Of a DNA stretch of 64,000 bases, positions 1 through 64,000 are shown piece by piece (position 1 is the first letter of the stretch; the number at the start of each line of letters is the position of its first letter). The notes beneath the pieces are model-generated. The model saw only the letters and a list, made by a program, of their open reading frames with translations. It was not told the origin of the DNA and did no database searches. The position numbers were made by a program, and so were the translations under genes. This DNA comes from Candidatus Saccharimonadota bacterium (GTDB taxonomy: Bacteria; Patescibacteriota; Saccharimonadia; Saccharimonadales; Saccharimonadaceae), in the NCBI GenBank assembly GCA_017524405.1, contig JAFWSJ010000014.1, forward strand, positions 129,623 to 193,622, given 5' to 3'.

Positions 1-16
1 CGCGCTTCATGCTCAT
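1..16 (-). CDS. start of gene after parA, probably parB (cut by window edge)
   Basis: Only the first five codons (M-S-M-K-R) are visible. The ATG overlaps the TGA stop of parA in an ATGA arrangement, the usual translationally coupled layout of parA-parB pairs. The ParB identity is inferred from position alone; nothing in five residues can confirm it. Confidence 0.35.
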
Positions 17-792
17 TTTGTGCGCTCCAAAACCTCGTCTGCGAGAGATTTATAGGCTTTCGCGCCCTTGCTAAAGCGGTCATACATGCCGATTGGCACG
101 CCATGACTTGGCGCCTCAGCGAGGCGAACATTGCGTGGGATCTGAGTATCAAATACTTTGTCTTTGAAGTAGCCCTTAATCTTCGCGAGAACATCGGAGC
201 TAAGCGTCGTCCTCTTGTCGTACATCGTAGCAAGCACACCGAGGAGTTTGAGCTTCGGGTTGATGCCCTTCTTGATATCATTGACGGTATGAAGGAGATC
301 TGCGACACCCTGGAGTGCGAAGAACTCGGTCTGTACTGGAAGCAAGAGATAATTCGCAGCGGCCATACCATTCACCGTTAGGAGTGAAAGGCTTGGCTGG
401 CTATCGATGATGATGTAGTCATAGTCTTTGGCGACGCTGGCAACGGCACGCTTCAAGACGAAGAACTTGTCTGGGCTCTCTAAGCCACCCATGCTAACCT
501 CGGCATCAGCGAGCTCTACGGTAGTAGGGGCGACGAAGAGCTTCTTACACTTCTTCTTGTCCGGTTGGACGATGACGTCCTTTAGCTCGACTTCGCCAAG
601 CATCACGCCCACGATGGTCTTCATCGAATCCTTCTGATCAATACCTAGACCAGAGGTCGCGTTGCCCTGTGGATCAAAATCAATGAGGAGTGTCTTTTTG
701 CCGGCCTTCGCCAAATAAAAAGCAAGATTTACAGAGGTCGTCGTTTTACCAACACCTCCTTTTTGATTCGTAATCGTGATGACCTTTGCCAT
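13..792 (-). CDS. parA: ParA/Soj family chromosome-partitioning ATPase
   Basis: Deviant Walker-type ATPase that normally works with ParB bound at parS sites to segregate the chromosome origin. The 259-residue length is typical of chromosomal Soj. The deviant Walker A KGGVGKTT is at residues 11-18, the A' segment LLIDFDPQGNAT at about 35-46, and a Walker B region YDYIIIDSQPSL at about 125-136. A TAGAAT hexamer lies 6 nt before the ATG with no Shine-Dalgarno, so the transcript is probably leaderless. The TGA stop overlaps the next start (ATGA), suggesting coupling to parB. The gene follows a Mur-ligase-like gene on the same strand. Family assignment is secure; the chromosomal role is inferred. 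Confidence 0.95.
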   Translation of the reverse strand: MAKVITITNQKGGVGKTTTSVNLAFYLAKAGKKTLLIDFDPQGNATSGLGIDQKDSMKTIVGVMLGEVELKDVIVQPDKKKCKKLFVAPTTVELADAEVSMGGLESPDKFFVLKRAVASVAKDYDYIIIDSQPSLSLLTVNGMAAANYLLLPVQTEFFALQGVADLLHTVNDIKKGINPKLKLLGVLATMYDKRTTLSSDVLAKIKGYFKDKVFDTQIPRNVRLAEAPSHGVPIGMYDRFSKGAKAYKSLADEVLERTK

Positions 793-798
793 ATATCT

Positions 799-804
799 AT
801 TCTA
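799..804 (-). promoter_or_regulatory. -10 element of parA (leaderless type)
   Basis: TAGAAT lies 6 nt before the parA ATG, so transcription should begin at or next to the start codon. No clear -35 box. Confidence 0.55.
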
Positions 805-1749
805 CCACAAGTAAGAGTCGATTATCTCAGGAATCGGAATCTCGAGCAGCACTAGGCAGTTTTCATCGAGACGCTGGCCAAGATGATTGATGAGGTCGAT
901 ATCTTCCTTGAAGAATTTTACCTTCGGATTTACTTCGCGCGTAGCCTTGCCACCAAGGATGAGAACTTCGGAGACCATGTCATAGTTGAGGTTCGCAAGC
1001 TTCCTAACATCATCGGTAACGACGATGCGATCTGGTGCCTGGATGCTATAGAGCGCCTGCATGCCGTATTTCAAAGAGGTAGCGGAAGTCGAAGCGGAAT
1101 CATCGAGGATGATTGCGTTATGCAAACCCTTTGCTGGGGACATACGGCCATGAACTGGGCGAATGTTATCGATGCCGTCCTTGATGCGTTCGTCGTCGAT
1201 CTGAAAGAGTTGCGCAATAGCGAACGCCATCACGACTGGGCGAAGGTTATGCTCGCCGATCAGTTTGACGGTTGCCGGGAAATGGTGGCGATCGAGGTCG
1301 ACAATGTCGCCCTTCTGGCCATCGAGACCGGAATCATGGAGCTCAAAGTAGTAATCCGCTGGTAAATCGTCGCCATAGGTGGTGAGATTTGGATTTTGGA
1401 GATACTTCGCATATTGCTGCGGAACGTCGCAATAGTTCACGAGTACGTGACGAGCGCGGTTCGCGAGCGCGAAGAAACCCTTCGCCTCCTCATCCGACTC
1501 GCAGCTCGTAACCACTACGATGTCCGGCCGAATGTCTGGAAATTGCGACATCGAATTATAGTCGAGAAGCACGACATCTGGATCAGCATCGCGGTTCACG
1601 CCCATCGTAACAGTGAGGGCCTGACCGAGAATCATGCCGATACAGCGAATCGCGGACTTGCGGCCAAAAGAGCCAGCAATCACGATGGTCTTGATCTGAG
1701 GATTGCGACGGAAATAACGCTCAATGCGACTTTTTGAGTCGAAAATCAT
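802..1749 (-). CDS. Mur-ligase-like protein with altered P-loop
   Basis: 315-residue soluble protein resembling the central and C-terminal parts of Mur ligases (ATP-dependent amide-forming enzymes of peptidoglycan precursor synthesis). Seen: an early P-loop-like segment GSFGRKSAIRC at about residues 26-36, differing from the Mur consensus GTxGKT/S by an inserted Arg; a Mur-like run GEHNLRPVVMAFAIAQ near 165-180; and a C-terminal segment IILDDSASTSATSLKYGMQAL like the Mur D-S/D-Y-A-H-x-P region but lacking the usual His-Pro. It is much shorter than MurC-F (about 450). It starts directly after the TAG of the DUF308-like gene and sits 9 nt upstream of parA. It may be a non-canonical ligase or one that has lost normal catalysis; the substrate cannot be told from sequence. 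Confidence 0.6.
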   Translation of the reverse strand: MIFDSKSRIERYFRRNPQIKTIVIAGSFGRKSAIRCIGMILGQALTVTMGVNRDADPDVVLLDYNSMSQFPDIRPDIVVVTSCESDEEAKGFFALANRARHVLVNYCDVPQQYAKYLQNPNLTTYGDDLPADYYFELHDSGLDGQKGDIVDLDRHHFPATVKLIGEHNLRPVVMAFAIAQLFQIDDERIKDGIDNIRPVHGRMSPAKGLHNAIILDDSASTSATSLKYGMQALYSIQAPDRIVVTDDVRKLANLNYDMVSEVLILGGKATREVNPKVKFFKEDIDLINHLGQRLDENCLVLLEIPIPEIIDSYLW

Positions 1750-2364
1750 CTATTTCTTTGCCTTTCTGGCAGCCTTGCGGGCAGCTTTTGCGGCAAGAAT
1801 TTCGTCCTTCGAATGAATGCCGAAGAAGAGGTCGGTAATACCATTAATCATGAGATAAGTACCGAAGAGCTGAATATGTGCGCCCTGGCCGAGTTCGGTG
1901 CCGCCGAACATTACAAAGGAGACGATGGCGCCAAGCATACCATTGACGATCCACATGAAGCGGTCGGTCATGTTGCTGAAGCTCATGAAGCCCATAAGAA
2001 TCGTAACGACCGATGCGAAGAGGACATAACCGGCGAGCAAGATAATGCGTACCCAGATGAGATCTTCGGTTGGCATGCCAGGGTTGAAGGTCCAGAGCAA
2101 TGCGATGGCGATCGAAAGCTCAATGATACCGAGCACGAGCGGGAAACCCCAGTTGTGCGAGCGGGATTGGCGATAAATCACGTTGGCAACCTCGATAAAG
2201 GCGAGACCAAACATGGTCCAGCCAGCGATTTGAGTTAATAGCGAAATAGAATTGTCGCCTGTCGGGGCGAACATAAGGCAGAGGCCTGCCACAATAGAAA
2301 TCGCACCCTTCAGAGCAAATGTCAACCAGTGACTTTCAATGAATTTTTTTGTAGTTTTACTCAC
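1750..2364 (-). CDS. DUF308/HdeD-like multispanning membrane protein
   Basis: 204 residues with about five or six hydrophobic helices, a GxxxIxxGxxxLxxP-like first segment (ALKGAISIVAGLCLMFAP, about residues 17-34) and a strongly basic C-terminal tail ending AARKAARKAKK. This resembles the HdeD/DUF308 family, whose molecular role is poorly defined. The start is GTG (plus-strand CAC at 2362-2364) preceded by AAGGAG with a 9-nt spacer, and a TTGCAA-N17-TATTCT promoter lies upstream. It probably begins the DUF308-like/Mur-like transcript. Function not assigned. Confidence 0.6.
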   Translation of the reverse strand: MSKTTKKFIESHWLTFALKGAISIVAGLCLMFAPTGDNSISLLTQIAGWTMFGLAFIEVANVIYRQSRSHNWGFPLVLGIIELSIAIALLWTFNPGMPTEDLIWVRIILLAGYVLFASVVTILMGFMSFSNMTDRFMWIVNGMLGAIVSFVMFGGTELGQGAHIQLFGTYLMINGITDLFFGIHSKDEILAAKAARKAARKAKK

Positions 2365-2393
2365 TTGAAAAAGCTCCTTAAATTTCTAATTTA

Positions 2394-2422
2394 AGAATAT
2401 ATTAAACGTAAGCTTTTTGCAA
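2394..2422 (-). promoter_or_regulatory. promoter of the DUF308-like gene
   Basis: TTGCAA, 17-nt spacer, TATTCT on the minus strand, followed by a leader with an AAGGAG ribosome-binding site before the GTG start at 2364. Confidence 0.6.
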
Positions 2423-2433
2423 GGGTTCCACCA

Positions 2434-3453
2434 CTATACGTGACGGATTTTGGCGCGGAGTTTTTCGACCGCAAAATTGAGACGATATTTGGCCTTATTA
2501 ATGACGAGATCGTGGGCGTGGAGATACTTGAGCTCCTCGACGCCGAAGCTGCGCTTGAACTGGCTGACGCCATAGAAGCGGTGCTTGGTCTCATCGAGAC
2601 CAGTGATTCCCCAGAAATTGTAGCGTTTGATGCCAAGCGCACGCGCATCGCGCATGGCCTGCATATGGAGGAGCGGTGCACCGGAATATTGCGTGCCGAG
2701 CTGGGTCGAGACACCATAGTGATAGCTAGCCTCGTTGCCATAGAAAATCATGAAGTTCTGGGCGAGGATTTCGTCGCCGAGTTTCGCCGTGTAGAGTTTT
2801 ACCTGGCCATATTTGGCGAAGGCCTCGAACTGCTTCATGAGGAAGCTCTCTGAGAATTCGACGAACTTGTGGCGCTTCGCAGTTTCTAGCTCGATTTGAT
2901 AGAACTCGTGGATGTCCTTCGGATCTTCGCTGACACTAACCGTGATGTTATTTTTCTCGGCTTTGCGAATCTTGCGGCGAAGGCCTTGAGCGGCGCCGGC
3001 AAGGATTTCTTCTTCTGGTTTAGAAATATCAAGAATGCCAGCGAATTCAACCGAGAGATACATTGGGGCCGGCTTCAGGCCGAGGTCCTTAAATAGCTTG
3101 CGGTTCTTTTCGGTTTCCGTAATCTGCGGGCGAATGCGGACGAAAACGCAGCGGTTCTCTGCTGCCTGCTCTTCGATGTCGGCAAAGATCGCTTCGCGGA
3201 GAGACTTCTTGCTCCAATCCATGATCGGGCCGCCAGCAATCGCCATATAAGTGCCGCGCTTTGCGGTTTCAATCTGACCGACGTAGGCGGCAATGATTTT
3301 GTCGTCGTTATCTAGCGCAATACGGCGAACAACCTTCTTGCCGCGCGCTTCGTGGAAATCGCCCCAAGCCCAGGACTGCAGGAAATTTGCGTCCTCGTGA
3401 CTAGTGACGAATGCGTCCCATTGTTTCTGATTTTCTGCGTTTACGATTTTCAT
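2434..3453 (-). CDS. FemAB/FemX-family peptidoglycan interpeptide-bridge transferase (copy 1)
   Basis: Fem-family enzymes carry amino acids from aminoacyl-tRNA to the peptidoglycan stem peptide, building the cross-bridge in the cytoplasm. The 339 residues fit one tandem-GNAT Fem protein without the coiled-coil arm of S. aureus FemA. Signatures: NFLQSWAWGDFHEARG near the N-terminus, VFVRIRPQ at about 100-108, and the C-terminal GIKRYNFWGI...HRFYGVSQFKRSFG block common in FemX-like proteins. It overlaps the upstream paralogue by 4 nt (ATGA) and is the last gene of a tight operon. It clearly shares blocks with the neighbour, suggesting duplication. The amino acid transferred cannot be predicted. 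Confidence 0.85.
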   Translation of the reverse strand: MKIVNAENQKQWDAFVTSHEDANFLQSWAWGDFHEARGKKVVRRIALDNDDKIIAAYVGQIETAKRGTYMAIAGGPIMDWSKKSLREAIFADIEEQAAENRCVFVRIRPQITETEKNRKLFKDLGLKPAPMYLSVEFAGILDISKPEEEILAGAAQGLRRKIRKAEKNNITVSVSEDPKDIHEFYQIELETAKRHKFVEFSESFLMKQFEAFAKYGQVKLYTAKLGDEILAQNFMIFYGNEASYHYGVSTQLGTQYSGAPLLHMQAMRDARALGIKRYNFWGITGLDETKHRFYGVSQFKRSFGVEELKYLHAHDLVINKAKYRLNFAVEKLRAKIRHV

Positions 3454-4466
3454 AGATGGCGTTTCTTCTTTCGTGCTTTTTCGATAGTTGCGACTAGCTT
3501 GTAATGCATCGGCTTAACGACGATGTCGTGAGCTGGGAGGTAGGCGATCTGCTCGCCGCCAAAACCGGTCTTGAAGGTCGTGACGCCAGCGAAGCGATGA
3601 TGCGGCGAGTTTGGCGGAGCGATGCCGAAGAGATTGTAGCGCTTGATTCCGAGCCTCTTCGCGTCCCGCATAACCTTCCAAGTAAGCGCGTAGGCACCTG
3701 GGAGCTTGCGGCCTTCTGGTGTCGATGCGGCTTCATGGTAAATCGCCTCGGGCTCGGTCATAAGGATTAGGCCCTTGGCTAGGATCTGGTCGCCAAGTTT
3801 TGCGGTATAAATGCGCGCTTTGTCGCCGTAGACTTCGTGCTGGGCGAGAATGAGACTGCGCGGCGACGGAACGAAGCCCTGACGCTCGGCGGTTTTTAAC
3901 TGGAGATCATAGAAGTCGTTGAAAGACTTTTTGTCGGTCGTATAGTCGACCTCGATGCCGAGCTTCGCGGCGCGGCGAACTTCGTAGCGCGTTTGGCGGC
4001 GCATGTCAGCCATAAGCTCATCTTCGGATTTAGTGAGGTCGAGCATGACGGTATTGTCGGCATGGAGATGGAATGGCGCGAGTCTGAGCCCGAGCTTCTC
4101 AAATAATTTCTGATGTTTTTCGTTATTATCGATATTTGGGCGGATGCGGACGAATACGCATTTTTCTTCATTTGCGATACGTTTCAGCTCATCGATAAAG
4201 AAGCGGATCGGCTGGATCTTGCCTTCCCAATCGAGTACTGGGCCGGCCGGGATTTCCATGAAGCGACCGCGCTTAGCGTTCTTGACCACGACCATCGCCG
4301 AACCAATTAGTTTCTCACCGTCGAAGAGGCCGAGATAGCGAACCTTGAAGCCGTCGACTTCGTGCACTTTGCCCCAGTCTGCAGCCTGGAGAAAGTTGAG
4401 CTCTGGGTGCTCTTTCACTACAAATTTGTCGAGTGCTTCTGGCGCGATGTCTTTGACGGACAGCAT
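3450..4466 (-). CDS. FemAB/FemX-family peptidoglycan interpeptide-bridge transferase (copy 2)
   Basis: 338-residue paralogue of the following gene with the same order of blocks: NFLQAADWGKVHEVDG, GPVLDWEG, VFVRIRPN, and the C-terminal GIKRYNLFGI...HHRFAGVTTFKTGFGG. In organisms with two or more Fem enzymes each commonly adds a different bridge residue, so a two-residue bridge is plausible (inference). It overlaps the hydrolase upstream at a shared base and the second fem downstream by 4 nt, so the four genes 6414-2434 are very likely cotranscribed. Confidence 0.85.
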   Translation of the reverse strand: MLSVKDIAPEALDKFVVKEHPELNFLQAADWGKVHEVDGFKVRYLGLFDGEKLIGSAMVVVKNAKRGRFMEIPAGPVLDWEGKIQPIRFFIDELKRIANEEKCVFVRIRPNIDNNEKHQKLFEKLGLRLAPFHLHADNTVMLDLTKSEDELMADMRRQTRYEVRRAAKLGIEVDYTTDKKSFNDFYDLQLKTAERQGFVPSPRSLILAQHEVYGDKARIYTAKLGDQILAKGLILMTEPEAIYHEAASTPEGRKLPGAYALTWKVMRDAKRLGIKRYNLFGIAPPNSPHHRFAGVTTFKTGFGGEQIAYLPAHDIVVKPMHYKLVATIEKARKKKRHL

Positions 4467-5146
4467 TATTTGTCTCCTAGCTTCTTGAATTTATCGGCGA
4501 TTTCGTCGGCAAGCTCGCTGGTCGAGACGAGGTAGCGCGAGTGGCGCCAGCCGTCCTTGACGGTTAGCTCGGAACCCTTGATGAGCTCATGGATTTTCTT
4601 GCCCTGGCGAAGCGGCGTGATGTTATCGTCGGCCCCCCAAATAATCTGGGTCGGCGTCGTGACCTTCGCAATATCGAGCAGCTTGTCGGATTCAATCATG
4701 TTCGCGAGAGTCTGCTTCATGTTTTCTGGGGCGTTCTCGTAATCGCTGGCGCCGAGCACTTTGTGTACGATGCGGCGAGCAAATTTCGACTTTTTGAGCG
4801 GCGACAAAACTTTTGAGAGACCACGCGAAACGTCGCGCTTGGCAGACTTCTCATAATAGCCCGCAGAGTCGAGCAGAATAATACCCTTTAGATAATTCGG
4901 ATCTATGCTTAGGAGATTGAGTAAAATGCGGCCGCCATTACTATGGCCGAGCGCGATACTGCCCTTCGGTAGCTGTTCTTTTGCCCATTCAACGTAATCT
5001 TCAATAGTGTAGACTTTTTTCGATGGCTTGCCGAGGCCCGGCACGCGGAGCAATTCCGCCTCGATGCCTTGCGCCTTCAAATCCTTAATAACCTCGAGCC
5101 ATGGCTCTGGTTTGTAGGTCCAACCATGTAAAATATAAAGCTTCAT
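4466..5146 (-). CDS. alpha/beta-fold hydrolase
   Basis: 226-residue alpha/beta hydrolase. The N-terminus MKLYILHGWTYKPEPW gives the oxyanion-side HGW motif; the nucleophile elbow is GHSNGG (about residue 82-87); the acid lies in WGADDNITPL (about 170-179) and the catalytic His in GWRHSRYLV near the end. No signal peptide is seen, so it is probably cytoplasmic. Start and stop overlap both neighbours (TAATG type), placing it inside the Mur/Fem envelope operon. A role on a cell-wall or lipid precursor is suggested only by context; the substrate is unknown. Confidence 0.8.
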   Translation of the reverse strand: MKLYILHGWTYKPEPWLEVIKDLKAQGIEAELLRVPGLGKPSKKVYTIEDYVEWAKEQLPKGSIALGHSNGGRILLNLLSIDPNYLKGIILLDSAGYYEKSAKRDVSRGLSKVLSPLKKSKFARRIVHKVLGASDYENAPENMKQTLANMIESDKLLDIAKVTTPTQIIWGADDNITPLRQGKKIHELIKGSELTVKDGWRHSRYLVSTSELADEIADKFKKLGDK

Positions 5147-6414
5147 TATTCGAGCCCCCAGCTCGCGCGGCGCTTCTTGTGCGCGTCGTCCTGGCGAGCA
5201 AGCTTAGTGACGTCATCCGGATTCGCAAGGAGCTTCTCAACAATCCATTCGAGATATTGGCTACCCTTGAAGATAACGGTCTCCTTGCCAGTAAGATTCG
5301 CTTCGAGGAATTTGAGTGCCTGTTGTGGCTTATCAAAAGATTCGTAGTCGCATTTACCTTCGAGGAGCGGCGCGGTGTATTTCTTCGTGCGGCGACCGAT
5401 CATAATAATCTTCTCGACCTTCGTATCGAGGAGGAGCTGGGCGAGTTTCTTGTGTTCTTCGCCCTCAAGATTGCCCTGGTCAATAATATCGCCGATGACG
5501 AGCCACTTGTGCGACGCATGGAGTACCTTCACCATGTCGAGCACGGTCGTCATGCTGATAATGTGCGCGTTATAGCTAGAGTCGATAATCTTCACGCCCT
5601 TCTTGCCTTCGAGATAATTGCTGCGGCCCGGTGGCATATGGTAGCCCTTCAAGTCGGTCGTGACCTTCTGGCCGAGATAGTCCATGAGCTTATCGAGCAT
5701 GAGGAGCTGGACTGTCACGTCGCGCGGCATCGGATCATGGAATTCATATTTGCGGTTACCGATTTCGAAGGTAGCGCGGTCTGGATAGGCTTCATATTTT
5801 TTGAGCTTGTTCGTGTCGACTGCAACAACTTCGGCCTTGATGCCTTCGCAATGCTCACGCATCGATTCGTTTGCGCCGTCAATCAAGACAAGCTTCTTGG
5901 TACTAGCCGGGATGGTTGCGAATTCGTGCGCAATCGCCTCGTCGATATTGATAAAGCGGCCAGATTTGACCTCGTTTTCATAGAAAACCGCGTGAGAGCG
6001 GCCGAGGCTCACCCAGAGCGAAACCTCAGGCTTCAACCACTTTGCAACAAACTCGGCTTCGTGCGGGCGTTCACCGTCGCATTCAACCATATAGAATTTC
6101 TCGTGGCGGCGGTAGAAAAACGCACGGAACGGCGTCTGGAAAATCAGCGAGAACCAATGAAGCTTGCTGCCCGTAATGCCGCGCTGGCCGAGGATATCGA
6201 AAGCGATACCGAAGGCCGAGTTCGCATCGTGCGAGTAGTGCGCCTTCTCGCCGAGCTGGCTTTCGATGAGATTAAGCATTGTGGTTTTGCCAGCGGAACC
6301 GGTCACGATGATGATGCGCGGATGCCAGCGCTTTAGAGAGATATTCGCAAAAAATTTGAAGTAGCCAGCGGCCACAAAATAGAATTTTTTCTTCAGTTTA
6401 GAGACAATTGTCAT
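5146..6414 (-). CDS. Mur ligase family protein (MurF-like) with N-terminal hydrophobic segment
   Basis: 422-residue Mur-ligase-like protein. The P-loop IVTGSAGKTT is canonical (about residues 35-44), followed by a central domain with ECDGERPHEAEF and a C-terminal domain beginning PPGRSNYLEGKKGVKIIDSSYNAH, which fits the Mur D-x-Y-N-A-x pattern. The N-terminus has a short amphipathic/hydrophobic stretch (KKKFYFVAAGYFKFF), so membrane association is possible. It is first in the operon with hydrolase and two Fem genes, after a TATAAT 8 nt before the ATG (leaderless type). It could be a secondary Mur ligase rather than the essential MurF, since it sits outside a dcw cluster and the UDP-MurNAc domain is not obvious. 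Confidence 0.75.
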   Translation of the reverse strand: MTIVSKLKKKFYFVAAGYFKFFANISLKRWHPRIIIVTGSAGKTTMLNLIESQLGEKAHYSHDANSAFGIAFDILGQRGITGSKLHWFSLIFQTPFRAFFYRRHEKFYMVECDGERPHEAEFVAKWLKPEVSLWVSLGRSHAVFYENEVKSGRFINIDEAIAHEFATIPASTKKLVLIDGANESMREHCEGIKAEVVAVDTNKLKKYEAYPDRATFEIGNRKYEFHDPMPRDVTVQLLMLDKLMDYLGQKVTTDLKGYHMPPGRSNYLEGKKGVKIIDSSYNAHIISMTTVLDMVKVLHASHKWLVIGDIIDQGNLEGEEHKKLAQLLLDTKVEKIIMIGRRTKKYTAPLLEGKCDYESFDKPQQALKFLEANLTGKETVIFKGSQYLEWIVEKLLANPDDVTKLARQDDAHKKRRASWGLE

Positions 6415-6422
6415 GTAGGTAT

Positions 6423-6428
6423 ATTATA
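6423..6428 (-). promoter_or_regulatory. -10 element of the Mur/hydrolase/Fem operon (leaderless type)
   Basis: TATAAT 8 nt upstream of the ATG at 6414; no Shine-Dalgarno in between. Confidence 0.6.
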
Positions 6429-6457
6429 CCATACCGTTATGCTTTTCGCCCCTTCTA

Positions 6458-6486
6458 TTGACTATCTACATATTTTATTGTAAAAT
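6458..6486 (+). promoter_or_regulatory. promoter of the HhH-repeat protein gene
   Basis: TTGACT, 17-nt spacer, TAAAAT. The leader (about 40 nt) contains TTGTACCTTA at 6494-6503 and a GGGAGGA ribosome-binding site. Confidence 0.75.
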
Positions 6487-6533
6487 AGTATTATTGTACC
6501 TTAAAACCATGGCTTTTTGACGGGAGGAAGAAA

Positions 6534-7211
6534 ATGAAAAAGACAATTGACCCAAATTACCTAAAAAAATGGCTGGAGGACCATCCGGATGTCGACGCGA
6601 AGAACTTGTACGCCTTAACAAAACTGCGCGACGAATACAAGACGGGGGTCAAGGTTTGCGAAGCCCTGATGCAACTCGCCAGGGAAAATCCGGCTGCCGG
6701 CGAAAACCCCATGGACGTCACTATCGTGTCAATCGTGAACCTGAAGTATCACACGAAAGGACGTCTTGCGGAGACATTATCTGCCACGACTTTTGGCAAA
6801 ATCGCCGCCGAAAACGTGACAATTCGCAACCTCATCGAGTCCGTGCACGATTTGTCGACATTGCCTGCACTTACCCGCAGCAGCTATACGCCCATGTTCT
6901 CCCCCGGAGTCGTTGAAAAAATCAAGTCTGTGCTCAAGAAAGACTACGACATCGACTACGACGCAGAACATGCGAATTTTCTCGCGCAGCATACTGGACT
7001 TTCGGCCTTTATCTGGTCGCTCGACATTCCCGAGTGGCCGCGCAACTCTATCGTCAGGGCTCTTGGCAGCCATAACGCGACGCTGAGAGATTTGCTAATG
7101 TCGCGAAAGGATCTTCGCGACATTAGTGGTATAGGCATCGAGACCGAGAAAAAGTTGCTGAGCTGCTTCCAGGATGCAGGCGTCGACTATCACGAATTCA
7201 GGAATAACTAA
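6534..7211 (+). CDS. hypothetical protein with alphaCTD-like helix-hairpin-helix repeats
   Basis: 225 residues, soluble, no signal peptide. The C-terminal quarter (about 165-222) has the pattern of the RNA polymerase alpha C-terminal domain: a Leu-rich helix (LDIPEWPRNSIVRAL), T-x-x-DLL, then DLRDISGIGIETEKKLL as the helix-hairpin-helix with GIG turn. A weaker, similar pattern occurs at about 85-120 (TIRNLIES, DLSTLPALT). Such modules bind DNA or protein, so a nucleic-acid or RNA polymerase partner is possible, but this is inference. The gene stands alone with a strong promoter, a GGGAGGAAG ribosome-binding site and its own terminator. Confidence 0.6.
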   Translation: MKKTIDPNYLKKWLEDHPDVDAKNLYALTKLRDEYKTGVKVCEALMQLARENPAAGENPMDVTIVSIVNLKYHTKGRLAETLSATTFGKIAAENVTIRNLIESVHDLSTLPALTRSSYTPMFSPGVVEKIKSVLKKDYDIDYDAEHANFLAQHTGLSAFIWSLDIPEWPRNSIVRALGSHNATLRDLLMSRKDLRDISGIGIETEKKLLSCFQDAGVDYHEFRNN

Positions 7212-7223
7212 AGCCAGGTTAGG

Positions 7224-7252
7224 AAAGGCCGTTCATATCGGGCGGCCTTTTT
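7224..7252 (+). terminator. intrinsic terminator after the HhH-repeat gene
   Basis: AAAGGCCG / CGGCCTTT stem followed by T residues, 13 nt after the stop codon. Confidence 0.8.
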
Positions 7253-7265
7253 CGTGCTTTTTTGA

Positions 7266-7271
7266 TAGAAT
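7266..7271 (+). promoter_or_regulatory. -10 element of the YgjV-like gene (leaderless type)
   Basis: TAGAAT, then ATAAGC, then ATG. The ATAAGC initial sequence recurs in front of hrcA, ftsK and the D-hydroxyacid dehydrogenase. Confidence 0.55.
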
Positions 7272-7277
7272 ATAAGC

Positions 7278-7853
7278 ATGAACATTGAACTTACTCCGGC
7301 ATACATTTGGTCGCAAGTTTTCACGATCATCATGTATATCATTTTGATGATTTGTTACCAGCTTAAAAAGCGAAAAAGTATTCTCGTCGCGAGCATTATT
7401 GCGCTGCTCTGCAATATGGCGGCCTGCATTCTGCTTCAAGCCTGGACCGGACTCGCAATGTGCGTCATCGCGCTCTTCCGCAACCTATACTCATACTGGG
7501 ACGAGTCAGTTCATCCTGGTCAGACTAAGATTACGACACGCGATACAGTTATTTTAATCGTGGTCTACATCGCCATGATTTTGGTTTCTATCCCGACCTA
7601 TGACGGCTTCTTGAGCCTGATGTCCGTATTCGCAACGATGTCCTACACCTATTCGATTTGGCAGAAGAACACGCTGGTCTACAAGTTTATGGGCGTGCCG
7701 GTGGGCATTCTCTGGATTATCTATAACGCATTTGTCGGGTCGTTCTTCGGCGTGACGCTCGAAGCCGTGCTCTGCGTTGCTTCTCTCATCGGTTTTATCG
7801 TCGCATTGAGGGCGAAGAAAAATGGAAAACGACACAAGAAATCTCATCGATAA
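7278..7853 (+). CDS. YgjV-like inner-membrane protein
   Basis: 191 residues with about six hydrophobic helices. The N-terminal half (about 15-75) has the YgjV-family look: two membrane spans, basic LKKRKSILV loop, then CNMAACILLQAWTGLAMCVIALFRNLYSYW. YgjV-family proteins (PF10688) lack a defined biochemical role. The basic C-terminus KKNGKRHKKSHR is encoded by the 32 nt that overlap the start of the downstream methyltransferase gene. No Shine-Dalgarno; probably leaderless. Confidence 0.65.
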   Translation: MNIELTPAYIWSQVFTIIMYIILMICYQLKKRKSILVASIIALLCNMAACILLQAWTGLAMCVIALFRNLYSYWDESVHPGQTKITTRDTVILIVVYIAMILVSIPTYDGFLSLMSVFATMSYTYSIWQKNTLVYKFMGVPVGILWIIYNAFVGSFFGVTLEAVLCVASLIGFIVALRAKKNGKRHKKSHR

Positions 7854-8364
7854 ATTCAAAGGTATGCCGAACGAAGCGATTATCGCAGAGCTCGACAAGT
7901 CCCGCATTCCACTAGAAATTGCCATCGAAAATCTCGCGCATGATTTTAATATTGGAACGATCGTCCGCAACGCGAACGCTTTTAATGTTAGCCGCGTACA
8001 TATTATTGGCAAGCGCAAATACAATCGCCGCGGCGCGATGGTCACCGATAAATACCTGCATATCGACCATTTCGCGACCGTAGAAGAATTCATCGCCGAC
8101 GCGCATGCGCGTGGCATGCTCGTGGTCGCCGTAGACAACAATCGCCCAGAGTCGAAACCGCTCGCTAGCACCGAATTGAAAATGAATTCCATTTTCGTTT
8201 TCGGGTCCGAATCGGATGGAATCTCGCAAGAATTGCTCGACGCCGCCGACCAGGCGTTCTATATTGAGCAGCTCGGTTCGACGCGCTCGATTAATGTCGG
8301 CTGCGCTAGTGCGATCGCAATGTACGAGGCCGTGCGCCGCTTGGGGTTACTGCCAGATGCGTAA
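7822..8364 (+). CDS. TrmH/SpoU-family RNA 2'-O-methyltransferase
   Basis: SPOUT-class SAM-dependent enzyme that 2'-O-methylates ribose in tRNA or rRNA. The 180 residues hold the three SpoU motifs: NIGTIVRNANAFNV (about 34-47, motif 1), FVFGSESDGIS (about 128-138, motif 2) and STRSINVGCASAIAMYEAVRR (about 152-172, motif 3). The trefoil-knot C-terminus is complete; there is no extra RNA-binding domain, as in the short TrmH/TrmL types. The start overlaps the upstream gene by 32 nt and the stop overlaps the next ATG, so it is part of a three-gene unit. The target nucleotide is not determined. Confidence 0.88.
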   Translation: MENDTRNLIDKFKGMPNEAIIAELDKSRIPLEIAIENLAHDFNIGTIVRNANAFNVSRVHIIGKRKYNRRGAMVTDKYLHIDHFATVEEFIADAHARGMLVVAVDNNRPESKPLASTELKMNSIFVFGSESDGISQELLDAADQAFYIEQLGSTRSINVGCASAIAMYEAVRRLGLLPDA

Positions 8365-8905
8365 GCCAGAACTCAGCCAGCATTTTCTTCGCAACCCGAG
8401 GCTCGCTGGATTTTTGATTGGTCATAGCAATATCAAGAAACGTGACACCGTGATCGATATCGGCGCCGGTTCTGGCGTCATCACGAATGCCCTTGCGCGC
8501 CGCGTCAAACACGTAATCGCCGTCGAGCCAGACCACGAAACCGCCGAGATACTCCGCCAAAATGTTGGCAAGCTCGATAATGTTACGATTGCCGAGGAAG
8601 ATTTCTTGACTATGCAACTCCCGGAGGGCGAGTATAAGATTTTTGCAAACCCGCCTTTCCATCTCAGCTCAGCGATCCTTCATAAGCTCGACGAGGCCAA
8701 AAACCCGCCAACCGCGATTTACCTAATCCTTCAAAAACAATTCGCCTTGAAGCTGCTCAATAATGACCGCCATTACACTTCGCAGCTCGGCATGCAGCTT
8801 TTCGTGCACTATGCGCCGCGCATTCGCCTGCCGCTGAGACCAGAATATTTCACGCCGCCACCAGCCGTGCCGACGGTGCTTCTCGAGCTCAAGCGCCGCG
8901 ACTAG
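8357..8905 (+). CDS. Erm/KsgA-family adenine N6-methyltransferase, short form
   Basis: SAM-dependent rRNA adenine N6-methyltransferase of the RsmA (KsgA)/Erm superfamily. Motifs: SQHFLRNP at residues 7-14, SAM-binding VIDIGAGSGVIT at about 32-43, acidic EPDHE, and the catalytic NPPFHLSS at about 100-107. At 182 residues it is about 80-90 shorter than typical RsmA and appears to lack most of the C-terminal helical domain. The start chosen is ATG 8357, which overlaps the trmH-like stop; it gives the family-standard N-terminus, whereas the longer frame adds 47 unrelated residues. It could be the housekeeping 16S dimethyltransferase or an Erm-like 23S enzyme; NPPF favours neither decisively. Confidence 0.8.
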   Translation: MRKPELSQHFLRNPRLAGFLIGHSNIKKRDTVIDIGAGSGVITNALARRVKHVIAVEPDHETAEILRQNVGKLDNVTIAEEDFLTMQLPEGEYKIFANPPFHLSSAILHKLDEAKNPPTAIYLILQKQFALKLLNNDRHYTSQLGMQLFVHYAPRIRLPLRPEYFTPPPAVPTVLLELKRRD

Positions 8906-8910
8906 TCGCC

Positions 8911-8938
8911 TTGACCGTTATTCTTTTCATGTTATAAT
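8911..8938 (+). promoter_or_regulatory. promoter of the 8988 hypothetical gene
   Basis: TTGACC, 16-nt spacer, TATAAT; leader of about 43 nt with TTGTACCTTTA (8952-8962) and AAAGGAG. Confidence 0.7.
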
Positions 8939-8987
8939 ATTCCCATTAGTTTTGTACCTTTAGATTTTCATGAAAGGAGTGGGTAAC

Positions 8988-9482
8988 ATGAAAAAGAATA
9001 AAATGATAAATTGGCTAACTAGCGAAAATTTCGGTTGGAAAAAGAATTACGACGAGATCATTGACCGTGATGGCCTATTCTGGTTCGTTGTACAGAATTC
9101 ATTCGAGCTCGGAGCCCTCTTCGCGGCTATTTATGCGCTCGAATTAGAATCATATTTGCCTAAGATTGGCTTCAACGTCCCGCATGGTTTCCGATTTGAT
9201 AAATCCGATTTTAGAGGCCGCGACATCGACCTCACGGACGCTTATCCGACCATGCAGACCAAGCTCGCAATTTATCTCGGCATCGCCGTCGAGATGAACG
9301 ATCAGGAGGGCCGCCCATGCTACATGTATAGCTTCTGCAATCACGAGAAGGTGATAAATGCGCTTGAACAGCATGCTTTTAGCGGCTGCAAGCAGTACGA
9401 GTCAGAAGAATTCGAGCTTCCATTGGATTATCGCCAGCATGGTCAAATTATCATGCAGCGCGCGATGGCTCGCTATAGTTAG
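8988..9482 (+). CDS. hypothetical protein
   Basis: 164 residues; not recognised. It is rich in aromatic residues (WLTSENFGWKKNYDE, DGLFWFVVQNSF), has no clear membrane helix, and four Cys without a regular metal pattern. The start is ATG 8988 because AAAGGAG lies 8 nt before it; the in-frame ATG at 8970 overlaps that site. It is a lone gene with a strong promoter and its own terminator. The promoter, leader and isolation resemble those of the HhH-repeat gene at 6534. Confidence 0.6.
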   Translation: MKKNKMINWLTSENFGWKKNYDEIIDRDGLFWFVVQNSFELGALFAAIYALELESYLPKIGFNVPHGFRFDKSDFRGRDIDLTDAYPTMQTKLAIYLGIAVEMNDQEGRPCYMYSFCNHEKVINALEQHAFSGCKQYESEEFELPLDYRQHGQIIMQRAMARYS

Positions 9483-9487
9483 TCCCA

Positions 9488-9513
9488 GGTCCCCTGTTTC
9501 GGGGGACCTTTTC
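9488..9513 (+). terminator. intrinsic terminator after the 8988 gene
   Basis: GGTCCCC / GGGGGACC stem closing on TTTC, 4 nt beyond the stop; then TTTTC. Moderately short T-tract. Confidence 0.7.
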
Positions 9514-9518
9514 TGTGC

Positions 9519-9524
9519 TAAAAT
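9519..9524 (+). promoter_or_regulatory. -10 element of the small Cys/His protein gene (leaderless type)
   Basis: TAAAAT 7 nt before ATG 9532, directly after the previous terminator; no Shine-Dalgarno. Confidence 0.5.
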
Positions 9525-9531
9525 AGAACCC

Positions 9532-9735
9532 ATGAAAAAGCCAGGACCATACGAGCCCGAAAAGTGCTGGGTGAATGATAAGCAGAAGGTTTGCTACCCC
9601 GACGAGGAGACTGCCGAAGAGTCGGCGCGCCTCGTAGAGTATGAGCATGGGCTGCCCGTAAAATCTCTCACTTGCTACAAGTGCGAGTATGGCGACCACT
9701 GGCATCTTGCAAATAAAAAGTCCGCTAAGAAATAG
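9532..9735 (+). CDS. small CxxC/HxH protein, putative zinc ribbon
   Basis: 67 residues. A C-terminal CYKCEYGDHWHL segment (about residues 48-59) gives C-x2-C followed by H-x-H, a layout common in small bacterial zinc-ribbon proteins; two more Cys (12 and 20) precede it. Lys/Glu-rich otherwise. The long frame beginning at 9358 overlaps the previous gene and is not used; ATG 9532 follows a -10 hexamer at leaderless distance. The TAG stop lies inside the terminator hairpin. Zinc binding is inferred, and the function is unknown. Confidence 0.6.
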   Translation: MKKPGPYEPEKCWVNDKQKVCYPDEETAEESARLVEYEHGLPVKSLTCYKCEYGDHWHLANKKSAKK

Positions 9736-9746
9736 CGGACTTTTTT
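9715..9746 (+). terminator. bidirectional terminator between convergent genes
   Basis: AAGTCCGCTA / TAGCGGACTT hairpin flanked by A-run and T-run, so it can serve the small Cys/His gene on the plus strand and the 9758 gene on the minus strand. It contains the plus-strand gene's stop codon. Confidence 0.85.
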
Positions 9747-9757
9747 GGTTAGTGAAA

Positions 9758-10141
9758 TCAGATTCTATAGAGTTTCTTCTTCGAAATTATGAAGGTCTTA
9801 TGGGACGCCGTCTGAACTATGAGGCTTCCATTGTTAACCACAATCTGCGTAACAATGTCTATGTCCGGAGAATCCGGGATGTCTTCCCTTACGTCAGGGT
9901 AGCCCTCGTCTTCAAGGTACGCAGATACGATCTTGCCGTCGCGGACACCAGAAGGGGTGCCTTCACGCCATTCGAGTTGAACCGGGTCGTCATCCATACC
10001 CAGAATAATGCGACGAATGCCGTCCTTGCCCTCGAATAACTTGCGAACAGAATCCGTGATTTCATTCGAACCGAGGTTCGACGCCTCAGATCTTCTTCTG
10101 AGCTTCCACCATGCCAAACTGTTAGGTACGATTTCTTTCAT
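9758..10141 (-). CDS. hypothetical protein
   Basis: 127 residues; not recognised. It is soluble, acidic in the middle (EDEGYPDVREDIPDSPD) with a beta-rich C-terminus ending in a basic ISKKKLYRI. The start is the ATG at 10141 because an AAGGGGGA ribosome-binding site lies 7 nt upstream; the frame opens 25 codons earlier but those lie over the promoter. It is transcribed alone from a near-consensus promoter at 10178-10206. Confidence 0.55.
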   Translation of the reverse strand: MKEIVPNSLAWWKLRRRSEASNLGSNEITDSVRKLFEGKDGIRRIILGMDDDPVQLEWREGTPSGVRDGKIVSAYLEDEGYPDVREDIPDSPDIDIVTQIVVNNGSLIVQTASHKTFIISKKKLYRI

Positions 10142-10177
10142 TTTCGTATCCCCCTTTTCGAAATATAGTATAACTAT

Positions 10178-10206
10178 ATTATAGCACAAGCGGCTTAAAA
10201 AGTCAA
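10178..10206 (-). promoter_or_regulatory. strong promoter of the 9758 gene
   Basis: TTGACT, 17-nt spacer ending TGTGC, TATAAT: near-consensus with extended -10. The same TGTGC-TATAAT form recurs at 29030 and 49988. Confidence 0.85.
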
Positions 10207-10214
10207 TAGGCAGC

Positions 10215-10242
10215 AAAAAGCCACCCCTGTTACAGAGTGGCT
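10215..10242 (-). terminator. terminator of tig
   Basis: AGCCACTC / GGGTGGCT stem with TTTTT on the minus strand, 8 nt after the tig stop. Confidence 0.85.
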
Positions 10243-10249
10243 CTAAATA

Positions 10250-11569
10250 CTATTTTGCGGACTTTTTTGGAGCTGCTTTTGGCTTTGGCGCGTGGGCGCG
10301 GTTAAGCTCAACAAGCTTATCCATCGTCATATTGATACGAATGCGGCTGCGGACCGAAATGCGAGCCTCATCGGATTCGAGTTCTTTCTTAGCATGCTCG
10401 TCCTTGCCATACATCTGGCGGAGCTGGTCGAGTTGTTCGTCAACTTCCTCATCCTTCACCTTGATGCCGAATTCGTCACCGAGCTTAGCAATAATGAGGT
10501 GGCCGAGGATGCGCTTCTCCGCGATCTCGTCGATTTCTTTCTTCCAAGCCTCTTCGGTAAGTTTAGCCTGCTTGAGGTAATCCTCGAGCTTCATCTGGTG
10601 AGCGGCGATATTACGAATCGCGTCTTCACGGATATGCTGAGCCTGCTCTTCAACGAGAGATTTTGGTGCGGTAGTCTTGCTGCCGGCAATCATCTCATCG
10701 AGAAGCGCGTCTTTATAGGCATCAAGTGCGCGCTGTTCGCTCTGGAGCGTGATGTTCTGGCGAATATCCGCCTTGAGGTCATCAAGCTTCTTAAACGCGC
10801 CCGTCTTCTTGGCGAGTTCGTCGTCGAGAGCCGGAACGGTCATTTCATTTACCTGCTTGAGCAAAACCTCAAACACGACAGCTGCGCCGGCGAGGTTCTC
10901 GGCATGATAATCTTTAGGGAACTTGAGCTTAAGGTCGAACTTGTCGCCTGGTTCGTGACCAACAACGCCATCTTCGAAGCCTGGAATGAACTGGCCAGAG
11001 CCGAGCTTGAGCTTGAAGTCCTTGGCAGTGCCGCCATCAAATGCGACGTCGTCTTTCTTACCAACGAAGTCGATGATGACTTCATCGCCAAGCTTTGCGG
11101 CGCGCTTTACGGCCTTGCTCTCCGCCATGCTCTCAGCGATGCGCTTCAAAACGTCCTCGACATCCTTGTCGGTGACTTTTGGCTCGTCAAATGGAGCCTT
11201 GAGCTTGGTGTAATCGCAGAGCTTGACCTCTGGCATAATATCGGAAGAAATCACAACCTCAGCAGATTCGCCAGGAACGAATTTCTTGATGTCGACATTA
11301 GGAGCGGAAAGCGGCTGGACGTCGGCTTCCTTATAAATCTTCGGGATAGACTCGCGGACCATCACATCGAGGGTCTGCATTGCGAGATCATTCGGGTTAA
11401 CATGCTGTTCGACAATATTCGCTGGGGCCTTACCATTGCGGAAGCCAGGAATCTTGAGGTCACGTGCGAGACGCGTAAGTGCCTTGAGGCGTGCCGGTTC
11501 AAAATCGCTGCTAACAAAAGTAACGGTGAACTCGACAGAAGTTTTTTGCTTATTTACCGTAAATTTCAT
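10250..11569 (-). CDS. tig: trigger factor (ribosome-associated chaperone, PPIase)
   Basis: Binds ribosomal protein uL23 at the exit tunnel and shields nascent chains. 439 residues, normal length. The ribosome-binding signature GFRNGKAP is at about 41-48. The FKBP-type PPIase domain spans about 160-245 (VIIDFVGKKDD...GSGQFIPGFEDGVVGHEPG). The helical C-terminal arms follow, ending in a basic PKPKAAPKKSAK tail. It stands alone with a TATAAT 7 nt before the ATG (leaderless type) and its own terminator. It is not next to clpPX, unlike in many bacteria. Confidence 0.97.
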   Translation of the reverse strand: MKFTVNKQKTSVEFTVTFVSSDFEPARLKALTRLARDLKIPGFRNGKAPANIVEQHVNPNDLAMQTLDVMVRESIPKIYKEADVQPLSAPNVDIKKFVPGESAEVVISSDIMPEVKLCDYTKLKAPFDEPKVTDKDVEDVLKRIAESMAESKAVKRAAKLGDEVIIDFVGKKDDVAFDGGTAKDFKLKLGSGQFIPGFEDGVVGHEPGDKFDLKLKFPKDYHAENLAGAAVVFEVLLKQVNEMTVPALDDELAKKTGAFKKLDDLKADIRQNITLQSEQRALDAYKDALLDEMIAGSKTTAPKSLVEEQAQHIREDAIRNIAAHQMKLEDYLKQAKLTEEAWKKEIDEIAEKRILGHLIIAKLGDEFGIKVKDEEVDEQLDQLRQMYGKDEHAKKELESDEARISVRSRIRINMTMDKLVELNRAHAPKPKAAPKKSAK

Positions 11570-11576
11570 AGGGTAA

Positions 11577-11582
11577 ATTATA
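11577..11582 (-). promoter_or_regulatory. -10 element of tig (leaderless type)
   Basis: TATAAT 7 nt before the tig ATG, no Shine-Dalgarno. Confidence 0.6.
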
Positions 11583-11614
11583 CCACGACAAGAGAAAACA
11601 CGAAAACATGAGCG

Positions 11615-13213
11615 CTATTCGTTCGAGATGACGCCGTCGTTGTAGTCGGCGCGGAAGTGCTGGAAGGTCGATTTGACGTTCGCGTCTTGCTTGATGCCTG
11701 GATTCAAGATACCCTGCGCATCGAAAATCTCTTTGATCTTAGAATAGAGTTCGGATTCTTCTTTTTTCTCATACTTCTTCGTAAAGACGGCGGCGAGACG
11801 GCCTTCTGGCGCCGAGCCACATGGGTGGCCTTCGCACTCTTCGATAAGCTTCAGGTAGAGGCTAAGGAAGCGAATAATTGCCTTGCGACCGTCAGCAGTA
11901 TTTAGCGTGAAGCTTGGGCGGACCGAGAACGAGTTGAAGTCGGCCGAGCCAAATACGGCCGTGCGAATCTTCATTGCTTCCCCGATTTTGTCGATGCCGT
12001 GTAGAAAATCTGCCTGCTTGGCTGGCGGGATAAACACGCCGTCGATAAGCGGAAGATGGAAGCTATAGGTTGCGTTGTCGTTCAAATAGGCGTTGAGGGT
12101 ATTCTCGAGCGCGAGGAAATCGCGGAAATTCTCGTCATCCTCTTCGATGATGCGAGTCGTGCCGGAGAGCGCGCGGCGGAGCTTCTTGAACTTCTTGCGG
12201 CGCAGACGAATCGAGTCGTCCTTCGCGTTCGCAACAACGAGAATGCCGTCGTCGGAGGCCTTGCGGAAGAAGCGGCTGGTTTTACCGATTTCGTCGACTG
12301 CGTTGAATAGCTCCGTATCGTAGAATTTAATATCCGTAAATTCGAGTTCTTTGAGAATCTGACAGACGTCCGCGAATGCGGTGGCGGTGCGGCACGGGAT
12401 AGCGATATAATTCGGATCATCAAACACTGGCTCAACCTTCAAAATTACCTCAGTTACGATGCCGAGCGTGCCCTCCGAGCCACAAAGAAGCGGTAGGAGG
12501 CTGAAGCTATGTTTACCCTTCACTTTTTGGACGCCAGAATAGCCGCTGCGATTATCGCGAGAATTGGCAATTTGACTAATCATCTCAGCTTTCTCATCGA
12601 CGAGAGCGTCAATCATGCGATAGATTTCACCCTCAAGATTATCTGCGGAAATTTTCTTCGTCACGCGGCGAATCGTCATATTGCTAACTTCGGCCAAGTC
12701 GCCGTTTGCGAGCACTACCTCGGCGCGATCAATAAAGCTGCAAATCGTGCTAGGCTCGGTATTATCGCTTGCCGAAGCGGCTTTCGCGATGAGCCCACCA
12801 ATAGTTTCATTCGGATCGCCATAAACCGGAAAATCCAGGCCGCACAAATTGAGTGCCTTCTTTAGCTCGCCAAGCGTAACGCCACACTGAACGCGCACGA
12901 GACGCTGACGGATATCTACCTCTTGGATAGCATTCATACGTTCGGTTGAAATAATCAGGCCGGAACCGAGCGCCGAGCCGTTCTTGCCAAGACCGGCACC
13001 ACGAACCGTAATCGGGAACGGTACCTTCTTCTGCGATAATTGATAGGCGAAGCGAACTAGGCGGCGAATGTCTGTCGTATTTTCTGGAATAGCCACCACG
13101 CGCGGATGAATGCGCAGGAGCGAGCGATCAGTCGAATAATGCTCCAAAATACCGGGCGCAGAATAAACAACACCATCAATAATCTTGTTCAAATAGATCG
13201 CAATGCGATTCAT
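11615..13213 (-). CDS. FAD-linked oxidase/dehydrogenase, GlcD-like (PCMH domain)
   Basis: 532 residues with a vanillyl-alcohol-oxidase-type FAD domain: HPRVVAIPENTTDIRRLVRFA (about 35-56), PITVRGAGLGKNGSALG (about 68-84), VRVQCGVTLGELKKAL and DPNETIGGLIAKAASASDN. A C-terminal substrate domain follows, with HPCGSAPEGRLA near 465-476. Related enzymes oxidise D-lactate, glycolate or other 2-hydroxy acids. The window also holds D- and L-lactate dehydrogenase types, but the substrate is not shown. There is no attached Fe-S (CCG) domain and no partner gene beside it. Start ATG 13213 has a GGGTGG site. Confidence 0.8.
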   Translation of the reverse strand: MNRIAIYLNKIIDGVVYSAPGILEHYSTDRSLLRIHPRVVAIPENTTDIRRLVRFAYQLSQKKVPFPITVRGAGLGKNGSALGSGLIISTERMNAIQEVDIRQRLVRVQCGVTLGELKKALNLCGLDFPVYGDPNETIGGLIAKAASASDNTEPSTICSFIDRAEVVLANGDLAEVSNMTIRRVTKKISADNLEGEIYRMIDALVDEKAEMISQIANSRDNRSGYSGVQKVKGKHSFSLLPLLCGSEGTLGIVTEVILKVEPVFDDPNYIAIPCRTATAFADVCQILKELEFTDIKFYDTELFNAVDEIGKTSRFFRKASDDGILVVANAKDDSIRLRRKKFKKLRRALSGTTRIIEEDDENFRDFLALENTLNAYLNDNATYSFHLPLIDGVFIPPAKQADFLHGIDKIGEAMKIRTAVFGSADFNSFSVRPSFTLNTADGRKAIIRFLSLYLKLIEECEGHPCGSAPEGRLAAVFTKKYEKKEESELYSKIKEIFDAQGILNPGIKQDANVKSTFQHFRADYNDGVISNE

Positions 13214-13275
13214 AAACCACCCTGTAACATCTGTATTTTATTTTAGCATAACTATTATGTTTTTTGAGGAAGATT

Positions 13276-13284
13276 TGCTATAAT
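13276..13284 (+). promoter_or_regulatory. extended -10 promoter of tRNA-Leu
   Basis: TGCTATAAT, an extended -10, ends 9 nt before the mature tRNA 5' end; the -35 region (13255-13260) is weak. Confidence 0.7.
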
Positions 13285-13293
13285 AAAGTTGCT

Positions 13294-13378
13294 GCGCGAG
13301 TGGTGAAATTGGTATACACGTATGCCTTAGGAGCATATGCCTTTCGGCGTGCTGGTTCAAGTCCAGTCTCGCGCACCA
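13294..13378 (+). tRNA. tRNA-Leu (anticodon UAG)
   Basis: The acceptor stem GCGCGAG pairs with CTCGCGC, followed by A and an encoded CCA. The anticodon stem-loop TATGC-CTTAGGA-GCATA gives anticodon TAG, reading CUA. A long variable arm (class II, CCTTTCGGCG region) and the T-loop GGTTCAAGTCC are present. It has its own promoter and a terminator 8 nt downstream. Confidence 0.97.
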
Positions 13379-13385
13379 TGAAAAT

Positions 13386-13409
13386 TACAAGCTTATGCTT
13401 GTATTTTTT
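13386..13409 (+). terminator. terminator of tRNA-Leu
   Basis: TACAAGC-ttat-GCTTGTA followed by TTTTTT. The 3' arm overlaps the -35 box of the next promoter. Confidence 0.85.
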
Positions 13410-13426
13410 ATTGGCTGTGTTATACT
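13399..13426 (+). promoter_or_regulatory. promoter of the structured RNA
   Basis: TTGTAT, 16-nt spacer, TATACT on the plus strand; predicted start near 13433. Confidence 0.6.
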
Positions 13427-13432
13427 CTAGCT

Positions 13433-13774
13433 AACCTGGTCTGGCCCCATACAGACCAGCGCTCGTTCCGGCTAGGTCTTCTGATAAACTATCAGAAGAC
13501 AATTGACGTATTTTACTAGTGCGTCCTGTTGACGTCTGTGGGCTCTTTTTAAATAGAGATTTTTATCCTATACCCGAATACCAGATCACCTGGCCCACAC
13601 ATTCCAACACTCGATCCACGTTCGCACAAAGTAATACGTGCAGGCGTGCGTATGGTACACATAGCCAATGTGTAACGCGTATAGCATTGCGTAATTCAGT
13701 CTCTGCTCAGGAGGCCTAGCTATTCAACACCCTTGGTTAACCCTTGGCATGACCATTTGCCGGGGGTTATTTTT
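13433..13774 (+). ncRNA. putative structured non-coding RNA (about 340 nt), class unknown
   Basis: This gene-free stretch has a promoter at its left end, a terminator at its right end and dense pairing between. Stems seen: CTGGTCTG/CAGACCAG (13436-13459), an 11-bp hairpin (13476-13500), TGTGGGC/GCCCACA (13537-13543 with 13593-13599) enclosing two smaller hairpins, and TACACAT/ATGTGTA (13656-13674). A long-range pairing GGCTAGG/CCTAGCT (13470-13476 with 13715-13721) would close the core. No open frame fits. It lacks the conserved blocks of RNase P RNA, tmRNA and SRP RNA, so the class is not assigned. Structure and termination are seen; transcription is inferred. Confidence 0.55.
13739..13774 (+). 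terminator. terminator of the structured RNA
   Basis: AACCCttGGCA / TGCCggGGGTT stem followed by ATTTTT on the plus strand. There is no T-tract on the minus strand. Confidence 0.7.
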
Positions 13775-13886
13775 ATGCCTCTTGGGCTACCCGGGTTTCG
13801 ACGCTTTCGTCAGCCAAAATGCCCCAGTCGACAACCGCCGTCGCTTCGTCTTCTTGCCCACCACCATCTCGTTCGTGGCATTTCAT
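13773..13886 (-). CDS. possible 37-residue acidic protein downstream of the InlB-repeat gene
   Basis: Short frame MKCHERDGGGQEDE... to VAQEA, TAA stop. AAGGAA lies 7 nt before the ATG and overlaps the stop of the InlB-repeat gene, as expected for translational coupling; the gap between the genes is 9 nt. Codon use is like the neighbours. It is strongly acidic and has no membrane helix. Its end abuts the terminator of the opposing RNA. The small size leaves real doubt; no homologue is recalled. Confidence 0.4.
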   Translation of the reverse strand: MKCHERDGGGQEDEATAVVDWGILADESVETRVAQEA

Positions 13887-13895
13887 GGCTATTCC

Positions 13896-15233
13896 TTATT
13901 TAATTTGAACGCTAAATTTAGACCAGACCGCACGAAGTGTAATGTCTTCGCTCGGCATTTCAAAATAGTCTTCATTGATGAATTTAATCTTTGCGTCAGA
14001 ATCAATCTGCCAGCCCTTGAAATTATAGTCATCACAAATCGGCTTATTGGCGCTAATATGAATCGCCTCGCCAGCAAAGTAGCTCTTTTGCGCTGGGCTG
14101 GTATTGTAGTCTTTGCAGCCAGCCGGCAAGTTTGGCTTATAGGTGACCGTATGCTTCTGGCCGCGATTAGCTGGTGCCTGCGTCTCTTCAATCGGGCTAA
14201 GCATATTGAAGCTGCCGACGATTTCGACATCGTGTTCTGGCATAATAAAGCCATCATCGACAATCTCGGCATCGGCCGTCATCCAGCCGCTAAAGCCGTA
14301 GTTTTCCGGAGCATAGTCCTTCGTGAGTTGGTCGAGGCGGAAAAGCGTACCGGCAGCGACGGTCTTCGTTGCTGGAGCATAATAGTTCGCCGGGACATAT
14401 CCGGTAGCTCGATAAGTAACCTTGTAGTATGGAGCTTCTGCATTTTTCACGAAAGTACCGGTTAGAGTCACGTCGTTTGCTGGCATCGTGAAGCTATCCG
14501 AGCCCTCTGGGACTTCGCCGGCAGACCAACCGGAGAATGAATAGCCAGGAACGTATGGATTTGGCGCAACCTCAACAAGGGCGCCTTTAGAATATCTGGT
14601 CTGCTCTGGCAATTCTGGCACACCATACGGAATGTCGCCAGTGAATTCGTAGTTCACCTTGTAGAGCGGAACTACGTCGTTGCCAATGTAGGTATGAGCT
14701 AGATTGGAGCGTGCGCTAGCAATGCCATTTTCAGTCGCTTTGGCTTGGACGTAAAAATCGCGACGCAAGTCTTGGGCCTTGGTCGCTTCGTCTTCGACTT
14801 CCTTAGGTGTACGAACGATGACATCGACAGAGATCTCGCAGCCGGCCTGGAGGCCTTCGACTGCATAGCTAACGGTGCGGATTGTCTCGTCATAATTCAA
14901 GTCAACTACTTTGCCCTTGCACTTATCAGCAATATTCGTTTCGCCAAATTTTTCGAAAGTCATACCGCGCGGGACTTGGTTAGTCACAATAATACGATCA
15001 CTGTAGAGGTTTGCTAGGCGCGTATCGTTCGAGGCGACGCCGCGAACATCAACGCCCTCATAGCTAGTAACGATACTGTAAGAATGGGTGGCGTCGAGGT
15101 CGAGCTCGGAACCATCCTCAATGAGATCAGCAGAGGCATTAATCATGATGCCGCCAGTGAAAGCCGCCACAAAAAGACCGCCTAAGATAGCAATATTATT
15201 CCGATTATTTCGCAATTTTCTTTTGCGTGCCAC
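13896..15233 (-). CDS. surface protein with InlB-type (Listeria-Bacteroides) beta repeats
   Basis: About 445 residues. The N-terminus is a basic cytoplasmic segment (RKRKLRNNRNN), then one membrane span or signal anchor (IAILGGLFVAAFTGGIMINA). Next is a DUF11-like beta domain with conserved Cys. The second half has three copies of the InlB B-repeat pattern (Y-x-F-x-GW ... F-x-MP-x-x-D-V-x-x-x-G-x-F), the last two around 290-355 and 385-445. No LPxTG motif or C-terminal anchor is seen, so attachment is probably by the N-terminal helix. Likely host-contact or surface display (inference; Saccharibacteria live on other bacteria). Start: GTG 15233 with GGAG 6 nt upstream, or GTG 15245. Confidence 0.75.
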   Translation of the reverse strand: MARKRKLRNNRNNIAILGGLFVAAFTGGIMINASADLIEDGSELDLDATHSYSIVTSYEGVDVRGVASNDTRLANLYSDRIIVTNQVPRGMTFEKFGETNIADKCKGKVVDLNYDETIRTVSYAVEGLQAGCEISVDVIVRTPKEVEDEATKAQDLRRDFYVQAKATENGIASARSNLAHTYIGNDVVPLYKVNYEFTGDIPYGVPELPEQTRYSKGALVEVAPNPYVPGYSFSGWSAGEVPEGSDSFTMPANDVTLTGTFVKNAEAPYYKVTYRATGYVPANYYAPATKTVAAGTLFRLDQLTKDYAPENYGFSGWMTADAEIVDDGFIMPEHDVEIVGSFNMLSPIEETQAPANRGQKHTVTYKPNLPAGCKDYNTSPAQKSYFAGEAIHISANKPICDDYNFKGWQIDSDAKIKFINEDYFEMPSEDITLRAVWSKFSVQIK

Positions 15234-15292
15234 ACCTAACTCCACTTTTTCCTAATGTCTATTGTACCAAAAATTAAGCACAAATGCATTAA

Positions 15293-16054
15293 TTAAATGC
15301 AAGTATAGCCGCCGTCAACCGGCAAAATAGCACCAGTCACATAGCGCGCTTCATCAGAGGCGAGGAAGACTGCAGCGGCATCAAGTTCGCCCGGTTTGCC
15401 GTAGCGTTGCATTGGGACGTGAGTCTTGGCAAATTCCTGGAAGCTCGGCGTATCGAGCACGGCTTTCGTGAGTTCGGTTTCGAAGTAGCCTGGGCAGATC
15501 GCGTTGCAGGTAATGCCTTCGGTCGCGAGCTCGGCCGCTACGGCGCGCGTGAAGTTCACGACGGCACCTTTCGAGGCATGATAAGCGACAGTATGGATTT
15601 CGGTGTTACCAACGAGGCCATACATACTTGCGATATTGATGATGCGGCCATATTTATTCTTCTGCATGATGCGAGCAAAGGCGCGGGTCATCTTAAAGAC
15701 ACTCGTCTCGTCGGTCGCGATTGTAAAATCCCATTCGTCGTCAGTCATATCTACGACGCCTTTGTCCTTCGAAGAACCGGCGCAGTTGAGCAAAATATCC
15801 ACGCGGCCAAATTCCTTTTCGGCGGCCTTTGCGGCATTATCAATATCTTCGGTCGAAGTCACGTCGCACTTCAATGGCAAAACCTTCACCTTATACTCTT
15901 TGCGTAGCTTCTCGGCAAATTCCTCGAGGCGCTCAACGCGACGAGCGAGAATTACGAGGTTAGCACCCTGACGCGCAAATGCGGTTGCCATCTGGACGCC
16001 GAGCCCGGAGCTCGCACCACTTACTACTGCAATTTTTCCAGTCAAATCAAACAT
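15293..16054 (-). CDS. short-chain dehydrogenase/reductase (SDR, FabG-like)
   Basis: Rossmann-fold NAD(P)H oxidoreductase, 253 residues (classical SDR size). Cofactor motif SGASSGLG at about 12-19, NCAGS (NAG variant) at about 88-92, catalytic Ser in NIASMYG, YHASKG (Tyr-x3-Lys) and the PGYFETE segment; the C-terminus AILPVDGGYT is typical. Start ATG 16054: GGAG lies 5 nt upstream, whereas the GTG two codons earlier overlaps that site. The substrate is unknown; it may be a 3-oxoacyl-ACP reductase or sugar/polyol dehydrogenase, and no fatty-acid synthesis genes are nearby. Confidence 0.88.
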   Translation of the reverse strand: MFDLTGKIAVVSGASSGLGVQMATAFARQGANLVILARRVERLEEFAEKLRKEYKVKVLPLKCDVTSTEDIDNAAKAAEKEFGRVDILLNCAGSSKDKGVVDMTDDEWDFTIATDETSVFKMTRAFARIMQKNKYGRIINIASMYGLVGNTEIHTVAYHASKGAVVNFTRAVAAELATEGITCNAICPGYFETELTKAVLDTPSFQEFAKTHVPMQRYGKPGELDAAAVFLASDEARYVTGAILPVDGGYTCI

Positions 16055-16082
16055 ATACACTCCTTTTTCTTACTCTATTATA

Positions 16083-16610
16083 TTACAATTTCTGATACAT
16101 TTTGATGTGTGCTGCGGCGTACTTTTTATCGCTAAATAGCGCCAGACCGCGGAACTCAAGCGGAGCCGGTTCTTCCGGATGCGAGAGCACAAAAATCCCG
16201 CCATGCTTGAGACTCTTCAGCAATTCTTCGATGTAGGTATACTGTGGATCGTCGTATGGAGGATCGGCAAAGATAATGTCATATTCACGTTGGACTTTGC
16301 GGATAACCTTGCCCTTGTCGCTAAGCTTGAACTTGTCGATGTTATCGTGGAGCGTTTTCATCGCTTTATGATTGTTCTCGAGAAAATCTACGGAATTTGC
16401 GCCGAGCGAAAGCGCTTCGAGGCCAATTGCGCCGCTGCCGGCAAATGCGTCGAGAATATCCTTGCCCGCAATCTCGCCGCGCAGACGATTGAAGATTGCC
16501 GAGCGTTCACGATCGCCCATCGGATGGGTTTTGCTCGTCTTTGGCGTATCAATAAGGCGACCGCCAAGCTTCCCCGAGACGATACGGATTTGATTATCTT
16601 TTCTTGGCAT
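16083..16610 (-). CDS. rsmD: 16S rRNA (guanine966-N2)-methyltransferase RsmD
   Basis: SAM-dependent m2G966 methyltransferase of the small subunit. 175 residues, family length. N-terminal RIVSGKLGGRLI, SAM motif ILDAFAGSGAIGLEALS (about 50-66), FLENNHKA, and the catalytic IIFADPPYDDP (about 110-120). Start ATG 16610 has GGAG 6 nt before it; it overlaps the upstream gene by 17 nt, so the two are cotranscribed with recG. Confidence 0.93.
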   Translation of the reverse strand: MPRKDNQIRIVSGKLGGRLIDTPKTSKTHPMGDRERSAIFNRLRGEIAGKDILDAFAGSGAIGLEALSLGANSVDFLENNHKAMKTLHDNIDKFKLSDKGKVIRKVQREYDIIFADPPYDDPQYTYIEELLKSLKHGGIFVLSHPEEPAPLEFRGLALFSDKKYAAAHIKMYQKL

Positions 16611-17436
16611 CTTGCTCTCCTTTCTTTGCAAGTTCGATGCTCGAAGCCCACCCGAGCGCAATAGCGCGAATGATTTCCGGGATCAAGATTTCGCGCGTCT
16701 CAACGGCGAGCTGCGTGTTCCACCCATTCTTGATGAAATGCTCGTACATTTTGAGCTTAGTGATTTGCTTGAGCTCGTCGTAGAACATCTTATCGATGTC
16801 GACGCCATGGAATTCTTCGCGATGACATTTTCTCGGCATCAGACGCTTCAGAGAGACTGGCGCAATGATATAGGCCACGCCGTATTCGAATGCAATATGC
16901 TTCGTCATAACGCCGCCAGCGCCCCAGTAAAGCCAGTTGTTGCGAGCGGCCTGAGCGAGATTTTCCCCGCGCATGATGCCCTTAATCTCGCGGCCAAAGA
17001 GCGTCTTGTAGTCCATATCAGTCATAAGCTCGTCGACGACTTTACGGAACGGATAATGGTGCGCAGGAGTCAGGCCATCGACAATCGCATGCGCCATCCA
17101 GGCCGCCTCAAATGCGGCGCGCTCTTTGTTCTGCGTCCTGATTGCCTCAGCAAGATTGTACTGGTGATTTTTGATTATCGTGAAAAGAACACCGTCATCA
17201 TGCTTTGGGTCGATGAAATAATCTGGGTCGTCGACGCCTGGCGACTTACGCTTTAGACCGTCTGGGCCACGCGAACCCTCAAAATAGAGAATTTCGTCAA
17301 TCGTCGGGAAATAGCCGATTTCGCGCCCAAGGTTTTTCGCCAATAGCTGACGAGCGGCTTTGTCCAATTTTTGATGGACGCCGATGAGCTTTCCAGAGTG
17401 TTTGGAATTTTCAATTAAATCTAGGGTCGCGTACAT
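16594..17436 (-). CDS. hypothetical, His-rich, zinc phospholipase C/P1-nuclease-like
   Basis: 280 residues, no signal peptide. The segment AAWMAHAIVDGLTPAHHYPF (about 111-130) has the H-x3-D-x5-HH spacing seen in the helical zinc phospholipase C/S1-P1 nuclease fold. Further His/Asp occur at GVHQKLDKAARQLL (about 19-32) and EFHGVDIDK. Known members are mostly secreted, while this one lacks an export signal. It starts 1 nt after the recG stop and overlaps rsmD, so it belongs to the hrcA-recG-rsmD run of genes. The fold assignment is tentative and the substrate unknown. Confidence 0.5.
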   Translation of the reverse strand: MYATLDLIENSKHSGKLIGVHQKLDKAARQLLAKNLGREIGYFPTIDEILYFEGSRGPDGLKRKSPGVDDPDYFIDPKHDDGVLFTIIKNHQYNLAEAIRTQNKERAAFEAAWMAHAIVDGLTPAHHYPFRKVVDELMTDMDYKTLFGREIKGIMRGENLAQAARNNWLYWGAGGVMTKHIAFEYGVAYIIAPVSLKRLMPRKCHREEFHGVDIDKMFYDELKQITKLKMYEHFIKNGWNTQLAVETREILIPEIIRAIALGWASSIELAKKGEQDAKKR

Positions 17437-17437
17437 A

Positions 17438-19435
17438 TTAGTTCAAAGTAGTTAAGCGTTGGTACTTCTTTACTGCCGCCGCTAACTCTTTATATTCTAG
17501 CACATCGCGCTTTTGTTTTAGCCATTCCTTGACGAGCTGGTCAGCCTTATGGACGAGCTTCGTGTCGGTAATCGAGGCGATGCGAAGATCGAGCGCGCCG
17601 TGTTGAAGCGAGCCGTAGATTTCGCCCGGACCACGAAGCTTTAGGTCGACTTCGGCCAGATAGAAGCCATCCGTCGAGCGTTCGATTTCGCGTAGTCTCC
17701 TCGTTGGGGCTTCATCGTTGCTATTGATGAGATAGCAGTAGCTCGCTGCATCGCCACGACCGACGCGGCCGCGGAGCTGATGGAGCTGGCTGAGGCCATA
17801 TTGATCGGCATCGGCAATTACCATCACGGTCGCATTCGGCACATTCACGCCAACCTCTACGACAGTCGTACTGACTAAAATATCTATCTCGCCTTTTGCG
17901 AAGAGCGTCATAATTTCATCCTTCTCTGCTGGCTTCATTTTGCCGTGAAGATAGGCGACGTTATAGTTTTTGAAACGGCGTGCAATTTTCTCGACTTCGG
18001 CCTTTACGGACTTCAGTTCGCTCGTGCCCTTATCGTCGATTTTCTTGCAAATATAGTAAACTTGGTGCTTCTTCGCGAGCTCCTCCTCGACTTTGCCCCA
18101 CATATTCGCAATAGAAACCGGCGCAACAATCTTCGTCGTAATCGGTTGACGGCCGGCCGGAAGCTCATCGAGAACCGAGACGGCAAGGTCGCCAAAAATC
18201 GTGAGCTGGAGTGAGCGCGGAATTGGCGTCGCAGTCATCGAAAGAAGATGCGGCATTGTGCGCGCTTTCGCGAGCAACTTTTGACGCTGAGCAACGCCAA
18301 AACGATGTTGCTCGTCGATAATAGCGAGGCCGAGATTCTTGAACTCCGTATCGTCCGTAATAAGTGCGTGCGTACCGATCACGAGGTCGACTTCCCCGTT
18401 TTTGATATGCTTCTTTAGTTCAGCTTTGTGCTTGGTGGAGCCAGTAAGTAGAGCGACGTTCAACTTGCCTTCGAATAATTTGCCGAGCGATTCGGCATGC
18501 TGAGTCGCGAGCACTTCGGTTGGCGCCATGAGCGCGGTCTGGAAGCCGGCGTTCTTCGCGGCGAAGGCGCTAAGCGCCGCCACCATGGTTTTACCCGAGC
18601 CGACGTCGCCCTGGAGGAGGCGATTCATTGGCGTTTCGCTATCCATATCCTGAATAATTTCCCAGGTCGCAAGACGCTGCGCATTTGTAAGTTTGAACGG
18701 TAGCTTTTCGACGAATTGCTTAAATTTCGCCATGTCTGTCTTGATTGGCGAGGTTTTCAGCTTCTGGTTCTCTTCGCGGTTCAACTTTGCGGCGAGCAGG
18801 AGTGAGAATAATTCCTCGACTGCGAGATATTCGCGGCCACTTTTTGCCTCCGCAATCGTCTCCGGAAAATGCACATTCAACAGCGCATCGGCGCGGCCAG
18901 GATAGGTCGGGATCATGTCTGGGATGAGCGCGATTTGGTTTTCAAGAGCGTGCATGAACTTCTTGAAATCCGGCGATTTGATACTACCGCGCGCTGGATA
19001 TATCGGCTGAATCTTGTCAGCAGTTGGCGCGTCATACTCGTCGGCCTGAACGGCGGATGGGCCCTGAATCTGATAGTGGCCGTATTTTAGCTCCATTGTG
19101 CCAGTAAAATAATACTCTTTGTTCTCGTCGAATTGCTTCGAGCGGTAAGGCTGATTAAACCAGATGGCTTTAATAGCGCCGGACTTATCGCGAAGAGTCG
19201 CCTCGGTTAAAGTGATGCGACGAATACGGCGAGTTGAGATTTCTTCGACACGCGCTTTTACGGTGACCTTGCCCGGTTTTAGTTCAGCAATATTCTGTGC
19301 CTGCTGAAAATTCTCGTAATCGCGTGGCAGATGGTAGACAAGATCACGAAGCATGAAAATGCCGGCCTTATTCAGGATATCGGCAGTTTTCGGACCAATG
19401 CCCTTCACCTCCTCAATAGGCGCAGCTAAATCCAT
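17438..19435 (-). CDS. recG: ATP-dependent DNA helicase RecG
   Basis: Reverses stalled replication forks and branch-migrates recombination intermediates. 665 residues, typical. N-terminal helix-hairpin ([19 protein letters not shown]) and OB wedge domain; Walker [12 protein letters not shown] (about 268-278), motif II DEQHRFG, motif [11 protein letters not shown], motif [18 protein letters not shown] lies 6 nt before the ATG, so besides read-through from trmD it probably has its own leaderless start. Confidence 0.97.
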
Positions 19436-19441
19436 GCCCTT

Positions 19442-19447
19442 ATTATA
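19442..19447 (-). promoter_or_regulatory. -10 element of recG (leaderless type)
   Basis: TATAAT 6 nt before the recG ATG, within the trmD-recG gap. Confidence 0.5.
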
Positions 19448-20107
19448 CTATTTTTCAGAGGCAGATTTCGGGGCGTTCTCTGCACGCCATTTGGCGATCT
19501 CGGCGTGGTTGCCGTTAAGAAGAACTTCTGGAACTTTCATGCCGCGAAATTCGGCCGGGCGAGTATACTGCGGATATTCGTAATTATCGCCATCAGAAAA
19601 GCTTTCAATCTCAGCACTAGTTTCGCCGCCAAGCACACCTGGGATGAGGCGGACAATTGAATCGATTACGGTCATGGCCGGGAGTTCTCCACCAGTAAGA
19701 ATAAACTTGCCAATCGAAACCTGGTAGTCAACGAGGGCTAGAACGCGCTCGTCGTAACCTTCATAATGTGGACAGATAAAGATATAGTTGTCGCCGGAAT
19801 TTGCGAGTTCGACTGCGCGAGCCTGGTCCCAAATCTTACCCTTCGGAGTCATAAGAACGACCTTCGCGTCCGGATTGCGCGTCTTCGCATCCTCAACCGC
19901 AGCAAAAAGTGGCTCAGGCTTCAATAGCATTCCGTCACCGCCGCCATATGGCGTGTCGTCGACTTGATGGCGCGGGCCGAGACCGAATTGGCGCAGGTCG
20001 ATTAGCTCGAATTCGACGAGCTTCTTGTCTTGGGCCTTCCAAAGCATCGACTGGTTAAAAACCTTGTCGAACATGTCTGGGAATAATGTAATTACAGAGA
20101 TTTTCAT
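19448..20107 (-). CDS. trmD: tRNA (guanine37-N1)-methyltransferase TrmD
   Basis: SPOUT-fold enzyme that makes m1G37 to prevent +1 frameshifting; works as a dimer. 219 residues, slightly short. N-terminal ISVITLFPDMFD, substrate loop DDTPYGGGDGMLLKPEP (about 52-68), knot motifs ICPHYEGYDERV and GEYILTGGELP-type IGKFILTGGELPAM, and GVLGGETSAEIESFSDG. Overlaps grpE by 4 nt (ATGA). Confidence 0.96.
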   Translation of the reverse strand: MKISVITLFPDMFDKVFNQSMLWKAQDKKLVEFELIDLRQFGLGPRHQVDDTPYGGGDGMLLKPEPLFAAVEDAKTRNPDAKVVLMTPKGKIWDQARAVELANSGDNYIFICPHYEGYDERVLALVDYQVSIGKFILTGGELPAMTVIDSIVRLIPGVLGGETSAEIESFSDGDNYEYPQYTRPAEFRGMKVPEVLLNGNHAEIAKWRAENAPKSASEK

Positions 20108-20520
20108 TGGCGAGTAACTTTTACCATGGCCGGGCGGATTAGCTCGCCGTCGTAGCGATAACCGGCACGAAGCGTCTCGGCGATAACTTCTTTTTCGCCT
20201 TCACCTTCGACCATCACGGCCTCATGGAGATCAGGATTAAATGGAGTGCCAGCAGCGGTTTCGACGCGTTCGAGACCAAGCTCCTTGAGAGTTTTCTCGA
20301 GGCTCTTTGCGAGCGGCTGGAGGTTTTCGTTTGCAGCAATTGCGCGATCAATATCGTCAATGAGCGGGAGGAGTTTCATTACTGTTGTATTTTTCACAAC
20401 ATTACCATACTGAAGCTTCTGCTGCTCAACTTGGCGGCGATAGTTCTCAAAATCTGCGCGAGTGCGCTGGAGATCATTCGTGAGTTCTTCGACCTTCGCG
20501 TCTACTTTTTTATTCGTCAT
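20104..20520 (-). CDS. grpE: GrpE nucleotide exchange factor
   Basis: DnaK co-chaperone that releases ADP. 138 residues, short because the disordered N-terminal tail of E. coli GrpE is missing. An N-terminal coiled coil ([20 protein letters not shown]) is followed by the beta domain with [10 protein letters not shown] and the end [11 protein letters not shown]. It overlaps hrcA by 11 nt and trmD by 4 nt. dnaK and dnaJ, often next to grpE, are not in this window. Confidence 0.93.
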
Positions 20521-21247
20521 ATAATACCTCCTCTAACATTAAACCAGCGTGGCGGACGAGCGACATCACGCGCTTGTAAGACTGACGGGTTGGGCCAAGC
20601 ACGCCAATATAACTACTATCCGAATACGGTGAATGGAAACGCGAAATAATGAGAGAAACATTTGAGGCCTTGCCAATTGGGTTCTCCGAACCAATATAGA
20701 CATTGATCGCCTCGTTTGGCTGGACTTCCTGGAGCCATGGCTTGATATTGTCGAGCAATTTGCCGACGGCCTGAACTTGAGCATTCTGGATAAATTCCGG
20801 CTGCGCAAAGAGACCACCAAAACCAGAGATATAGAGCTGATCGCCGATGGTCGCGAGACCGAGGTTGCCGGTGAGCTCTACGAGGCTATCGACAGCAGTG
20901 CGGATTGCATAATCTGCACGGGTCTGAGCCTGAATGCGCGTAGCGAGCGCACGCGTAGTGCGATCACCTTGGGCATGCTCCTCGAGGGCCTCTTTCTTTG
21001 GTTCGTTTTCGAGGTTTTCCTGCAAAGAATTCACATAGAGGCGATAGCCAGCGTCGGTCGGAATACGACCCGCAGAAGTATGCGGCTGCATAATGTAGCC
21101 CATCTGCTCGAGGCGGACCATTTCGGCGCGAATCGTCGCCGAGGAGCAATCAAAAAGCTTCGCGAGCGTTACGGAACCAACGGGGGTTGCAAGCTCTGCA
21201 TATTCTTCAATAATGGCATATAAAATCTTTTTTTGACGCTCTGTCAT
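20510..21247 (-). CDS. hrcA: heat-inducible transcription repressor HrcA
   Basis: Represses class I heat-shock operons by binding CIRCE. 245 residues, about 90 shorter than B. subtilis HrcA. N-terminal winged helix ([24 protein letters not shown], then [18 protein letters not shown] and [18 protein letters not shown]), and the C-terminal GAF-like end with [24 protein letters not shown] element overlaps its promoter, so autorepression is expected. TATAAT lies 8 nt before the ATG without a Shine-Dalgarno. Confidence 0.95.
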
Positions 21248-21255
21248 ATGCTTAT

Positions 21256-21285
21256 ATTATACACCAAATTAGCACTCTAAGGCAA
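21256..21285 (-). promoter_or_regulatory. promoter of hrcA-grpE-trmD
   Basis: TTGCCT, 18-nt spacer, TATAAT on the minus strand. The spacer and -35 box overlap the CIRCE inverted repeat, and the -10 is 8 nt from the ATG. Confidence 0.75.
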
Positions 21286-21296
21286 GCGAGTGCTAA
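21269..21296. promoter_or_regulatory. CIRCE operator (HrcA binding site)
   Basis: TTAGCACTC, 10-nt spacer, GAGTGCTAA: both arms match the CIRCE consensus exactly, but the spacer is 10 instead of the usual 9 nt. It lies between hrcA and the stop codon of the upstream gene and covers the hrcA promoter. Confidence 0.93.
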
Positions 21297-22379
21297 TTAG
21301 AAATCAATCTTGAAGTAGCTCGAATCGCTATTTAGCGTCTGAACGCGCGTGTTCGAATTAATGCGGCTCACCTCGCGGCCAACTTCGCTATACGAATCCA
21401 GCTTGCCTTCTAGGTTGTAGACCTGGAGCGTTCCGCGTGGCGAAATCGTGACGAGGTTTTTATCCTTCAAATAGAGGCTCGAGCCATCTTCAAAGGCGCC
21501 AAGCTTCTGAGTCTTCGACAGATAGACATGGTACATGCCGCCAGTCTCTTTGCCGATAAAGTAGCCGTCACGGACGAATACGCGGCCGGTCGCACGAAGA
21601 ATCTCTTCGCCGGACGACAAATCGATGAGGCGATAGCTGCCGTTGGCATTTGCGACGATGTATTCGTTTATTACCCAGGTCATATCTTTATAAACCGCGT
21701 TATTTATATCGTAGTAGAACGTGTCGTAATTGAACTCGGTAATCTGACGGTTCTTCGATACGTTATAAAGCGCCGACTGGCTAGATTCTGGATCGAGCAC
21801 GACAAAGGTATCTTTGCCCCAAACAAACGGAGCGATAGCATGATAAGCCTGCTCCGGGATAGTCGTAAGCGTTGCCTTTTTCTTGGTACTGTCATAAAGG
21901 TAGATCTTCTTTTCTCCCTTCAGGAGCGTAAGCGTACTCGAGACTTTCGCGAGCGTGCTGCAAGTATCTGGCGTGCATTTTTCCTTCGCGACATCATCGC
22001 CGCCCTGCTGAGTCGTTTCGTCAGTAGTGGAAACCGGCTGAGTCATCGCGACGATTGCGTTTATAGCTAGCCAGATTAGCGCCACAAAGATAGCAGCGAA
22101 GAAAATGCCAATAATAACATAGATGACCGTGCGCTTAACTTTTGCTGCGTCTTCGGCAAGCTTTTGCTGGCGGAGAGCTTCGGCATTATACGCATTGATC
22201 GCAGCGAGTTTTTCGTCTGCCTCTTCACGCGAAGATTTGACCATGCTTTGCGTCTGGATATTCTGGACAGAAGCAGCGCTAATCTTAACAAAAGGATTGT
22301 TTTCTAGCACTTTATCGAAGAGGGGTTTCTTTTTCTCTTCTTCTTGCCCATCCAAAGGATTCACGTTATCGGTGTCCAT
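21297..22379 (-). CDS. single-span membrane protein with beta-rich outer domain
   Basis: 360 residues, not recognised. Acidic/charged cytoplasmic N-terminus with a helical Ala/Glu-rich stretch (about 45-80), one transmembrane helix (TVIYVIIGIFFAAIFVALIW, about 84-103), then an outer domain of short repeated beta strands suggestive of a propeller or sandwich (DLSSGEEILRATGRVF, DLSSG/GMYHVYLS, YLKDKNLVTISPRG). Two Cys (CTPDTC) follow the linker and may form a disulfide. TATTAT lies 6 nt before the ATG. The gene precedes hrcA but is separated from it by the CIRCE/promoter. Confidence 0.6.
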   Translation of the reverse strand: MDTDNVNPLDGQEEEKKKPLFDKVLENNPFVKISAASVQNIQTQSMVKSSREEADEKLAAINAYNAEALRQQKLAEDAAKVKRTVIYVIIGIFFAAIFVALIWLAINAIVAMTQPVSTTDETTQQGGDDVAKEKCTPDTCSTLAKVSSTLTLLKGEKKIYLYDSTKKKATLTTIPEQAYHAIAPFVWGKDTFVVLDPESSQSALYNVSKNRQITEFNYDTFYYDINNAVYKDMTWVINEYIVANANGSYRLIDLSSGEEILRATGRVFVRDGYFIGKETGGMYHVYLSKTQKLGAFEDGSSLYLKDKNLVTISPRGTLQVYNLEGKLDSYSEVGREVSRINSNTRVQTLNSDSSYFKIDF

Positions 22380-22385
22380 GCTACA

Positions 22386-22391
22386 ATAATA
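22386..22391 (-). promoter_or_regulatory. -10 element of the 21297 gene (leaderless type)
   Basis: TATTAT 6 nt before the ATG at 22379; divergent from the kinase gene at 22435. Confidence 0.45.
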
Positions 22392-22434
22392 GCATGAATG
22401 GCGCGAAAGCGCTTAAGTTTTAGACGGAGAAACT

Positions 22435-23055
22435 ATGGAACAACAAATCGCAATTATCAAACAATGGCTCGGCACCGGCAGCGTAAACGTCTTCGGCCTT
22501 CCTTTTTCCGGAAAAGACACGGTCGGCATTCGCCTCGCCGAATTGCTTGGTGCAAAATTTTTGAGTTCCGGTTTGATTCTCCGCGCCGCTGAGAAAGAAG
22601 ATTCAAATCTTGCGAAGGAATTATCTGCCGGCAATCTCGCGCCGACCCAAACTTTCCGCAATGTGATTTTGCCATATTTTGGACGCGAAGAGCTCGCTAA
22701 TGCCCCACTCGTTCTTAGCAGCGTTGGCCGCTGGGAAGGTGAAGAATTCCCAGTTATGGAGGCTGCAAAAAGCGCAAATCACGAAATCAAGGCCGTGGTA
22801 CTCCTAAATATTTCCGAAGAAGACGCACAAAACCGCTGGGACGTCGCAAAAACACTCGGCGATCGTGGCGACCGCAGCGATGACCGCGAAAAAACCGTAC
22901 TCGAAAACCGTATCAAGGAATTCCGCGAAAAGACCATGCCAGTCATCGAGACTTATCGCAAAATGGGCATTCTACTCCCAGTCCAAGCAACTGGCACGCG
23001 CGAAGAAGTATTCGCGAATGTCATTGAAGCGCTCGCCAAACTTGCACAAGCTTAG
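22435..23055 (+). CDS. adenylate-kinase-like nucleoside monophosphate kinase
   Basis: 206 residues. P-loop VFGLPFSGKDT at about 19-29 (G-x4-GK-D/T), NMP-binding GAKFLSSGLILR, and the family C-terminal signature RSDDREKTVLENRIKEF... (about 145-162) as in adenylate kinases (R-x-DD-x-x-x-x-x-x-R). The P-loop has Asp-Thr rather than Gly-Thr after Lys. The LID region is short and lacks zinc Cys. It may be adenylate kinase itself or a paralogue. GGAG lies 5 nt upstream, preceded by a small GCGC-GAAA-GCGC hairpin. Downstream are two structured repeats. Confidence 0.75.
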   Translation: MEQQIAIIKQWLGTGSVNVFGLPFSGKDTVGIRLAELLGAKFLSSGLILRAAEKEDSNLAKELSAGNLAPTQTFRNVILPYFGREELANAPLVLSSVGRWEGEEFPVMEAAKSANHEIKAVVLLNISEEDAQNRWDVAKTLGDRGDRSDDREKTVLENRIKEFREKTMPVIETYRKMGILLPVQATGTREEVFANVIEALAKLAQA

Positions 23056-23063
23056 CAACGCTC

Positions 23064-23178
23064 AGCGTCTGCAATAGACTTATCGGACACGACGTTCTGC
23101 CGGCCCGTCGTTACGGGCGGCAGCCGTCTCGTACTCGCCCGCAGGCTCCGTAAGGTCCTCAAGTCAATTGCAGACGCT
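23064..23178 (+). repeat. branched inverted-repeat element, copy A
   Basis: Outer arms 23064-23088 and 23155-23178 pair over about 24 positions with a few mismatches. Inside is a perfect-looking hairpin (23097-23123) with stem CCCGT/ACGGG, a CGTT loop and a two-base GG bulge on the 5' side, then a conserved tail (CTCGTACTCG ... GGCTCCGTAAGG). The same plan is found in copies B and C. No T-tract follows, so it is not a standard terminator. It begins 8 nt after the kinase stop codon. Confidence 0.8.
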
Positions 23179-23182
23179 AACA

Positions 23183-23306
23183 TAGCTAGTTCGCGCAAGG
23201 CTTACGAGAGACTCACGGAAGCTGCTGCTGAGTGCGAGATGTCGCTCGCCCGTGAAGACGGGCCGAGCGAACATCGTGCTCTCGTAAGGCTTATGCGAAC
23301 TAGCTA
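23183..23306 (-). repeat. branched inverted-repeat element, copy B (inverted, includes the lepA stop codon)
   Basis: Outer arms 23183-23210 and 23279-23306 pair with only three or four mismatches. Read on the minus strand the inner hairpin (23269-23243) has stem CTCGGCCCGT / ACGGGCGAG with a CTTC loop, matching copies A and C by compensated base changes, followed by a CTCGCACTC...GAGTCTCTCG tail. The outer arm contains the lepA stop codon (23304-23306). Tail to tail with copy A, 4 nt apart. Confidence 0.8.
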
Positions 23307-25085
23307 GTTGTCGCGTTTTAGCATTACCGTAAAGGCATCTGAAGGGATGTCGACTTTGCCAAAGCGTTTCATGCGGGCTTTGCCGCGTTTCTGTTTTTCC
23401 ATGAGTTTCGCTTTGCGATCACGGTCGCCAGTATGAATCTTGACCGTGACATCTTTGCGATAAGCACCAAGGGTTTCGCGCGAGATAATGCGGGCACCAA
23501 TTGCTGCCTGAAGCGCGACCTCGAAGTTTTGACGCGGAATGACTTCCTTAAGCTTCTTCGTAACGACACGGCCAATCGCGTCAGCTTCGCTGCGATGCGC
23601 CATCACGCTCAACGCGTCGATGCGCTCACCGGCAACTAAGAAATCAATACGGACGAGGTCTTCGGCATGATAGCCGCCAAGTTCATAGTTGAATGAGGCG
23701 TAGCCGCTCGTTGCGGACTTAAGCTGGTCATAAAAATCAGTGAGGAGGTTTGCCATCGGCGCTTCGAAATCGATGAGCGCACGCGTGTCGATATAGGAAA
23801 TGTTTTTTTGAACACCGCGCTTGTCGACGATGAGCTCGAGGATGGAGCCAATGTATTCTTTCGGCGTAATAATTTCGCCTTTTGCCCACGGTTCACGAAT
23901 TTCAGCCACGCGGCTAACGTCCGGCAAGTCCGAAGCGGAGCGAATGTCGAGCTCCGTGCCGTCAGTAAGCGTCACATGATAGTCGGTAGACGGATTCGTG
24001 ACGATGAGATCGAGCTTAAACTCGCGCTCAAGACGTTCGCGAATAATATCCATATGGAGCAGGCCCAAGAAACCGATGCGAAGGCCGAAGCCCAAAACTG
24101 GCGAATTTTCCGGCTCGAATTGCAGCGCCGAGTCGCTAAGCGATAGTTTCTCGAGGGCTTCCTTGAGATCCTTGTACTGGTCGTTTGAAACCGGGAAGAA
24201 GCCCGCATAGACGAATGGATGGACGTTTTTATAACCCGGCAAAGCCTGCGCGGCAGGTGCTTTTGCGAGCGTTACCGTGTCGCCAACTTTCGCTTCGCGC
24301 GTAGCCTTAAGATTCGTAACGATATAGCCAATTTCGCCGGTCGATAGTTCGGCGCGCGGAGACATTTTCGGATTTAAAACGCCGACTTCGAGCGCAATGT
24401 CGTTCGAGCCGGTCGCCATCATACGGATATTCGCGCTCTTTGGCAGGCTGCCCTCAAAAATACGGACATACAAAACCACACCGCGATAATCATCGAAGTA
24501 TGAGTCGAAAATCAAAGCCTTGAGCTCGTCGCCGCTACTCTGCCTCGGCGCAGGAACGCGGTCGATAATTGCATCAAGAACCTGGTCGACGTTTTCGCCA
24601 GTTTTCGCGGAAACCTTGATGATTTCCGATTCGTCGCAACCGAGCAAATTCACAATTTCTGCCGAGACGCGCGGCACGTCACTAGCCGGCAAATCAATCT
24701 TGTTAATCACAGGAATAATTTTCAAATCCTGCTCAAGCGCGAGATAAACGTTTGCGAGCGTCTGAGCCTGAATACCCTGCGTTGCATCGACGACAAGAAT
24801 CGCGCCTTCAACGGCCTGAAGACTACGGGAAACCTCATAAGAAAAGTCAACGTGGCCCGGGGTGTCGATGAGATTCAAAATATGGTCCTTCCAGTGCATG
24901 TGGGCCGGCGTGAGCTTGATAGTAATACCCTTCTCGCGCTCAAGTTCCATGCTATCGAGAAGCTGCGATTTCATCTCGCGTTTTTCGACCGTACCAGTCA
25001 TTTCGAGCATGCGGTCAGCAAGCGTCGATTTACCGTGGTCGATATGCGCAATAATGCAAAAATTTCGAATCTTATCTATATTCAC
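23304..25085 (-). CDS. lepA: elongation factor 4 (LepA), ribosome back-translocase GTPase
   Basis: Translational GTPase that remodels stalled or assembling ribosomes. 593 residues, full length. G1 AHIDHGKST (about 13-21), G2 region EREKGITIK, G3 DTPGHVDF, G4 NKIDLP, G5 SAKTGENV; C-terminal LepA-specific domain with VDIPSDAFTVMLK near the end. A TAAAAT lies 12 nt before the ATG. Its stop codon is embedded in repeat copy B. Confidence 0.98.
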   Translation of the reverse strand: MNIDKIRNFCIIAHIDHGKSTLADRMLEMTGTVEKREMKSQLLDSMELEREKGITIKLTPAHMHWKDHILNLIDTPGHVDFSYEVSRSLQAVEGAILVVDATQGIQAQTLANVYLALEQDLKIIPVINKIDLPASDVPRVSAEIVNLLGCDESEIIKVSAKTGENVDQVLDAIIDRVPAPRQSSGDELKALIFDSYFDDYRGVVLYVRIFEGSLPKSANIRMMATGSNDIALEVGVLNPKMSPRAELSTGEIGYIVTNLKATREAKVGDTVTLAKAPAAQALPGYKNVHPFVYAGFFPVSNDQYKDLKEALEKLSLSDSALQFEPENSPVLGFGLRIGFLGLLHMDIIRERLEREFKLDLIVTNPSTDYHVTLTDGTELDIRSASDLPDVSRVAEIREPWAKGEIITPKEYIGSILELIVDKRGVQKNISYIDTRALIDFEAPMANLLTDFYDQLKSATSGYASFNYELGGYHAEDLVRIDFLVAGERIDALSVMAHRSEADAIGRVVTKKLKEVIPRQNFEVALQAAIGARIISRETLGAYRKDVTVKIHTGDRDRKAKLMEKQKRGKARMKRFGKVDIPSDAFTVMLKRDN

Positions 25086-25117
25086 AACAATATTTTACCA
25101 CATTGTCAAGAGTAACG

Positions 25118-25924
25118 CTACTTGATGAGCTCGAAAACGATGATGATGAGGGCGAGGACGATGCGATAAATGCCGAATGCGCGAAGCGAGTTCTTCTTGC
25201 GGAGATAGTACATGACGAAGTAAATGGCAGCAAGGCCAATACCGAACGCAACGACGTTAGCTAGTGCGAGCATCGGCAAGTTTGCCGCAATATACTCGCG
25301 CGAAGAGCTGGAAATAAGAGACTTTACCATTACGCCGAACATGATTGGGATGCTACAAAGGAATGAATAGTCCGCTGCCGACTTGCTATTCATGCCGGTG
25401 AGGCGGCCAGCGACAATCGTCGAACCAGAGCGCGAAGTGCCCGGAATTAATGCGACGCATTGCGCGAGGCCGATTAATAACGCACGCGGCTTCGTTAGGT
25501 GATTTTCATCTTTGAGCTTGCTCATCTTTGGCAGACGGTCAATGGCGAGCATCGCGATGCCGATCAGCATCATCGCGCACGCAATCACGACCATATTCGA
25601 GAAGAACCAGTTGCTCTCGATGAGATCGGAGAGAAGAATACCCGCAATCACAGCCGGGATGGTCGTAATAATCACATTGAGTGCGAGCTTCACGTTATGG
25701 TTCTTGAAGATATCCACAAGAATCTGCTGGATGCGCTTGCGGTAGAAAATGAGAAGCGCAAGCAAGGTGCCAAGATTGATAAACTCTAGGAAGAGATGAA
25801 AGTCTGGCGTACGGCCGCCGAGCACCTGCTGGACCACTTCGAGGTGGCCGGAACTGGAAACTGGAATAAATTCAGTTAAGCCTTGCGTAAGGCCGAGTGT
25901 GACTGATTGGTACCATTCGATCAT
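25118..25924 (-). CDS. uppP: undecaprenyl-diphosphatase UppP (BacA)
   Basis: Membrane phosphatase recycling the C55 lipid carrier for cell-wall synthesis; overproduction gives bacitracin resistance in known bacteria. 268 residues, about 8 helices. Active-site motifs: LTQGLTEFIPVSSSGH (about 11-26) and LIPGTSRSGST (about 158-168). Overlaps the upstream thioredoxin-fold gene by 4 nt (ATGA), so it is cotranscribed with it and the desulfurase-like gene. Confidence 0.96.
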   Translation of the reverse strand: MIEWYQSVTLGLTQGLTEFIPVSSSGHLEVVQQVLGGRTPDFHLFLEFINLGTLLALLIFYRKRIQQILVDIFKNHNVKLALNVIITTIPAVIAGILLSDLIESNWFFSNMVVIACAMMLIGIAMLAIDRLPKMSKLKDENHLTKPRALLIGLAQCVALIPGTSRSGSTIVAGRLTGMNSKSAADYSFLCSIPIMFGVMVKSLISSSSREYIAANLPMLALANVVAFGIGLAAIYFVMYYLRKKNSLRAFGIYRIVLALIIIVFELIK

Positions 25925-26997
25925 TCTTTGTATGCTCCTGTATGTTTACCGCCGTCATAAATCATCGTCGGGATGCCCTTGGCGTGAATATTATTTACCA
26001 CAATGTCATTATTCTTAGCAATGATGTCAGCGATTTCGCTCGACTTAGCACGAGCTTCAATTTCGCTAACTTCCGCTTCGGAATAGCCAAACTCAACGAG
26101 CCAGCTCTTTAGAGTTTCTTCGGCCTCTTCGGCAGAATAATAATCGTTGAAGAGTTTCTGATATGATTTATGTTCTTCGTTTTTCTCAGTGAAGATACGG
26201 TCAATGATATCGAATGCTGGCGAAATGCTACCCTTGTAGGTTTCCGGGATACCCTGGTAGACCGCCGCCATGACGTATTCCGAAATTAGCTTTGAATTCT
26301 TGTACTTAAACTCGCCGCTGCCATTCTGAATCGGGAACGGAACGAGGAGGACGTTGTACTGGTTGAAGAAGCCTGTTTCTTTCTGCGTGCGGAACGACTG
26401 GAGACAAACCGAGCAGCCCGGGTCGAAGATGTCGATAGCGGTCTTCGTATTTTTATCGAGGCTGGCATAAACCATGATGCCGCGGAGATCGAGTTTCGCA
26501 TTGTCCCAATCACGGAATTTGTCTGGAATAGCGGAGAAAATTTCACCCCAATCCGAGAACCAGTAGCCGACGGCCTCGATTGGATTCTTTGGGCCGGAAT
26601 CGCCATCGATACTACAAACCTCAGCACTGAGCGAGCAGGCTTCTGGACGCTGGACATTGCAGGTTCCGAGCGACCAAAGCGCCAAACCGGCCTTTGCGCC
26701 CTCGACAAGCGACCAAACCGTTACGAGCACGATAAGTACCGCAACGACCTCGATACCGACCGAAATTGGTTTGACGAGTTTCGGCTTCTTGACAATGACC
26801 TTGCTCAAGATTGAGTTCTTGATATCTTCCTTGAAGCCGGTTTCGCATTTCTGAAGCGTAATGCGTTTCCCGACGCAGCCCCACGCCTTCTTAAAAGTCT
26901 TCCACCAACGCTTGCCGATGTCGCGACGGAAAATCGAGAGAAATGCCACGACGACCGACATGAGACATAGAATGATAAATGCCGCAATACAAACCAT
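25921..26997 (-). CDS. membrane-anchored thioredoxin-fold protein with CSVC motif
   Basis: 358 residues: an N-terminal membrane span (about 3-22), a cytoplasmic basic loop, a second span (about 78-100), then an extracytoplasmic domain. That domain has FDPGCSVCLQSF (C-x2-C, about 192-203) after a VYASLD strand and a C-terminal KGIPTMIYDGG with the cis-Pro pattern of DsbA/thioredoxin folds. It may form or move disulfides outside the membrane. Extra Cys pairs (GTCNVQ, CSLSAEVC) suggest structural disulfides. It starts at the stop of the desulfurase-like gene (TAATG) and overlaps uppP. The fold is inferred. Confidence 0.7.
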   Translation of the reverse strand: MVCIAAFIILCLMSVVVAFLSIFRRDIGKRWWKTFKKAWGCVGKRITLQKCETGFKEDIKNSILSKVIVKKPKLVKPISVGIEVVAVLIVLVTVWSLVEGAKAGLALWSLGTCNVQRPEACSLSAEVCSIDGDSGPKNPIEAVGYWFSDWGEIFSAIPDKFRDWDNAKLDLRGIMVYASLDKNTKTAIDIFDPGCSVCLQSFRTQKETGFFNQYNVLLVPFPIQNGSGEFKYKNSKLISEYVMAAVYQGIPETYKGSISPAFDIIDRIFTEKNEEHKSYQKLFNDYYSAEEAEETLKSWLVEFGYSEAEVSEIEARAKSSEIADIIAKNNDIVVNNIHAKGIPTMIYDGGKHTGAYKE

Positions 26998-28160
26998 TAG
27001 CCGAGTATCCTTTCTAATACTTCAATTGTTTTATCGATATCCGATGGACGGATGTGGTAACCGAATGAGAATCGAATAAGAGGCGGATAATGCATGACAT
27101 GATCGAGATAATAATGGACGCAGAAATAGCCGGTGCGCGCCATGATACCTTCGTTGCTTAGCGCCTGGCCCAACATATGCGAATCGAGGCCTTCAATATA
27201 GAAAGACATGGTTGGATTCGCTTCTTCATTCACGAGATGAACGCGCGGCTGCGACTTTAGATAATCAAAGAGACGCTGGCTGCAATCGGCAAGGTTCTTT
27301 TTGTCGGCTTTGCTGCGGTTTGAGAGCCATTTGAGCGCCTCGCCAAAGGCGATAATCTCACCCCAGGCCTGGAGGCCCGATTCAAACTTCGTATAGACGT
27401 GGTTCGGCGACTCAGCGGAAAGCTGATATTTCTCTTTCTCGACGTCGTCAACCATGCCGCCACCAATGAAGCTAGTCTCAATCTTTGGAAGTAAATCGCG
27501 ACGAACAATCATGAAGCCGAGCGAAGGGCCATAGACCTTATGCGCGGACCCACAAATCGCATCCGCTTCGGTCTTCTCGAGGATATCCGAAGAGTGAGCC
27601 ATCGCCTGCGCCGCATCAATAATAATTACCCCGCCCTGTTTATGGACAGTTTTTACGAGCTCCTTAAGATTTAGCAGCTTGCGGCCATCAATGTTTGATG
27701 CGCAGTTTACGACAACGAGCGCCTTCTTGAAATCGTAATTAGCTAGATTTATCGAGCCGTCGCGTTCGCGAGTCATTAATTCACGCGGGATACCAGCCTT
27801 CTTCGCAAAAGTGATCGTTGCAAGAAATGGTGAATTATGCTCAATATCGGAAGTCATGACCTTCTTAAATAGGCCCGGCTTTAACTGCTGGAGCAATAAG
27901 TTGATGCCATAGGTGGTATTGAGCGTGAATGAGACAAAATAGTCGCGAGATTTGAGCTTCAAAAACTTCAGAAGCGCGTCACGAGTGTCCTCGACGAGCT
28001 CGTCGGTCTTGCGACCCCAAGCATACTTCACGCGTTCGCCGCACGAATTATGCTCCGTATAATAGCGGTTCAGAGCGTCAATCACCGGGCGCGGGCGCAG
28101 GGATTGGCAAGCCGAATCGAGATATACGTCGTCAGCGGCTAAATAATCGAAATCGCTCAT
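26997..28160 (-). CDS. class V aminotransferase, cysteine desulfurase (SufS/Csd-like)
   Basis: PLP enzyme that takes sulfur from cysteine for Fe-S clusters or tRNA thiolation. 387 residues. Seen: FVSFTLNTTYGINLL (cofactor phosphate loop), EHNSPFLAT, IIIDAAQAMAH, PLP lysine in GSAHKVYGPSLG (about 222-233), and the catalytic-Cys segment ARTGYFCVHYYL (family RxGxxC). Start ATG 28160 has GGAG 6 nt upstream; the GTG four codons earlier is inside that site. No SufU, IscU or SufBCD gene is adjacent, so the sulfur acceptor is unknown. Confidence 0.85.
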   Translation of the reverse strand: MSDFDYLAADDVYLDSACQSLRPRPVIDALNRYYTEHNSCGERVKYAWGRKTDELVEDTRDALLKFLKLKSRDYFVSFTLNTTYGINLLLQQLKPGLFKKVMTSDIEHNSPFLATITFAKKAGIPRELMTRERDGSINLANYDFKKALVVVNCASNIDGRKLLNLKELVKTVHKQGGVIIIDAAQAMAHSSDILEKTEADAICGSAHKVYGPSLGFMIVRRDLLPKIETSFIGGGMVDDVEKEKYQLSAESPNHVYTKFESGLQAWGEIIAFGEALKWLSNRSKADKKNLADCSQRLFDYLKSQPRVHLVNEEANPTMSFYIEGLDSHMLGQALSNEGIMARTGYFCVHYYLDHVMHYPPLIRFSFGYHIRPSDIDKTIEVLERILG

Positions 28161-28193
28161 ATTTTGCTCCACATACTCTTTTTATTTTAGCAT

Positions 28194-28232
28194 AAAAATC
28201 GCCCCTCGCTTATGTTAATAAGCTAAGGGGCG
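28194..28232 (-). terminator. terminator of the 28244 gene
   Basis: CGCCCCTTAGCTT / AAGCGAGGGGCG stem followed by ATTTTTA on the minus strand. Confidence 0.85.
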
Positions 28233-28243
28233 GGTTTGGGATT

Positions 28244-28960
28244 TTATTCTTCGTTGATTGATTTAGCCCAGTCAACGATCTGGGTAAATGTGCATAGCGG
28301 CACGCGGCACGCACGTCTCAATGTTATGCTTCCCCTGGCCTGATATGCCCAAGTAAAGATTACATAGGCGTATGCGGGGAGCGAGAAGACGACAGTCCAG
28401 AATTGCGTAAATGCAGTGCCAAAAAGTATTATTGAAAACACAATTCCGCACAGATACGCAAATATGGCCGTCAATCCTGCTGACCTAGGTCGCAGAATCC
28501 ACTTGGGGAATAAGCATACCCACACTGTCATAAAAAGAAGTGCAAACGTGCAGATTAGACCGGCGCCATAAACGTAATTTGTGGCATTCATCGTCGCCTC
28601 AACCCATTTGCCGCTTTCCAGAAGCTTGGCCTTATACGTCCAAGCATCAAACTGACGATCGATGAACGACATAACTATAGGGGCCAAGGGCATAACGGCG
28701 ACCCCATATGAGACCACCTGTACCCACTTTACGTTTCTGAAAACCTGCGCCACGATCAGGCTAGCTACCGTAAAGGAGATGAGAAATAATCCCACCATCC
28801 AAAACCTCGGCCAAGCCTCAAAAATCTTTAAGGCCTTCATCAGGAGTGTTCCTGTGAGGCTCGCTGCAAAGAAGACAGTTCCAACCACCAGGTTAAAGTA
28901 TCTGAGGTTAAAATACCCTCTTTCAATCCTTCTTATTTCTCGAGTGATTCTATTTGCCAT
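28244..28960 (-). CDS. hypothetical six-helix membrane protein
   Basis: 238 residues, not recognised. About six hydrophobic helices, basic N-terminus (NRITREIRRIERGYFNLRYF), and a cytoplasmic C-terminus rich in Arg and Cys (SITLRRACRVPLC). Start ATG 28960 follows a near-perfect AAGGAGGTGATTCTG ribosome-binding site; the frame upstream runs over the leader and promoter. It is transcribed alone from a near-consensus promoter and has its own terminator. Confidence 0.6.
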   Translation of the reverse strand: MANRITREIRRIERGYFNLRYFNLVVGTVFFAASLTGTLLMKALKIFEAWPRFWMVGLFLISFTVASLIVAQVFRNVKWVQVVSYGVAVMPLAPIVMSFIDRQFDAWTYKAKLLESGKWVEATMNATNYVYGAGLICTFALLFMTVWVCLFPKWILRPRSAGLTAIFAYLCGIVFSIILFGTAFTQFWTVVFSLPAYAYVIFTWAYQARGSITLRRACRVPLCTFTQIVDWAKSINEE

Positions 28961-29029
28961 CAGAATCACCTCCTTTTCTATATATTTTAAAGAAGCGATC
29001 ACACCAAATCCCAAAATGCGATCATTCCA

Positions 29030-29058
29030 ATTATAGCACACTTTGTCAAAAAAGTCAA
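29030..29058 (-). promoter_or_regulatory. strong promoter of the 28244 gene
   Basis: TTGACT, 17-nt spacer ending GTGTGC, TATAAT: near-consensus with extended -10; about 60-nt leader. Confidence 0.85.
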
Positions 29059-29079
29059 TACTCCACCCCTGTTGGGCAC

Positions 29080-29112
29080 AAAAATACCCCGCTTTAAAAC
29101 GGGGTATTTTGT
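29080..29112 (-). terminator. terminator of rpoBC
   Basis: AAAATACCCCG / CGGGGTATTTT hairpin with flanking A and T runs, 14 nt after the rpoC stop. Confidence 0.88.
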
Positions 29113-29125
29113 ATCTTAAGCGATA

Positions 29126-32100
29126 TTAGAGATTCTGAATATCTGCTTCGATATCAGCCTCGCTAGGAGTTTCCTCTTCGCTTTCAGGCTGAGTAAGCGG
29201 CGTAACACCGGTACCTACAGGAATCTTGCGACCGATAATCACGTTCTCCTTAAGGCCCTTCAAGTGGTCGACGCGACCAGAGATAGCGCTCGAGATAAGC
29301 ACACGAGTCGTATCCTGGAAGGATGCGGCCGAGAGGAAGGAGTCGGAGTAGATGGAGACCTTGGAAATACCGAGGAGCATCTGAGTGAATTCGGCTGGCT
29401 TCTTGCCTGCAGCAACGGCTGCTTCGTTTGCCTCTGCAACGGCGGCGCGAGAGACGATATCACCGGTAACGAAGGCGGTGTCGCCTGGCTCTTCGATCAT
29501 CACGCGAGAGAACATCTGGCGAATGATGATTTCGAGGTGCTTTGCGGAGATTTCATGGCCCTGAGCGGCGTAGATAGCGAGAATATCGTTAAGGATATAG
29601 CGCTCGGTTTCTTCGATGCCCTTGTAGCGCATGAGATCCTGGAGGTTCAAGGAACCTTCAGAGAGGCGATCGCCTGGTTCGACGTGGTCGCCATCCTTGA
29701 CGGTGAGGGCGTAATCCTGAGGGACTGCAACCTTCACTGGAGTGCCAGCATTAGCGACGAGCACGATAGCGTCGTCAGTAAGCTCAGCAATCGCGTCGAA
29801 TGGAGCGATGATTGGGTCTGCACCCTTGCTCTTGCTTGCGATAACAGCACCAGTCTTGACGCTTGCGCCGTCTTTGACCTTTGCCTTGCGGCCATCGAGT
29901 GCGAACGTTTCAGTCTTGCCCGCTTCTGGGGTGACCTGGACGATATTATTGCGGCCTTCTTCCCAAGTGGAAACGAGACCAGCGATAGTAGCGATGTAAG
30001 CCTGACCCTTTGGCGAACGGGCTTCGAGAAGCTCCTCGACGCGTGGAAGACCACGGGAGATGGCACCGGAACCTGCCTGACCAGAGGAGTGCTTGGTATC
30101 GAGCGTAAGCTGAGTACCTGGCTCACCGACGGACTGAGCGGCGATAACGCCAACTGGTTCGTGGTAGGCAACTGGCTGGCGGGTCGACATGTCGATACCG
30201 TAAGCCTTGCGAGGAACGCCCTCGGTGCACTCGGTAGTAAGAATGCTCTGGATTGCGAGGCTGTCGATCGTATCGTCAGCGGCAATCTGGTCTGCAACTT
30301 CGCGGCTAATAAGCTCGTCGACGTTCAAACCATACTTCTCTACTGCTTCGGCACTGTAGCGACCATAGATACGATCAGCGAAGCCAATGCCAGTATGCTC
30401 GGTTTCGCTCTTGTAGATGCGGAAGCCTGGATCTGGTGCTTCGGTTTCAACCGTGAAGACGTCCTGGGAGACATCGACGAGACGGCGGGTGAGGTAACCG
30501 GAGTCAGCAGTACGGAGAGCCGTAGAGACCTGGCCCTGGCGAGCACCACGGGTTGCGATGAAGGATTCGAGCGTCGAGAGGCCCTTCTTGAACGAAGACT
30601 TGACTGGAAGCTCGATTTCGCGGTTGTTAACGTCCACCTGGATACCAATCGTAGCGGAAGCAAGCTTAATGTTACCTGCGGAACCACGAGCACCAGAGTT
30701 AGTCATGATCGAAATGTTCGTATCGAGACCGGCGAGGTTATCCTTGACGTGCTTTGCAATCTCATCGTCGACCTTGCGCCATGCATCAACCGTGAGGCGG
30801 TAGCGCTCGTCTTCGGTAAGGAGACCGTCATCGAACTGCTGAGAAATTGCAGCAGCCTGGCCTTCGCCCTTCGCGATCATTTCCTCGACTTCTGGATAAT
30901 CTGGGTAGTCATCCTTGGAAGTGGAAATACCGGCGACAGTTTCGTACTTGAACGAGAGATCCTTGATAGCGTCAGCGGTCTGAACGGCAACTTCGTCGCC
31001 AAACTGGTCGAGAATGTTTGCCATCACCTTCTTGAGGTGCTTGCTATTCTGGACTTCGTTATCGTATGGATATTCCTTTGGAAGGATTTCGTTGAAGAAG
31101 ACGCGGCCAAGGGTCGTATCGCGCTTGACGCCCTTCGTGTGAACACGAATTGGAGTCTGGAGCTGAATGAGGCCCATATCGTAGGCGAGCTCTGCTTCGT
31201 AAACGCTAGTGTAAGTCTTGCGTTCAGTCTGTGCGGATGGCTTCTCGTAAGTGAGGTAGTAGCTACCCAACACGACGTCCTGCGTAATCGAAAGCACTGG
31301 TGCGCCATCGGCTGGCTTCAAGAGGTTCTTACCGGCAGCCATGAGTTCCTTTGCCTCTGCCTGAGCTTCGTCAGAAAGTGGAAGGTGGACTGCCATCTGG
31401 TCACCATCGTAGTCGGCGTTGAAACCGTTAGCGACGAGTGGATGGAGCTGAATTGCCTTACCTTCGATGAGCTTTGGCTGGAAGGCCTGGACGGAGAGAC
31501 GGTGGAGAGATGGTGCGCGGTTGAGGAGAACATACTTGCCCTCAATAACCTCGTCGAGTGCATCCCAAACCACAGTTTCGCCCTGCTCGATGAGACGAGA
31601 TGCGGAACGAATGTTGTTCGCATACTCGTTCTTGATGAGCCAGGAAATTACGAATGGCTTAAAGAGTTCGAGCGCCATCTGCTTTGGAAGACCACACTGA
31701 TTGATGCGGAGTTCTGGACCGACGACAATCACGGAGCGGCCAGAGTAGTCAACGCGCTTACCGAGAAGATTCTGGCGGAAGCGACCTTGCTTACCCTTGA
31801 GGAGATCAGAAAGGCTCTTCAACTTGCGGCGACCGTTCTGGGAAGCGGCAGCGCGGCCACCACGGCCAGCGTTGTTGTCGATCAAAGCGTCGACAGCTTC
31901 CTGAAGCATGCGCTTCTCGTTGCGGCAGATAACTTCTGGAGCGTTAAGGTCGATAAGCTTTTTCAAGCGGTTGTTGCGGTTGATAACGCGACGATAGAGA
32001 TCGTTCAAATCGGAGGTTGCGAAGCGACCACCAGCGAGCGAAATCATCGGGCGTAGATCTGGAGGAATGACAGGAACGACGTTCATGATGAGGTCGGTTG

Positions 32101-32977
32101 GCTTGATACCAGCGGACTGCATGCCCTCGAGAATCTTGAGGCGCTTCATGATCTTCTTCTGCTTCTGACCCTTGGACTCTTCGGCTTCCTTGTGGAGGTC
32201 GTCGATGAGCTTGTCGAGGTCGATTTCCTTCAAAAGCTTCTCGATACCACTTGCACCCATTTCGACAGTGATGAGGTCTTCGTAACCCTTATCTTCGTCT
32301 TCGAGGTTGCGGTAATCGATTTCGGAAATCGCAGCACCCTTCTTGAAGCCATCGAGAATGTCCTTCTCGTGATGATAGTTAGTTTCGAGCTCTTCGAGTT
32401 CCTTGGTCTGAGCTTCAGCGAGAGCCTTAGCGTCAGCACCTTCGGCCTTAGCTTCCTCAGCGTAGCGAGCCTGGATAGCCTGACGAGCGACATCGGTCTG
32501 AGCCTCGAGGTCTTCGAGACGCTTCGCGATAGCCTCAGTGTCAGCGTCGATTACGACATAAGAAGCAAAGTAAACAATCTTTTCGATATTCTTGACGGTG
32601 ATGTCGAGAAGAAGGCTAAGTGCGGATGGAGTACCGCGCATGAACCAGATGTGAGCAACAGGAGCAGCGAGGCTGATGTGGCCCATACGTTCACGGCGAG
32701 TGATACTCTTCGTAACGAGGTTACCTTCCTTGTCGACAGCGGCTTCGCGAGAGCGAACGCCTTTGAGTTTTGGATCATTAGGATTAATATCCTTGACTGG
32801 TCCGAAGATACGCTCACAGAACAAACCGTCGCGTTCTGGCTTTTGCGTACGATAGTTGATCGTCTCCGGTTTGAGAACCTCGCCGTAGCTCCAGTTGAGG
32901 ATATCTTCCTCGCTAGCGACGGAAAGGCGGATGGAGTCGAAATCGTTGGCGCTAATGAAATTATCTTGCCAAGCCAT
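29126..32977 (-). CDS. rpoC: DNA-directed RNA polymerase subunit beta' (zinc sites degenerate)
   Basis: Catalytic clamp subunit of RNA polymerase. 1283 residues. The metal-chelating NADYDGD is at 520-526 (usual NADFDGD, Phe to Tyr), switch/lid [18 protein letters not shown] at 404-421, trigger-loop region with [12 protein letters not shown] (761-771), and bridge-helix/C-terminal [20 protein letters not shown]. The N-terminal zinc-finger region (about 61-92) between LFCERIFGP and RRERMGHI has no Cys, and at the second zinc site only Cys917 remains (Pro922 and Ala925 stand where the CxxC would be). The C-terminus is acidic. It starts 1 nt after rpoB stops. Confidence 0.98.
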
Positions 32978-32978
32978 A

Positions 32979-35900
32979 TTATAGGTCCTCCCCTAAATCA
33001 GTTATTGTATCGTCATCGTCGAATTCTTCTTCTCCGATATCCGGTTCAGTATCGACAATCTCCTCTTCGGAATCGTCCTCGATAACTTCACCTTCGGAAT
33101 CGGTAATTTCGAAACCTTCGAGATCATCGTCATCATCGCCGTTGCCGTTGCCGGTCTGAGCGTAGATAACAGAATCATCACGCTGGCGTTCGACTTCTTC
33201 GGTCGTCTTCTCGATTACGCGGTCTGCATCCTTTGCATCGCCGTTGTCGAGGAGGTCAACCTTGAGGCCGAGACCCTGAAGTTCCTTGACCAAGACATTG
33301 AAGCCTTCTGGGAGCTTTGGTCCTTCGATTGCTTCGTTCTTGATGATGGATTCATAAGCCTTAGCACGACCGTAAACGTCATCCGACTTGATAGTGAGCA
33401 TTTCCTGGAGGGTAGATGCAGCACCGTAAGCTTCGAGGGTCCACACCTCCATCTCGCCGAAGCGCTGACCACCGTTCTGAGCTTTACCACCGAGTGGCTG
33501 CTGGGTAACCATCGTGTATGGACCAGTAGAGCGGGCGTGAATCTTGTCCGCGACCATGTGGTGGAGCTTGAGCATATACATAACACCGACAGTAATGCGT
33601 TCTTCGAATGGCTCACCAGTGAGACCATCGTAAAGTTTGACGCGACCATCGCGGTTGAAGCCGGCCTTTTCGAGCTGCTTGCTAATTTCGTCGTCCTGGA
33701 CGGAGTTGAAGGATGGGGTCGTAACCTTGTAGCCAAGTGCGCGAGCTGCCATACCAAGGTGAGTCTCAAAGAGCTGACCGAGGTTCATGCGGCTTGGCAC
33801 GCCCATTGGGTTGAGCAAGACGTCAACTGGAGTACCGTCTTCCATGAATGGCATATCCTCAACTGGGAGAATACGTGCGACGACACCCTTGTTACCGTAA
33901 CGACCAGCGAGCTTATCGCCGACGCTAATCTTGCGCATTTCAGCAACGTAAATCTTGATCTGCATGATGACGCCGGACTTGAGTTCGTTGCCCTGTTCGC
34001 GAGTGTAAACACGAACACCGACAACCTTACCGCCATCAGAACCATTCATACGAACGGAAGTATCGCGGACGTCCTTTGCCTTTTCACCGAAGATTGCGCG
34101 AAGGAGGCGCTCCTCAGAGCTGAGCTCCTGTTCGCCCTTTGGCGTAATCTTGCCGACGAGCACATCGCCGTTCTTAACTTCGGAACCGACAGTAACGATA
34201 CCGTCTTCGCCGAGGTGGCGGAGGGCAGCTTCACTGACGTTTGGAATATCACGAGTAACCTGTTCTGGACCAAGCTTGGTTTCGCGGACCTCGACGTCGA
34301 AGTCGCGGATGTTGATGCTGGTCAAAGTATCGTCTTCGACGAGGCGGCTAGAAATGACGATAGCGTCATCCATGTTGTAACCGCGCCATGGCATGAAGGC
34401 GACAAGCATGTTCTTACCAAGGGCAAGTTCGCCACCGGCGATAGATGCACCCTCGATGAGGACGTCACCCTTCTTGACCTTATCGCCACGCTTGACGACG
34501 ACACGTTCATCATAACAGCGGTCATCATTGGTCTTCATGAAGTGAATGAGGTTGTAAGTCTTCGTTTCCTTAGCGTACTTAACCTCAACAGAGTTAGAAT
34601 CAGCCTTTACGACTTCACCAGCACCTTCAGCGTAGACAATCTGCGAGAGATTCTTTGCGACGTCTGCGTCGATACCAGTAGAAACGATAGCGGATTCTGG
34701 CTTAATGAGTGGAACTGCCTGCTTCTGCATGGCGCATGCCATGAGGGAGCGGTCGACACGGTTCTTTTCAACAAATGGAATCATCGATGCGGCCACACCG
34801 AGAATTTCTTTGTGAACAGCGTCAATATGGGTAACTTCGCTTGCGAGAACCTGCGCTGGGCGGAGGTGCTTACGAGCGGAAACATATTCATCAACGAATT
34901 TGCCATTCTTGTCGAGCTTAGCGCTGGTATCGGCAATTACCATGTTTTCCTCGGCAGCGGCATCTACGTATACGATTTCATCGGTGACCTTACCGTTCTT
35001 GACGACGCGGTATGGAGCTTCGATGAAGCCGTAATCATTAATACGAGCGTAGGTAGCAAGGTTCAACACGAGACCGACGTTGCCACCTTCTGGCGTCTCG
35101 ACCGTACAGATACGACCGTAGTGGGTTGGGTGAGCATCGCGGACATCGAAGCCTGCGCGTTCACGAGTAAGACCACCAGGGCCCATCGAGCTAAGACGAC
35201 GCTTGTGAGAAAGCTCAGAGAATGGGTTGGTTTCATCCATGAGCTGGCTGAGCTGAGAACTGCTGAAGAATTCCTTCACTGCGGCCACGACTGGGCGGGA
35301 GTTCACGAGCTGAGCAGGGGTAACCGTCTGCGGATCAGCCATCGACATGCGGTCGAGGATGTTGCGCTGGAGGCGAAGCATACCGAGGCGGAACTGGCGC
35401 TGAACCAATTCACCGACGAGCTTCACGCGGCGGTTTGCGAGCGAGTCGATATCATCGGCTGGCTCCTGAGTATTGTTAAGACGGATGATTTCCTTGATGA
35501 TTGCGATGAGATCTTCCATCTGAAGCGTACGATGCGCTTCGTCGTTTGGCGTATCAAAGCCAAGGCGCTGATTGATTTTGTAGCGACCAACACGAGAATA
35601 GTCATAACGACGATAATCGTGGAAGGTGCGTTCAATCATGCTCTTTGCGTTCTCGACGGTTGCCAAGTCACCTGGGCGGAGACGGCGATAGATCTCGAGA
35701 AGAGCTTCGCTCTGGCTGCTGGATGGATCCTTCTCAAGGGTATTCTCGATGTAATGAACATCGCTGTTATCGACATCCTTGAAGATGGAAGCCATTTCGG
35801 TCTTCTTCACGCCGAGGGCGCGGAGAAGCGTGGTAACTGGGACCTTTTTGCGGCGGTCGATCTTAACATAGATGACGCCCTTCGTATCGGTCTCAAACTC

Positions 35901-36407
35901 GAGCCACGCACCACGACCTGGAATAATCTTCGCACCATAATAATTATGGCCACCGACATTAGCTGCCTGGAAGAATACACCGGCGGAGCGGATGAGCTGA
36001 GAAACGATAACGCGCTCAGTACCGTTAATGATAAAGCTGGCACGGTCGGTCATCCAAGGATAATCGCCGAAGTAAATCGTATCTTCGATCGTGTTGCCAG
36101 TAACTTTGTTTTCGAGCACAACATTGACATGAAGAGCAGCCTCATAAGAGGTGAGGTTGTCTTTTGCGGTGCGGTCGTCTTCGATAGGATCCTTGAAGAA
36201 ATAATCCTTGAAGCTGAGGCTCATTTTCTGACCGGTATAGTCTTCGATCGGGTTGAGCTCATTAAAGACCTCTTGGAGACCATAATCCACGAATTCCTTC
36301 CAGGATTTGGTCTGATGCTCGGTTAGGTTTGGTATTGGAAGAACTTGGTCGCCCTCTGTGAATTGCACACGGGCACCACTACTTGCAGTATTTGTAGACT
36401 TTGCCAC
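32979..36407 (-). CDS. rpoB: DNA-directed RNA polymerase subunit beta
   Basis: Core subunit, 1142 residues, with normal order of beta regions. The rifampicin pocket is at 382-412 (SSSQLSQLMDETNPFSEL, then HKRRLSSMGPGG): Asp391, His401 and Ser406 match sensitive enzymes, while the usual Phe after SQLSQ is Leu389. The C-terminus past about 1080 is a very acidic tail (GDDDDDLEGFEI...) not usual for beta. The start is GTG 36407 with GAGGG; the promoter is 36528-36556 with a leader of about 110 nt. No L7/L12 or L10 genes are upstream. Confidence 0.98.
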   Translation of the reverse strand: MAKSTNTASSGARVQFTEGDQVLPIPNLTEHQTKSWKEFVDYGLQEVFNELNPIEDYTGQKMSLSFKDYFFKDPIEDDRTAKDNLTSYEAALHVNVVLENKVTGNTIEDTIYFGDYPWMTDRASFIINGTERVIVSQLIRSAGVFFQAANVGGHNYYGAKIIPGRGAWLEFETDTKGVIYVKIDRRKKVPVTTLLRALGVKKTEMASIFKDVDNSDVHYIENTLEKDPSSSQSEALLEIYRRLRPGDLATVENAKSMIERTFHDYRRYDYSRVGRYKINQRLGFDTPNDEAHRTLQMEDLIAIIKEIIRLNNTQEPADDIDSLANRRVKLVGELVQRQFRLGMLRLQRNILDRMSMADPQTVTPAQLVNSRPVVAAVKEFFSSSQLSQLMDETNPFSELSHKRRLSSMGPGGLTRERAGFDVRDAHPTHYGRICTVETPEGGNVGLVLNLATYARINDYGFIEAPYRVVKNGKVTDEIVYVDAAAEENMVIADTSAKLDKNGKFVDEYVSARKHLRPAQVLASEVTHIDAVHKEILGVAASMIPFVEKNRVDRSLMACAMQKQAVPLIKPESAIVSTGIDADVAKNLSQIVYAEGAGEVVKADSNSVEVKYAKETKTYNLIHFMKTNDDRCYDERVVVKRGDKVKKGDVLIEGASIAGGELALGKNMLVAFMPWRGYNMDDAIVISSRLVEDDTLTSINIRDFDVEVRETKLGPEQVTRDIPNVSEAALRHLGEDGIVTVGSEVKNGDVLVGKITPKGEQELSSEERLLRAIFGEKAKDVRDTSVRMNGSDGGKVVGVRVYTREQGNELKSGVIMQIKIYVAEMRKISVGDKLAGRYGNKGVVARILPVEDMPFMEDGTPVDVLLNPMGVPSRMNLGQLFETHLGMAARALGYKVTTPSFNSVQDDEISKQLEKAGFNRDGRVKLYDGLTGEPFEERITVGVMYMLKLHHMVADKIHARSTGPYTMVTQQPLGGKAQNGGQRFGEMEVWTLEAYGAASTLQEMLTIKSDDVYGRAKAYESIIKNEAIEGPKLPEGFNVLVKELQGLGLKVDLLDNGDAKDADRVIEKTTEEVERQRDDSVIYAQTGNGNGDDDDDLEGFEITDSEGEVIEDDSEEEIVDTEPDIGEEEFDDDDTITDLGEDL

Positions 36408-36527
36408 ATTCCCTCGCTAGTTTTTAGTGTTGATATATCTTTGGCCGGAAGATCACCGCTTTTGATTTCAGTTCGTATTGCCGGTACGACACTGCAAAAA
36501 ATCAAAGCACACTACTTCTTAGTACAA

Positions 36528-36556
36528 ATCTTATCAAAAAAATGGAATATATACAA
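36528..36556 (-). promoter_or_regulatory. promoter of rpoBC
   Basis: TTGTAT, 17-nt spacer, TAAGAT on the minus strand. The rpmF promoter (42799-42827) has the same TTGTAx-N17-TAAGAT form. Confidence 0.7.
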
Positions 36557-36585
36557 GGGGTAAAATGCACTATTTTGCACGCCGC

Positions 36586-36614
36586 TTGTGTTTTTTCTGA
36601 AAACCACCTAAAAT
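36586..36614 (+). promoter_or_regulatory. promoter of the 36637 membrane protein gene
   Basis: TTGTGT, 17-nt spacer, TAAAAT, then TTGGAGGTC 4 nt before the ATG. Confidence 0.65.
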
Positions 36615-36636
36615 TGAATTAAATTGGAGGTCAAAA

Positions 36637-38637
36637 ATGCTAAGTACTAGCAGTTTATCATTCGTGGCCAGGGGAGGTTTGGTCGCGTCGATCGGCTCAA
36701 TGCTGATCATTGCCCTCATCGCAGGGCTGATTGTTCGCCTCGTCCGAGGTGACGATTTTAAGAGAAGAGATATTAAGAACGTAGGGATGCTAAACGCTTT
36801 CCTATATGTCGGTAGCTTCATGCTCGTCGGCTCGATGCTGATGTTTATGCAAGATTACCCTACAGCAATGCCGATAGTCTCAATCGTTGCCACCTCGATA
36901 GCCCTTCTCGTCGGCTTATTGCTCTATGGCCTAGTGGACTTTCTCCGGCCAGTCGGTTTAGCATTCTCATATACCGGCCTCGCAATTTTGCCGTTCTGGT
37001 TCTTCGCCTTTCATGAACTCGGCTGCGGGCTCGAGATCAGCTTCTTCCTGAGCGCGCTCGCTTCGACTATCGGCTATATTATCGTGACGATTATTACAAA
37101 AAGCCAGATGGGCGGCTGGATTAGCTATCTCTTACTACTCGCCTTCGGCGCCTGCTTGCCACTTACCGGCAATGCGCACGCATATGCCTCCTGCCTCTTG
37201 CCGATGCTCGTCGCACTCTTCGCGATGATCTGTTGGGCGCGCCGCGTCAAATGGCTTCCTGTCGGCTTCCGCCAAGCTTCTCAAATCGTCGCCTATGCCG
37301 CCGTACCTACCGTTGCATTCTTCGTCTTGCCTTACTTCCTCGTTGAAACTAGCGCCGAAAAAGCACCTCTGTTACGCAGTCTATTCTTCTTCCTCGCGTC
37401 GATTCATTATTTCGTCGACTGGCTCATTGAGAAAAAGCGCGCACTGCTCGTCGTTTCTCGCATCCTATTACAGGTCTTCCTAATTGCGCTAATTAGCGAC
37501 ATTACCGGCTACTCCTTCCTCAATATCTACAAAGAAAACACCGGTGCAAGCGTCGCTATTGCAATCGTCTGGCTTGCCGGTTCGCTAATTCAAACCGTCA
37601 TTTCGCTCTTCGTTAAGTCGAAAACCGAGGCGGAAGCAAAAACCGAGCGCGCAATGCTTGCCATCTCTCTGGCTTGTATTGGCATTACTCCGCTATTCTG
37701 CCAGGGGCTCCCTGCTCAAGCGACGGCCGCAATCTTCTTTGCGATGGCGATTGTAGTTGCGATTCTTGGCGTCCTAATTACTATTGTGAAGAAAAATCTC
37801 GCTTGGTCGTTTGCGACCCTGGTCGCGATTCTCTTCATACCTTTCGCTATCGAGGGTATGACGATGATGAAATGGGATATGTGGGTCTATTACGTGATTT
37901 ACGCACTTATCAGTACGCTTTCTCTAGTCCTATATGCAACAGCGCTTCGTAAGGTTCAGGTCCACTGTGCTTATCGCCTTGCTTTGACCTCGATCATCGC
38001 CTGCGCAATTCTAGGTGCTTTCGGCGGTTCGCTCTTTGCCTATAGCGGAAGCTGGCCTTGCGTGCCGACCATTATTGCTTCGGCGCAGCTCGCCTTACTC
38101 GGCGTAGTTTCTAGCAAAAACGACTGCTACGAGCTCAGCATTTATTCTGCCGCCGTCGCCGTTTACTTGTTCACCCTTAGCCTCTCCGACTACTCGTATG
38201 ACGCAAGGATAGTGTTCGGTTCGCCACATTATCTAGGCGACGCCATCCTCGGCATCCTAATTGGCGGGAGCCTGATTGGTGCTGGCTTTATCCGCGAAAG
38301 CGGCAAGAAGAATGGCGCACGCCAGATTGTCGGCTTTATACTCATGTCGCTCATTATGGTCGAAGCCGCAACGTGCGGCGCAGAAGAAAAGAGCCAGGTT
38401 GCGCCACTCATGCTCGTCGGCGCGGAGCTCATTACGATGTTCGTCGGTCTCGCGACGGATCGCAAATGGATGGGGGTCGCGAGCGCCTGTATTGTCGCTT
38501 TCGACGTGATGTTCCTCATGAATTCGCAAAACTGGCTCACCTTCGGTATTGTCGGTATCGGCATGATTGGCGTCGTCGTTTGGATGCTCGCCAAGAACAA
38601 TCGCACGCCGAAGGCGCCACTGCCACCACAGCAATAG
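36637..38637 (+). CDS. large polytopic membrane protein, DUF2339-like in form
   Basis: 666 residues made almost wholly of hydrophobic helices (about 20), with short basic loops and no soluble domain. A first helix pair with IVRLVRGDDFKRRDIKN in between and repeated small/aromatic helices recall DUF2339-type proteins of unknown role, but no diagnostic motif is seen. The C-terminus is short and Pro-rich (TPKAPLPPQQ). It is transcribed divergently from rpoB with its own promoter and Shine-Dalgarno. Could be a transporter or lipid/polymer-handling protein; function not assigned. Confidence 0.55.
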   Translation: MLSTSSLSFVARGGLVASIGSMLIIALIAGLIVRLVRGDDFKRRDIKNVGMLNAFLYVGSFMLVGSMLMFMQDYPTAMPIVSIVATSIALLVGLLLYGLVDFLRPVGLAFSYTGLAILPFWFFAFHELGCGLEISFFLSALASTIGYIIVTIITKSQMGGWISYLLLLAFGACLPLTGNAHAYASCLLPMLVALFAMICWARRVKWLPVGFRQASQIVAYAAVPTVAFFVLPYFLVETSAEKAPLLRSLFFFLASIHYFVDWLIEKKRALLVVSRILLQVFLIALISDITGYSFLNIYKENTGASVAIAIVWLAGSLIQTVISLFVKSKTEAEAKTERAMLAISLACIGITPLFCQGLPAQATAAIFFAMAIVVAILGVLITIVKKNLAWSFATLVAILFIPFAIEGMTMMKWDMWVYYVIYALISTLSLVLYATALRKVQVHCAYRLALTSIIACAILGAFGGSLFAYSGSWPCVPTIIASAQLALLGVVSSKNDCYELSIYSAAVAVYLFTLSLSDYSYDARIVFGSPHYLGDAILGILIGGSLIGAGFIRESGKKNGARQIVGFILMSLIMVEAATCGAEEKSQVAPLMLVGAELITMFVGLATDRKWMGVASACIVAFDVMFLMNSQNWLTFGIVGIGMIGVVVWMLAKNNRTPKAPLPPQQ

Positions 38638-38651
38638 CTACTAAAACCACC

Positions 38652-38686
38652 AAAAAACCACCCGTGCACATATGAGGTGGTTTTTT
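38652..38686 (+). terminator. terminator after the 36637 gene
   Basis: AAAAAACCACC / GGTGGTTTTTT hairpin, 15 nt after the stop; symmetrical, so possibly bidirectional. Confidence 0.85.
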
Positions 38687-38769
38687 GGCATATAAGCTCT
38701 CAACTTTTATGTGATATAAGCTGACTCGCAGTTAGCTTAAATGCCTTGAACAGAAAAGCATTAGGACAA

Positions 38770-39198
38770 TTATATATCAAGATCGTCCAAGTCCGCAAGC
38801 TCTTGGCGGGTCTTTTTTGCCAATTCGCTGCCTTCTTCAACTGGAGCTTCGTCAACGTCTTCAACTTCGTCAATTTCGGCAGGAGCTTCAACTGGAGCTT
38901 CCTCTGCCTTCGGAGCATCTTCCTTTGGAGCTTTTTCGCCACCTTCATAGCCGTCATTGTTGACGATCTTGAGGTTATAGCGAGCATCGTTCTTCGTGCC
39001 AAGAGCGCGAAGAAGAGTGCGGATGCTTTGTGCGGTTGCGCCACGGCGACCGATGATGCGGCCGATATCTTCTGGGTCTACTTCGAGGCTGAGCAAAACG
39101 CCTTTTTCGTCGATGATGCGGTCAATCTGAACTTTGTCTGGATTGTTTACGAGAGTTTTTACGATATATTCTACAAACTGTTGGTCAATAGTAGACAT
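38770..39198 (-). CDS. khpA: KhpA-type KH-domain RNA-binding protein with acidic tail
   Basis: Small KH protein that in other bacteria pairs with KhpB and affects cell division and mRNA/sRNA. The first ~80 residues are the KH core (DQQFVEYIVKTLVNNPDKVQ, then EVDPEDIGRIIGRRGATAQSIRTLL with the GxxG loop GRRG). KhpA is normally about 75-80 residues; here a further ~60 residues rich in Glu, Ala, Pro and Asp are added, resembling the tails of S16 and NusB in this window. Start ATG 39198 has GGAG 5 nt upstream. Confidence 0.88.
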   Translation of the reverse strand: MSTIDQQFVEYIVKTLVNNPDKVQIDRIIDEKGVLLSLEVDPEDIGRIIGRRGATAQSIRTLLRALGTKNDARYNLKIVNNDGYEGGEKAPKEDAPKAEEAPVEAPAEIDEVEDVDEAPVEEGSELAKKTRQELADLDDLDI

Positions 39199-39260
39199 GG
39201 TTTCTCCATTTGTTAAGTTATACCCTTAGTATATAATGTTTTTGCTAAAAAGTGGGAATT

Positions 39261-40250
39261 TTAGGCGACATCATTGTCGGTGCGAATGCCTTTTTCGACA
39301 TCGCGAGCATTTCTCAGCGTCGTCTCGGCGATAGCGCCGAGTGCCTCTTTTGTATAGAAACCTTGATGCGAAGTCATGACGACATTTGGATAGTCGAGTA
39401 ATTTCGATGTCGCCGGATTCGGGAGAATCTCATTCGAGTGGTCGCCGTAAATAAAATCGGTTTCCTCTTCATAAACATCGAGGCCGACGCCATGGAATTT
39501 TCCGGCGCGAATGCCCTTGATTAGATCGCCAGTATCGATCAGCCCGCCTCTAGAAGTATTAACTAGGATGACGCCATCCTTCATTTTCTTAATGGCGTCC
39601 GAATTAATCATGTGGTAGTTTTTATCGGTCAACGGACAATGAAGCGAGATGAGATCGCTCTTCTCGAGAAGCTCATTTAGGCTAACATATTTCAAATATC
39701 GCTCGAGTGACGGGTTTTTATTGATATCATACGCAATTACGCGCATACCAAACCCAAAGCAAATCCTGCACATTGCGGCACCAATTTTGCCGGTGCCGAT
39801 AATGCCGGCCGTCTTCCCCGCTAGGTTCACGCCGCAAAGGCCATCAATGTCGAAATTATTCTCGCGAATGCGAATATAAGATTTGCAGAGGCGACGATTG
39901 GCTGCGAGAGCAAGGCTAATCGCGAGCTCCGCTACGCTTTCCGGCGAATACTTCGGAACAATCTTAACAACAATGCCGAGTTCTTTCGCCTTCTCTACAT
40001 CGACGTTATTATAGCCGGCTGAGCGCATCAGGATCGCTTTCACGCCGTGCTTAGCGAGACTCGTAATCGTTCGCGCGTCAACATTGGCGCTCACAAAAGC
40101 ACAAACCGCGTCGAAGCCCTCGGCTAGTGTCGCCGAGCGTGGACCGAGTTCATGATCCGTATATTCAATTTCTATGCCAGGAAACTTACCGATAATATCC
40201 GTAAACGACTCCTGGTCGTACCTTTTTGCAGCATAGAACAAAATTCTCAT
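39261..40250 (-). CDS. D-2-hydroxyacid dehydrogenase (D-lactate dehydrogenase type)
   Basis: NAD-dependent reductase of 2-keto acids, probably pyruvate to D-lactate. 329 residues. Rossmann motif GKTAGIIGTGKIG (about 141-153), substrate Arg in VNTSRGGLIDT (about 227-237), Glu in VYEEE and catalytic His in MTSHQGFYT, matching the D-LDH group. Start ATG 40250: TATAAT-ATAAGC immediately precedes it, giving a leaderless transcript; the longer frame opens inside the -10. It lies just past the rpsP terminator. An L-type LDH is at 50021. Confidence 0.88.
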   Translation of the reverse strand: MRILFYAAKRYDQESFTDIIGKFPGIEIEYTDHELGPRSATLAEGFDAVCAFVSANVDARTITSLAKHGVKAILMRSAGYNNVDVEKAKELGIVVKIVPKYSPESVAELAISLALAANRRLCKSYIRIRENNFDIDGLCGVNLAGKTAGIIGTGKIGAAMCRICFGFGMRVIAYDINKNPSLERYLKYVSLNELLEKSDLISLHCPLTDKNYHMINSDAIKKMKDGVILVNTSRGGLIDTGDLIKGIRAGKFHGVGLDVYEEETDFIYGDHSNEILPNPATSKLLDYPNVVMTSHQGFYTKEALGAIAETTLRNARDVEKGIRTDNDVA

Positions 40251-40256
40251 GCTTAT

Positions 40257-40262
40257 ATTATA
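40257..40262 (-). promoter_or_regulatory. -10 element of the D-hydroxyacid dehydrogenase (leaderless type)
   Basis: TATAAT, then ATAAGC, then ATG. Confidence 0.6.
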
Positions 40263-40267
40263 CCGCA

Positions 40268-40296
40268 CAAAAATACTCCCTCTCGGGAGTATTTTT
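40268..40296 (-). terminator. terminator of rpsP
   Basis: AAATACTCCC-gaga-GGGAGTATTT with T-run, right after the rpsP stop. Confidence 0.88.
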
Positions 40297-40298
40297 AC

Positions 40299-40688
40299 TT
40301 AAGCCTCAGCTGGTGCTTCTGGAGCTTCTTCAGCTGGTGCCTCGGCAGGAGCTTCCTCTACTGGAGCTTCTTCCTTTGGCTGGTTTTTGCGAAGCTTGTC
40401 TGCATGCTTTGCAGTAGCTTTCTTTTCAAGTGGCATCTTGACCCATTTTGGCATCTTGATACCTTCCTTAACGAGGATGCGGATCACGCGGCCAGATGGC
40501 TGTGCGCCGTTGTTAAGGTATTTTTCGACCTCAGCCTTGTCTAGTTCAGTGGCTTTGGTATGTGGGTTGTAGCTGCCGACCTGAGCGACGATACGACCCG
40601 AAAGAGGGTGACGTTGCGCTTCTTGGACGACTATCCGATAAAGCGGTAAAGCTTTACGGCCATTACGCTGTAAGCGAATCGCAAGCAT
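40299..40688 (-). CDS. rpsP: 30S ribosomal protein bS16 with Ala/Pro/Glu-rich tail
   Basis: Small-subunit protein needed for 16S folding. Residues 1-80 are the bS16 core (MLAIRLQRNGRKALPLYRIV, then SGRIVAQVGSYNPHT). After about residue 85 comes a linker and a ~35-residue tail of Glu, Ala and Pro (EEAPVEEAPAEAPAEEAP). bS16 is normally 80-90 residues; this one has 129. Own promoter at 40720-40748 and AAAGGAG 5 nt before the ATG. The usual neighbours trmD and rimM are not adjacent. Confidence 0.95.
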   Translation of the reverse strand: MLAIRLQRNGRKALPLYRIVVQEAQRHPLSGRIVAQVGSYNPHTKATELDKAEVEKYLNNGAQPSGRVIRILVKEGIKMPKWVKMPLEKKATAKHADKLRKNQPKEEAPVEEAPAEAPAEEAPEAPAEA

Positions 40689-40719
40689 AATTCTCCTTTA
40701 AAAATTTAATACTTCGACT

Positions 40720-40748
40720 ATTATATCTTATTTAGGCTTTTTTATCAA
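40720..40748 (-). promoter_or_regulatory. promoter of rpsP
   Basis: TTGATA, 17-nt spacer, TATAAT on the minus strand; the -35 lies inside the end of rnc. Confidence 0.75.
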
Positions 40749-41457
40749 GGCCTGCTTTTTTGTATTTGCGAATTGCTTCGCCAGCCGCCTTGACCTGAGC
40801 TTCTTGTTTGCTGTGGCCTTGGCCGGTAGCCTTGAGGTGGTCATTAACGAAGACGCCGACCGTGAAGATCTTGTCGTGGTCCGGGCCTTCTTCCTTCATG
40901 ATCTTGTAGGTCGGAGTCGAGCCATCGAGACGCTGGACTAACTCCTGCAGATAGGACTTGGAATCACGCCAGGATTCCGTCTCGAGGATGTCGTCAATCT
41001 TGCTAAGAGTATGCTTCTTGATAAACTCTTCAGCGGCCTTGTAACCTTGGTCGAGATAAATTGCACCGATGAGCGCCTCATAGCAGTCCGCGAGAATCGA
41101 GTGATGAGCGCGATCAGAGCCCTTCTTTTCGCCCTTGCTCATGCGGACGAGTGGCGCGTAGCCAAGTTCGGCGGCCGAGTTTGCGTTCGCGTCGGTATTA
41201 ACGAGCGCAGCACGCCAACTGGTCATGATGCCTTCTGGCTGGTCATAATTCTTAAACAGAAAATCCGAGGTAATGAGCTCGAGCACAGCGTCGCCAAGAA
41301 ACTCTAGGCGTTCATTGTGGTCGAAAACCGTAGTTTTATGCTCATTGAGGTAGGAACGATGGGTGAAGGCGGTAACTAGAAGATCAATGTTTTTGAAATC
41401 GAAACCGAGTTTCTCTTTCGCAAACTTTTTATATTCATCGAGTTGCGCTTTGTCCAT
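40732..41457 (-). CDS. rnc: ribonuclease III
   Basis: Double-strand-specific endonuclease for rRNA and mRNA processing. 241 residues. Catalytic signature ERLEFLGDAVLEL (about 43-55) with the Mg-binding Glu/Asp, the second acidic cluster ADCYEALIGAIYLD, and a C-terminal dsRBD (about 160-235) with TGQGHSKQEAQVKAAGEAI. It starts 1 nt after the Nudix stop and is last in the rpmF-nusB-Nudix-rnc run. A divergent rpsP promoter lies in its 3' end. Confidence 0.96.
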   Translation of the reverse strand: MDKAQLDEYKKFAKEKLGFDFKNIDLLVTAFTHRSYLNEHKTTVFDHNERLEFLGDAVLELITSDFLFKNYDQPEGIMTSWRAALVNTDANANSAAELGYAPLVRMSKGEKKGSDRAHHSILADCYEALIGAIYLDQGYKAAEEFIKKHTLSKIDDILETESWRDSKSYLQELVQRLDGSTPTYKIMKEEGPDHDKIFTVGVFVNDHLKATGQGHSKQEAQVKAAGEAIRKYKKAGLDKKA

Positions 41458-42102
41458 TTATAATTCCCCGCTGCGAATTTTCTTTTTCGCGATTAACATT
41501 AATTTTTCAATATCTGCATATTCAATTGCATCGAGAGCCTCGGCGAAGCTGAACCAACGGATACCGTTCATCCACTTCTCCTTGGTCGGGCGCTCGTTCT
41601 TGTCGACCGACTGCACAAGATAAACCTGTGTAGTCATGAGGACCAGTTTTTCGAGGCGGCGATATTTGAAATGGATCTTGCCAAGCCACGCCAGCACCTC
41701 GACGTTCTTTAGACCAGATTCCTCACCGATTTCACGAATCGCAGTCTGCTTTGCGGTTTCGCCCGGTTCAACATGGCCCTTTGGAATCGTCCAACGGTTT
41801 TTGCTGTCTTGGATTAACAAAATCTCGATATCGCGCTCGTCTGGCGTCATGCGGAAGACGATGCCGCCCGCGGTCGGTTCGCGCACAATTTCCTTGATCT
41901 CAGGTTTTTTGCGCAAAACAACCTGGCGGAGCTTCTCGAGCTTCGGTTCTTTGTAATTCTGAGTTGGCAACGCTTCCGGAATCTTATATCCGTTGCGATG
42001 CTTTGGAGCGTGCGGGCCGTTACGCCTGCTCGCTCGGTTGTTCGTCTTTTTCGGCTGGGGCCTCTTCTGGCTCCTTGGCTTCTGACTTTTCTTGTTTTGC
42101 AT
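41458..42102 (-). CDS. Nudix hydrolase with basic disordered N-terminus
   Basis: About 214 residues. A Lys/Arg/Gln-rich N-terminus (first ~55) is followed by a Nudix domain with the full box [20 protein letters not shown]... at about 120-142 (G-x5-E-x7-REUxEExGU). The family cleaves nucleoside-diphosphate-X compounds; the basic arm may bind RNA or a polyphosphate (inference). Start ATG 42102 chosen: GAGGAAG lies 9 nt upstream, and earlier ATGs would run through conserved nusB. Even so, the first 83 nt overlap the end of nusB in the +1 frame. Confidence 0.82.
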
Positions 42103-42547
42103 TATCTGGTTCTTCCTCTCCACCGATGTTGCGGTAAGCAGTTCCCAGTACGCCATTAATAAACTTGGATGAATTTTCTGAACCAAAGGCCTTCGCGAGT
42201 TCTACTGCCTCGTTGATAGCAACCTTTGGTGGCACCGTATCCTTGCGGCGCGTTAATTCAAATAGACCGATACGGAGGACGTTGCGGTCGATCGAAGAAA
42301 TACTGGAAATTGGCCATTCTGGTGCGAGTGGCTGAAGCTCCTTATCGAGCTGTTCCATCTCATCAAAAACACCATGTGCCAAGTCGTGTACAAAATCCAC
42401 GTCCCCTAGTGCTTTGGCGTAGGGTTCAATATTTTTTGCGACGATACTATCGATGTCGGCCGAGGTGTCGCCCGCCTTGTTACGGAATTCATACTCATAT
42501 AGACTCTGAAGCGAGATGATTCTGCCGAGATGTCGATTGCTTGCCAC
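42020..42547 (-). CDS. nusB: transcription antitermination protein NusB with acidic tail
   Basis: NusB binds boxA RNA with S10 in rRNA antitermination. Residues 1-140 form the helical core ([61 protein letters not shown]). The last ~30 residues are an acidic Glu/Ala/Pro/Gln tail, beyond the usual 130-145 length. The start is GTG with GGGAGG 8 nt upstream. It overlaps the Nudix gene; its tail is encoded wholly within that overlap. Confidence 0.93.
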
Positions 42548-42565
42548 GTTAATTTGCCTCCCTAA

Positions 42566-42757
42566 TTATTTGGACTTTTTATCTGTTTTCTTGTCTGCTT
42601 TTTTGCAAGATTTAACCTTGAGATTTGGGGTTTTCTTTGCAGTTTCGAACGCCTTAACTGGCGAATGCTTGTTAACGCTACGAGCGAGCTTGAGACGCAA
42701 ATGACTGCGGCGAAGGCCGGTCTTACGAGGGCTGCTCTGCTTTTTTGGTTCAGGCAT
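42566..42757 (-). CDS. rpmF: 50S ribosomal protein bL32, zinc-free form
   Basis: 63 residues: MPEPKKQSSPRKTGLRRSHLRL matches the bL32 N-terminal block (P-K-x-x-x-S-x-x-R-x-x-x-R-R-S-H). The rest is Lys-rich and has only one Cys, so the C-x2-C...C-x-C zinc ribbon of many bL32 is absent (the C-minus type). Start ATG 42757 has AAGGAG 9 nt upstream; its promoter is at 42799-42827. It heads the rpmF-nusB-Nudix-rnc run. Confidence 0.8.
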   Translation of the reverse strand: MPEPKKQSSPRKTGLRRSHLRLKLARSVNKHSPVKAFETAKKTPNLKVKSCKKADKKTDKKSK

Positions 42758-42798
42758 GTAAAAATGCTCCTTCTTTAATAATAGATACTTTGGTATAT

Positions 42799-42827
42799 AT
42801 CTTACTATATTTTTCAAGCTTTTACAA
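42799..42827 (-). promoter_or_regulatory. promoter of rpmF-nusB-Nudix-rnc
   Basis: TTGTAA, 17-nt spacer, TAAGAT on the minus strand, like the rpoB promoter. Confidence 0.7.
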
Positions 42828-42853
42828 GACGATTAGCGCCGTAGTGCTTGTGT

Positions 42854-42859
42854 TATAAT
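42854..42859 (+). promoter_or_regulatory. extended -10 of the sortase gene (leaderless type)
   Basis: TGT-TATAAT 7 nt before ATG 42867, no Shine-Dalgarno. Confidence 0.6.
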
Positions 42860-42866
42860 TGATAAT

Positions 42867-43700
42867 ATGAAAATTCGGAAGGCGAGGTCACGTGTACGCA
42901 CGACGATAAGTTGCGTTATAGCGCTGATTTGCGCTATTGGCGTGGTATATTCTGGCGTCCGAATTATTTCTTGGAAAATCGACTCAGACAAGACTATTGC
43001 TCAGACCGAAGAGATTAATCAGGCAGCAAGTGTCGACGAGGTCGAAGACGAAGAAGATGTCGAAATTATCGCCGAAGACGAGCCGAAAGAGCCTGATACG
43101 CCATATTGGAATTACATCAAGATGAAGCTTATCGACGTTGATTTCACCGAGCTTCGCAAGATCAATAGCGATGTTGGTGGTTGGGTGCAAGTTAAAGGAA
43201 CGAACATTAATTATCCATTCGCAAAAGCATCAAATAACGAATTCTATCTCACGCATACTTTCAATAAGTCCTACAACACGGCGGGCTGGGTATTCTCCGA
43301 CTACCGCAACCACGTAGATGGCACCGATAAAAACCTAATTCTCTACGCGCATGGCCGCATGGATGGCACTTTGTTTGGTACACTCCGCAATATTCTTACC
43401 AGCGGTTGGCTAAATGACCAAAATAACTTCGTAGTGCGCACCTCGAATGACCACGAAAATGCTTTGTGGCAAATTTTCTCGGCCTATAAGATTCCGGTTA
43501 CTAATGATTATATTCAGACGCTCTTTTCTTCGGAGAGCGAATTTGAAAAGTTTGCAAACATGCTAAAGGATCGTAGCGCGCACAACTTTAACACGACTGT
43601 GAGCGGCTCAGACCAAATCTTGACCCTATCGACTTGCTACAGCAAAACCGAGCGCGTCGTACTCCACGCGAAACTAATCAAGCGAATGATGAAGGAATAA
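42867..43700 (+). CDS. class B sortase
   Basis: Membrane-anchored cysteine transpeptidase joining surface proteins or pilins to the wall. 277 residues: N-terminal signal anchor (about 13-33), acidic linker, then the SrtB domain: WVQVKGTNINYPFAKASNNEFY, catalytic His in LILYAHGRMDGTLFG (about 159-173), catalytic Cys in LTLSTCYSKTERVVLHAKL with Arg (about 253-266). No sortase-sorting-signal protein (LPxTG or NPQTN plus TM) is seen in the window; the InlB-repeat protein lacks one. It lies alone, convergent with leuS. Confidence 0.92.
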   Translation: MKIRKARSRVRTTISCVIALICAIGVVYSGVRIISWKIDSDKTIAQTEEINQAASVDEVEDEEDVEIIAEDEPKEPDTPYWNYIKMKLIDVDFTELRKINSDVGGWVQVKGTNINYPFAKASNNEFYLTHTFNKSYNTAGWVFSDYRNHVDGTDKNLILYAHGRMDGTLFGTLRNILTSGWLNDQNNFVVRTSNDHENALWQIFSAYKIPVTNDYIQTLFSSESEFEKFANMLKDRSAHNFNTTVSGSDQILTLSTCYSKTERVVLHAKLIKRMMKE

Positions 43701-43729
43701 AAAACCGCCTCCCCCGAGGCGATTTTTTG
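43699..43729 (+). terminator. bidirectional terminator between sortase and leuS
   Basis: CGCCTC/GAGGCG hairpin flanked by A-run and T-run; serves both convergent genes. Confidence 0.88.
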
Positions 43730-46114
43730 TTATTTCACTACGATATTGACGAGTTTGCCCTGCGGCACGACGATCGTCTTGATGACTTCCTTGTCGGCAA
43801 TCATCGATGCGATCTTCGCATCTTTCTTCGCATATTCCTCGAGCTTCGCCTTGTCGGCGGCGTCTTCGGCCGGAATCTGAATGCGGGCGCGGAGCTTGCC
43901 ATTGACCTGAACAATCATCTCGACACTATCTTCGACGAGGAGCGCATTGTCCCACTTCGGCCAAACATCATCAGCGCCAAGCTTTTCAAGCATTTCGCAA
44001 GCAAGGTGAGGCGCGAATGGCTTGATGAGTTTTGCGAGCGCAATCACATCGTCCTTCGCGGCGCCAGACTTGTAGAGTTCGTTCACAAATTCCATCATCG
44101 CTGCGACGGCAGTATTGAAGTAGTTGCGGCAAATATCTTCCGTAACTTTCTTGATGGTCTTATGGCGAAGCGCGACAGTCTTCGATTCGTCGAGCATTTC
44201 TTTGTCGAATGCGAGAGTCCAACAGCGATTGAGGAAGCGATAAACGCCACCGATCGCCTCGGTACTCCAAGCAGCATCCTGGTCGTATGGGCCAATGAAG
44301 AGTTCGTAAGTACGGAGCGTATCAGCGCCGTAACCGGAGTTGATGACGTCGAGCGGATCAATCACGTTGCCCTTACTCTTACTCATCTTCTTACCATCCG
44401 GCGCGTTGATGTAACCATTATAAAGAAGCTTCTTAACTGGTTCGCGGAAGTCGAGGTAGCCCTCGTCGGCGAAGAACTTGCACCAGAAGCGGACGTAGAG
44501 CAAGTGCGCAACAGCGTGGTCGCCACCGCAATAGACGTCAGTTGGCGCCCAATAATTAACTTTTTCTTTACTCCAAGCTTCTTTGGCATTGTGCGGATCA
44601 GTATAGCGCCAGAGGTACCAGCTCGAGCAGGCGTAGCCATCGAGCGTATCGGTCTCGCGGGTCATCTCCTCGCCGTCAATCGTGACCTTGAGGAATTCGT
44701 CGCACTTTGCGAGTGCGCTGCGACCAGAAGAATCTGGTTTGTAATCATCAATCTTTGGAAGCATGACCGGAAGTTGATCTTCTGGGATAGCATGTGGCTT
44801 GCCATTATTGTCGTAAGCAATCGGGATTGGGCAGCCCCAGTAGCGCTGGCGAGAAATCAGCCAGTCGCGCATGCGGTAGGTGACCTTCTTTTCGCCAATG
44901 CCCTGCTTTTCGAGCCAGTCGATAATGCCATCGCGAGCCTCAGCGGTTTCGATGCCATTGAAGGCGCCGGAATTCACGATCGTACCTTCACCGTGATAGC
45001 ACTTCGAATCATCTTCGATATCTTCCGGTTTCTCGATAACCTTCACGATTGGGAGGTCAAACTTCTCGGCGAAGTCATAGTCGCGCTCATCGTGAGCAGG
45101 AACAGCCATGATGGCGCCGGTGCCGTAACCATTTAATACATAGTCGGCAACCCAAATTGGGATTTCTTTGCCAGTAGCTGGGTTAATCGCATAGCTGCCG
45201 GTGAAGACGCCGGTCTTTTCCTTGTTTTCCTGGCGTTCGATTTCGGATTTCTTAATTGCATCCTTGCAGTACTGAGTCATTTTCTTGCGAGCATCTTCGC
45301 TCGTAATCTTCGTAATAAGTGGATGCTCTGGAGCAAGCACGAGGAAGGTTGCGCCAAAGAGCGTGTCTGGGCGGGTTGTGAAGACGCGGACGGTCTCCTT
45401 GTGATCCTTGATTTCGAAATCAATCTCAGCACCTTCACTACGGCCGATCCAGTTTTTCTGCATTGTCTTAATCTTGTCTGGCCAGTCGAGCGAGTCGATT
45501 TCTTCGAGCAATTCATCGGCATAGGCAGTAATCTTGAAGAACCACTGCTTCATCTTTTTCTTTTCGACTTCGTGGCCACAGCGCCAGCAGCAGCCATTCT
45601 CGACCTGCTCATTTGCAAGCACAGTCTGATCTACCGGGCACCACCACTGATAGCTCTCAGCCTGATAAGCGAGCCCCTTCTTGAAGAGCTGAAGGAAGCA
45701 CCATTGAGTCCATTTATAATATGCAGGATCCGAAGTATTGATTTCACGGTCCCAGTCAATCGCATAGCCGAGGCGCTTGGCCTGTTTGCGGAAGTTGTCG
45801 ATGTTGGTCTTAGTGACTTCCTGCGGAGCGATGCCAGTCTTGATGGCATAGTTCTCGGCTGGAAGACCGAAAGTATCGTAGCCAAATGGGCGAAGAACAT
45901 TCATCTCCTGCTGCGCATAGAAGCGAGCGAGACAGTCAACGATGCTGAAATTGCGGACATGGCCAACATGGAGGCCAGCACCGGATGGGTACGGGAACAT
46001 TTCGGCGAGGAACATCTTCGGCCGATTATCGTTGTCTTTGGCGGCAAAAGGCTTCTCTTCTTCCCAGCGCTTCTGCCATTTTTCTTCGATTTTTAATGGA
46101 TCATAATGGCTCAT
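43730..46114 (-). CDS. leuS: leucyl-tRNA synthetase
   Basis: Class I aminoacyl-tRNA synthetase, 794 residues. HIGH motif PYPSGAGLHVGH (about 37-48), zinc-like Cys pairs (CWRCGHE), CP1 editing domain with TTRPDTLFGATF (about 245-256) and AVPAHDERDYDFA, then KMSKSKG (about 577-583) and the C-terminal anticodon/tail domain. A TATAAT lies 8 nt before the ATG (leaderless type); copy C of the repeat overlaps the -35 region. Confidence 0.98.
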   Translation of the reverse strand: MSHYDPLKIEEKWQKRWEEEKPFAAKDNDNRPKMFLAEMFPYPSGAGLHVGHVRNFSIVDCLARFYAQQEMNVLRPFGYDTFGLPAENYAIKTGIAPQEVTKTNIDNFRKQAKRLGYAIDWDREINTSDPAYYKWTQWCFLQLFKKGLAYQAESYQWWCPVDQTVLANEQVENGCCWRCGHEVEKKKMKQWFFKITAYADELLEEIDSLDWPDKIKTMQKNWIGRSEGAEIDFEIKDHKETVRVFTTRPDTLFGATFLVLAPEHPLITKITSEDARKKMTQYCKDAIKKSEIERQENKEKTGVFTGSYAINPATGKEIPIWVADYVLNGYGTGAIMAVPAHDERDYDFAEKFDLPIVKVIEKPEDIEDDSKCYHGEGTIVNSGAFNGIETAEARDGIIDWLEKQGIGEKKVTYRMRDWLISRQRYWGCPIPIAYDNNGKPHAIPEDQLPVMLPKIDDYKPDSSGRSALAKCDEFLKVTIDGEEMTRETDTLDGYACSSWYLWRYTDPHNAKEAWSKEKVNYWAPTDVYCGGDHAVAHLLYVRFWCKFFADEGYLDFREPVKKLLYNGYINAPDGKKMSKSKGNVIDPLDVINSGYGADTLRTYELFIGPYDQDAAWSTEAIGGVYRFLNRCWTLAFDKEMLDESKTVALRHKTIKKVTEDICRNYFNTAVAAMMEFVNELYKSGAAKDDVIALAKLIKPFAPHLACEMLEKLGADDVWPKWDNALLVEDSVEMIVQVNGKLRARIQIPAEDAADKAKLEEYAKKDAKIASMIADKEVIKTIVVPQGKLVNIVVK

Positions 46115-46122
46115 AACTATAT

Positions 46123-46128
46123 ATTATA
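46123..46128 (-). promoter_or_regulatory. -10 element of leuS (leaderless type)
   Basis: TATAAT 8 nt before the leuS ATG. Confidence 0.6.
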
Positions 46129-46138
46129 CCATCGAATC

Positions 46139-46260
46139 GGTGCTAATGCGACATATTCATAGAGAGGACCGTCGTCGACTGGCCTGTCGTTACAGGCAGT
46201 CGCGACTCATGCTCGCCCGTGGGCTGCGCAAGCCTCTCCACGAACATGCCGCATTAGCCC
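46139..46260 (+). repeat. branched inverted-repeat element, copy C
   Basis: Outer arms 46139-46169 and 46232-46260 pair with several mismatches/wobbles. The inner hairpin (46176-46202) CGACTggCCTGT-CGTT-ACAGGcAGTCG has the same loop, GG bulge and layout as copy A, with compensating stem changes. The following GCTCGCCCGTGGGCTGCGCAAG is shared with copy A almost base for base. It sits in the divergent space between leuS and the PBP gene. Confidence 0.8.
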
Positions 46261-46320
46261 GATGAGATAAATAATATATAAGCATGAGCGTTTTGATTAC
46301 CAAAATCGTGATGGGTGTTG

Positions 46321-46326
46321 TATAAT
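46321..46326 (+). promoter_or_regulatory. -10 element of the PBP1A gene (leaderless type)
   Basis: TATAAT 6 nt before ATG 46333. Confidence 0.55.
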
Positions 46327-46332
46327 AAGGTA

Positions 46333-49101
46333 ATGGCAAAGAAAACTGCGAGTATTAAAAAAGCCATAGCGAAGAAAAAGACTGAGAAGAAGGCCGACAA
46401 AGAGGCCCAGAATAAGAAACCTCAGGAAAATGTTCGTAGCCGTGGTTTGAAACTATATTCTAATTTAGCTTACAAGCGCCGCGTAAAAGCGGATCAGCGT
46501 GCACGCAAAAAGGCCGAGGAGCTCGCCGAGCTTCCGAAGAATCCATTTTTGCGCTTCTTCGCTCGTCTCCGCCCAGACCGCTTCTTTAAATGGTGGTTCT
46601 CCCGCGACAACCAGATTCGCTTGCTGAAGATTTTTGTTGCGTTTGTTTTGATTGTTATTATCGCTATCGGCGGTCTCTTCCTCTACTACAAGAAAGATTT
46701 GGCTGAAATTGACCCAGAAGAGCTCGCAAATCGCGTCCAAAACACCGTCAACACCTATCTCGACCGTAATGGCGAAGTGCTTTGGGAAGATAAAGGTAGT
46801 GGCGACTATCGCCTCGTGGTTGATGGTAGCGAAATTTCAACCTACATGCGCCAAGCAACCGTCGCAATCGAGGATAAGAACTTCTATAGCCACATGGGCG
46901 TCGACTTCGGCGCTTTGATTCGCGCGGCTTTCGTGACTTTGACCGGTGGCGCAGTCCAGGGCGGTTCTACTTTGACCCAGCAGCTCATTAAGCAGGTTTA
47001 CTTCGCTGATGAGGCTGGCGACCGCGGCCTCGGTGGTATCCCGCGTAAGATCAAGGAAGCAATTCTCGCAATCGAAGTCGAGAAGATGTACGACAAGGAG
47101 CAGATTATTACGCTCTACCTCAACGAGTCGCCATATGGCGGTCGTCGTAACGGTATCGAATCGGCTGCACGTACTTACTTTGGTAAGAGCGCGAAGGATC
47201 TCGATCTCGCCGAGTCGGCTTTGCTCGCCGCTGTTCCAAACAACCCAGCCGTACTCAACCCATACAATGAGGCTGGCCACAAGCGCTTGATCAATCGCCA
47301 GCACAAAGTGCTCAAGAATATGGTCGAGATGGGTTACATCTCCCAGGAAGAGGCTGACGCCGCAAAAGAAATCGATATTATTGCGAAGATTCTTCCAGAA
47401 GCCGACCAGTATGCCGACATGAAGGCGCCTTGGTTTGTGCTTGAAGTTAAGTCTCAGCTCGAAACGAAGTATGGCATCAAGACCATGCGCGAAGGTGGCT
47501 TCACTATCAAGACAACGCTCGATTATCGCGCGCAGCAAATTGGCGAAAACGCGATTCGCGAAGGTTCTACCGTCTTCTACCGCAACCACTCCGACAACGC
47601 AACGCTCGTCTCCGTTGACGTCGAGACAAGCCAGGTCATTGCAATGGTTGGTAGCTCCGACTGGAACGCCCCAGGATATGGCCAAGTTAATGCCGCCACC
47701 TCGCTTCTCGAGCCTGCGTCTTCGATCAAGCCAGTACTCGATTACACGCCGCTCTTTATGCAGCGCGAAGGCATGAATTTTGGTCCAGGTACCGTCCTAA
47801 AGGACGAAAACATTGACGCGATTTATTGTAAGGGTTCTCCTGGCAAATGCCGCATCCGCAACGCGTCCGGTAAATTCTATGGCCCGATTACGATTCGCCA
47901 GGCCCTTGCCGGCTCCCTGAACATTCTTGCAGTTAAGGCGCTATATATTAATGGTATCGAGAACAGCCTTGATATCGCACACAAACTTGGCGACGTATCC
48001 TACTGCGCCAACGGCGAAACCGCCGGTCTCTCCATGGCAATCGGTGGCGGTTGCGGTGTTCGCCCTGTCGAACACGCAAATGCCTACGCCTCGATCGCAC
48101 GCGGTGGCGTCTACAAGGATCTCGTCTATGTCCTCGAAGTTAAGAATGCCTCTGGCGATGTGATCGAATCCTGGTCCGACAATGAAGGCACGCGCGTCGT
48201 CGACGAGCAGGTTGCCTACATGACAACCAGTATTCTTTCTGATATCCCAACCCGCGCCCAGTACTTTGGTAGCTTCGCAAGAGCTGCCGGCTTCTATAGT
48301 AACAAGACCTGGTTCGCAGCAAAGACTGGTACGACTGAAAACGGTGCCGGCTCCGCTAAGGACTCCTGGATTATGACTTACTCGCCGGTTCTCGCAACTG
48401 CAATTTGGAACGGCAACCACGATGGTCGCGTCCTTACGAGTGATACGCACGATATTTGTTTCAAGATTAGCGCAAACTATATCGATCGCGTCCACGAAGA
48501 AGTTTACGGCGCTGACGGCAAGTGGAAGTCTGGCGATAAGATCAACGAGCCGGCCGGCATGCAGCATATGACCGTCAACGGCAAAGCTGATATTTGGCCA
48601 AGCTGGTACAACAAGTCGAAGTCTTCCGGTATCTCGACCGAAAAGATGACCTTCGATAGCGTCTCAAAGAAGCTCGCAACTGATTGTACACCAGCAAGCA
48701 CTCGTGTCGAAGTCGAAGTTTCGAAGATTATCGACCCGATGACTCAGAAGGAGTCTATCACTGCCGAGGGCTACGACGCCGAAGCGGAAGATGATGTCCA
48801 CACCTGTAGCGACGCGAAACCGAGCGTAGGCACAATTAGTGTAAGTGGCAACGAGATTGCGGTACCGATCAATCACATTACTGGCCGCACGACTCGCTAT
48901 GTCATTACTGTCAACGGTAAGGCCGCACGCGAAGGCGACATCGTATCATCCGGCACGGTCCACTACACCGCAACCGAAGAGCCAACAAGTATTTCCGTGA
49001 CGCTGAAGGATTCACTTGGTTACACCGCAAGTGGCAGCTGGACGAAGCCAAAGACGGCGCCAAAAGAAAATACTGAAACTGATACCGACAAAAAAGAATA
49101 A
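46333..49101 (+). CDS. class A penicillin-binding protein (PBP1A-like transglycosylase/transpeptidase)
   Basis: Polymerises and cross-links peptidoglycan outside the membrane. 922 residues: Lys-rich cytoplasmic N-terminus (~95), one membrane helix (about 101-122), GT51 domain with EDKNFYSHMGVDF (about 182-194) and GGSTLTQQL, then the transpeptidase with EPASSIKPVLDYT (S-x2-K), GSLN and AAKTGTTENG (KTG). A C-terminal ~110 residue extracytoplasmic extension is beta-rich (ISVSGNEIAVPINHI...) and ends in charged repeats. Start ATG 46333: the longer frame (46315) lies in the promoter. FASTA-typical length is somewhat above average owing to the tail. Confidence 0.95.
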   Translation: MAKKTASIKKAIAKKKTEKKADKEAQNKKPQENVRSRGLKLYSNLAYKRRVKADQRARKKAEELAELPKNPFLRFFARLRPDRFFKWWFSRDNQIRLLKIFVAFVLIVIIAIGGLFLYYKKDLAEIDPEELANRVQNTVNTYLDRNGEVLWEDKGSGDYRLVVDGSEISTYMRQATVAIEDKNFYSHMGVDFGALIRAAFVTLTGGAVQGGSTLTQQLIKQVYFADEAGDRGLGGIPRKIKEAILAIEVEKMYDKEQIITLYLNESPYGGRRNGIESAARTYFGKSAKDLDLAESALLAAVPNNPAVLNPYNEAGHKRLINRQHKVLKNMVEMGYISQEEADAAKEIDIIAKILPEADQYADMKAPWFVLEVKSQLETKYGIKTMREGGFTIKTTLDYRAQQIGENAIREGSTVFYRNHSDNATLVSVDVETSQVIAMVGSSDWNAPGYGQVNAATSLLEPASSIKPVLDYTPLFMQREGMNFGPGTVLKDENIDAIYCKGSPGKCRIRNASGKFYGPITIRQALAGSLNILAVKALYINGIENSLDIAHKLGDVSYCANGETAGLSMAIGGGCGVRPVEHANAYASIARGGVYKDLVYVLEVKNASGDVIESWSDNEGTRVVDEQVAYMTTSILSDIPTRAQYFGSFARAAGFYSNKTWFAAKTGTTENGAGSAKDSWIMTYSPVLATAIWNGNHDGRVLTSDTHDICFKISANYIDRVHEEVYGADGKWKSGDKINEPAGMQHMTVNGKADIWPSWYNKSKSSGISTEKMTFDSVSKKLATDCTPASTRVEVEVSKIIDPMTQKESITAEGYDAEAEDDVHTCSDAKPSVGTISVSGNEIAVPINHITGRTTRYVITVNGKAAREGDIVSSGTVHYTATEEPTSISVTLKDSLGYTASGSWTKPKTAPKENTETDTDKKE

Positions 49102-49108
49102 ATAAAAG

Positions 49109-49132
49109 TAGCCCCTCGCGGGGCTATTTTTT
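49109..49132 (+). terminator. terminator after the PBP gene
   Basis: TAGCCCC-tcgc-GGGGCTA followed by TTTTTT, 7 nt after the stop. Confidence 0.88.
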
Positions 49133-49907
49133 ATTTGTGCTGATTATTGCGGCGCGGGGCCTGACGGCTTCGGCCGTGGTTCTCTGCATGCTTAGCGCGT
49201 GGCTTTGGTGTTTCGACGAGCTTCGCAAACATCATCTTACCAGCAGCGGTCTGGAGGTAGCGGACAAATTCGATTTCGACCTTTTGCTTGTTGCCGGCGA
49301 ACTTCTCGGCGTTATCAACGACGACCATCGTGCCATCCGGCAGATATGCGACGCCCTGGTGCGGGTTTGCGCCAGTCGAGACGATTTGAACACTAAGCTT
49401 ATCGCCCGGGAGATACTCGCTGCGAAGACCCTGCGCAAGATCGTTAATATTGATTGCATCAATCTTCTCGGTCGCCGCAACCTTTGCGAGGTTATAATCA
49501 TTGGTCAGAATAATGCCGTGATGCTCTTTGGCGAGTTCAAGTAGACGCTCGTCGACTTTCACGCGCTCGCCGCCATCTTGATAAATCTCAACCGTGGCGA
49601 GCTCGACGCGCTCGAGTTCGTTTGCGACGTCGAGGCCGAAGCGAGCACGCGCGCGCTTTTCGCTATCGGAGCCATCAGCCAAGAGCTGCATCTCGCGGAT
49701 AACAGAACGCGGGATGAGCAATTCATCGCCAAGGAAGCCGGCTTTTACGACCGACAAAATACGGCCATCCATTAAAGTTGACGTATCGATAAAGACTTTG
49801 CGACGAGTGTTTTTCGTCGGCACATGTTTGCGACTAAATTCGCGAATTGTTAATGCCGTGGTCTCAGCCAAAATGAGGGAGCCCACAATATATATAAATA
49901 ATTCCAT
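49131..49907 (-). CDS. YacL-like PIN-TRAM protein
   Basis: 258 residues: a hydrophobic N-terminal helix (about 1-18), PIN nuclease domain with FIDTSTLMDGRIL (about 38-50, first Asp) and GIILTNDYNLAKVA (about 131-144, later Asp), then a TRAM domain (about 180-230; YLPGDKLSVQIVSTGANPHQGVAYLPDGT) and a basic tail. This matches B. subtilis YacL-type proteins, but has one N-terminal span instead of four. The role is probably RNA cleavage or binding at the membrane; not proven. Start ATG 49907 has TATATT 6 nt upstream. Confidence 0.85.
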   Translation of the reverse strand: MELFIYIVGSLILAETTALTIREFSRKHVPTKNTRRKVFIDTSTLMDGRILSVVKAGFLGDELLIPRSVIREMQLLADGSDSEKRARARFGLDVANELERVELATVEIYQDGGERVKVDERLLELAKEHHGIILTNDYNLAKVAATEKIDAININDLAQGLRSEYLPGDKLSVQIVSTGANPHQGVAYLPDGTMVVVDNAEKFAGNKQKVEIEFVRYLQTAAGKMMFAKLVETPKPRAKHAENHGRSRQAPRRNNQHK

Positions 49908-49913
49908 TGCCTC

Positions 49914-49919
49914 AATATA
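49914..49919 (-). promoter_or_regulatory. -10 element of the PIN-TRAM gene (leaderless type)
   Basis: TATATT 6 nt before ATG 49907. Confidence 0.45.
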
Positions 49920-49931
49920 CAATAAAACCAC

Positions 49932-49966
49932 AAAAATAGCCACCCTATCTAGTGAGTGGCCATCTT
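49932..49966 (-). terminator. terminator of ldh and of a short RNA
   Basis: GGCCACTC / GGGTGGCT stem followed by ATTTTTG on the minus strand. Its stem resembles the tig terminator. Confidence 0.85.
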
Positions 49967-49981
49967 TGAAGTAATGTATAT
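49932..49981 (-). ncRNA. possible 50-nt RNA between a promoter and the ldh terminator
   Basis: The promoter at 49988-50016 predicts a start near 49981, 15-20 nt before the terminator hairpin, with no reading frame in between. Could be a short sRNA, or noise from a promoter that normally does little. Confidence 0.4.
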
Positions 49982-49987
49982 GATACT

Positions 49988-50016
49988 AATATAGCACACT
50001 TTTTGCGTTTTGTCAA
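49988..50016 (-). promoter_or_regulatory. strong promoter downstream of ldh
   Basis: TTGACA, 17-nt spacer ending GTGTGC, TATATT: near consensus with extended -10; lies just after the ldh stop. Confidence 0.75.
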
Positions 50017-50020
50017 CACT

Positions 50021-50932
50021 CTACTCTTTGACGGAATTAATGGCGTCTTGGAGAGCGCGGATACTATTGTTGAGCTTAATCTGCTCGTCGGCGGCGATCT
50101 TGAGGCCGAGGCGGCGTACGATGCCCTGGCGGCCAAGGACGGCCGGGTAGCCATTATAAGTGTCGCTCAGCTCGTCATAGTTGCTAACTGGCAAGATACG
50201 ATTCTCGTCGTTTAGAATACAGTTCGTGATGGAAGCCATGCAGCTGCCGATGCCATAGTAGGTGGCGCCCTTCTTCTCGATAATCTTATAAGCCTCGTTA
50301 CGGACGGCATCCTCAATCTCGGCGCGTTCCTGAGCGGTCGTGAGATCCATAATTGGCTGACCGCCAGCATAGGCGCAACTCCAGAGCGTAAACTCAGTAT
50401 CGCCATGTTCGCCAACTTGGTAGGCGTGAACATTCTTTGGATGAATATGAAGACGTTGGCTGAGACGATAGCGCAAGCGTGCAGAATCGAGCACGGTGCC
50501 CGAGCCGATAACGCGTTCGGCCGGCAATCCGGAATAACGCCAAGTCAGGTACGTGAGAACATCCATAGGATTACTAACGACGAGGAAAATGCCATCAAAG
50601 CCGGACTCCATAATTTGTCCAATCATGTCTTTAAAAATCGAGGCATTCTTCTTTAAAAGATCCATGCGCGTTTCGCCTGGCTGTTGTGGGACGCCAGCAG
50701 TAATCGCGACAATGTCGCAATCGGCCGCATCGGCATAGGTGCCAGCGCTAATCTTAAGGTAGCTTGGAGACACAGCAAGCGTGTCGCGAAGATCAATTGC
50801 CTCACCGGCAGCATCTTCTTCGTTAATATCTACTAAAACTAATTCGTTGACGCTCGTGCGCTGGTGGATCAGGGCGTAGCCGTAACTCATGCCCACATTA
50901 CCAGTTCCGACGATCATGACTTTATTTGCCAT
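50021..50932 (-). CDS. ldh: L-lactate dehydrogenase
   Basis: Reduces pyruvate to L-lactate and regenerates NAD+. 303 residues. NAD motif VGTGNVGMSYGYAL (about 7-20), DINEEDAAGEAIDL, catalytic region GETRMDLLKKNASIFK, SNPMDVLTY and GEHGDTEFTLW with the catalytic His (about 179-189); GxGTxLDSAR (GSGTVLDSARLRY) supports LDH over malate dehydrogenase. AGGAAG 5 nt upstream; extended -10 TGC-TATAAT about 30 nt upstream. Fits a fermentative, parasitic lifestyle. Confidence 0.95.
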   Translation of the reverse strand: MANKVMIVGTGNVGMSYGYALIHQRTSVNELVLVDINEEDAAGEAIDLRDTLAVSPSYLKISAGTYADAADCDIVAITAGVPQQPGETRMDLLKKNASIFKDMIGQIMESGFDGIFLVVSNPMDVLTYLTWRYSGLPAERVIGSGTVLDSARLRYRLSQRLHIHPKNVHAYQVGEHGDTEFTLWSCAYAGGQPIMDLTTAQERAEIEDAVRNEAYKIIEKKGATYYGIGSCMASITNCILNDENRILPVSNYDELSDTYNGYPAVLGRQGIVRRLGLKIAADEQIKLNNSIRALQDAINSVKE

Positions 50933-50973
50933 TTTTTCTTCCTGATTATCTGCCCTATATTATAGCATAAGCA

Positions 50974-51837
50974 TTAAGAGATGGACCATTTACCGGCGGC
51001 CGTAACTATCAGGCCGCGCAGTTCTAGGAGCGACGTAGCAACGCTGAGCGTCGTCGCGTCGATACGTAGCGCCTCGATAATCTCCTCGTTCGTGCGGAAA
51101 CCGCATTGAATTGCCGCATAGACGTTCTGAGCGTCACGCGGGAGGCCGGCAAGATTCTCGATATTCGGCATGACAGACTTCGATCCAAAGCTTAGCATAA
51201 TATCCGAAACATCAAGATACGGATGGGCGCCCTGGCGCAGCATGTCGTTTGTGCCAGTCGACATCGCGCGTGTCGTATCGCCCGGTACCGCAAAGACTTC
51301 TTTGCCCTGCTTCAAAGCCACTTCGTAAGTACCATAAGTGCCCGAATGGCGCGAGGCCTCGACGATCAAAACTGCGTCGGCAAGGCCGGCTACGATGCGA
51401 TTTCTGATCTGGAAATCATAGGCATGCGTCGCATGGCCGGGCGGGTACTCAGAAATAATCGCCCCCTTTTCTAAAATGCGCTCGGCTAGCTTGAGGTTGC
51501 AACGCGGGTGGATTTTATCGATTGGCGTGCCAAGAACGGCAATCGTTATCCCGCCCGCGTCCAAGCAGCCACGGTGCGCACATGAATCAATGCCATACGC
51601 CAGCCCACTCACTACTACGACATTTCTCTTTGCGAGCTCGTATGCCGCTCGATATGCTATTTCCTCGCCATATGGCGTAGAGTGTCGCGCGCCAACAATC
51701 GCGACCACACGCGGACGAGAGCTAGGCAGCTGTCCTCTATAATACAACTCTTTTACCGCCTGCTTTTGTTCTGACTCTCCACAGCACGCAAGCGCTTCGA
51801 GAAACGGGTGATTGATACTGGTTTTGGAATAATTCAT
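50974..51837 (-). CDS. dprA: DprA/Smf DNA-processing protein
   Basis: Protects incoming single-stranded DNA in natural transformation and loads RecA. About 287 residues: Rossmann-like DprA core with VAIVGARHSTPYGEEIAYRAA, VVVSGLAYGIDSCAHRGCL (SGxAxGIDxxAH) and PPGHATHAYDFQIRNRIVAGLADAVLIVEAS; C-terminal winged-helix (about 225-287). It lacks the N-terminal SAM domain. Start ATG 51837 follows TAAACT at leaderless distance; the longer frame is upstream of it. A comEC/comEA set is not in the window. Confidence 0.92.
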   Translation of the reverse strand: MNYSKTSINHPFLEALACCGESEQKQAVKELYYRGQLPSSRPRVVAIVGARHSTPYGEEIAYRAAYELAKRNVVVVSGLAYGIDSCAHRGCLDAGGITIAVLGTPIDKIHPRCNLKLAERILEKGAIISEYPPGHATHAYDFQIRNRIVAGLADAVLIVEASRHSGTYGTYEVALKQGKEVFAVPGDTTRAMSTGTNDMLRQGAHPYLDVSDIMLSFGSKSVMPNIENLAGLPRDAQNVYAAIQCGFRTNEEIIEALRIDATTLSVATSLLELRGLIVTAAGKWSIS

Positions 51838-51844
51838 GGAGCTC

Positions 51845-51850
51845 AGTTTA
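51845..51850 (-). promoter_or_regulatory. -10-like element of dprA
   Basis: TAAACT 7 nt before ATG 51837; weaker match than others. Confidence 0.35.
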
Positions 51851-51860
51851 GACCCAAACA

Positions 51861-51903
51861 AAAAAGCGCCAAAGCATAAGTTCAATGTTTTTGGCGCTTT
51901 TTG
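51861..51903 (-). terminator. terminator of lysS
   Basis: AAAAGCGCCAAA / TTTGGCGCTTTT stem with T-run on the minus strand. Confidence 0.88.
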
Positions 51904-51914
51904 TGAATTATGTT

Positions 51915-53345
51915 CTAATCGTCGCGGCGCATTGGCGGGAATGGCACACCCTCGCGAGCAGTAACGCCCTCGAAGAGCCAGAAGTTGCGCTCAGAATAGC
52001 CCCAACCGCAGGTCGGCGGCATACCGTATTCGAGCATCTCGACGAAATCGGTATCGAGCATCTGCGCCTCGTCATCACCAGCATCGCGCATTGCCTGCTG
52101 CTCCTCGAAGCGAGCGAGCTGATCGAGCGGATCATTAAGCTCGGAGTAACCGTTACCCATCTCGGTGCCGAAAATCACTGGATGGAAGCGCTCGGTAACG
52201 CGCGGGTCAGCCTCGTGCTTCTTTGCGAGCGGCGAAAGCTCAACCGGTTCATGAATGAGCCAGAACGGACCGGCAGATTCTTTGCGGATAATCTTCCAGA
52301 GATAATCGAGGAGGCGGCCTGTGCCCATCGAATCGTCATACTTGACGCCATGCTCTTTCAAAATACCCTTTACCTGATCAAGGTCCGGGTTAAAGACGTC
52401 GACGCCAAACTTTTCTTTCAGAATATCTGCATAGCTAATGCGTGGCCACTTGCAATCGAGATCGACTTTCATGCCATCATGCTCGAACTGAAGCGTACCC
52501 CAAGTCTCTTTGCAGACATATTTAATCATTTCTTCATAGAAATCCATGCCATCTTCGTAATCTTGGTAAGCAGCGTAGGATTCCATTGCGACATGCTCTG
52601 GGAGATGCTCGTCATCCATACCTTCATTGCGGAAGCGTGGGCCAATATCATAAACCTTCTCGTAGCCACCACCAATGAGGCGCTTCAAAGGAAGCTCGTG
52701 CGAAATGCGAAGGTAGAAGTCCTGGTCGAGCGCATCCATGTGCGTAACAAATGGATTCGCATCTGCGCCACCAGTCGTGTGCTCGAGTACTGGAACATTT
52801 ATTTCAACAAAACCATGATCATTCAAGAACTGACGCGTTGCAGTCCAGAACTTAGCACGGCGAACAAAGCGCTCGCGCACCTCTGGGTTAACCGCCATAT
52901 CGACGTAGCGACGGCGGAGACGCTCTTCCTTGTTCGTGAATCCATCGCGGCCCGGAAGTGGGCGAAGAGCTTTCGCGAGGATGCGCGGCATGTCGCAGAA
53001 AACAGAAATCTCTTCAGTCTTAGTCTTACCAACTTTGCCGGCAGCTTCGAGGAAGTCGCCAGTATCGAGTTCTTTTGTAAATTTCGCGGCGTCGTCCTTC
53101 AAGAAAATCTGAATGCGGCCGGAGTCGTCTTCGACGACCACGAAAGCAAGCTTGCCGAAGCTGCGAATGCTAGCAATGCGGCCAGCAATGCAGACGTCTT
53201 TGTCGGCATAATCATCATAGTGCTCCAAAATATCACCAATCTTGGTGTCGCGATTAGAATGGGCTGGGTATGGGTTGATACCAGCTTCTTTTAGTTCATT
53301 GAGTTTGCGAATTCTTTCATCGCGAAAATCTTTTAGAGTAGCCAT
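51915..53345 (-). CDS. lysS: lysyl-tRNA synthetase (class II)
   Basis: 476 residues. N-terminal OB-fold anticodon domain (about 50-150: VCIAGRIASIRSFGKLAFVVVEDDSGRIQIF), class II motif 1 (RRAKFWTATRQFLNDHGFVEINVPVLE), motif 2 (DIGPRFRNEGMDDEHLPE) and motif 3 (GCGYSERNFWLFEG-type end, here the last ~25 residues have the normal G-x-G-x-x-E/R pattern less clearly). TATAAT 7 nt before the ATG, right after the ABC gene's terminator. Confidence 0.95.
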   Translation of the reverse strand: MATLKDFRDERIRKLNELKEAGINPYPAHSNRDTKIGDILEHYDDYADKDVCIAGRIASIRSFGKLAFVVVEDDSGRIQIFLKDDAAKFTKELDTGDFLEAAGKVGKTKTEEISVFCDMPRILAKALRPLPGRDGFTNKEERLRRRYVDMAVNPEVRERFVRRAKFWTATRQFLNDHGFVEINVPVLEHTTGGADANPFVTHMDALDQDFYLRISHELPLKRLIGGGYEKVYDIGPRFRNEGMDDEHLPEHVAMESYAAYQDYEDGMDFYEEMIKYVCKETWGTLQFEHDGMKVDLDCKWPRISYADILKEKFGVDVFNPDLDQVKGILKEHGVKYDDSMGTGRLLDYLWKIIRKESAGPFWLIHEPVELSPLAKKHEADPRVTERFHPVIFGTEMGNGYSELNDPLDQLARFEEQQAMRDAGDDEAQMLDTDFVEMLEYGMPPTCGWGYSERNFWLFEGVTAREGVPFPPMRRDD

Positions 53346-53352
53346 ATCTGAT

Positions 53353-53358
53353 ATTATA
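53353..53358 (-). promoter_or_regulatory. -10 element of lysS (leaderless type)
   Basis: TATAAT 7 nt before the ATG; it starts 4 nt after the T-run of the preceding terminator. Confidence 0.6.
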
Positions 53359-53362
53359 CCAT

Positions 53363-53392
53363 AAAAACAGCGGACTGGAAGGTCCGCTGTTT
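53363..53392 (-). terminator. terminator of the ABC transporter gene
   Basis: AAACAGCGGAC / GTCCGCTGTTT stem followed by TTATGG; abuts the lysS -10. Confidence 0.85.
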
Positions 53393-53396
53393 ATGT

Positions 53397-55193
53397 TTAG
53401 TCGCCATCGAGGAAGGCTCCCGACTGGCGCGACCAAAGTTGATTGTATTCGCCATTTTTCTTCAAGAGTTCGGCATGCGTGCCCTGCTCGACAATCTTAC
53501 CGTCGTCAAGGACGATAATACGATCGAGGCTTGCAATCGTCGAAAGACGATGAGCAACCACAATGCTGGTGCGGCCCTTCATAAGCTTCACGAGCGCGTC
53601 TTGGATGAGAGCTTCAGACTCGGAGTCGAGCGCAGAAGTCGCCTCGTCAAGCACAAGAATTGGCGCGTCTTTTAGGATAGCACGCGCAATCGCAATGCGC
53701 TGACGCTGACCGCCCGAAAGCTTAATGCCGCGCTCACCAACGAGCGTGTCATAGCCATTCGGTAAATCCTTGATGAACTCATGCGCGTTCGCGAGCTTAG
53801 CGGCCCGTTCAATTTCCTTCTGAGTTGCATCCGGTTTTGCATAAGCGATGTTTTCCGAAATCGAACGATGGAAGAGCGATGTTTCCTGTGGCACATAGGC
53901 AATCGCCTCTCTGAGCGATACTTGCTGAACGTTTTTAATGTTCTGGCCGTCAACAGTGATTTGGCCATCGTCTACGTCAGCAAAACGAAGTAACAGTTTC
54001 GTCAGAGTGGTTTTACCAGAGCCGGAAATACCGACTAGACCAATACGTTCACCCGGCCTAATATCCAGGTTGAAGTTCTCGAAAATCGATTCCTTTGCGT
54101 CGTGATGCTTGAAGGAAATATCCTCGAAGCTAATCTCGCCGCGCTTGACCACGAGTGGCTTTGCGCCCGGAAGATCAACGACGTCATCTTCCATGTCGAG
54201 AATCTCAGTCATCTCGTAAGCATCACCAAAGACGCGGTTAATACCCTTGAAGATGTTGTTCACGTTCCAGAGCTCACTAACAATCTGCATCGAGTAGTTC
54301 ACGATGAGAATGAGTGTCGAAATCGCGAGACCGAAGATCGGCTGGCCGATGATAAGGAACACCGTAATAATGGCAATAATGCCCGTGTTTACGATGTTGA
54401 AGCCCATATCGCGGCGAGTCTGACCACGCATTTGCGCGAAGCCAGCATTCATCGTTGCGCGCGTGAAGTTCGCATAGCGATGACGCTCATGCGCCTCACG
54501 ACCATAGGATTTGACCGAAAGAATGTTCGAGATCGAATCAGCGAGCTGACCAGTCTGTTTGTTGTCGGCCTCAGCCCATTCGCGGCTCAAGTGCGAAATC
54601 TTCTTGAAAGTCACCGCGACGCAAAGAATGTAGAGCGCGACGAAGATTAAGAGACCAATCGCGAAGAGTGGCGCACGTGCCATGAGCACGCAGGTCGTCG
54701 AGATAATCATGATGAGCAGATATAGAATATCGAAGGTCAAGAGATCGAAGAATCTCTCAAATGCCCCAATAAACTTGTTCGTCTGCGATACGAGCGAACC
54801 GGAGAAACGGTCGCTATGGAATTGCATCGACTGCGCACTGACCGTGTTGAAGCTTTTTGTCGCGAGTTCATACATCACCTTTAGCTCGAAGATCCAGAGC
54901 CAACGAATGCGGAGCCAACCAAGCACGACTGAGCCAATAATTTGGCAGACAATCAGCATGATTGCGCTAGGCAAAAGCGTCGGAAGAATCTGATCATTCG
55001 GGATGCCACTAGAAATCTTGTCAATCATGTTGGCGAAGATGAGCGGCAGGAGAGCAGTACGAATAACGACGACAATCGGCGTGGATAGTAAGGTACCAAT
55101 TGCGAGAAGCTTGTATTTCTTTGAAGCTTCCCAAAAGTAGTGGAGCGTTCGGCGTGATACACGCCGGCGATCCTCTTTTGTTCTTGTTGTCAT
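53397..55193 (-). CDS. ABC exporter, fused permease-ATPase (type IV, lipid/peptide/drug)
   Basis: 598 residues: six-helix permease (about 35-330) and an ABC ATPase with Walker A GISGSGKTT (about 388-396), signature LSGGQRQR, Walker B APILVLDEATSALDSES, and H-loop AHRLSTI. This is a half-transporter that dimerises; neighbours give no substrate. Start ATG 55193 has GAGGTG 6 nt upstream; the frame opens 12 codons earlier but that stretch holds the greA terminator hairpin. Unlike lysS there is no nearby -10, so it may depend on read-through from greA. Confidence 0.92.
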   Translation of the reverse strand: MTTRTKEDRRRVSRRTLHYFWEASKKYKLLAIGTLLSTPIVVVIRTALLPLIFANMIDKISSGIPNDQILPTLLPSAIMLIVCQIIGSVVLGWLRIRWLWIFELKVMYELATKSFNTVSAQSMQFHSDRFSGSLVSQTNKFIGAFERFFDLLTFDILYLLIMIISTTCVLMARAPLFAIGLLIFVALYILCVAVTFKKISHLSREWAEADNKQTGQLADSISNILSVKSYGREAHERHRYANFTRATMNAGFAQMRGQTRRDMGFNIVNTGIIAIITVFLIIGQPIFGLAISTLILIVNYSMQIVSELWNVNNIFKGINRVFGDAYEMTEILDMEDDVVDLPGAKPLVVKRGEISFEDISFKHHDAKESIFENFNLDIRPGERIGLVGISGSGKTTLTKLLLRFADVDDGQITVDGQNIKNVQQVSLREAIAYVPQETSLFHRSISENIAYAKPDATQKEIERAAKLANAHEFIKDLPNGYDTLVGERGIKLSGGQRQRIAIARAILKDAPILVLDEATSALDSESEALIQDALVKLMKGRTSIVVAHRLSTIASLDRIIVLDDGKIVEQGTHAELLKKNGEYNQLWSRQSGAFLDGD

Positions 55194-55218
55194 AGTTTTC
55201 ACCTCTTTTTTGACATAA

Positions 55219-55257
55219 AAATACGCCAATTATTTCAATGAGTAATCAGCGTATTTG
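55219..55257 (-). terminator. hairpin between greA and the ABC gene
   Basis: AAATACGC / GCGTATTT stem with TTTTTATG on the minus strand. It lies 25 nt after the greA stop and 15 nt before the ABC ribosome-binding site, so partial read-through or attenuation is possible. Confidence 0.75.
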
Positions 55258-55280
55258 GTTTTGTTAATCTTTTGCTTTGG

Positions 55281-55727
55281 TTAATTAATCTCGGAAACTT
55301 TGAATTTCTTTCCGTTTGGAAGGGTTACTTCCTCACCAACTTTTTTACCAAATATTGCTTTGCCAATCGGCGATTCATTGCTAATCTTGCCTTCAAGCGG
55401 ATTAGCTTCGACTGCGCCGACTAATGTATAGGTATTTGTTTTGCCATCGGACTTAAGCGTGACCGTAGAGCCCATGGCGACTTTTTCGCGTTTGCCAGAC
55501 TTAATAATCTTGGCGTGGAGTAGAATATCTTCAATTTCAAGAATACGGCCTTCGACAACCTTCTGTTCACCGCGAGCGGCGGAATAATCCTCATTTTCGC
55601 TAAGGTCGCCATAGGAACGAGCCAATGCGATCTTATCTGCGATTTCTGGACGACGAGCCTTGAGCTCTTTGAGCTCATTCTCTAATTCTTTGCGCCCCTC
55701 AGCAGTAATGCTAACTGTCTTTGCCAT
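55281..55727 (-). CDS. greA: transcript cleavage factor GreA
   Basis: Inserts a coiled coil in the RNA polymerase secondary channel to rescue backtracked complexes. 148 residues. N-terminal coiled coil (GRKELENELKELKARRPEIADKI, with SYGDLSENEDYSAAR, the acidic tip D/E residues at about 43-44), and C-terminal FKBP-like domain (SPIGKAIFGKKVGEEV). SD GGAGGAGG is strong and 10 nt upstream. It follows proS; 46 nt gap. Confidence 0.95.
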   Translation of the reverse strand: MAKTVSITAEGRKELENELKELKARRPEIADKIALARSYGDLSENEDYSAARGEQKVVEGRILEIEDILLHAKIIKSGKREKVAMGSTVTLKSDGKTNTYTLVGAVEANPLEGKISNESPIGKAIFGKKVGEEVTLPNGKKFKVSEIN

Positions 55728-55772
55728 AAAATATAATCCTCCTCCGAAACGGGAAAAAGCGGAATTTTACTG

Positions 55773-57014
55773 TTACTTCTGCCCTAGTTTAGCAATAAAT
55801 TCCGTTAATGGCAAGAGTTTTGTTTCAGTTTCGGTGCGCTTTTTAATTTCGACTTTGTCTTCAGCTAGAGTTTTGTCGCTAATCACGATGCGATATGGGA
55901 TACCGAGCAAGTCCGCATCGGCAAACTTCTCGCCGTTGCGTGCATTCGCGCGGTCGTCGAAGATAATTTGTTCAGGTGCTTTATTATGCAGGTCTTCTGC
56001 AATTTCCATCGCTTTGTCGCCGATGGCGACGACGTAATACTTGTACGGAGCGATTTCTTCTGGCCAGACGAGACCTTTTTCGTCGCTAAGTTTTTCTGCA
56101 ATAACGCCCATGACGCGGCTAGGACCAATGCCATAGCTACCCATGAAGACTTTTTGGCGTTTACCATCTTCATCGGTGTACTCGAGTTCGAGCGGTTCGG
56201 AATACTTATAGCCCAATGTGAAGATATTGCCAACTTCGGCAGCCTTGTGCTGTTCGAGTTTGCTCTTATCGAGGCCGAGTTCGTTAAGGATTTCGTCGGT
56301 ATAGACCTCTTCGTTAACTGCGATATTCTTTTCGCGGTCGAGATAGATAATATCCTCACCAACCTCACAGAGCGTCTGATACTCATCGCTGAACTTGCTG
56401 AAACTACCGCCGCTTGCGAAGGTGCGGAAGGTATCGGTACCAATACCAAGGCGATTGAAGATTTTCGTGTAGCTTGCGGCTACCTTCTCATAGAAGGCGT
56501 CGTGCTCTTCTTTCGTACGGCTGAAGCTATAAAGGTCCTTCATCATAAATTCGCGCGTGCGCATAATGCCAGACTTAGCGCGGAGCTCATTGCGGAACTT
56601 CGTCTGGAACTGGTAGACGTAGAGCGGGAGATCCTTATAGCTAGAAATATAGCTCTTCAACATGCGCGTAAAGGCTTCTTCGTGCGTGGTTGCGAAACCA
56701 AGTTCGCCGCCGGCATTAAGCTTCGTCTTAAACCAAACATCGAGGACTTTGTCATCCCAACGGCCGGACTTTTCCCAAGCATCGCGTGGCTGAAGTGCCG
56801 TCATGCGGACTTCCTGGCCACCAAGAGCGTTCATCTCTTCGCGGATAACTTGCATAATATTGTCCAACGTTCGCATACCAAGCGGGAGATAATCGTAGAC
56901 ACCGGCCATCTCTTTATAAATATAGCCGCCACGAATCAAAAGTTTTGCGCTCTCACTGACTTCGTCGCCAGGAGCGGTCTTGGTAGTTTTTGCGAATGTT
57001 TGACTAAGTTTCAT
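55773..57014 (-). CDS. proS: prolyl-tRNA synthetase lacking the editing insertion
   Basis: Class II synthetase. 413 residues versus about 570 for the usual bacterial form: motif 1 (EMAGVYDYLPLGMRTLDNIMQVIREEM), motif 2 (KFRNELRAKSGIMRTREFMMKDLYSF) and motif 3 (GSYGIGPSRVMGVI), with only a ~60-residue linker where the INS editing domain normally sits, and a C-terminal anticodon domain. Leaderless type (TATACT 6 nt before ATG). The free ala-tRNA(Pro) editing function would need a separate protein, not seen here. Confidence 0.95.
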   Translation of the reverse strand: MKLSQTFAKTTKTAPGDEVSESAKLLIRGGYIYKEMAGVYDYLPLGMRTLDNIMQVIREEMNALGGQEVRMTALQPRDAWEKSGRWDDKVLDVWFKTKLNAGGELGFATTHEEAFTRMLKSYISSYKDLPLYVYQFQTKFRNELRAKSGIMRTREFMMKDLYSFSRTKEEHDAFYEKVAASYTKIFNRLGIGTDTFRTFASGGSFSKFSDEYQTLCEVGEDIIYLDREKNIAVNEEVYTDEILNELGLDKSKLEQHKAAEVGNIFTLGYKYSEPLELEYTDEDGKRQKVFMGSYGIGPSRVMGVIAEKLSDEKGLVWPEEIAPYKYYVVAIGDKAMEIAEDLHNKAPEQIIFDDRANARNGEKFADADLLGIPYRIVISDKTLAEDKVEIKKRTETETKLLPLTEFIAKLGQK

Positions 57015-57020
57015 ATTGAT

Positions 57021-57026
57021 AGTATA
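57021..57026 (-). promoter_or_regulatory. -10 element of proS (leaderless type)
   Basis: TATACT 6 nt before the ATG. Confidence 0.5.
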
Positions 57027-57031
57027 GCATA

Positions 57032-59251
57032 CTATCCAGGATATTCGTCGATGGAGCTAATCAAGACGTCGCGGGGTTTGTTGCCGCCAGTGGCTGGGCC
57101 AACTACACCCTTTGCTTCGAGTTCGTCGATGATAGAGGCCGCACGGCCATAGCCGATGTGGAGCTGGCGCTGGAGGAGCGAGGTCGAGAGACGACCAGAA
57201 CGGATTGCGATCTCGGCCGCCTGGCGTTCGATATCGCCGCCGCCTTCGCCCATGCCGCCGCCCATGCCTGGCATGCCAGGGACAGAGACGCTCTGCGAAG
57301 TAACTTCGTCGTTGTACTGTGGTGGAGCCTGTTGGCGGAGGAAGTCAGTAATCTTGCCGATTTCCTTGTCGCTCACGAAGGCACCCTGAACACGGCGAGG
57401 CTTACCCATCATTTCGGTCGTGAGGAATAGCATATCACCAGAACCGAGGAGCTTTTCTGCACCAACGGCATCGAGCATAACGCGAGAGTCGATACCGTTA
57501 TTCACGGCGAAGGCGATACGGCCCGGAATGTTTGCCTTGATGAGGCCAGTAACGACCTTAACTTCTGGACGCTGAGTTGCGAGCACGAGGTGAATACCAG
57601 CGGCGCGACCCTTCTGAGCAATGCGAACAATGAGCATCTCGAGCTCCTTGCCAGCGGTCATCATAAGGTCGGCCATCTCGTCGACGATTATGACGATATA
57701 TGGCATTTTGCCGTTATTGTGCTGCTGAACATTGCCGTCTTCGTCAGGAACCTCGACGGTACCACCCTGCTCGGCCATCTTTGTGTTATAGTCGGTGATA
57801 TTTTTGACACGCTCTTTACTCATGAGCGTGTAGCGCTTTTCCATTTCGCCAACTGCCCATTTCATCGCGCTAAGCGCCTTATCGGTGCTATTAATTACCG
57901 GCGCGAGCAAGTGCGGAATATCTTCGTAAGCCGCCATTTCGACCTGCTTCGGGTCGACGATGATAAGCTTCAAGTCGCTCGGCGAGTTGTGATAAAGCAA
58001 AGAGTTGATGAGGACGTTCGTCATAACGGACTTACCAGAACCGGTAGTACCCGCAATGAGAAGGTGCGGCATCTTTGCGAGATCACCTACGACGACCTGG
58101 CCTGCAATGTCCTTACCGACGGTAAAGGCGAGCGATTTCTCGGCCGCAATCTTACGCCATTCATTCGAGCGGAGAAGCTCATGGAGGCCAACGCTAGCTG
58201 GGGTGAGGTTTGGCACCTCAACACCAACCATGTTCGTGCGTGGAATTGGCGCCTCGATACGAATCTTATCTGCAGCGAGCGCCATCGCAAGGTTTTTGTC
58301 GTAGGCAAGAAGCTTATTAACGCGAACGCCGGCAGGCGGACGAAGCGTGTACTGCGTAATGCGCGGGCCGAGGTTTGCGCCCTCAACGGTCACGTCGATA
58401 TCGAACTGAGCGAGCGTATCCTTAATAATGCGCGCATTCTCTTCGGTGTTGCCCGGATCGGCTGGAGTAGTCTTCTTATTAAGAAGATCCATTGGTGGCA
58501 TCTTCCAATTTGGATCAGAAACCGCAACGAGCGCCATTGGCTCCTCGGCTGGTTTCACTTCAGCCATCTCATGCTTCTTGAGCGGGAGAATTTCCTGATG
58601 CTTTTTATCGTTCACAGTCTCGACGTTCGCAACGACCTTGAAGTCGCCAAGGTCAGTTTTACTTTCTTTTTCCTTGTTCTTGCGCATAATGCGAGCATTC
58701 TCTTCATCCTCGCCTTGGCGGCCAGCAAAGAGAGTCTTAATCTTGCGGAAGAGCGCGAGTGGCGTCTCAGCATACATAAAGAGAGCCGTAATCAGAATCA
58801 AGACAATATAGATTAGGGCCGTAATTGCACTACCGAGATTCTTCACCATGACATCATCCATAGCCTTGCCAATATAGCCACCAGTCATATCTGGCGTTCC
58901 ATAGCTACCGATGCCGAAGAGACCACAGAACAGAATGATAATCACGCCGGACGCGATCCAGACGCTAAGGTCTAGCTTATTGTTCGGCGAGCGAAAGATC
59001 ATCACCGCGATATACACGAAGATAATCGGGAAAAGATACTGCGTGAAACCGAAGACATTATTACAACCGTTGTTAATCATGCCGAGCAGTGCGGCGTTTT
59101 TGCCGGCGCCCATCCACATCGCGACAAACATTACTGCTAAAACTAAAAAGAATATTGCGAGAGCTTGACGCCAAAAACCACCCGGGACTTCATGCTTTGG
59201 TGCAACTTCTTTGGTACTGGATTTTTTTCTACCTCGCTTTTTTGCTGCCAT
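57032..59251 (-). CDS. ftsK: FtsK/SpoIIIE DNA translocase
   Basis: Pumps DNA through the division septum and coordinates chromosome segregation. 739 residues: basic N-terminus (AAKKRGRKKSSTK), four membrane helices (about 28-170), short linker, beta domain, RecA motor with Walker A AGTTGSGKS (about 400-408) and Walker B VIIVDEMADLM (about 520), QRPEVKVVTG, and the C-terminal gamma winged helix (LSTSLLQRQLHIGYGRAASIIDELEAKGVVG). Start ATG 59251 with TATAAT-ATAAGC nearby; the 7-residue longer frame lies on the -10. Confidence 0.97.
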   Translation of the reverse strand: MAAKKRGRKKSSTKEVAPKHEVPGGFWRQALAIFFLVLAVMFVAMWMGAGKNAALLGMINNGCNNVFGFTQYLFPIIFVYIAVMIFRSPNNKLDLSVWIASGVIIILFCGLFGIGSYGTPDMTGGYIGKAMDDVMVKNLGSAITALIYIVLILITALFMYAETPLALFRKIKTLFAGRQGEDEENARIMRKNKEKESKTDLGDFKVVANVETVNDKKHQEILPLKKHEMAEVKPAEEPMALVAVSDPNWKMPPMDLLNKKTTPADPGNTEENARIIKDTLAQFDIDVTVEGANLGPRITQYTLRPPAGVRVNKLLAYDKNLAMALAADKIRIEAPIPRTNMVGVEVPNLTPASVGLHELLRSNEWRKIAAEKSLAFTVGKDIAGQVVVGDLAKMPHLLIAGTTGSGKSVMTNVLINSLLYHNSPSDLKLIIVDPKQVEMAAYEDIPHLLAPVINSTDKALSAMKWAVGEMEKRYTLMSKERVKNITDYNTKMAEQGGTVEVPDEDGNVQQHNNGKMPYIVIIVDEMADLMMTAGKELEMLIVRIAQKGRAAGIHLVLATQRPEVKVVTGLIKANIPGRIAFAVNNGIDSRVMLDAVGAEKLLGSGDMLFLTTEMMGKPRRVQGAFVSDKEIGKITDFLRQQAPPQYNDEVTSQSVSVPGMPGMGGGMGEGGGDIERQAAEIAIRSGRLSTSLLQRQLHIGYGRAASIIDELEAKGVVGPATGGNKPRDVLISSIDEYPG

Positions 59252-59260
59252 AATGCTTAT

Positions 59261-59266
59261 ATTATA
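59261..59266 (-). promoter_or_regulatory. -10 element of ftsK (leaderless type)
   Basis: TATAAT 9 nt before ATG 59251 with the recurring ATAAGC downstream of it. Confidence 0.5.
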
Positions 59267-59315
59267 CCACAAAAAAGAGGAAGCATTAGCGCTTCCTCTT
59301 TTATTGCTAATCTCG

Positions 59316-60002
59316 TTACTTCAAGAGTTCGAGCCAGCTATCAAGGCTGGAGCTGCTAGAGCTGGAGCTGAAGCTGCTGGTCTTGTTGCCGTAGAAGCCA
59401 ATCAAAGTAGAGATGAAGACGAGGATACACGCAACACCTGCGATGCCGAGAGCGACAAAGCGCATGATGCTGAGAACCTGAGTCTTGCCCTGTGCAATCG
59501 CGTGAGCGATGAAGACAATACCGACGGCAGCGATAGCTGCGAGGGTGTTGCTCAAGAAGCCGTTGAGCCAGAGGTAACCCTGTTCAACGCCGGACTTTTC
59601 GCCGATGCCGAGCAAAGAGTAGATTGCAAGGCAGAGCATCTTGAGAACTTCGATGCCAGCAATCACAACGAAGAGATTGCGGACGCACTTCCAAGAGTCC
59701 TTCATAGCGTTAACATCGGTGATCTTGCGAGCGGTGATGAGACCAGCTACAGCCAAGAGGACCGAAAGGAAGCCGGCGACAAATGCGATAGACATTTGGT
59801 CGGTGTTTGCACCGAGGATGGTACCAACGAGTGGAATACCAACGCCCCAACCTTTTTTAGTAAAGCCAGCGATTGCTGCAAAGATCGTCATCCAGCCGAA
59901 GAAAACGGCGAGAGAGATACAGACAGCATTGAGACCGGCGATGAACTTGTTATCAGCCTTAACTTTAGGCATCTTAACAGGTTCGACTACGGATGTTGCC
60001 AT
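59316..60002 (-). CDS. hypothetical five-helix membrane protein with Ser-rich tail
   Basis: 228 residues, not recognised. About five hydrophobic helices (starting near residue 24) separated by short loops, two Cys in the first helix and loop, and a C-terminal ten-serine stretch (residues about 208-217) before SLDSWLELLK. The serine stretch and the amphipathic end may interact with a partner. Good promoter with TATAAT at 60036 and GGAG 12 nt before the ATG. It follows pnp on the same strand, but the pnp terminator lies over its promoter. Confidence 0.55.
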   Translation of the reverse strand: MATSVVEPVKMPKVKADNKFIAGLNAVCISLAVFFGWMTIFAAIAGFTKKGWGVGIPLVGTILGANTDQMSIAFVAGFLSVLLAVAGLITARKITDVNAMKDSWKCVRNLFVVIAGIEVLKMLCLAIYSLLGIGEKSGVEQGYLWLNGFLSNTLAAIAAVGIVFIAHAIAQGKTQVLSIMRFVALGIAGVACILVFISTLIGFYGNKTSSFSSSSSSSSLDSWLELLK

Positions 60003-60035
60003 AGTAAACTATTCTCCTTTAGTTGATATACTTTC

Positions 60036-60063
60036 ATTATATAAAAATATCCAGAAAATACAA
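60036..60063 (-). promoter_or_regulatory. promoter of the 59316 gene, nested in the pnp terminator
   Basis: TTGTAT, 16-nt spacer, TATAAT; the -35 lies inside the loop of the pnp terminator hairpin. Confidence 0.7.
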
Positions 60064-60080
60064 TATTTCCTGGATATTTT
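60044..60080 (-). terminator. terminator of pnp
   Basis: AAAATATCCAG / CTGGATATTTT perfect stem followed by TATA; 13 nt after the pnp stop. Confidence 0.7.
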
Positions 60081-60092
60081 AAGTGCTTACGC

Positions 60093-62285
60093 TTAGGCGT
60101 CTTTTTGATCAACGCCCTTCATCGAAAGGCTGAGACGGCCCTTGTCGTCGATAGCGTCAAGGCGAACCTTGATTTCGTCGCCAACCTGGAGAGCGTCAGT
60201 AACCTTTGCGAGGCGAGTATCGCTAATCTGAGAGATGTGAAGCATGCCGTCGATACCCGGGAGGATATTAACGAATGCACCAAAGTCCTTGATAGAGACA
60301 ACTTTGCCCTTGTAGATTTTGCCTGGTTCTGGCTCTTCAACGAGAGACTTAATCCAATCGAGCGCCTTTTGAATCTTTTCGCCATCAGCAGCAGCGACCG
60401 TAACGAGACCATTCTCTTCGATGTTGACCTCTGCGCCAGTTTCGGAAGTGATCTTGTTAATCGTTTCGCCGCCCTTACCAATAATCGTACCGATCTTGTC
60501 TGGGTTGACCATGAGCTTCTCGATGCGAGGAGCATATGGGCTGAGATGATCGCGTGGGCCTTCGAGGACACTGAGCATGTGCTTCAAGATAAACATACGA
60601 CCTTCGTGAGCCTGAGCGATTGCCTTGCGGAGCACCTCGACTGGGAGACCGTGAACCTTCATATCCATCTGGAGCGCGGTCACACCTTCGGTGGTACCGG
60701 TGACCTTGAAGTCCATATCGCCGGCAAAGTCCTCGGCATCCATGAGGTCGGTGAGGACGTATGGCGTATCGCCGTCCATCATGAGGCCCATCGCAACGCC
60801 AGAGACTGGGCGCTTCAAAGGAACGCCTGCGTCCATAAGAGCGAGACAAGAGCTACAGGTTGCAGCCATCGAGGTCGAACCGTTCTGGCTCATAATCTCG
60901 GTGACGCTGCGGATAGCGTATGGAAACTCTTCTTCGCTAGGAAGGACTGGCGTCAAAGCGCGCTCGGCAAGATAGCCGTGGCCAACTTCGCGGCGGCCTG
61001 GGCTACCAAGGCGAGAAATCTCACCAACCGTGTAGCCTGGCGCATTGTAGTGATGCATATAGCGACGAGTGCCATCAGTAACTTCCATCGTATCAACGAG
61101 CTGCGCGTAGCTGAGCGGCGCGAGCGTAACAATGTTCATCGCCTGAGTGACGCCACGCGTAAAGAGGCTGGAGCCGTGGCAGCGTGGCAAAATGCCAACC
61201 TGCGAGCTGAGCGGGCGAACCTCGTCGAGCTTGCGGCCATCCGGGCGAATACCGTCTTCGATAATATGCTTGCGGACATCGTGCTTGACGGCGAGCTCAA
61301 AGGCATCGTTGTACTCGGCGCGGAAGTGGCTGTCGTAGTAGTTCGTACGAGCAGTCATCTTGTCTTCGTCAGTCATCTTGTCGGTAATACCAGCTTCGTC
61401 ATCGGTGACTTCCTGGGAGAATTCATCGTGCATTGCCCAGCGGATTTCATCGATGAGATTATTGCGCTCAACAGTATTCTGAGTGCGGAGCTCTGGACCG
61501 AGCTTACCTTCCATCCACTTGTCGACCTTGGCCTGAGCTTCTTCAGATGGGAGGATGAGGGTGTATTCCTTCTCTTCTACACCAACCTTCTCGCGAAGTT
61601 CGTTCTGAAGCGCGATAGCTGGCTGAATCATCTTGAGACCCCATTCGAGACCGCCAACAATGACGTCTTCTGGGACTTCGTTTGCGCCAGCCTCAACCAT
61701 GGTGATGCCAGAATCTTTACCGGCAACGACGAGGTCGAGATCGGAAGCTTCGCGTTCTTCTGGGGTGAGGAATGCCTTATATTCGCCATTGACGCGGCCG
61801 ATGCGCAAGCCCGCGATTGGGCCATCAAATGGTACGCCAGCGAGCATGAGCGCGCTAGAAGCGGCAATCATTGCGATAACGTCTGGGCGGAAGTTTGGAT
61901 CCATGGAAAGCACAGTCGTAACGACCTGGATTTCCTGGCGATAGCCCTTCGGGAAGAGTGGGCGAATTGGGCGGTCGATAAGGCGGCCAACGAGGACGGC
62001 GTTATCGGAAGGCTTACCTTCGCGCTTAATGAATTTGCTGCTGCTAATCTTGCCGGCAGCGTAGTATTTTTCTTCGTAATCAATGGAGAGTGGGAAGAAA
62101 TCCTGCACTACTGGTTTGGTGCCGACTACGACGGAGCCGAGCACGACCGTATCGCCGTAAGTGACCAATACGGATGAAGTGGTACGAAAACCAACGCGAT
62201 TGACTTCTAGGCCAAGTTTACGACCGCAAAAATCAGTCTCAAGCTTGAAGGTTTTCTTGCCGCTTGGGTTGATGATATCCATCAA
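60093..62285 (-). CDS. pnp: polynucleotide phosphorylase
   Basis: 3'-5' phosphorolytic exonuclease of mRNA decay; trimer. 730 residues: two RNase PH domains (first about 15-145 with GRLIDRPIRPLFPKG; second about 330-545 with RGVTQAMNIVTL and SGVAMGLMMDGD), the alpha linker, then KH (IGTIIGKGGETINKI, about 575-590) and S1 domain (YKGKVVSIKDFGAFVNILPGIDGMLHIS, about 640-668). The leader (about 85 nt) has pairings that could control translation; see findings. SD AGGAAAGG, 9 nt from the ATG. Confidence 0.98.
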   Translation of the reverse strand: MMDIINPSGKKTFKLETDFCGRKLGLEVNRVGFRTTSSVLVTYGDTVVLGSVVVGTKPVVQDFFPLSIDYEEKYYAAGKISSSKFIKREGKPSDNAVLVGRLIDRPIRPLFPKGYRQEIQVVTTVLSMDPNFRPDVIAMIAASSALMLAGVPFDGPIAGLRIGRVNGEYKAFLTPEEREASDLDLVVAGKDSGITMVEAGANEVPEDVIVGGLEWGLKMIQPAIALQNELREKVGVEEKEYTLILPSEEAQAKVDKWMEGKLGPELRTQNTVERNNLIDEIRWAMHDEFSQEVTDDEAGITDKMTDEDKMTARTNYYDSHFRAEYNDAFELAVKHDVRKHIIEDGIRPDGRKLDEVRPLSSQVGILPRCHGSSLFTRGVTQAMNIVTLAPLSYAQLVDTMEVTDGTRRYMHHYNAPGYTVGEISRLGSPGRREVGHGYLAERALTPVLPSEEEFPYAIRSVTEIMSQNGSTSMAATCSSCLALMDAGVPLKRPVSGVAMGLMMDGDTPYVLTDLMDAEDFAGDMDFKVTGTTEGVTALQMDMKVHGLPVEVLRKAIAQAHEGRMFILKHMLSVLEGPRDHLSPYAPRIEKLMVNPDKIGTIIGKGGETINKITSETGAEVNIEENGLVTVAAADGEKIQKALDWIKSLVEEPEPGKIYKGKVVSIKDFGAFVNILPGIDGMLHISQISDTRLAKVTDALQVGDEIKVRLDAIDDKGRLSLSMKGVDQKDA

Positions 62286-62291
62286 AAACTA

Positions 62292-62358
62292 CCTTTCCTC
62301 GAGAAAATAATAAGTATTCTATCGCAAGCGTTGCGAGAAAATATCTATCATTTTCTCG
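62292..62358 (-). promoter_or_regulatory. pnp leader with alternative hairpins
   Basis: CGAGAAAAT (62358-62350 on the minus strand) can pair with either of two ATTTTCTCG copies (62342-62334 or 62308-62300); the second copy lies next to the AGGAAAGG ribosome-binding site, so pairing with it would partly hide the site. Autoregulation of pnp by leader RNA is known in E. coli; here it is inferred from the pairing only. Confidence 0.45.
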
Positions 62359-62376
62359 ATATTTAATTATGCCTCT

Positions 62377-62405
62377 ATTATAGCATAGATTGACATAATC
62401 GGCAA
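62377..62405 (-). promoter_or_regulatory. promoter of pnp
   Basis: TTGCCG, 17-nt spacer, extended -10 TGC-TATAAT on the minus strand. It overlaps a plus-strand promoter. Confidence 0.65.
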
Positions 62406-62418
62406 AGTGTGATATAAT
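62390..62418 (+). promoter_or_regulatory. divergent plus-strand promoter
   Basis: TTGACA, 17-nt spacer ending GTGTGA, TATAAT: near consensus. Confidence 0.8.
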
Positions 62419-62424
62419 GAAGAT

Positions 62425-62472
62425 ATAAAGTGTTGGGCAGCAAAAAAGACCCCTGCAAACGGGATCTTTTTT
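62425..62472 (+). ncRNA. possible 48-nt RNA between pnp and rpsO
   Basis: The plus-strand promoter at 62390-62418 predicts a start near 62425; a terminator (62442-62472) follows at once, with no ORF. The transcript would end convergent with rpsO and its terminator can serve rpsO too. Confidence 0.4.
62442..62472. terminator. bidirectional terminator next to rpsO
   Basis: AAAAAGA-CCC / GGG-TCTTTTTT stem with A-run and T-run on both sides; 1 nt from the rpsO stop. Confidence 0.8.
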
Positions 62473-62473
62473 A

Positions 62474-62740
62474 TTATTTGCGAAGACCAAGTTTGGCGAC
62501 GGTTGCTTTGTAGGTCTCGAAATCGTTCTTCTCGAGGTACTTGAGCAACTTTTTGCGCTGACCGACCATCTGGATGAGGCCGCGCTTAGCCATAAAGTCG
62601 TGCTTGTTTGCCTTGACATGCTCGGTAACTTCCTTGATGCGCTCAGTCAAAATAGCAACCTGAACCTCTGGAGAACCGACATCTTTGTCGCTGCGGGCAA
62701 GCTTCTTAATAGCCTTGGCTTTGTTGTCTTTGGTAATCAT
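62474..62740 (-). CDS. rpsO: 30S ribosomal protein uS15
   Basis: 88 residues: ARSDKDVGSPEVQVAILTERI (about 14-34) and the C-terminal KRGLIQMVGQRKKLLKYLEKND with family length. Four-helix protein binding the 16S platform. Start ATG 62740 is the family start; the frame extends 13 codons upstream but those lie over a TAAAAT and have no Shine-Dalgarno. As in many bacteria, rpsO precedes pnp on the same strand, but here each has its own promoter and a terminator lies between. Confidence 0.95.
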   Translation of the reverse strand: MITKDNKAKAIKKLARSDKDVGSPEVQVAILTERIKEVTEHVKANKHDFMAKRGLIQMVGQRKKLLKYLEKNDFETYKATVAKLGLRK

Positions 62741-62779
62741 ACTGGGGCTTATTTTAACACAGATTAGAGACAGATGCAA

Positions 62780-64000
62780 CTATTTGTTGTTCATATATTT
62801 GATTAGCGCATCGCGGAGATCTTTGACCGGGAGGACAAATTTGTCCTTCACGGTCGCTGGGGCGATAGCATTCTTGAAACCAAGCTTCTTCGCCTCGGCG
62901 ATGCGGCGATCTGGCGCGATGACGGAGCGGATTTCACCGCCGAGGCCAACCTCGCCGAAGACGACGAGATTATCGTCGAGCTTGCGGCCGGCCGCGGCCG
63001 ATGCAATTGCCATACAAATCGCGAGATCTGCCGCGGAATCGTTAAGCTTCATGCCGCCGACGACATTAATAAAAATATCTTTGTCCTGGAGTTTGAGCTT
63101 CGTGCGTTTTTCGAGTACGGCAATCAAGAGGTTAAGGCGATTAAGGTCGAAGCCAGACGCGGTGCGCTTCGGATAGCCAAAGCTTGTCGTATTAACGAGC
63201 GCCTGAATTTCGACAAGGAGCGGGCGCGTGCCCTCGATGGTCGCCATGATGATGCTACCATCGGTATTTTGACGTTCAGAAAGCAGCGCCTCGGACGGAT
63301 TTTTCACCTCGACGAGACCTTCCGTGGCCATCTCAAAAATCGCAACTTCATTGGTCGAACCAAAGCGGTTTTTGACCGCGCGAATCGTCTTAAATCCGCC
63401 GTAGCGATCACCTTCGAAATTCAAAACGACGTCCACGAGATGCTCGAGGACTTTTGGCCCAGCAAGCGTGCCTTCCTTCGTAACGTGGCCGACAATGATG
63501 ACGGCGGTGCCACTATTTTTCGCGGCGCGAATAATGAGGTTGCCGCAGTTGCTAACCTGGCTAACCGTACCGGGAGCCGAACTAATCTCTGCCATAGAAA
63601 GCGTCTGAATCGAGTCGACGATCACGAGGTCATAGCCATCTTCCTCAATGGTTTTAGCAATGTCGTTCGCGGAAGAAGAGCTTGCAAAATGGAGTTGGTC
63701 GGAGCTGGCGCCAAGACGCACTGCGCGAAGCTTCACCTGTCCGGCCGATTCCTCGCCAGAAACGTAGAGCACCTTGTGGCCGTCAGCGGAAACCTTAGCG
63801 CAAATTTGCATAAGAATCGTAGACTTGCCCATGCCCGGCTGACCGGCCAGAAGCGCCACGCCACCCAGCAAAATCCCGCCGCCGAGAACATTATCCAGTT
63901 CGGCAAACCCGGTCTTTAGACGGCTACCGGCGTCGGACGGCTCAATTTCATTAATTGAAACGGCGGCGAGTTTCTTGCCAGAAACTGCCCCGCGTGCGAG
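62780..64000 (-). CDS. radA: DNA repair protein RadA, N-terminus cut by window edge
   Basis: RecA-like protein that helps branch migration in recombination and transformation. The visible part runs from beyond the edge (codon 43 before the family's LLGGV at 63871) to the stop: Walker A LAGQPGMGKST (63846-63814 region), RadA-specific KNRFGSTNEV (KNRFG motif), GHVTKEGTLAGPKVLEHLVD, and the Lon-like C-terminal domain (INVVGGMKLNDSAADLAIC). The N-terminal zinc finger is outside the window. It runs toward rpsO; stop at 62780 is 39 nt from rpsO. Confidence 0.95.
   Translation of the reverse strand, partial: LARGAVSGKKLAAVSINEIEPSDAGSRLKTGFAELDNVLGGGILLGGVALLAGQPGMGKSTILMQICAKVSADGHKVLYVSGEESAGQVKLRAVRLGASSDQLHFASSSSANDIAKTIEEDGYDLVIVDSIQTLSMAEISSAPGTVSQVSNCGNLIIRAAKNSGTAVIIVGHVTKEGTLAGPKVLEHLVDVVLNFEGDRYGGFKTIRAVKNRFGSTNEVAIFEMATEGLVEVKNPSEALLSERQNTDGSIIMATIEGTRPLLVEIQALVNTTSFGYPKRTASGFDLNRLNLLIAVLEKRTKLKLQDKDIFINVVGGMKLNDSAADLAICMAIASAAAGRKLDDNLVVFGEVGLGGEIRSVIAPDRRIAEAKKLGFKNAIAPATVKDKFVLPVKDLRDALIKYMNNK

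Follow-up and report, generated by a model that had tools for sequence, protein, structure and literature searches.

A candidate orphan structured RNA gene behind tRNA-Leu in a Saccharibacteria genome

Results

A predicted structured RNA gene with its own transcription signals lies behind tRNA-Leu

The window analyzed here, a 64,000-nt stretch of the genome of a Candidatus Saccharimonadota bacterium (G000), carries a tRNA-Leu gene that anchors a conserved gene order, namely trigger factor, FAD oxidase, tRNA-Leu, a variable slot, (SDR), rsmD, (phospholipase-like), recG, trmD and hrcA. The slot extends from tRNA-Leu(TAG) to SDR/rsmD (13379-15292 in the window) and here holds a structured RNA gene, present in single copy in its own genome, and a convergently oriented gene for a surface-type protein [Table 1]. 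The promoter of the RNA, which the initial annotation had located inside the tRNA-Leu terminator, was read directly from the letters and consists of a -35 hexamer TTGTAT (13399-13404) and a -10 hexamer TATACT (13421-13426) separated by 16 nt, all of which are identical in hexamers and spacing in a sister species (G023). A single copy of the extended -10 string TGTTATACT is present in these 64 kb, where 0.16 would be expected; the promoter was not listed by a generic sigma-70 scan. At the other end, a terminator scan listed the stem and T run for the plus strand only, just as had been noted by eye. Transcription is thus predicted, from signals conserved in the two species, to have a sigma-70-type start near 13433 and to stop near 13774. 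The accompanying remark that the region holds no ORF was nearly right, in that the window RNA does contain an open 66-codon GTG frame (13519-13719); nothing equivalent to this frame exists in the sister species, and no ORF is common to the two RNAs.

Table 1 Features of the tRNA-Leu locus and of related slots
Feature	Position	Strand	Basis or remark
tRNA-Leu (anticodon TAG), conserved locus anchor	13294..13378	+	ARAGORN; Rfam RF00005, 57.1 bits
tRNA-Leu terminator (stem 13386-13403 and T run)	13386..13409	+	Overlaps -35 of RNA promoter; kept in G023
RNA promoter, TTGTAT-16 nt-TATACT, extended -10 TGTTATACT	13399..13426	+	Letters; G023 comparison
Structured RNA gene	13433..13774	+	Ends taken from promoter and terminator
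Hairpin H1, loop GCCCCAUA	13436..13459	+	Fold; sequence partly conserved in G023
Long-range stem P0, 5' arm	13470..13484	+	Covariation
Hairpin H2 (proposed in the initial annotation)	13477..13499	+	Mutually exclusive with inner part of P0
Arm P2 (UGUUG..UGUGGGC / GCCCACA..CAACA)	13527..13609	+	Structural alignment
Long-range stem P0, 3' arm	13707..13721	+	15 bp; arm pairing, cross-species swaps
Intrinsic terminator of RNA (stem 13738-13769 and T run)	13738..13774	+	Stem conserved in G023
Convergent surface-type protein, InlB / Listeria-Bacteroides repeats	13896..15245	-	Pfam PF09479, PF18998
TGCACCAATTTT element	L033:541-749, L043:3904-4051, L054:629-724		Letter-changed similar element in L055

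The orthologous RNA was found in the sister species with a query that included the promoter, which matched one of the 44 other genomes of the genus (G023, contig C6, positions 96-155, 76% identical by BLASTN). The first bases of contig C6 already belong to the 3' half of this tRNA-Leu gene, shortly downstream of which another G023 contig, C4, comes to an end. The order that follows is the same as in the window: the tRNA terminator with the nested promoter, a region of ~370 nt, a terminator and the convergent surface-protein orthologue. The FAD oxidases of the two species are 90% identical in protein and the surface proteins 78-79%; the surface-protein orthologue was found only in G023, and in each of the two species the surface gene and the RNA sit together in the slot. 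About 120 nt separate the RNA terminator from the end of the surface gene in the window, versus a few nt in G023. Directly after the end of the surface gene, the window also has a 37-codon frame (MKCHERDGGGQEDEATAVVDWGILADESVETRVAQEA, 13776-13887, minus strand) with a possible ribosome-binding site, which is missing in G023. Elsewhere among the relatives, one genome (G043; contigs C1, C3, C5, C9, C11-C13 and C19) gave twelve matches to the InlB-repeat surface protein, mostly in frames of ~1,400-1,800 codons, an expanded family of such proteins.

Fold of the RNA in the two species

The plus strand of 13433-13774 has a folding energy of -119.2 kcal/mol (z -5.30), which none of 100 shuffles equalled, compared to a z of only -1.88 for the minus strand, and the signal persists when the 5' hairpin and the terminator are left out (z -5.42). 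The G023 orthologue (L063:110-478) is likewise stable (-127.6 kcal/mol, z -7.09), and its plus strand folds better than its minus strand. Since the part enclosed by P0 reaches only z -2.37 when folded alone, much of the fold signal of the window RNA resides in P0 and the adjacent hairpin; small hairpins are present besides H1, P0, P2 and the terminator. The long-range GGCTAGG/CCTAGCT pairing proposed in the initial annotation is real and turns out to be the outer half, at the base, of the 15-bp stem P0 rather than a helix of 7 bp. The hairpin that it placed at 13477-13499 (H2) fared less well, as it does form in the minimum free energy (MFE) fold of the window but rivals the inner part of P0 and is unsupported in G023, where 160/1000 shuffles were as good; it was dropped as a conserved hairpin. 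In the window RNA the form with H2 (-119.2 kcal/mol) and the form with extended P0 (-118.3 kcal/mol) lie less than 1 kcal/mol apart, whereas the G023 RNA prefers P0 by 16 kcal/mol (-127.6 vs -111.2 kcal/mol for the H2 form). P0 was taken as the conserved form because of this strong preference in G023 against a near-tie in the window. The H1 loop is C-rich in the window (GCCCCAUA) and reads CCAUUC in G023, and the topology of the domain inside P0 differs between the MFE folds of the two species. Two near-isoenergetic folds in the window could possibly act as a switch, a notion to which the modeled folds of G023 lend no support.

The sequence has drifted while the closing stem was kept

The interior of the RNA has diverged to about the level of the neutral 4-fold sites of the flanking genes, which are 53% identical between window and G023 in the FAD oxidase and 44% in the surface protein; a description of the RNA as hypervariable was therefore dropped. 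Structural alignment with a purpose-written script that folds and aligns simultaneously, such that the alignment is fitted to the structure, found 86 pairs common to both RNAs; in 33 of these both partners differ between the species, and in 14 only one does. Its score of 161 exceeded those of all 48 controls, in which the sister RNA was rotated or reversed (mean 101, maximum 144). The interior alone also scored above the controls (96 vs a maximum of 82), and the innermost part was less clear-cut, with 1/48 controls as good.

Because that alignment is fitted to structure, swapping of arms between species was the cleaner test. The P0 arms pair well within the window (-25.5 kcal/mol, 0/2000 shuffles as good) and within G023 (-23.2 kcal/mol, 4/2000), versus -11.4 kcal/mol (1221/2000) when the 5' arm is taken from the window and the 3' arm from G023, and -14.4 kcal/mol (111/2000) for the opposite combination. 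For H1, pairing within each species was matched by 0/1000 and 3/1000 shuffles, and pairing across species was weak in one direction (-3.2) and still fair in the other (-9.4). Support for P2 is moderate, cross-species pairing of its arms being mixed. A covariance model built from both sequences (R1) finds the G023 orthologue with an E of 2e-22, itself one of the two sequences from which the model was made. The comparison of sequences thus supports coevolution of P0 between the two species, with the inner branches less well supported. As only two species have a detectable copy, covariation here amounts to one pairwise comparison; the comparison of regions downstream of tRNA-Leu that had been suggested as a check did reveal compensatory change in P0, in G023 only.

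Known RNA families are not found at the locus

Scanning both species against Rfam, at gathering thresholds and at E<=10, returned only tRNA and chance matches, in line with the earlier failure to recognize a known class by eye. One such chance match, to His_leader (RF00514), was rejected, as it reached 16.9 bits (E 4.2) where the gathering score is 49. RNase P RNA (RF00010) has its true copy at G000:C17:15450-15792 (239 bits) and none at 13433-13774; that of tmRNA (RF00023) lies at G000:C17:11677-12044 (80 bits), and ARAGORN finds no tmRNA in the window. Small and large SRP RNA models (RF00169, RF01854) match neither at the locus nor in G000, and the 6S RNA model (RF00013) matches neither at the locus, in the G023 RNA nor anywhere in G000. 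G000 is 99% complete; these absences may stem from the models themselves or from gaps in the assembly, and failure to detect 6S RNA means little, as the model finds 6S in only 6/14 control genomes. That SRP and 6S RNA go undetected in this genome is an observation in its own right, to be read as a gap, diverged RNA or real loss. No match to the ROOL or GOLLD models was found at the locus or in the G023 RNA.

The RNA occupies a variable slot

Flanking gene order is kept in most genomes examined, both in the genus itself and in a second genus of the family. The slot itself varies by species in content and in size (~0.5 to 9 kb); among the genomes examined, the RNA and the surface protein occupy it only in the window's species and in G023. 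The start of the slot in other species is mostly without a comparable fold behind tRNA-Leu; the few that reach z -2.9 to -4.3 (G012, G008, G032 and G042) are either coding sequence or contain another kind of repeat element. An element of direct and inverted TGCACCAATTTT copies around hairpins begins the slot in three further species and has no exact copy in the window. The ends of contigs at this tRNA in several genomes were considered as a mobile-element junction, an idea that was set aside because the two G023 contigs overlap inside the tRNA, making a shared k-mer the simpler explanation.

Searches beyond the slot were equally restrictive. BLASTN of the window RNA against 101 relatives, phages and plasmids returned itself and weak chance matches; the G023 RNA searched against 200 relatives found only G000 beyond short matches of ~25 bases; searching viral contigs with exact patterns of 17 and 20 bases gave six unrelated matches and then none; and a covariance model of the 5' part run on 199 genomes of the family gave other matches at E>=0.03, mostly over open frames and with no motif. 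At this site the RNA is thus an accessory one: either a single lineage acquired it, or the remaining lineages lost or relocated it. It does not have the appearance of a housekeeping RNA, as different DNA occupies the slot in the remaining genus members examined. The initial suggestion that its size suits a housekeeping RNA accordingly finds no support, with RNase P RNA and tmRNA located elsewhere, unrelated DNA in the slot of relatives and no Rfam match.

Discussion

Support is good for the central claim of the initial annotation, that of an unassigned structured RNA possessing a promoter and a terminator of its own, and now includes compensatory change in a second species. Its stability, covariation, promoter and terminator, and the lack of a shared ORF, place it, on two sequences only, among orphan standalone structured non-coding RNAs, and the sequence comparison makes it a credible new orphan RNA whose function is at the level of a proposal. 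It resembles the orphan intergenic RNA candidates described in other bacteria in being folded, in ending at a terminator, in lacking an ORF and in having few representatives and a candidate function only, but differs from them in standing alone rather than upstream of a gene and in being represented by two copies, in Saccharibacteria (PMC8632094). Many of the intergenic regions with such candidates have no homology even between closely related species (PMC8632094).

The most likely reading, which we hold with moderate confidence, is that of a real, standalone, lineage-restricted structured RNA gene, the product of which probably acts in trans as an accessory regulator. Because the surface gene is convergent with the RNA and has the same distribution, the main rival is an antisense or regulatory link between them. 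The mRNA of the surface gene, transcribed from the minus strand, would continue beyond its 3' end into sequence complementary to the RNA and would pair with it, an arrangement suggested by the convergence of the two genes, by their co-occurrence in both species and, so far as could be detected, only there, and by the lack of any listed minus-strand terminator-like site between them. Constraint on the plus-strand fold nevertheless exceeds what simple antisense pairing needs, and the distance between terminator and gene end differs between the species, so we consider this unlikely. More speculative still is that a large, lineage-restricted Saccharibacteria RNA was gained together with the surface protein in the slot and controls that protein or interplay with the host bacterium, possibly through a fold switch; we give this little credence. 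A further possibility is that the region encodes no functional RNA and is a neutrally decaying spacer whose inverted repeats are accidental or a DNA-level feature. Both the rate of sequence divergence, close to that of 4-fold sites, and the very narrow distribution would suit it. The coevolving P0 arms, fold z values under -5 for both RNAs with plus-strand bias, and the conserved promoter and terminator all argue against it and render it improbable.

Likewise doubtful is a diverged housekeeping RNA, most plausibly 6S-like and titrating RNA polymerase, or else an SRP RNA. Size and closing stem would fit, and 6S, small SRP and large SRP RNA all escaped detection in the 99%-complete genome; like 6S RNA, the window RNA is standalone with a closing stem and low sequence conservation. 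It is, on the other hand, longer, carries a separate 5' hairpin and has a branched body, not a rod opened by a central bubble, neither species gives a 6S or SRP family match at E<=10, RNase P RNA and tmRNA are excluded by their true copies elsewhere in the genome, and the other genus members that were examined have unrelated DNA at the site and yielded no homologue elsewhere. Least probable in our view, and very much so, is a small ornate RNA of the ROOL/GOLLD type, borne on mobile DNA by tRNA genes and forming a multimeric RNA particle. Here too there is a likeness, namely a complex folded RNA adjoining a tRNA gene in a variable locus, and ROOL and GOLLD often lie near tRNA islands in phages (PMC12286853). 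Yet the RNA has no Rfam match and is smaller, at ~340 nt compared to over 800 nt for many GOLLD members (PMC12286853); it is not on an evident phage or plasmid, with no phage genes among the neighbours scanned, no match in phage and plasmid collections and nothing related to its short patterns in viral contigs.

For the trans-acting accessory RNA that we favour, RNA polymerase would start near 13433, at the extended -10 promoter that lies within the tRNA-Leu terminator; the transcript would end at the intrinsic terminator near 13774. The RNA would then fold into a 5' hairpin, a multi-branched domain around which P0 joins the 5' and 3' parts, and the terminator hairpin. The closed body would confer stability, and exposed hairpin loops may contact target mRNAs or a protein in trans. 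The RNA is probably a trans-acting regulator or a protein-binding scaffold. The C-rich H1 loop could meet ribosome-binding sites; no consistent base-pairing target emerged, however, when ten neighbouring genes were scanned.

No description of such RNAs in Saccharibacteria was found in a brief literature search. The genomes of these bacteria are small and dense, that of strain TM7x being 94% coding (PMC10768705), and a non-coding gene of 340 nt whose fold is maintained therefore likely pays its way. Such RNAs drift beyond the reach of sequence search within one genus, and only sister species that carry them at the same site reveal them.
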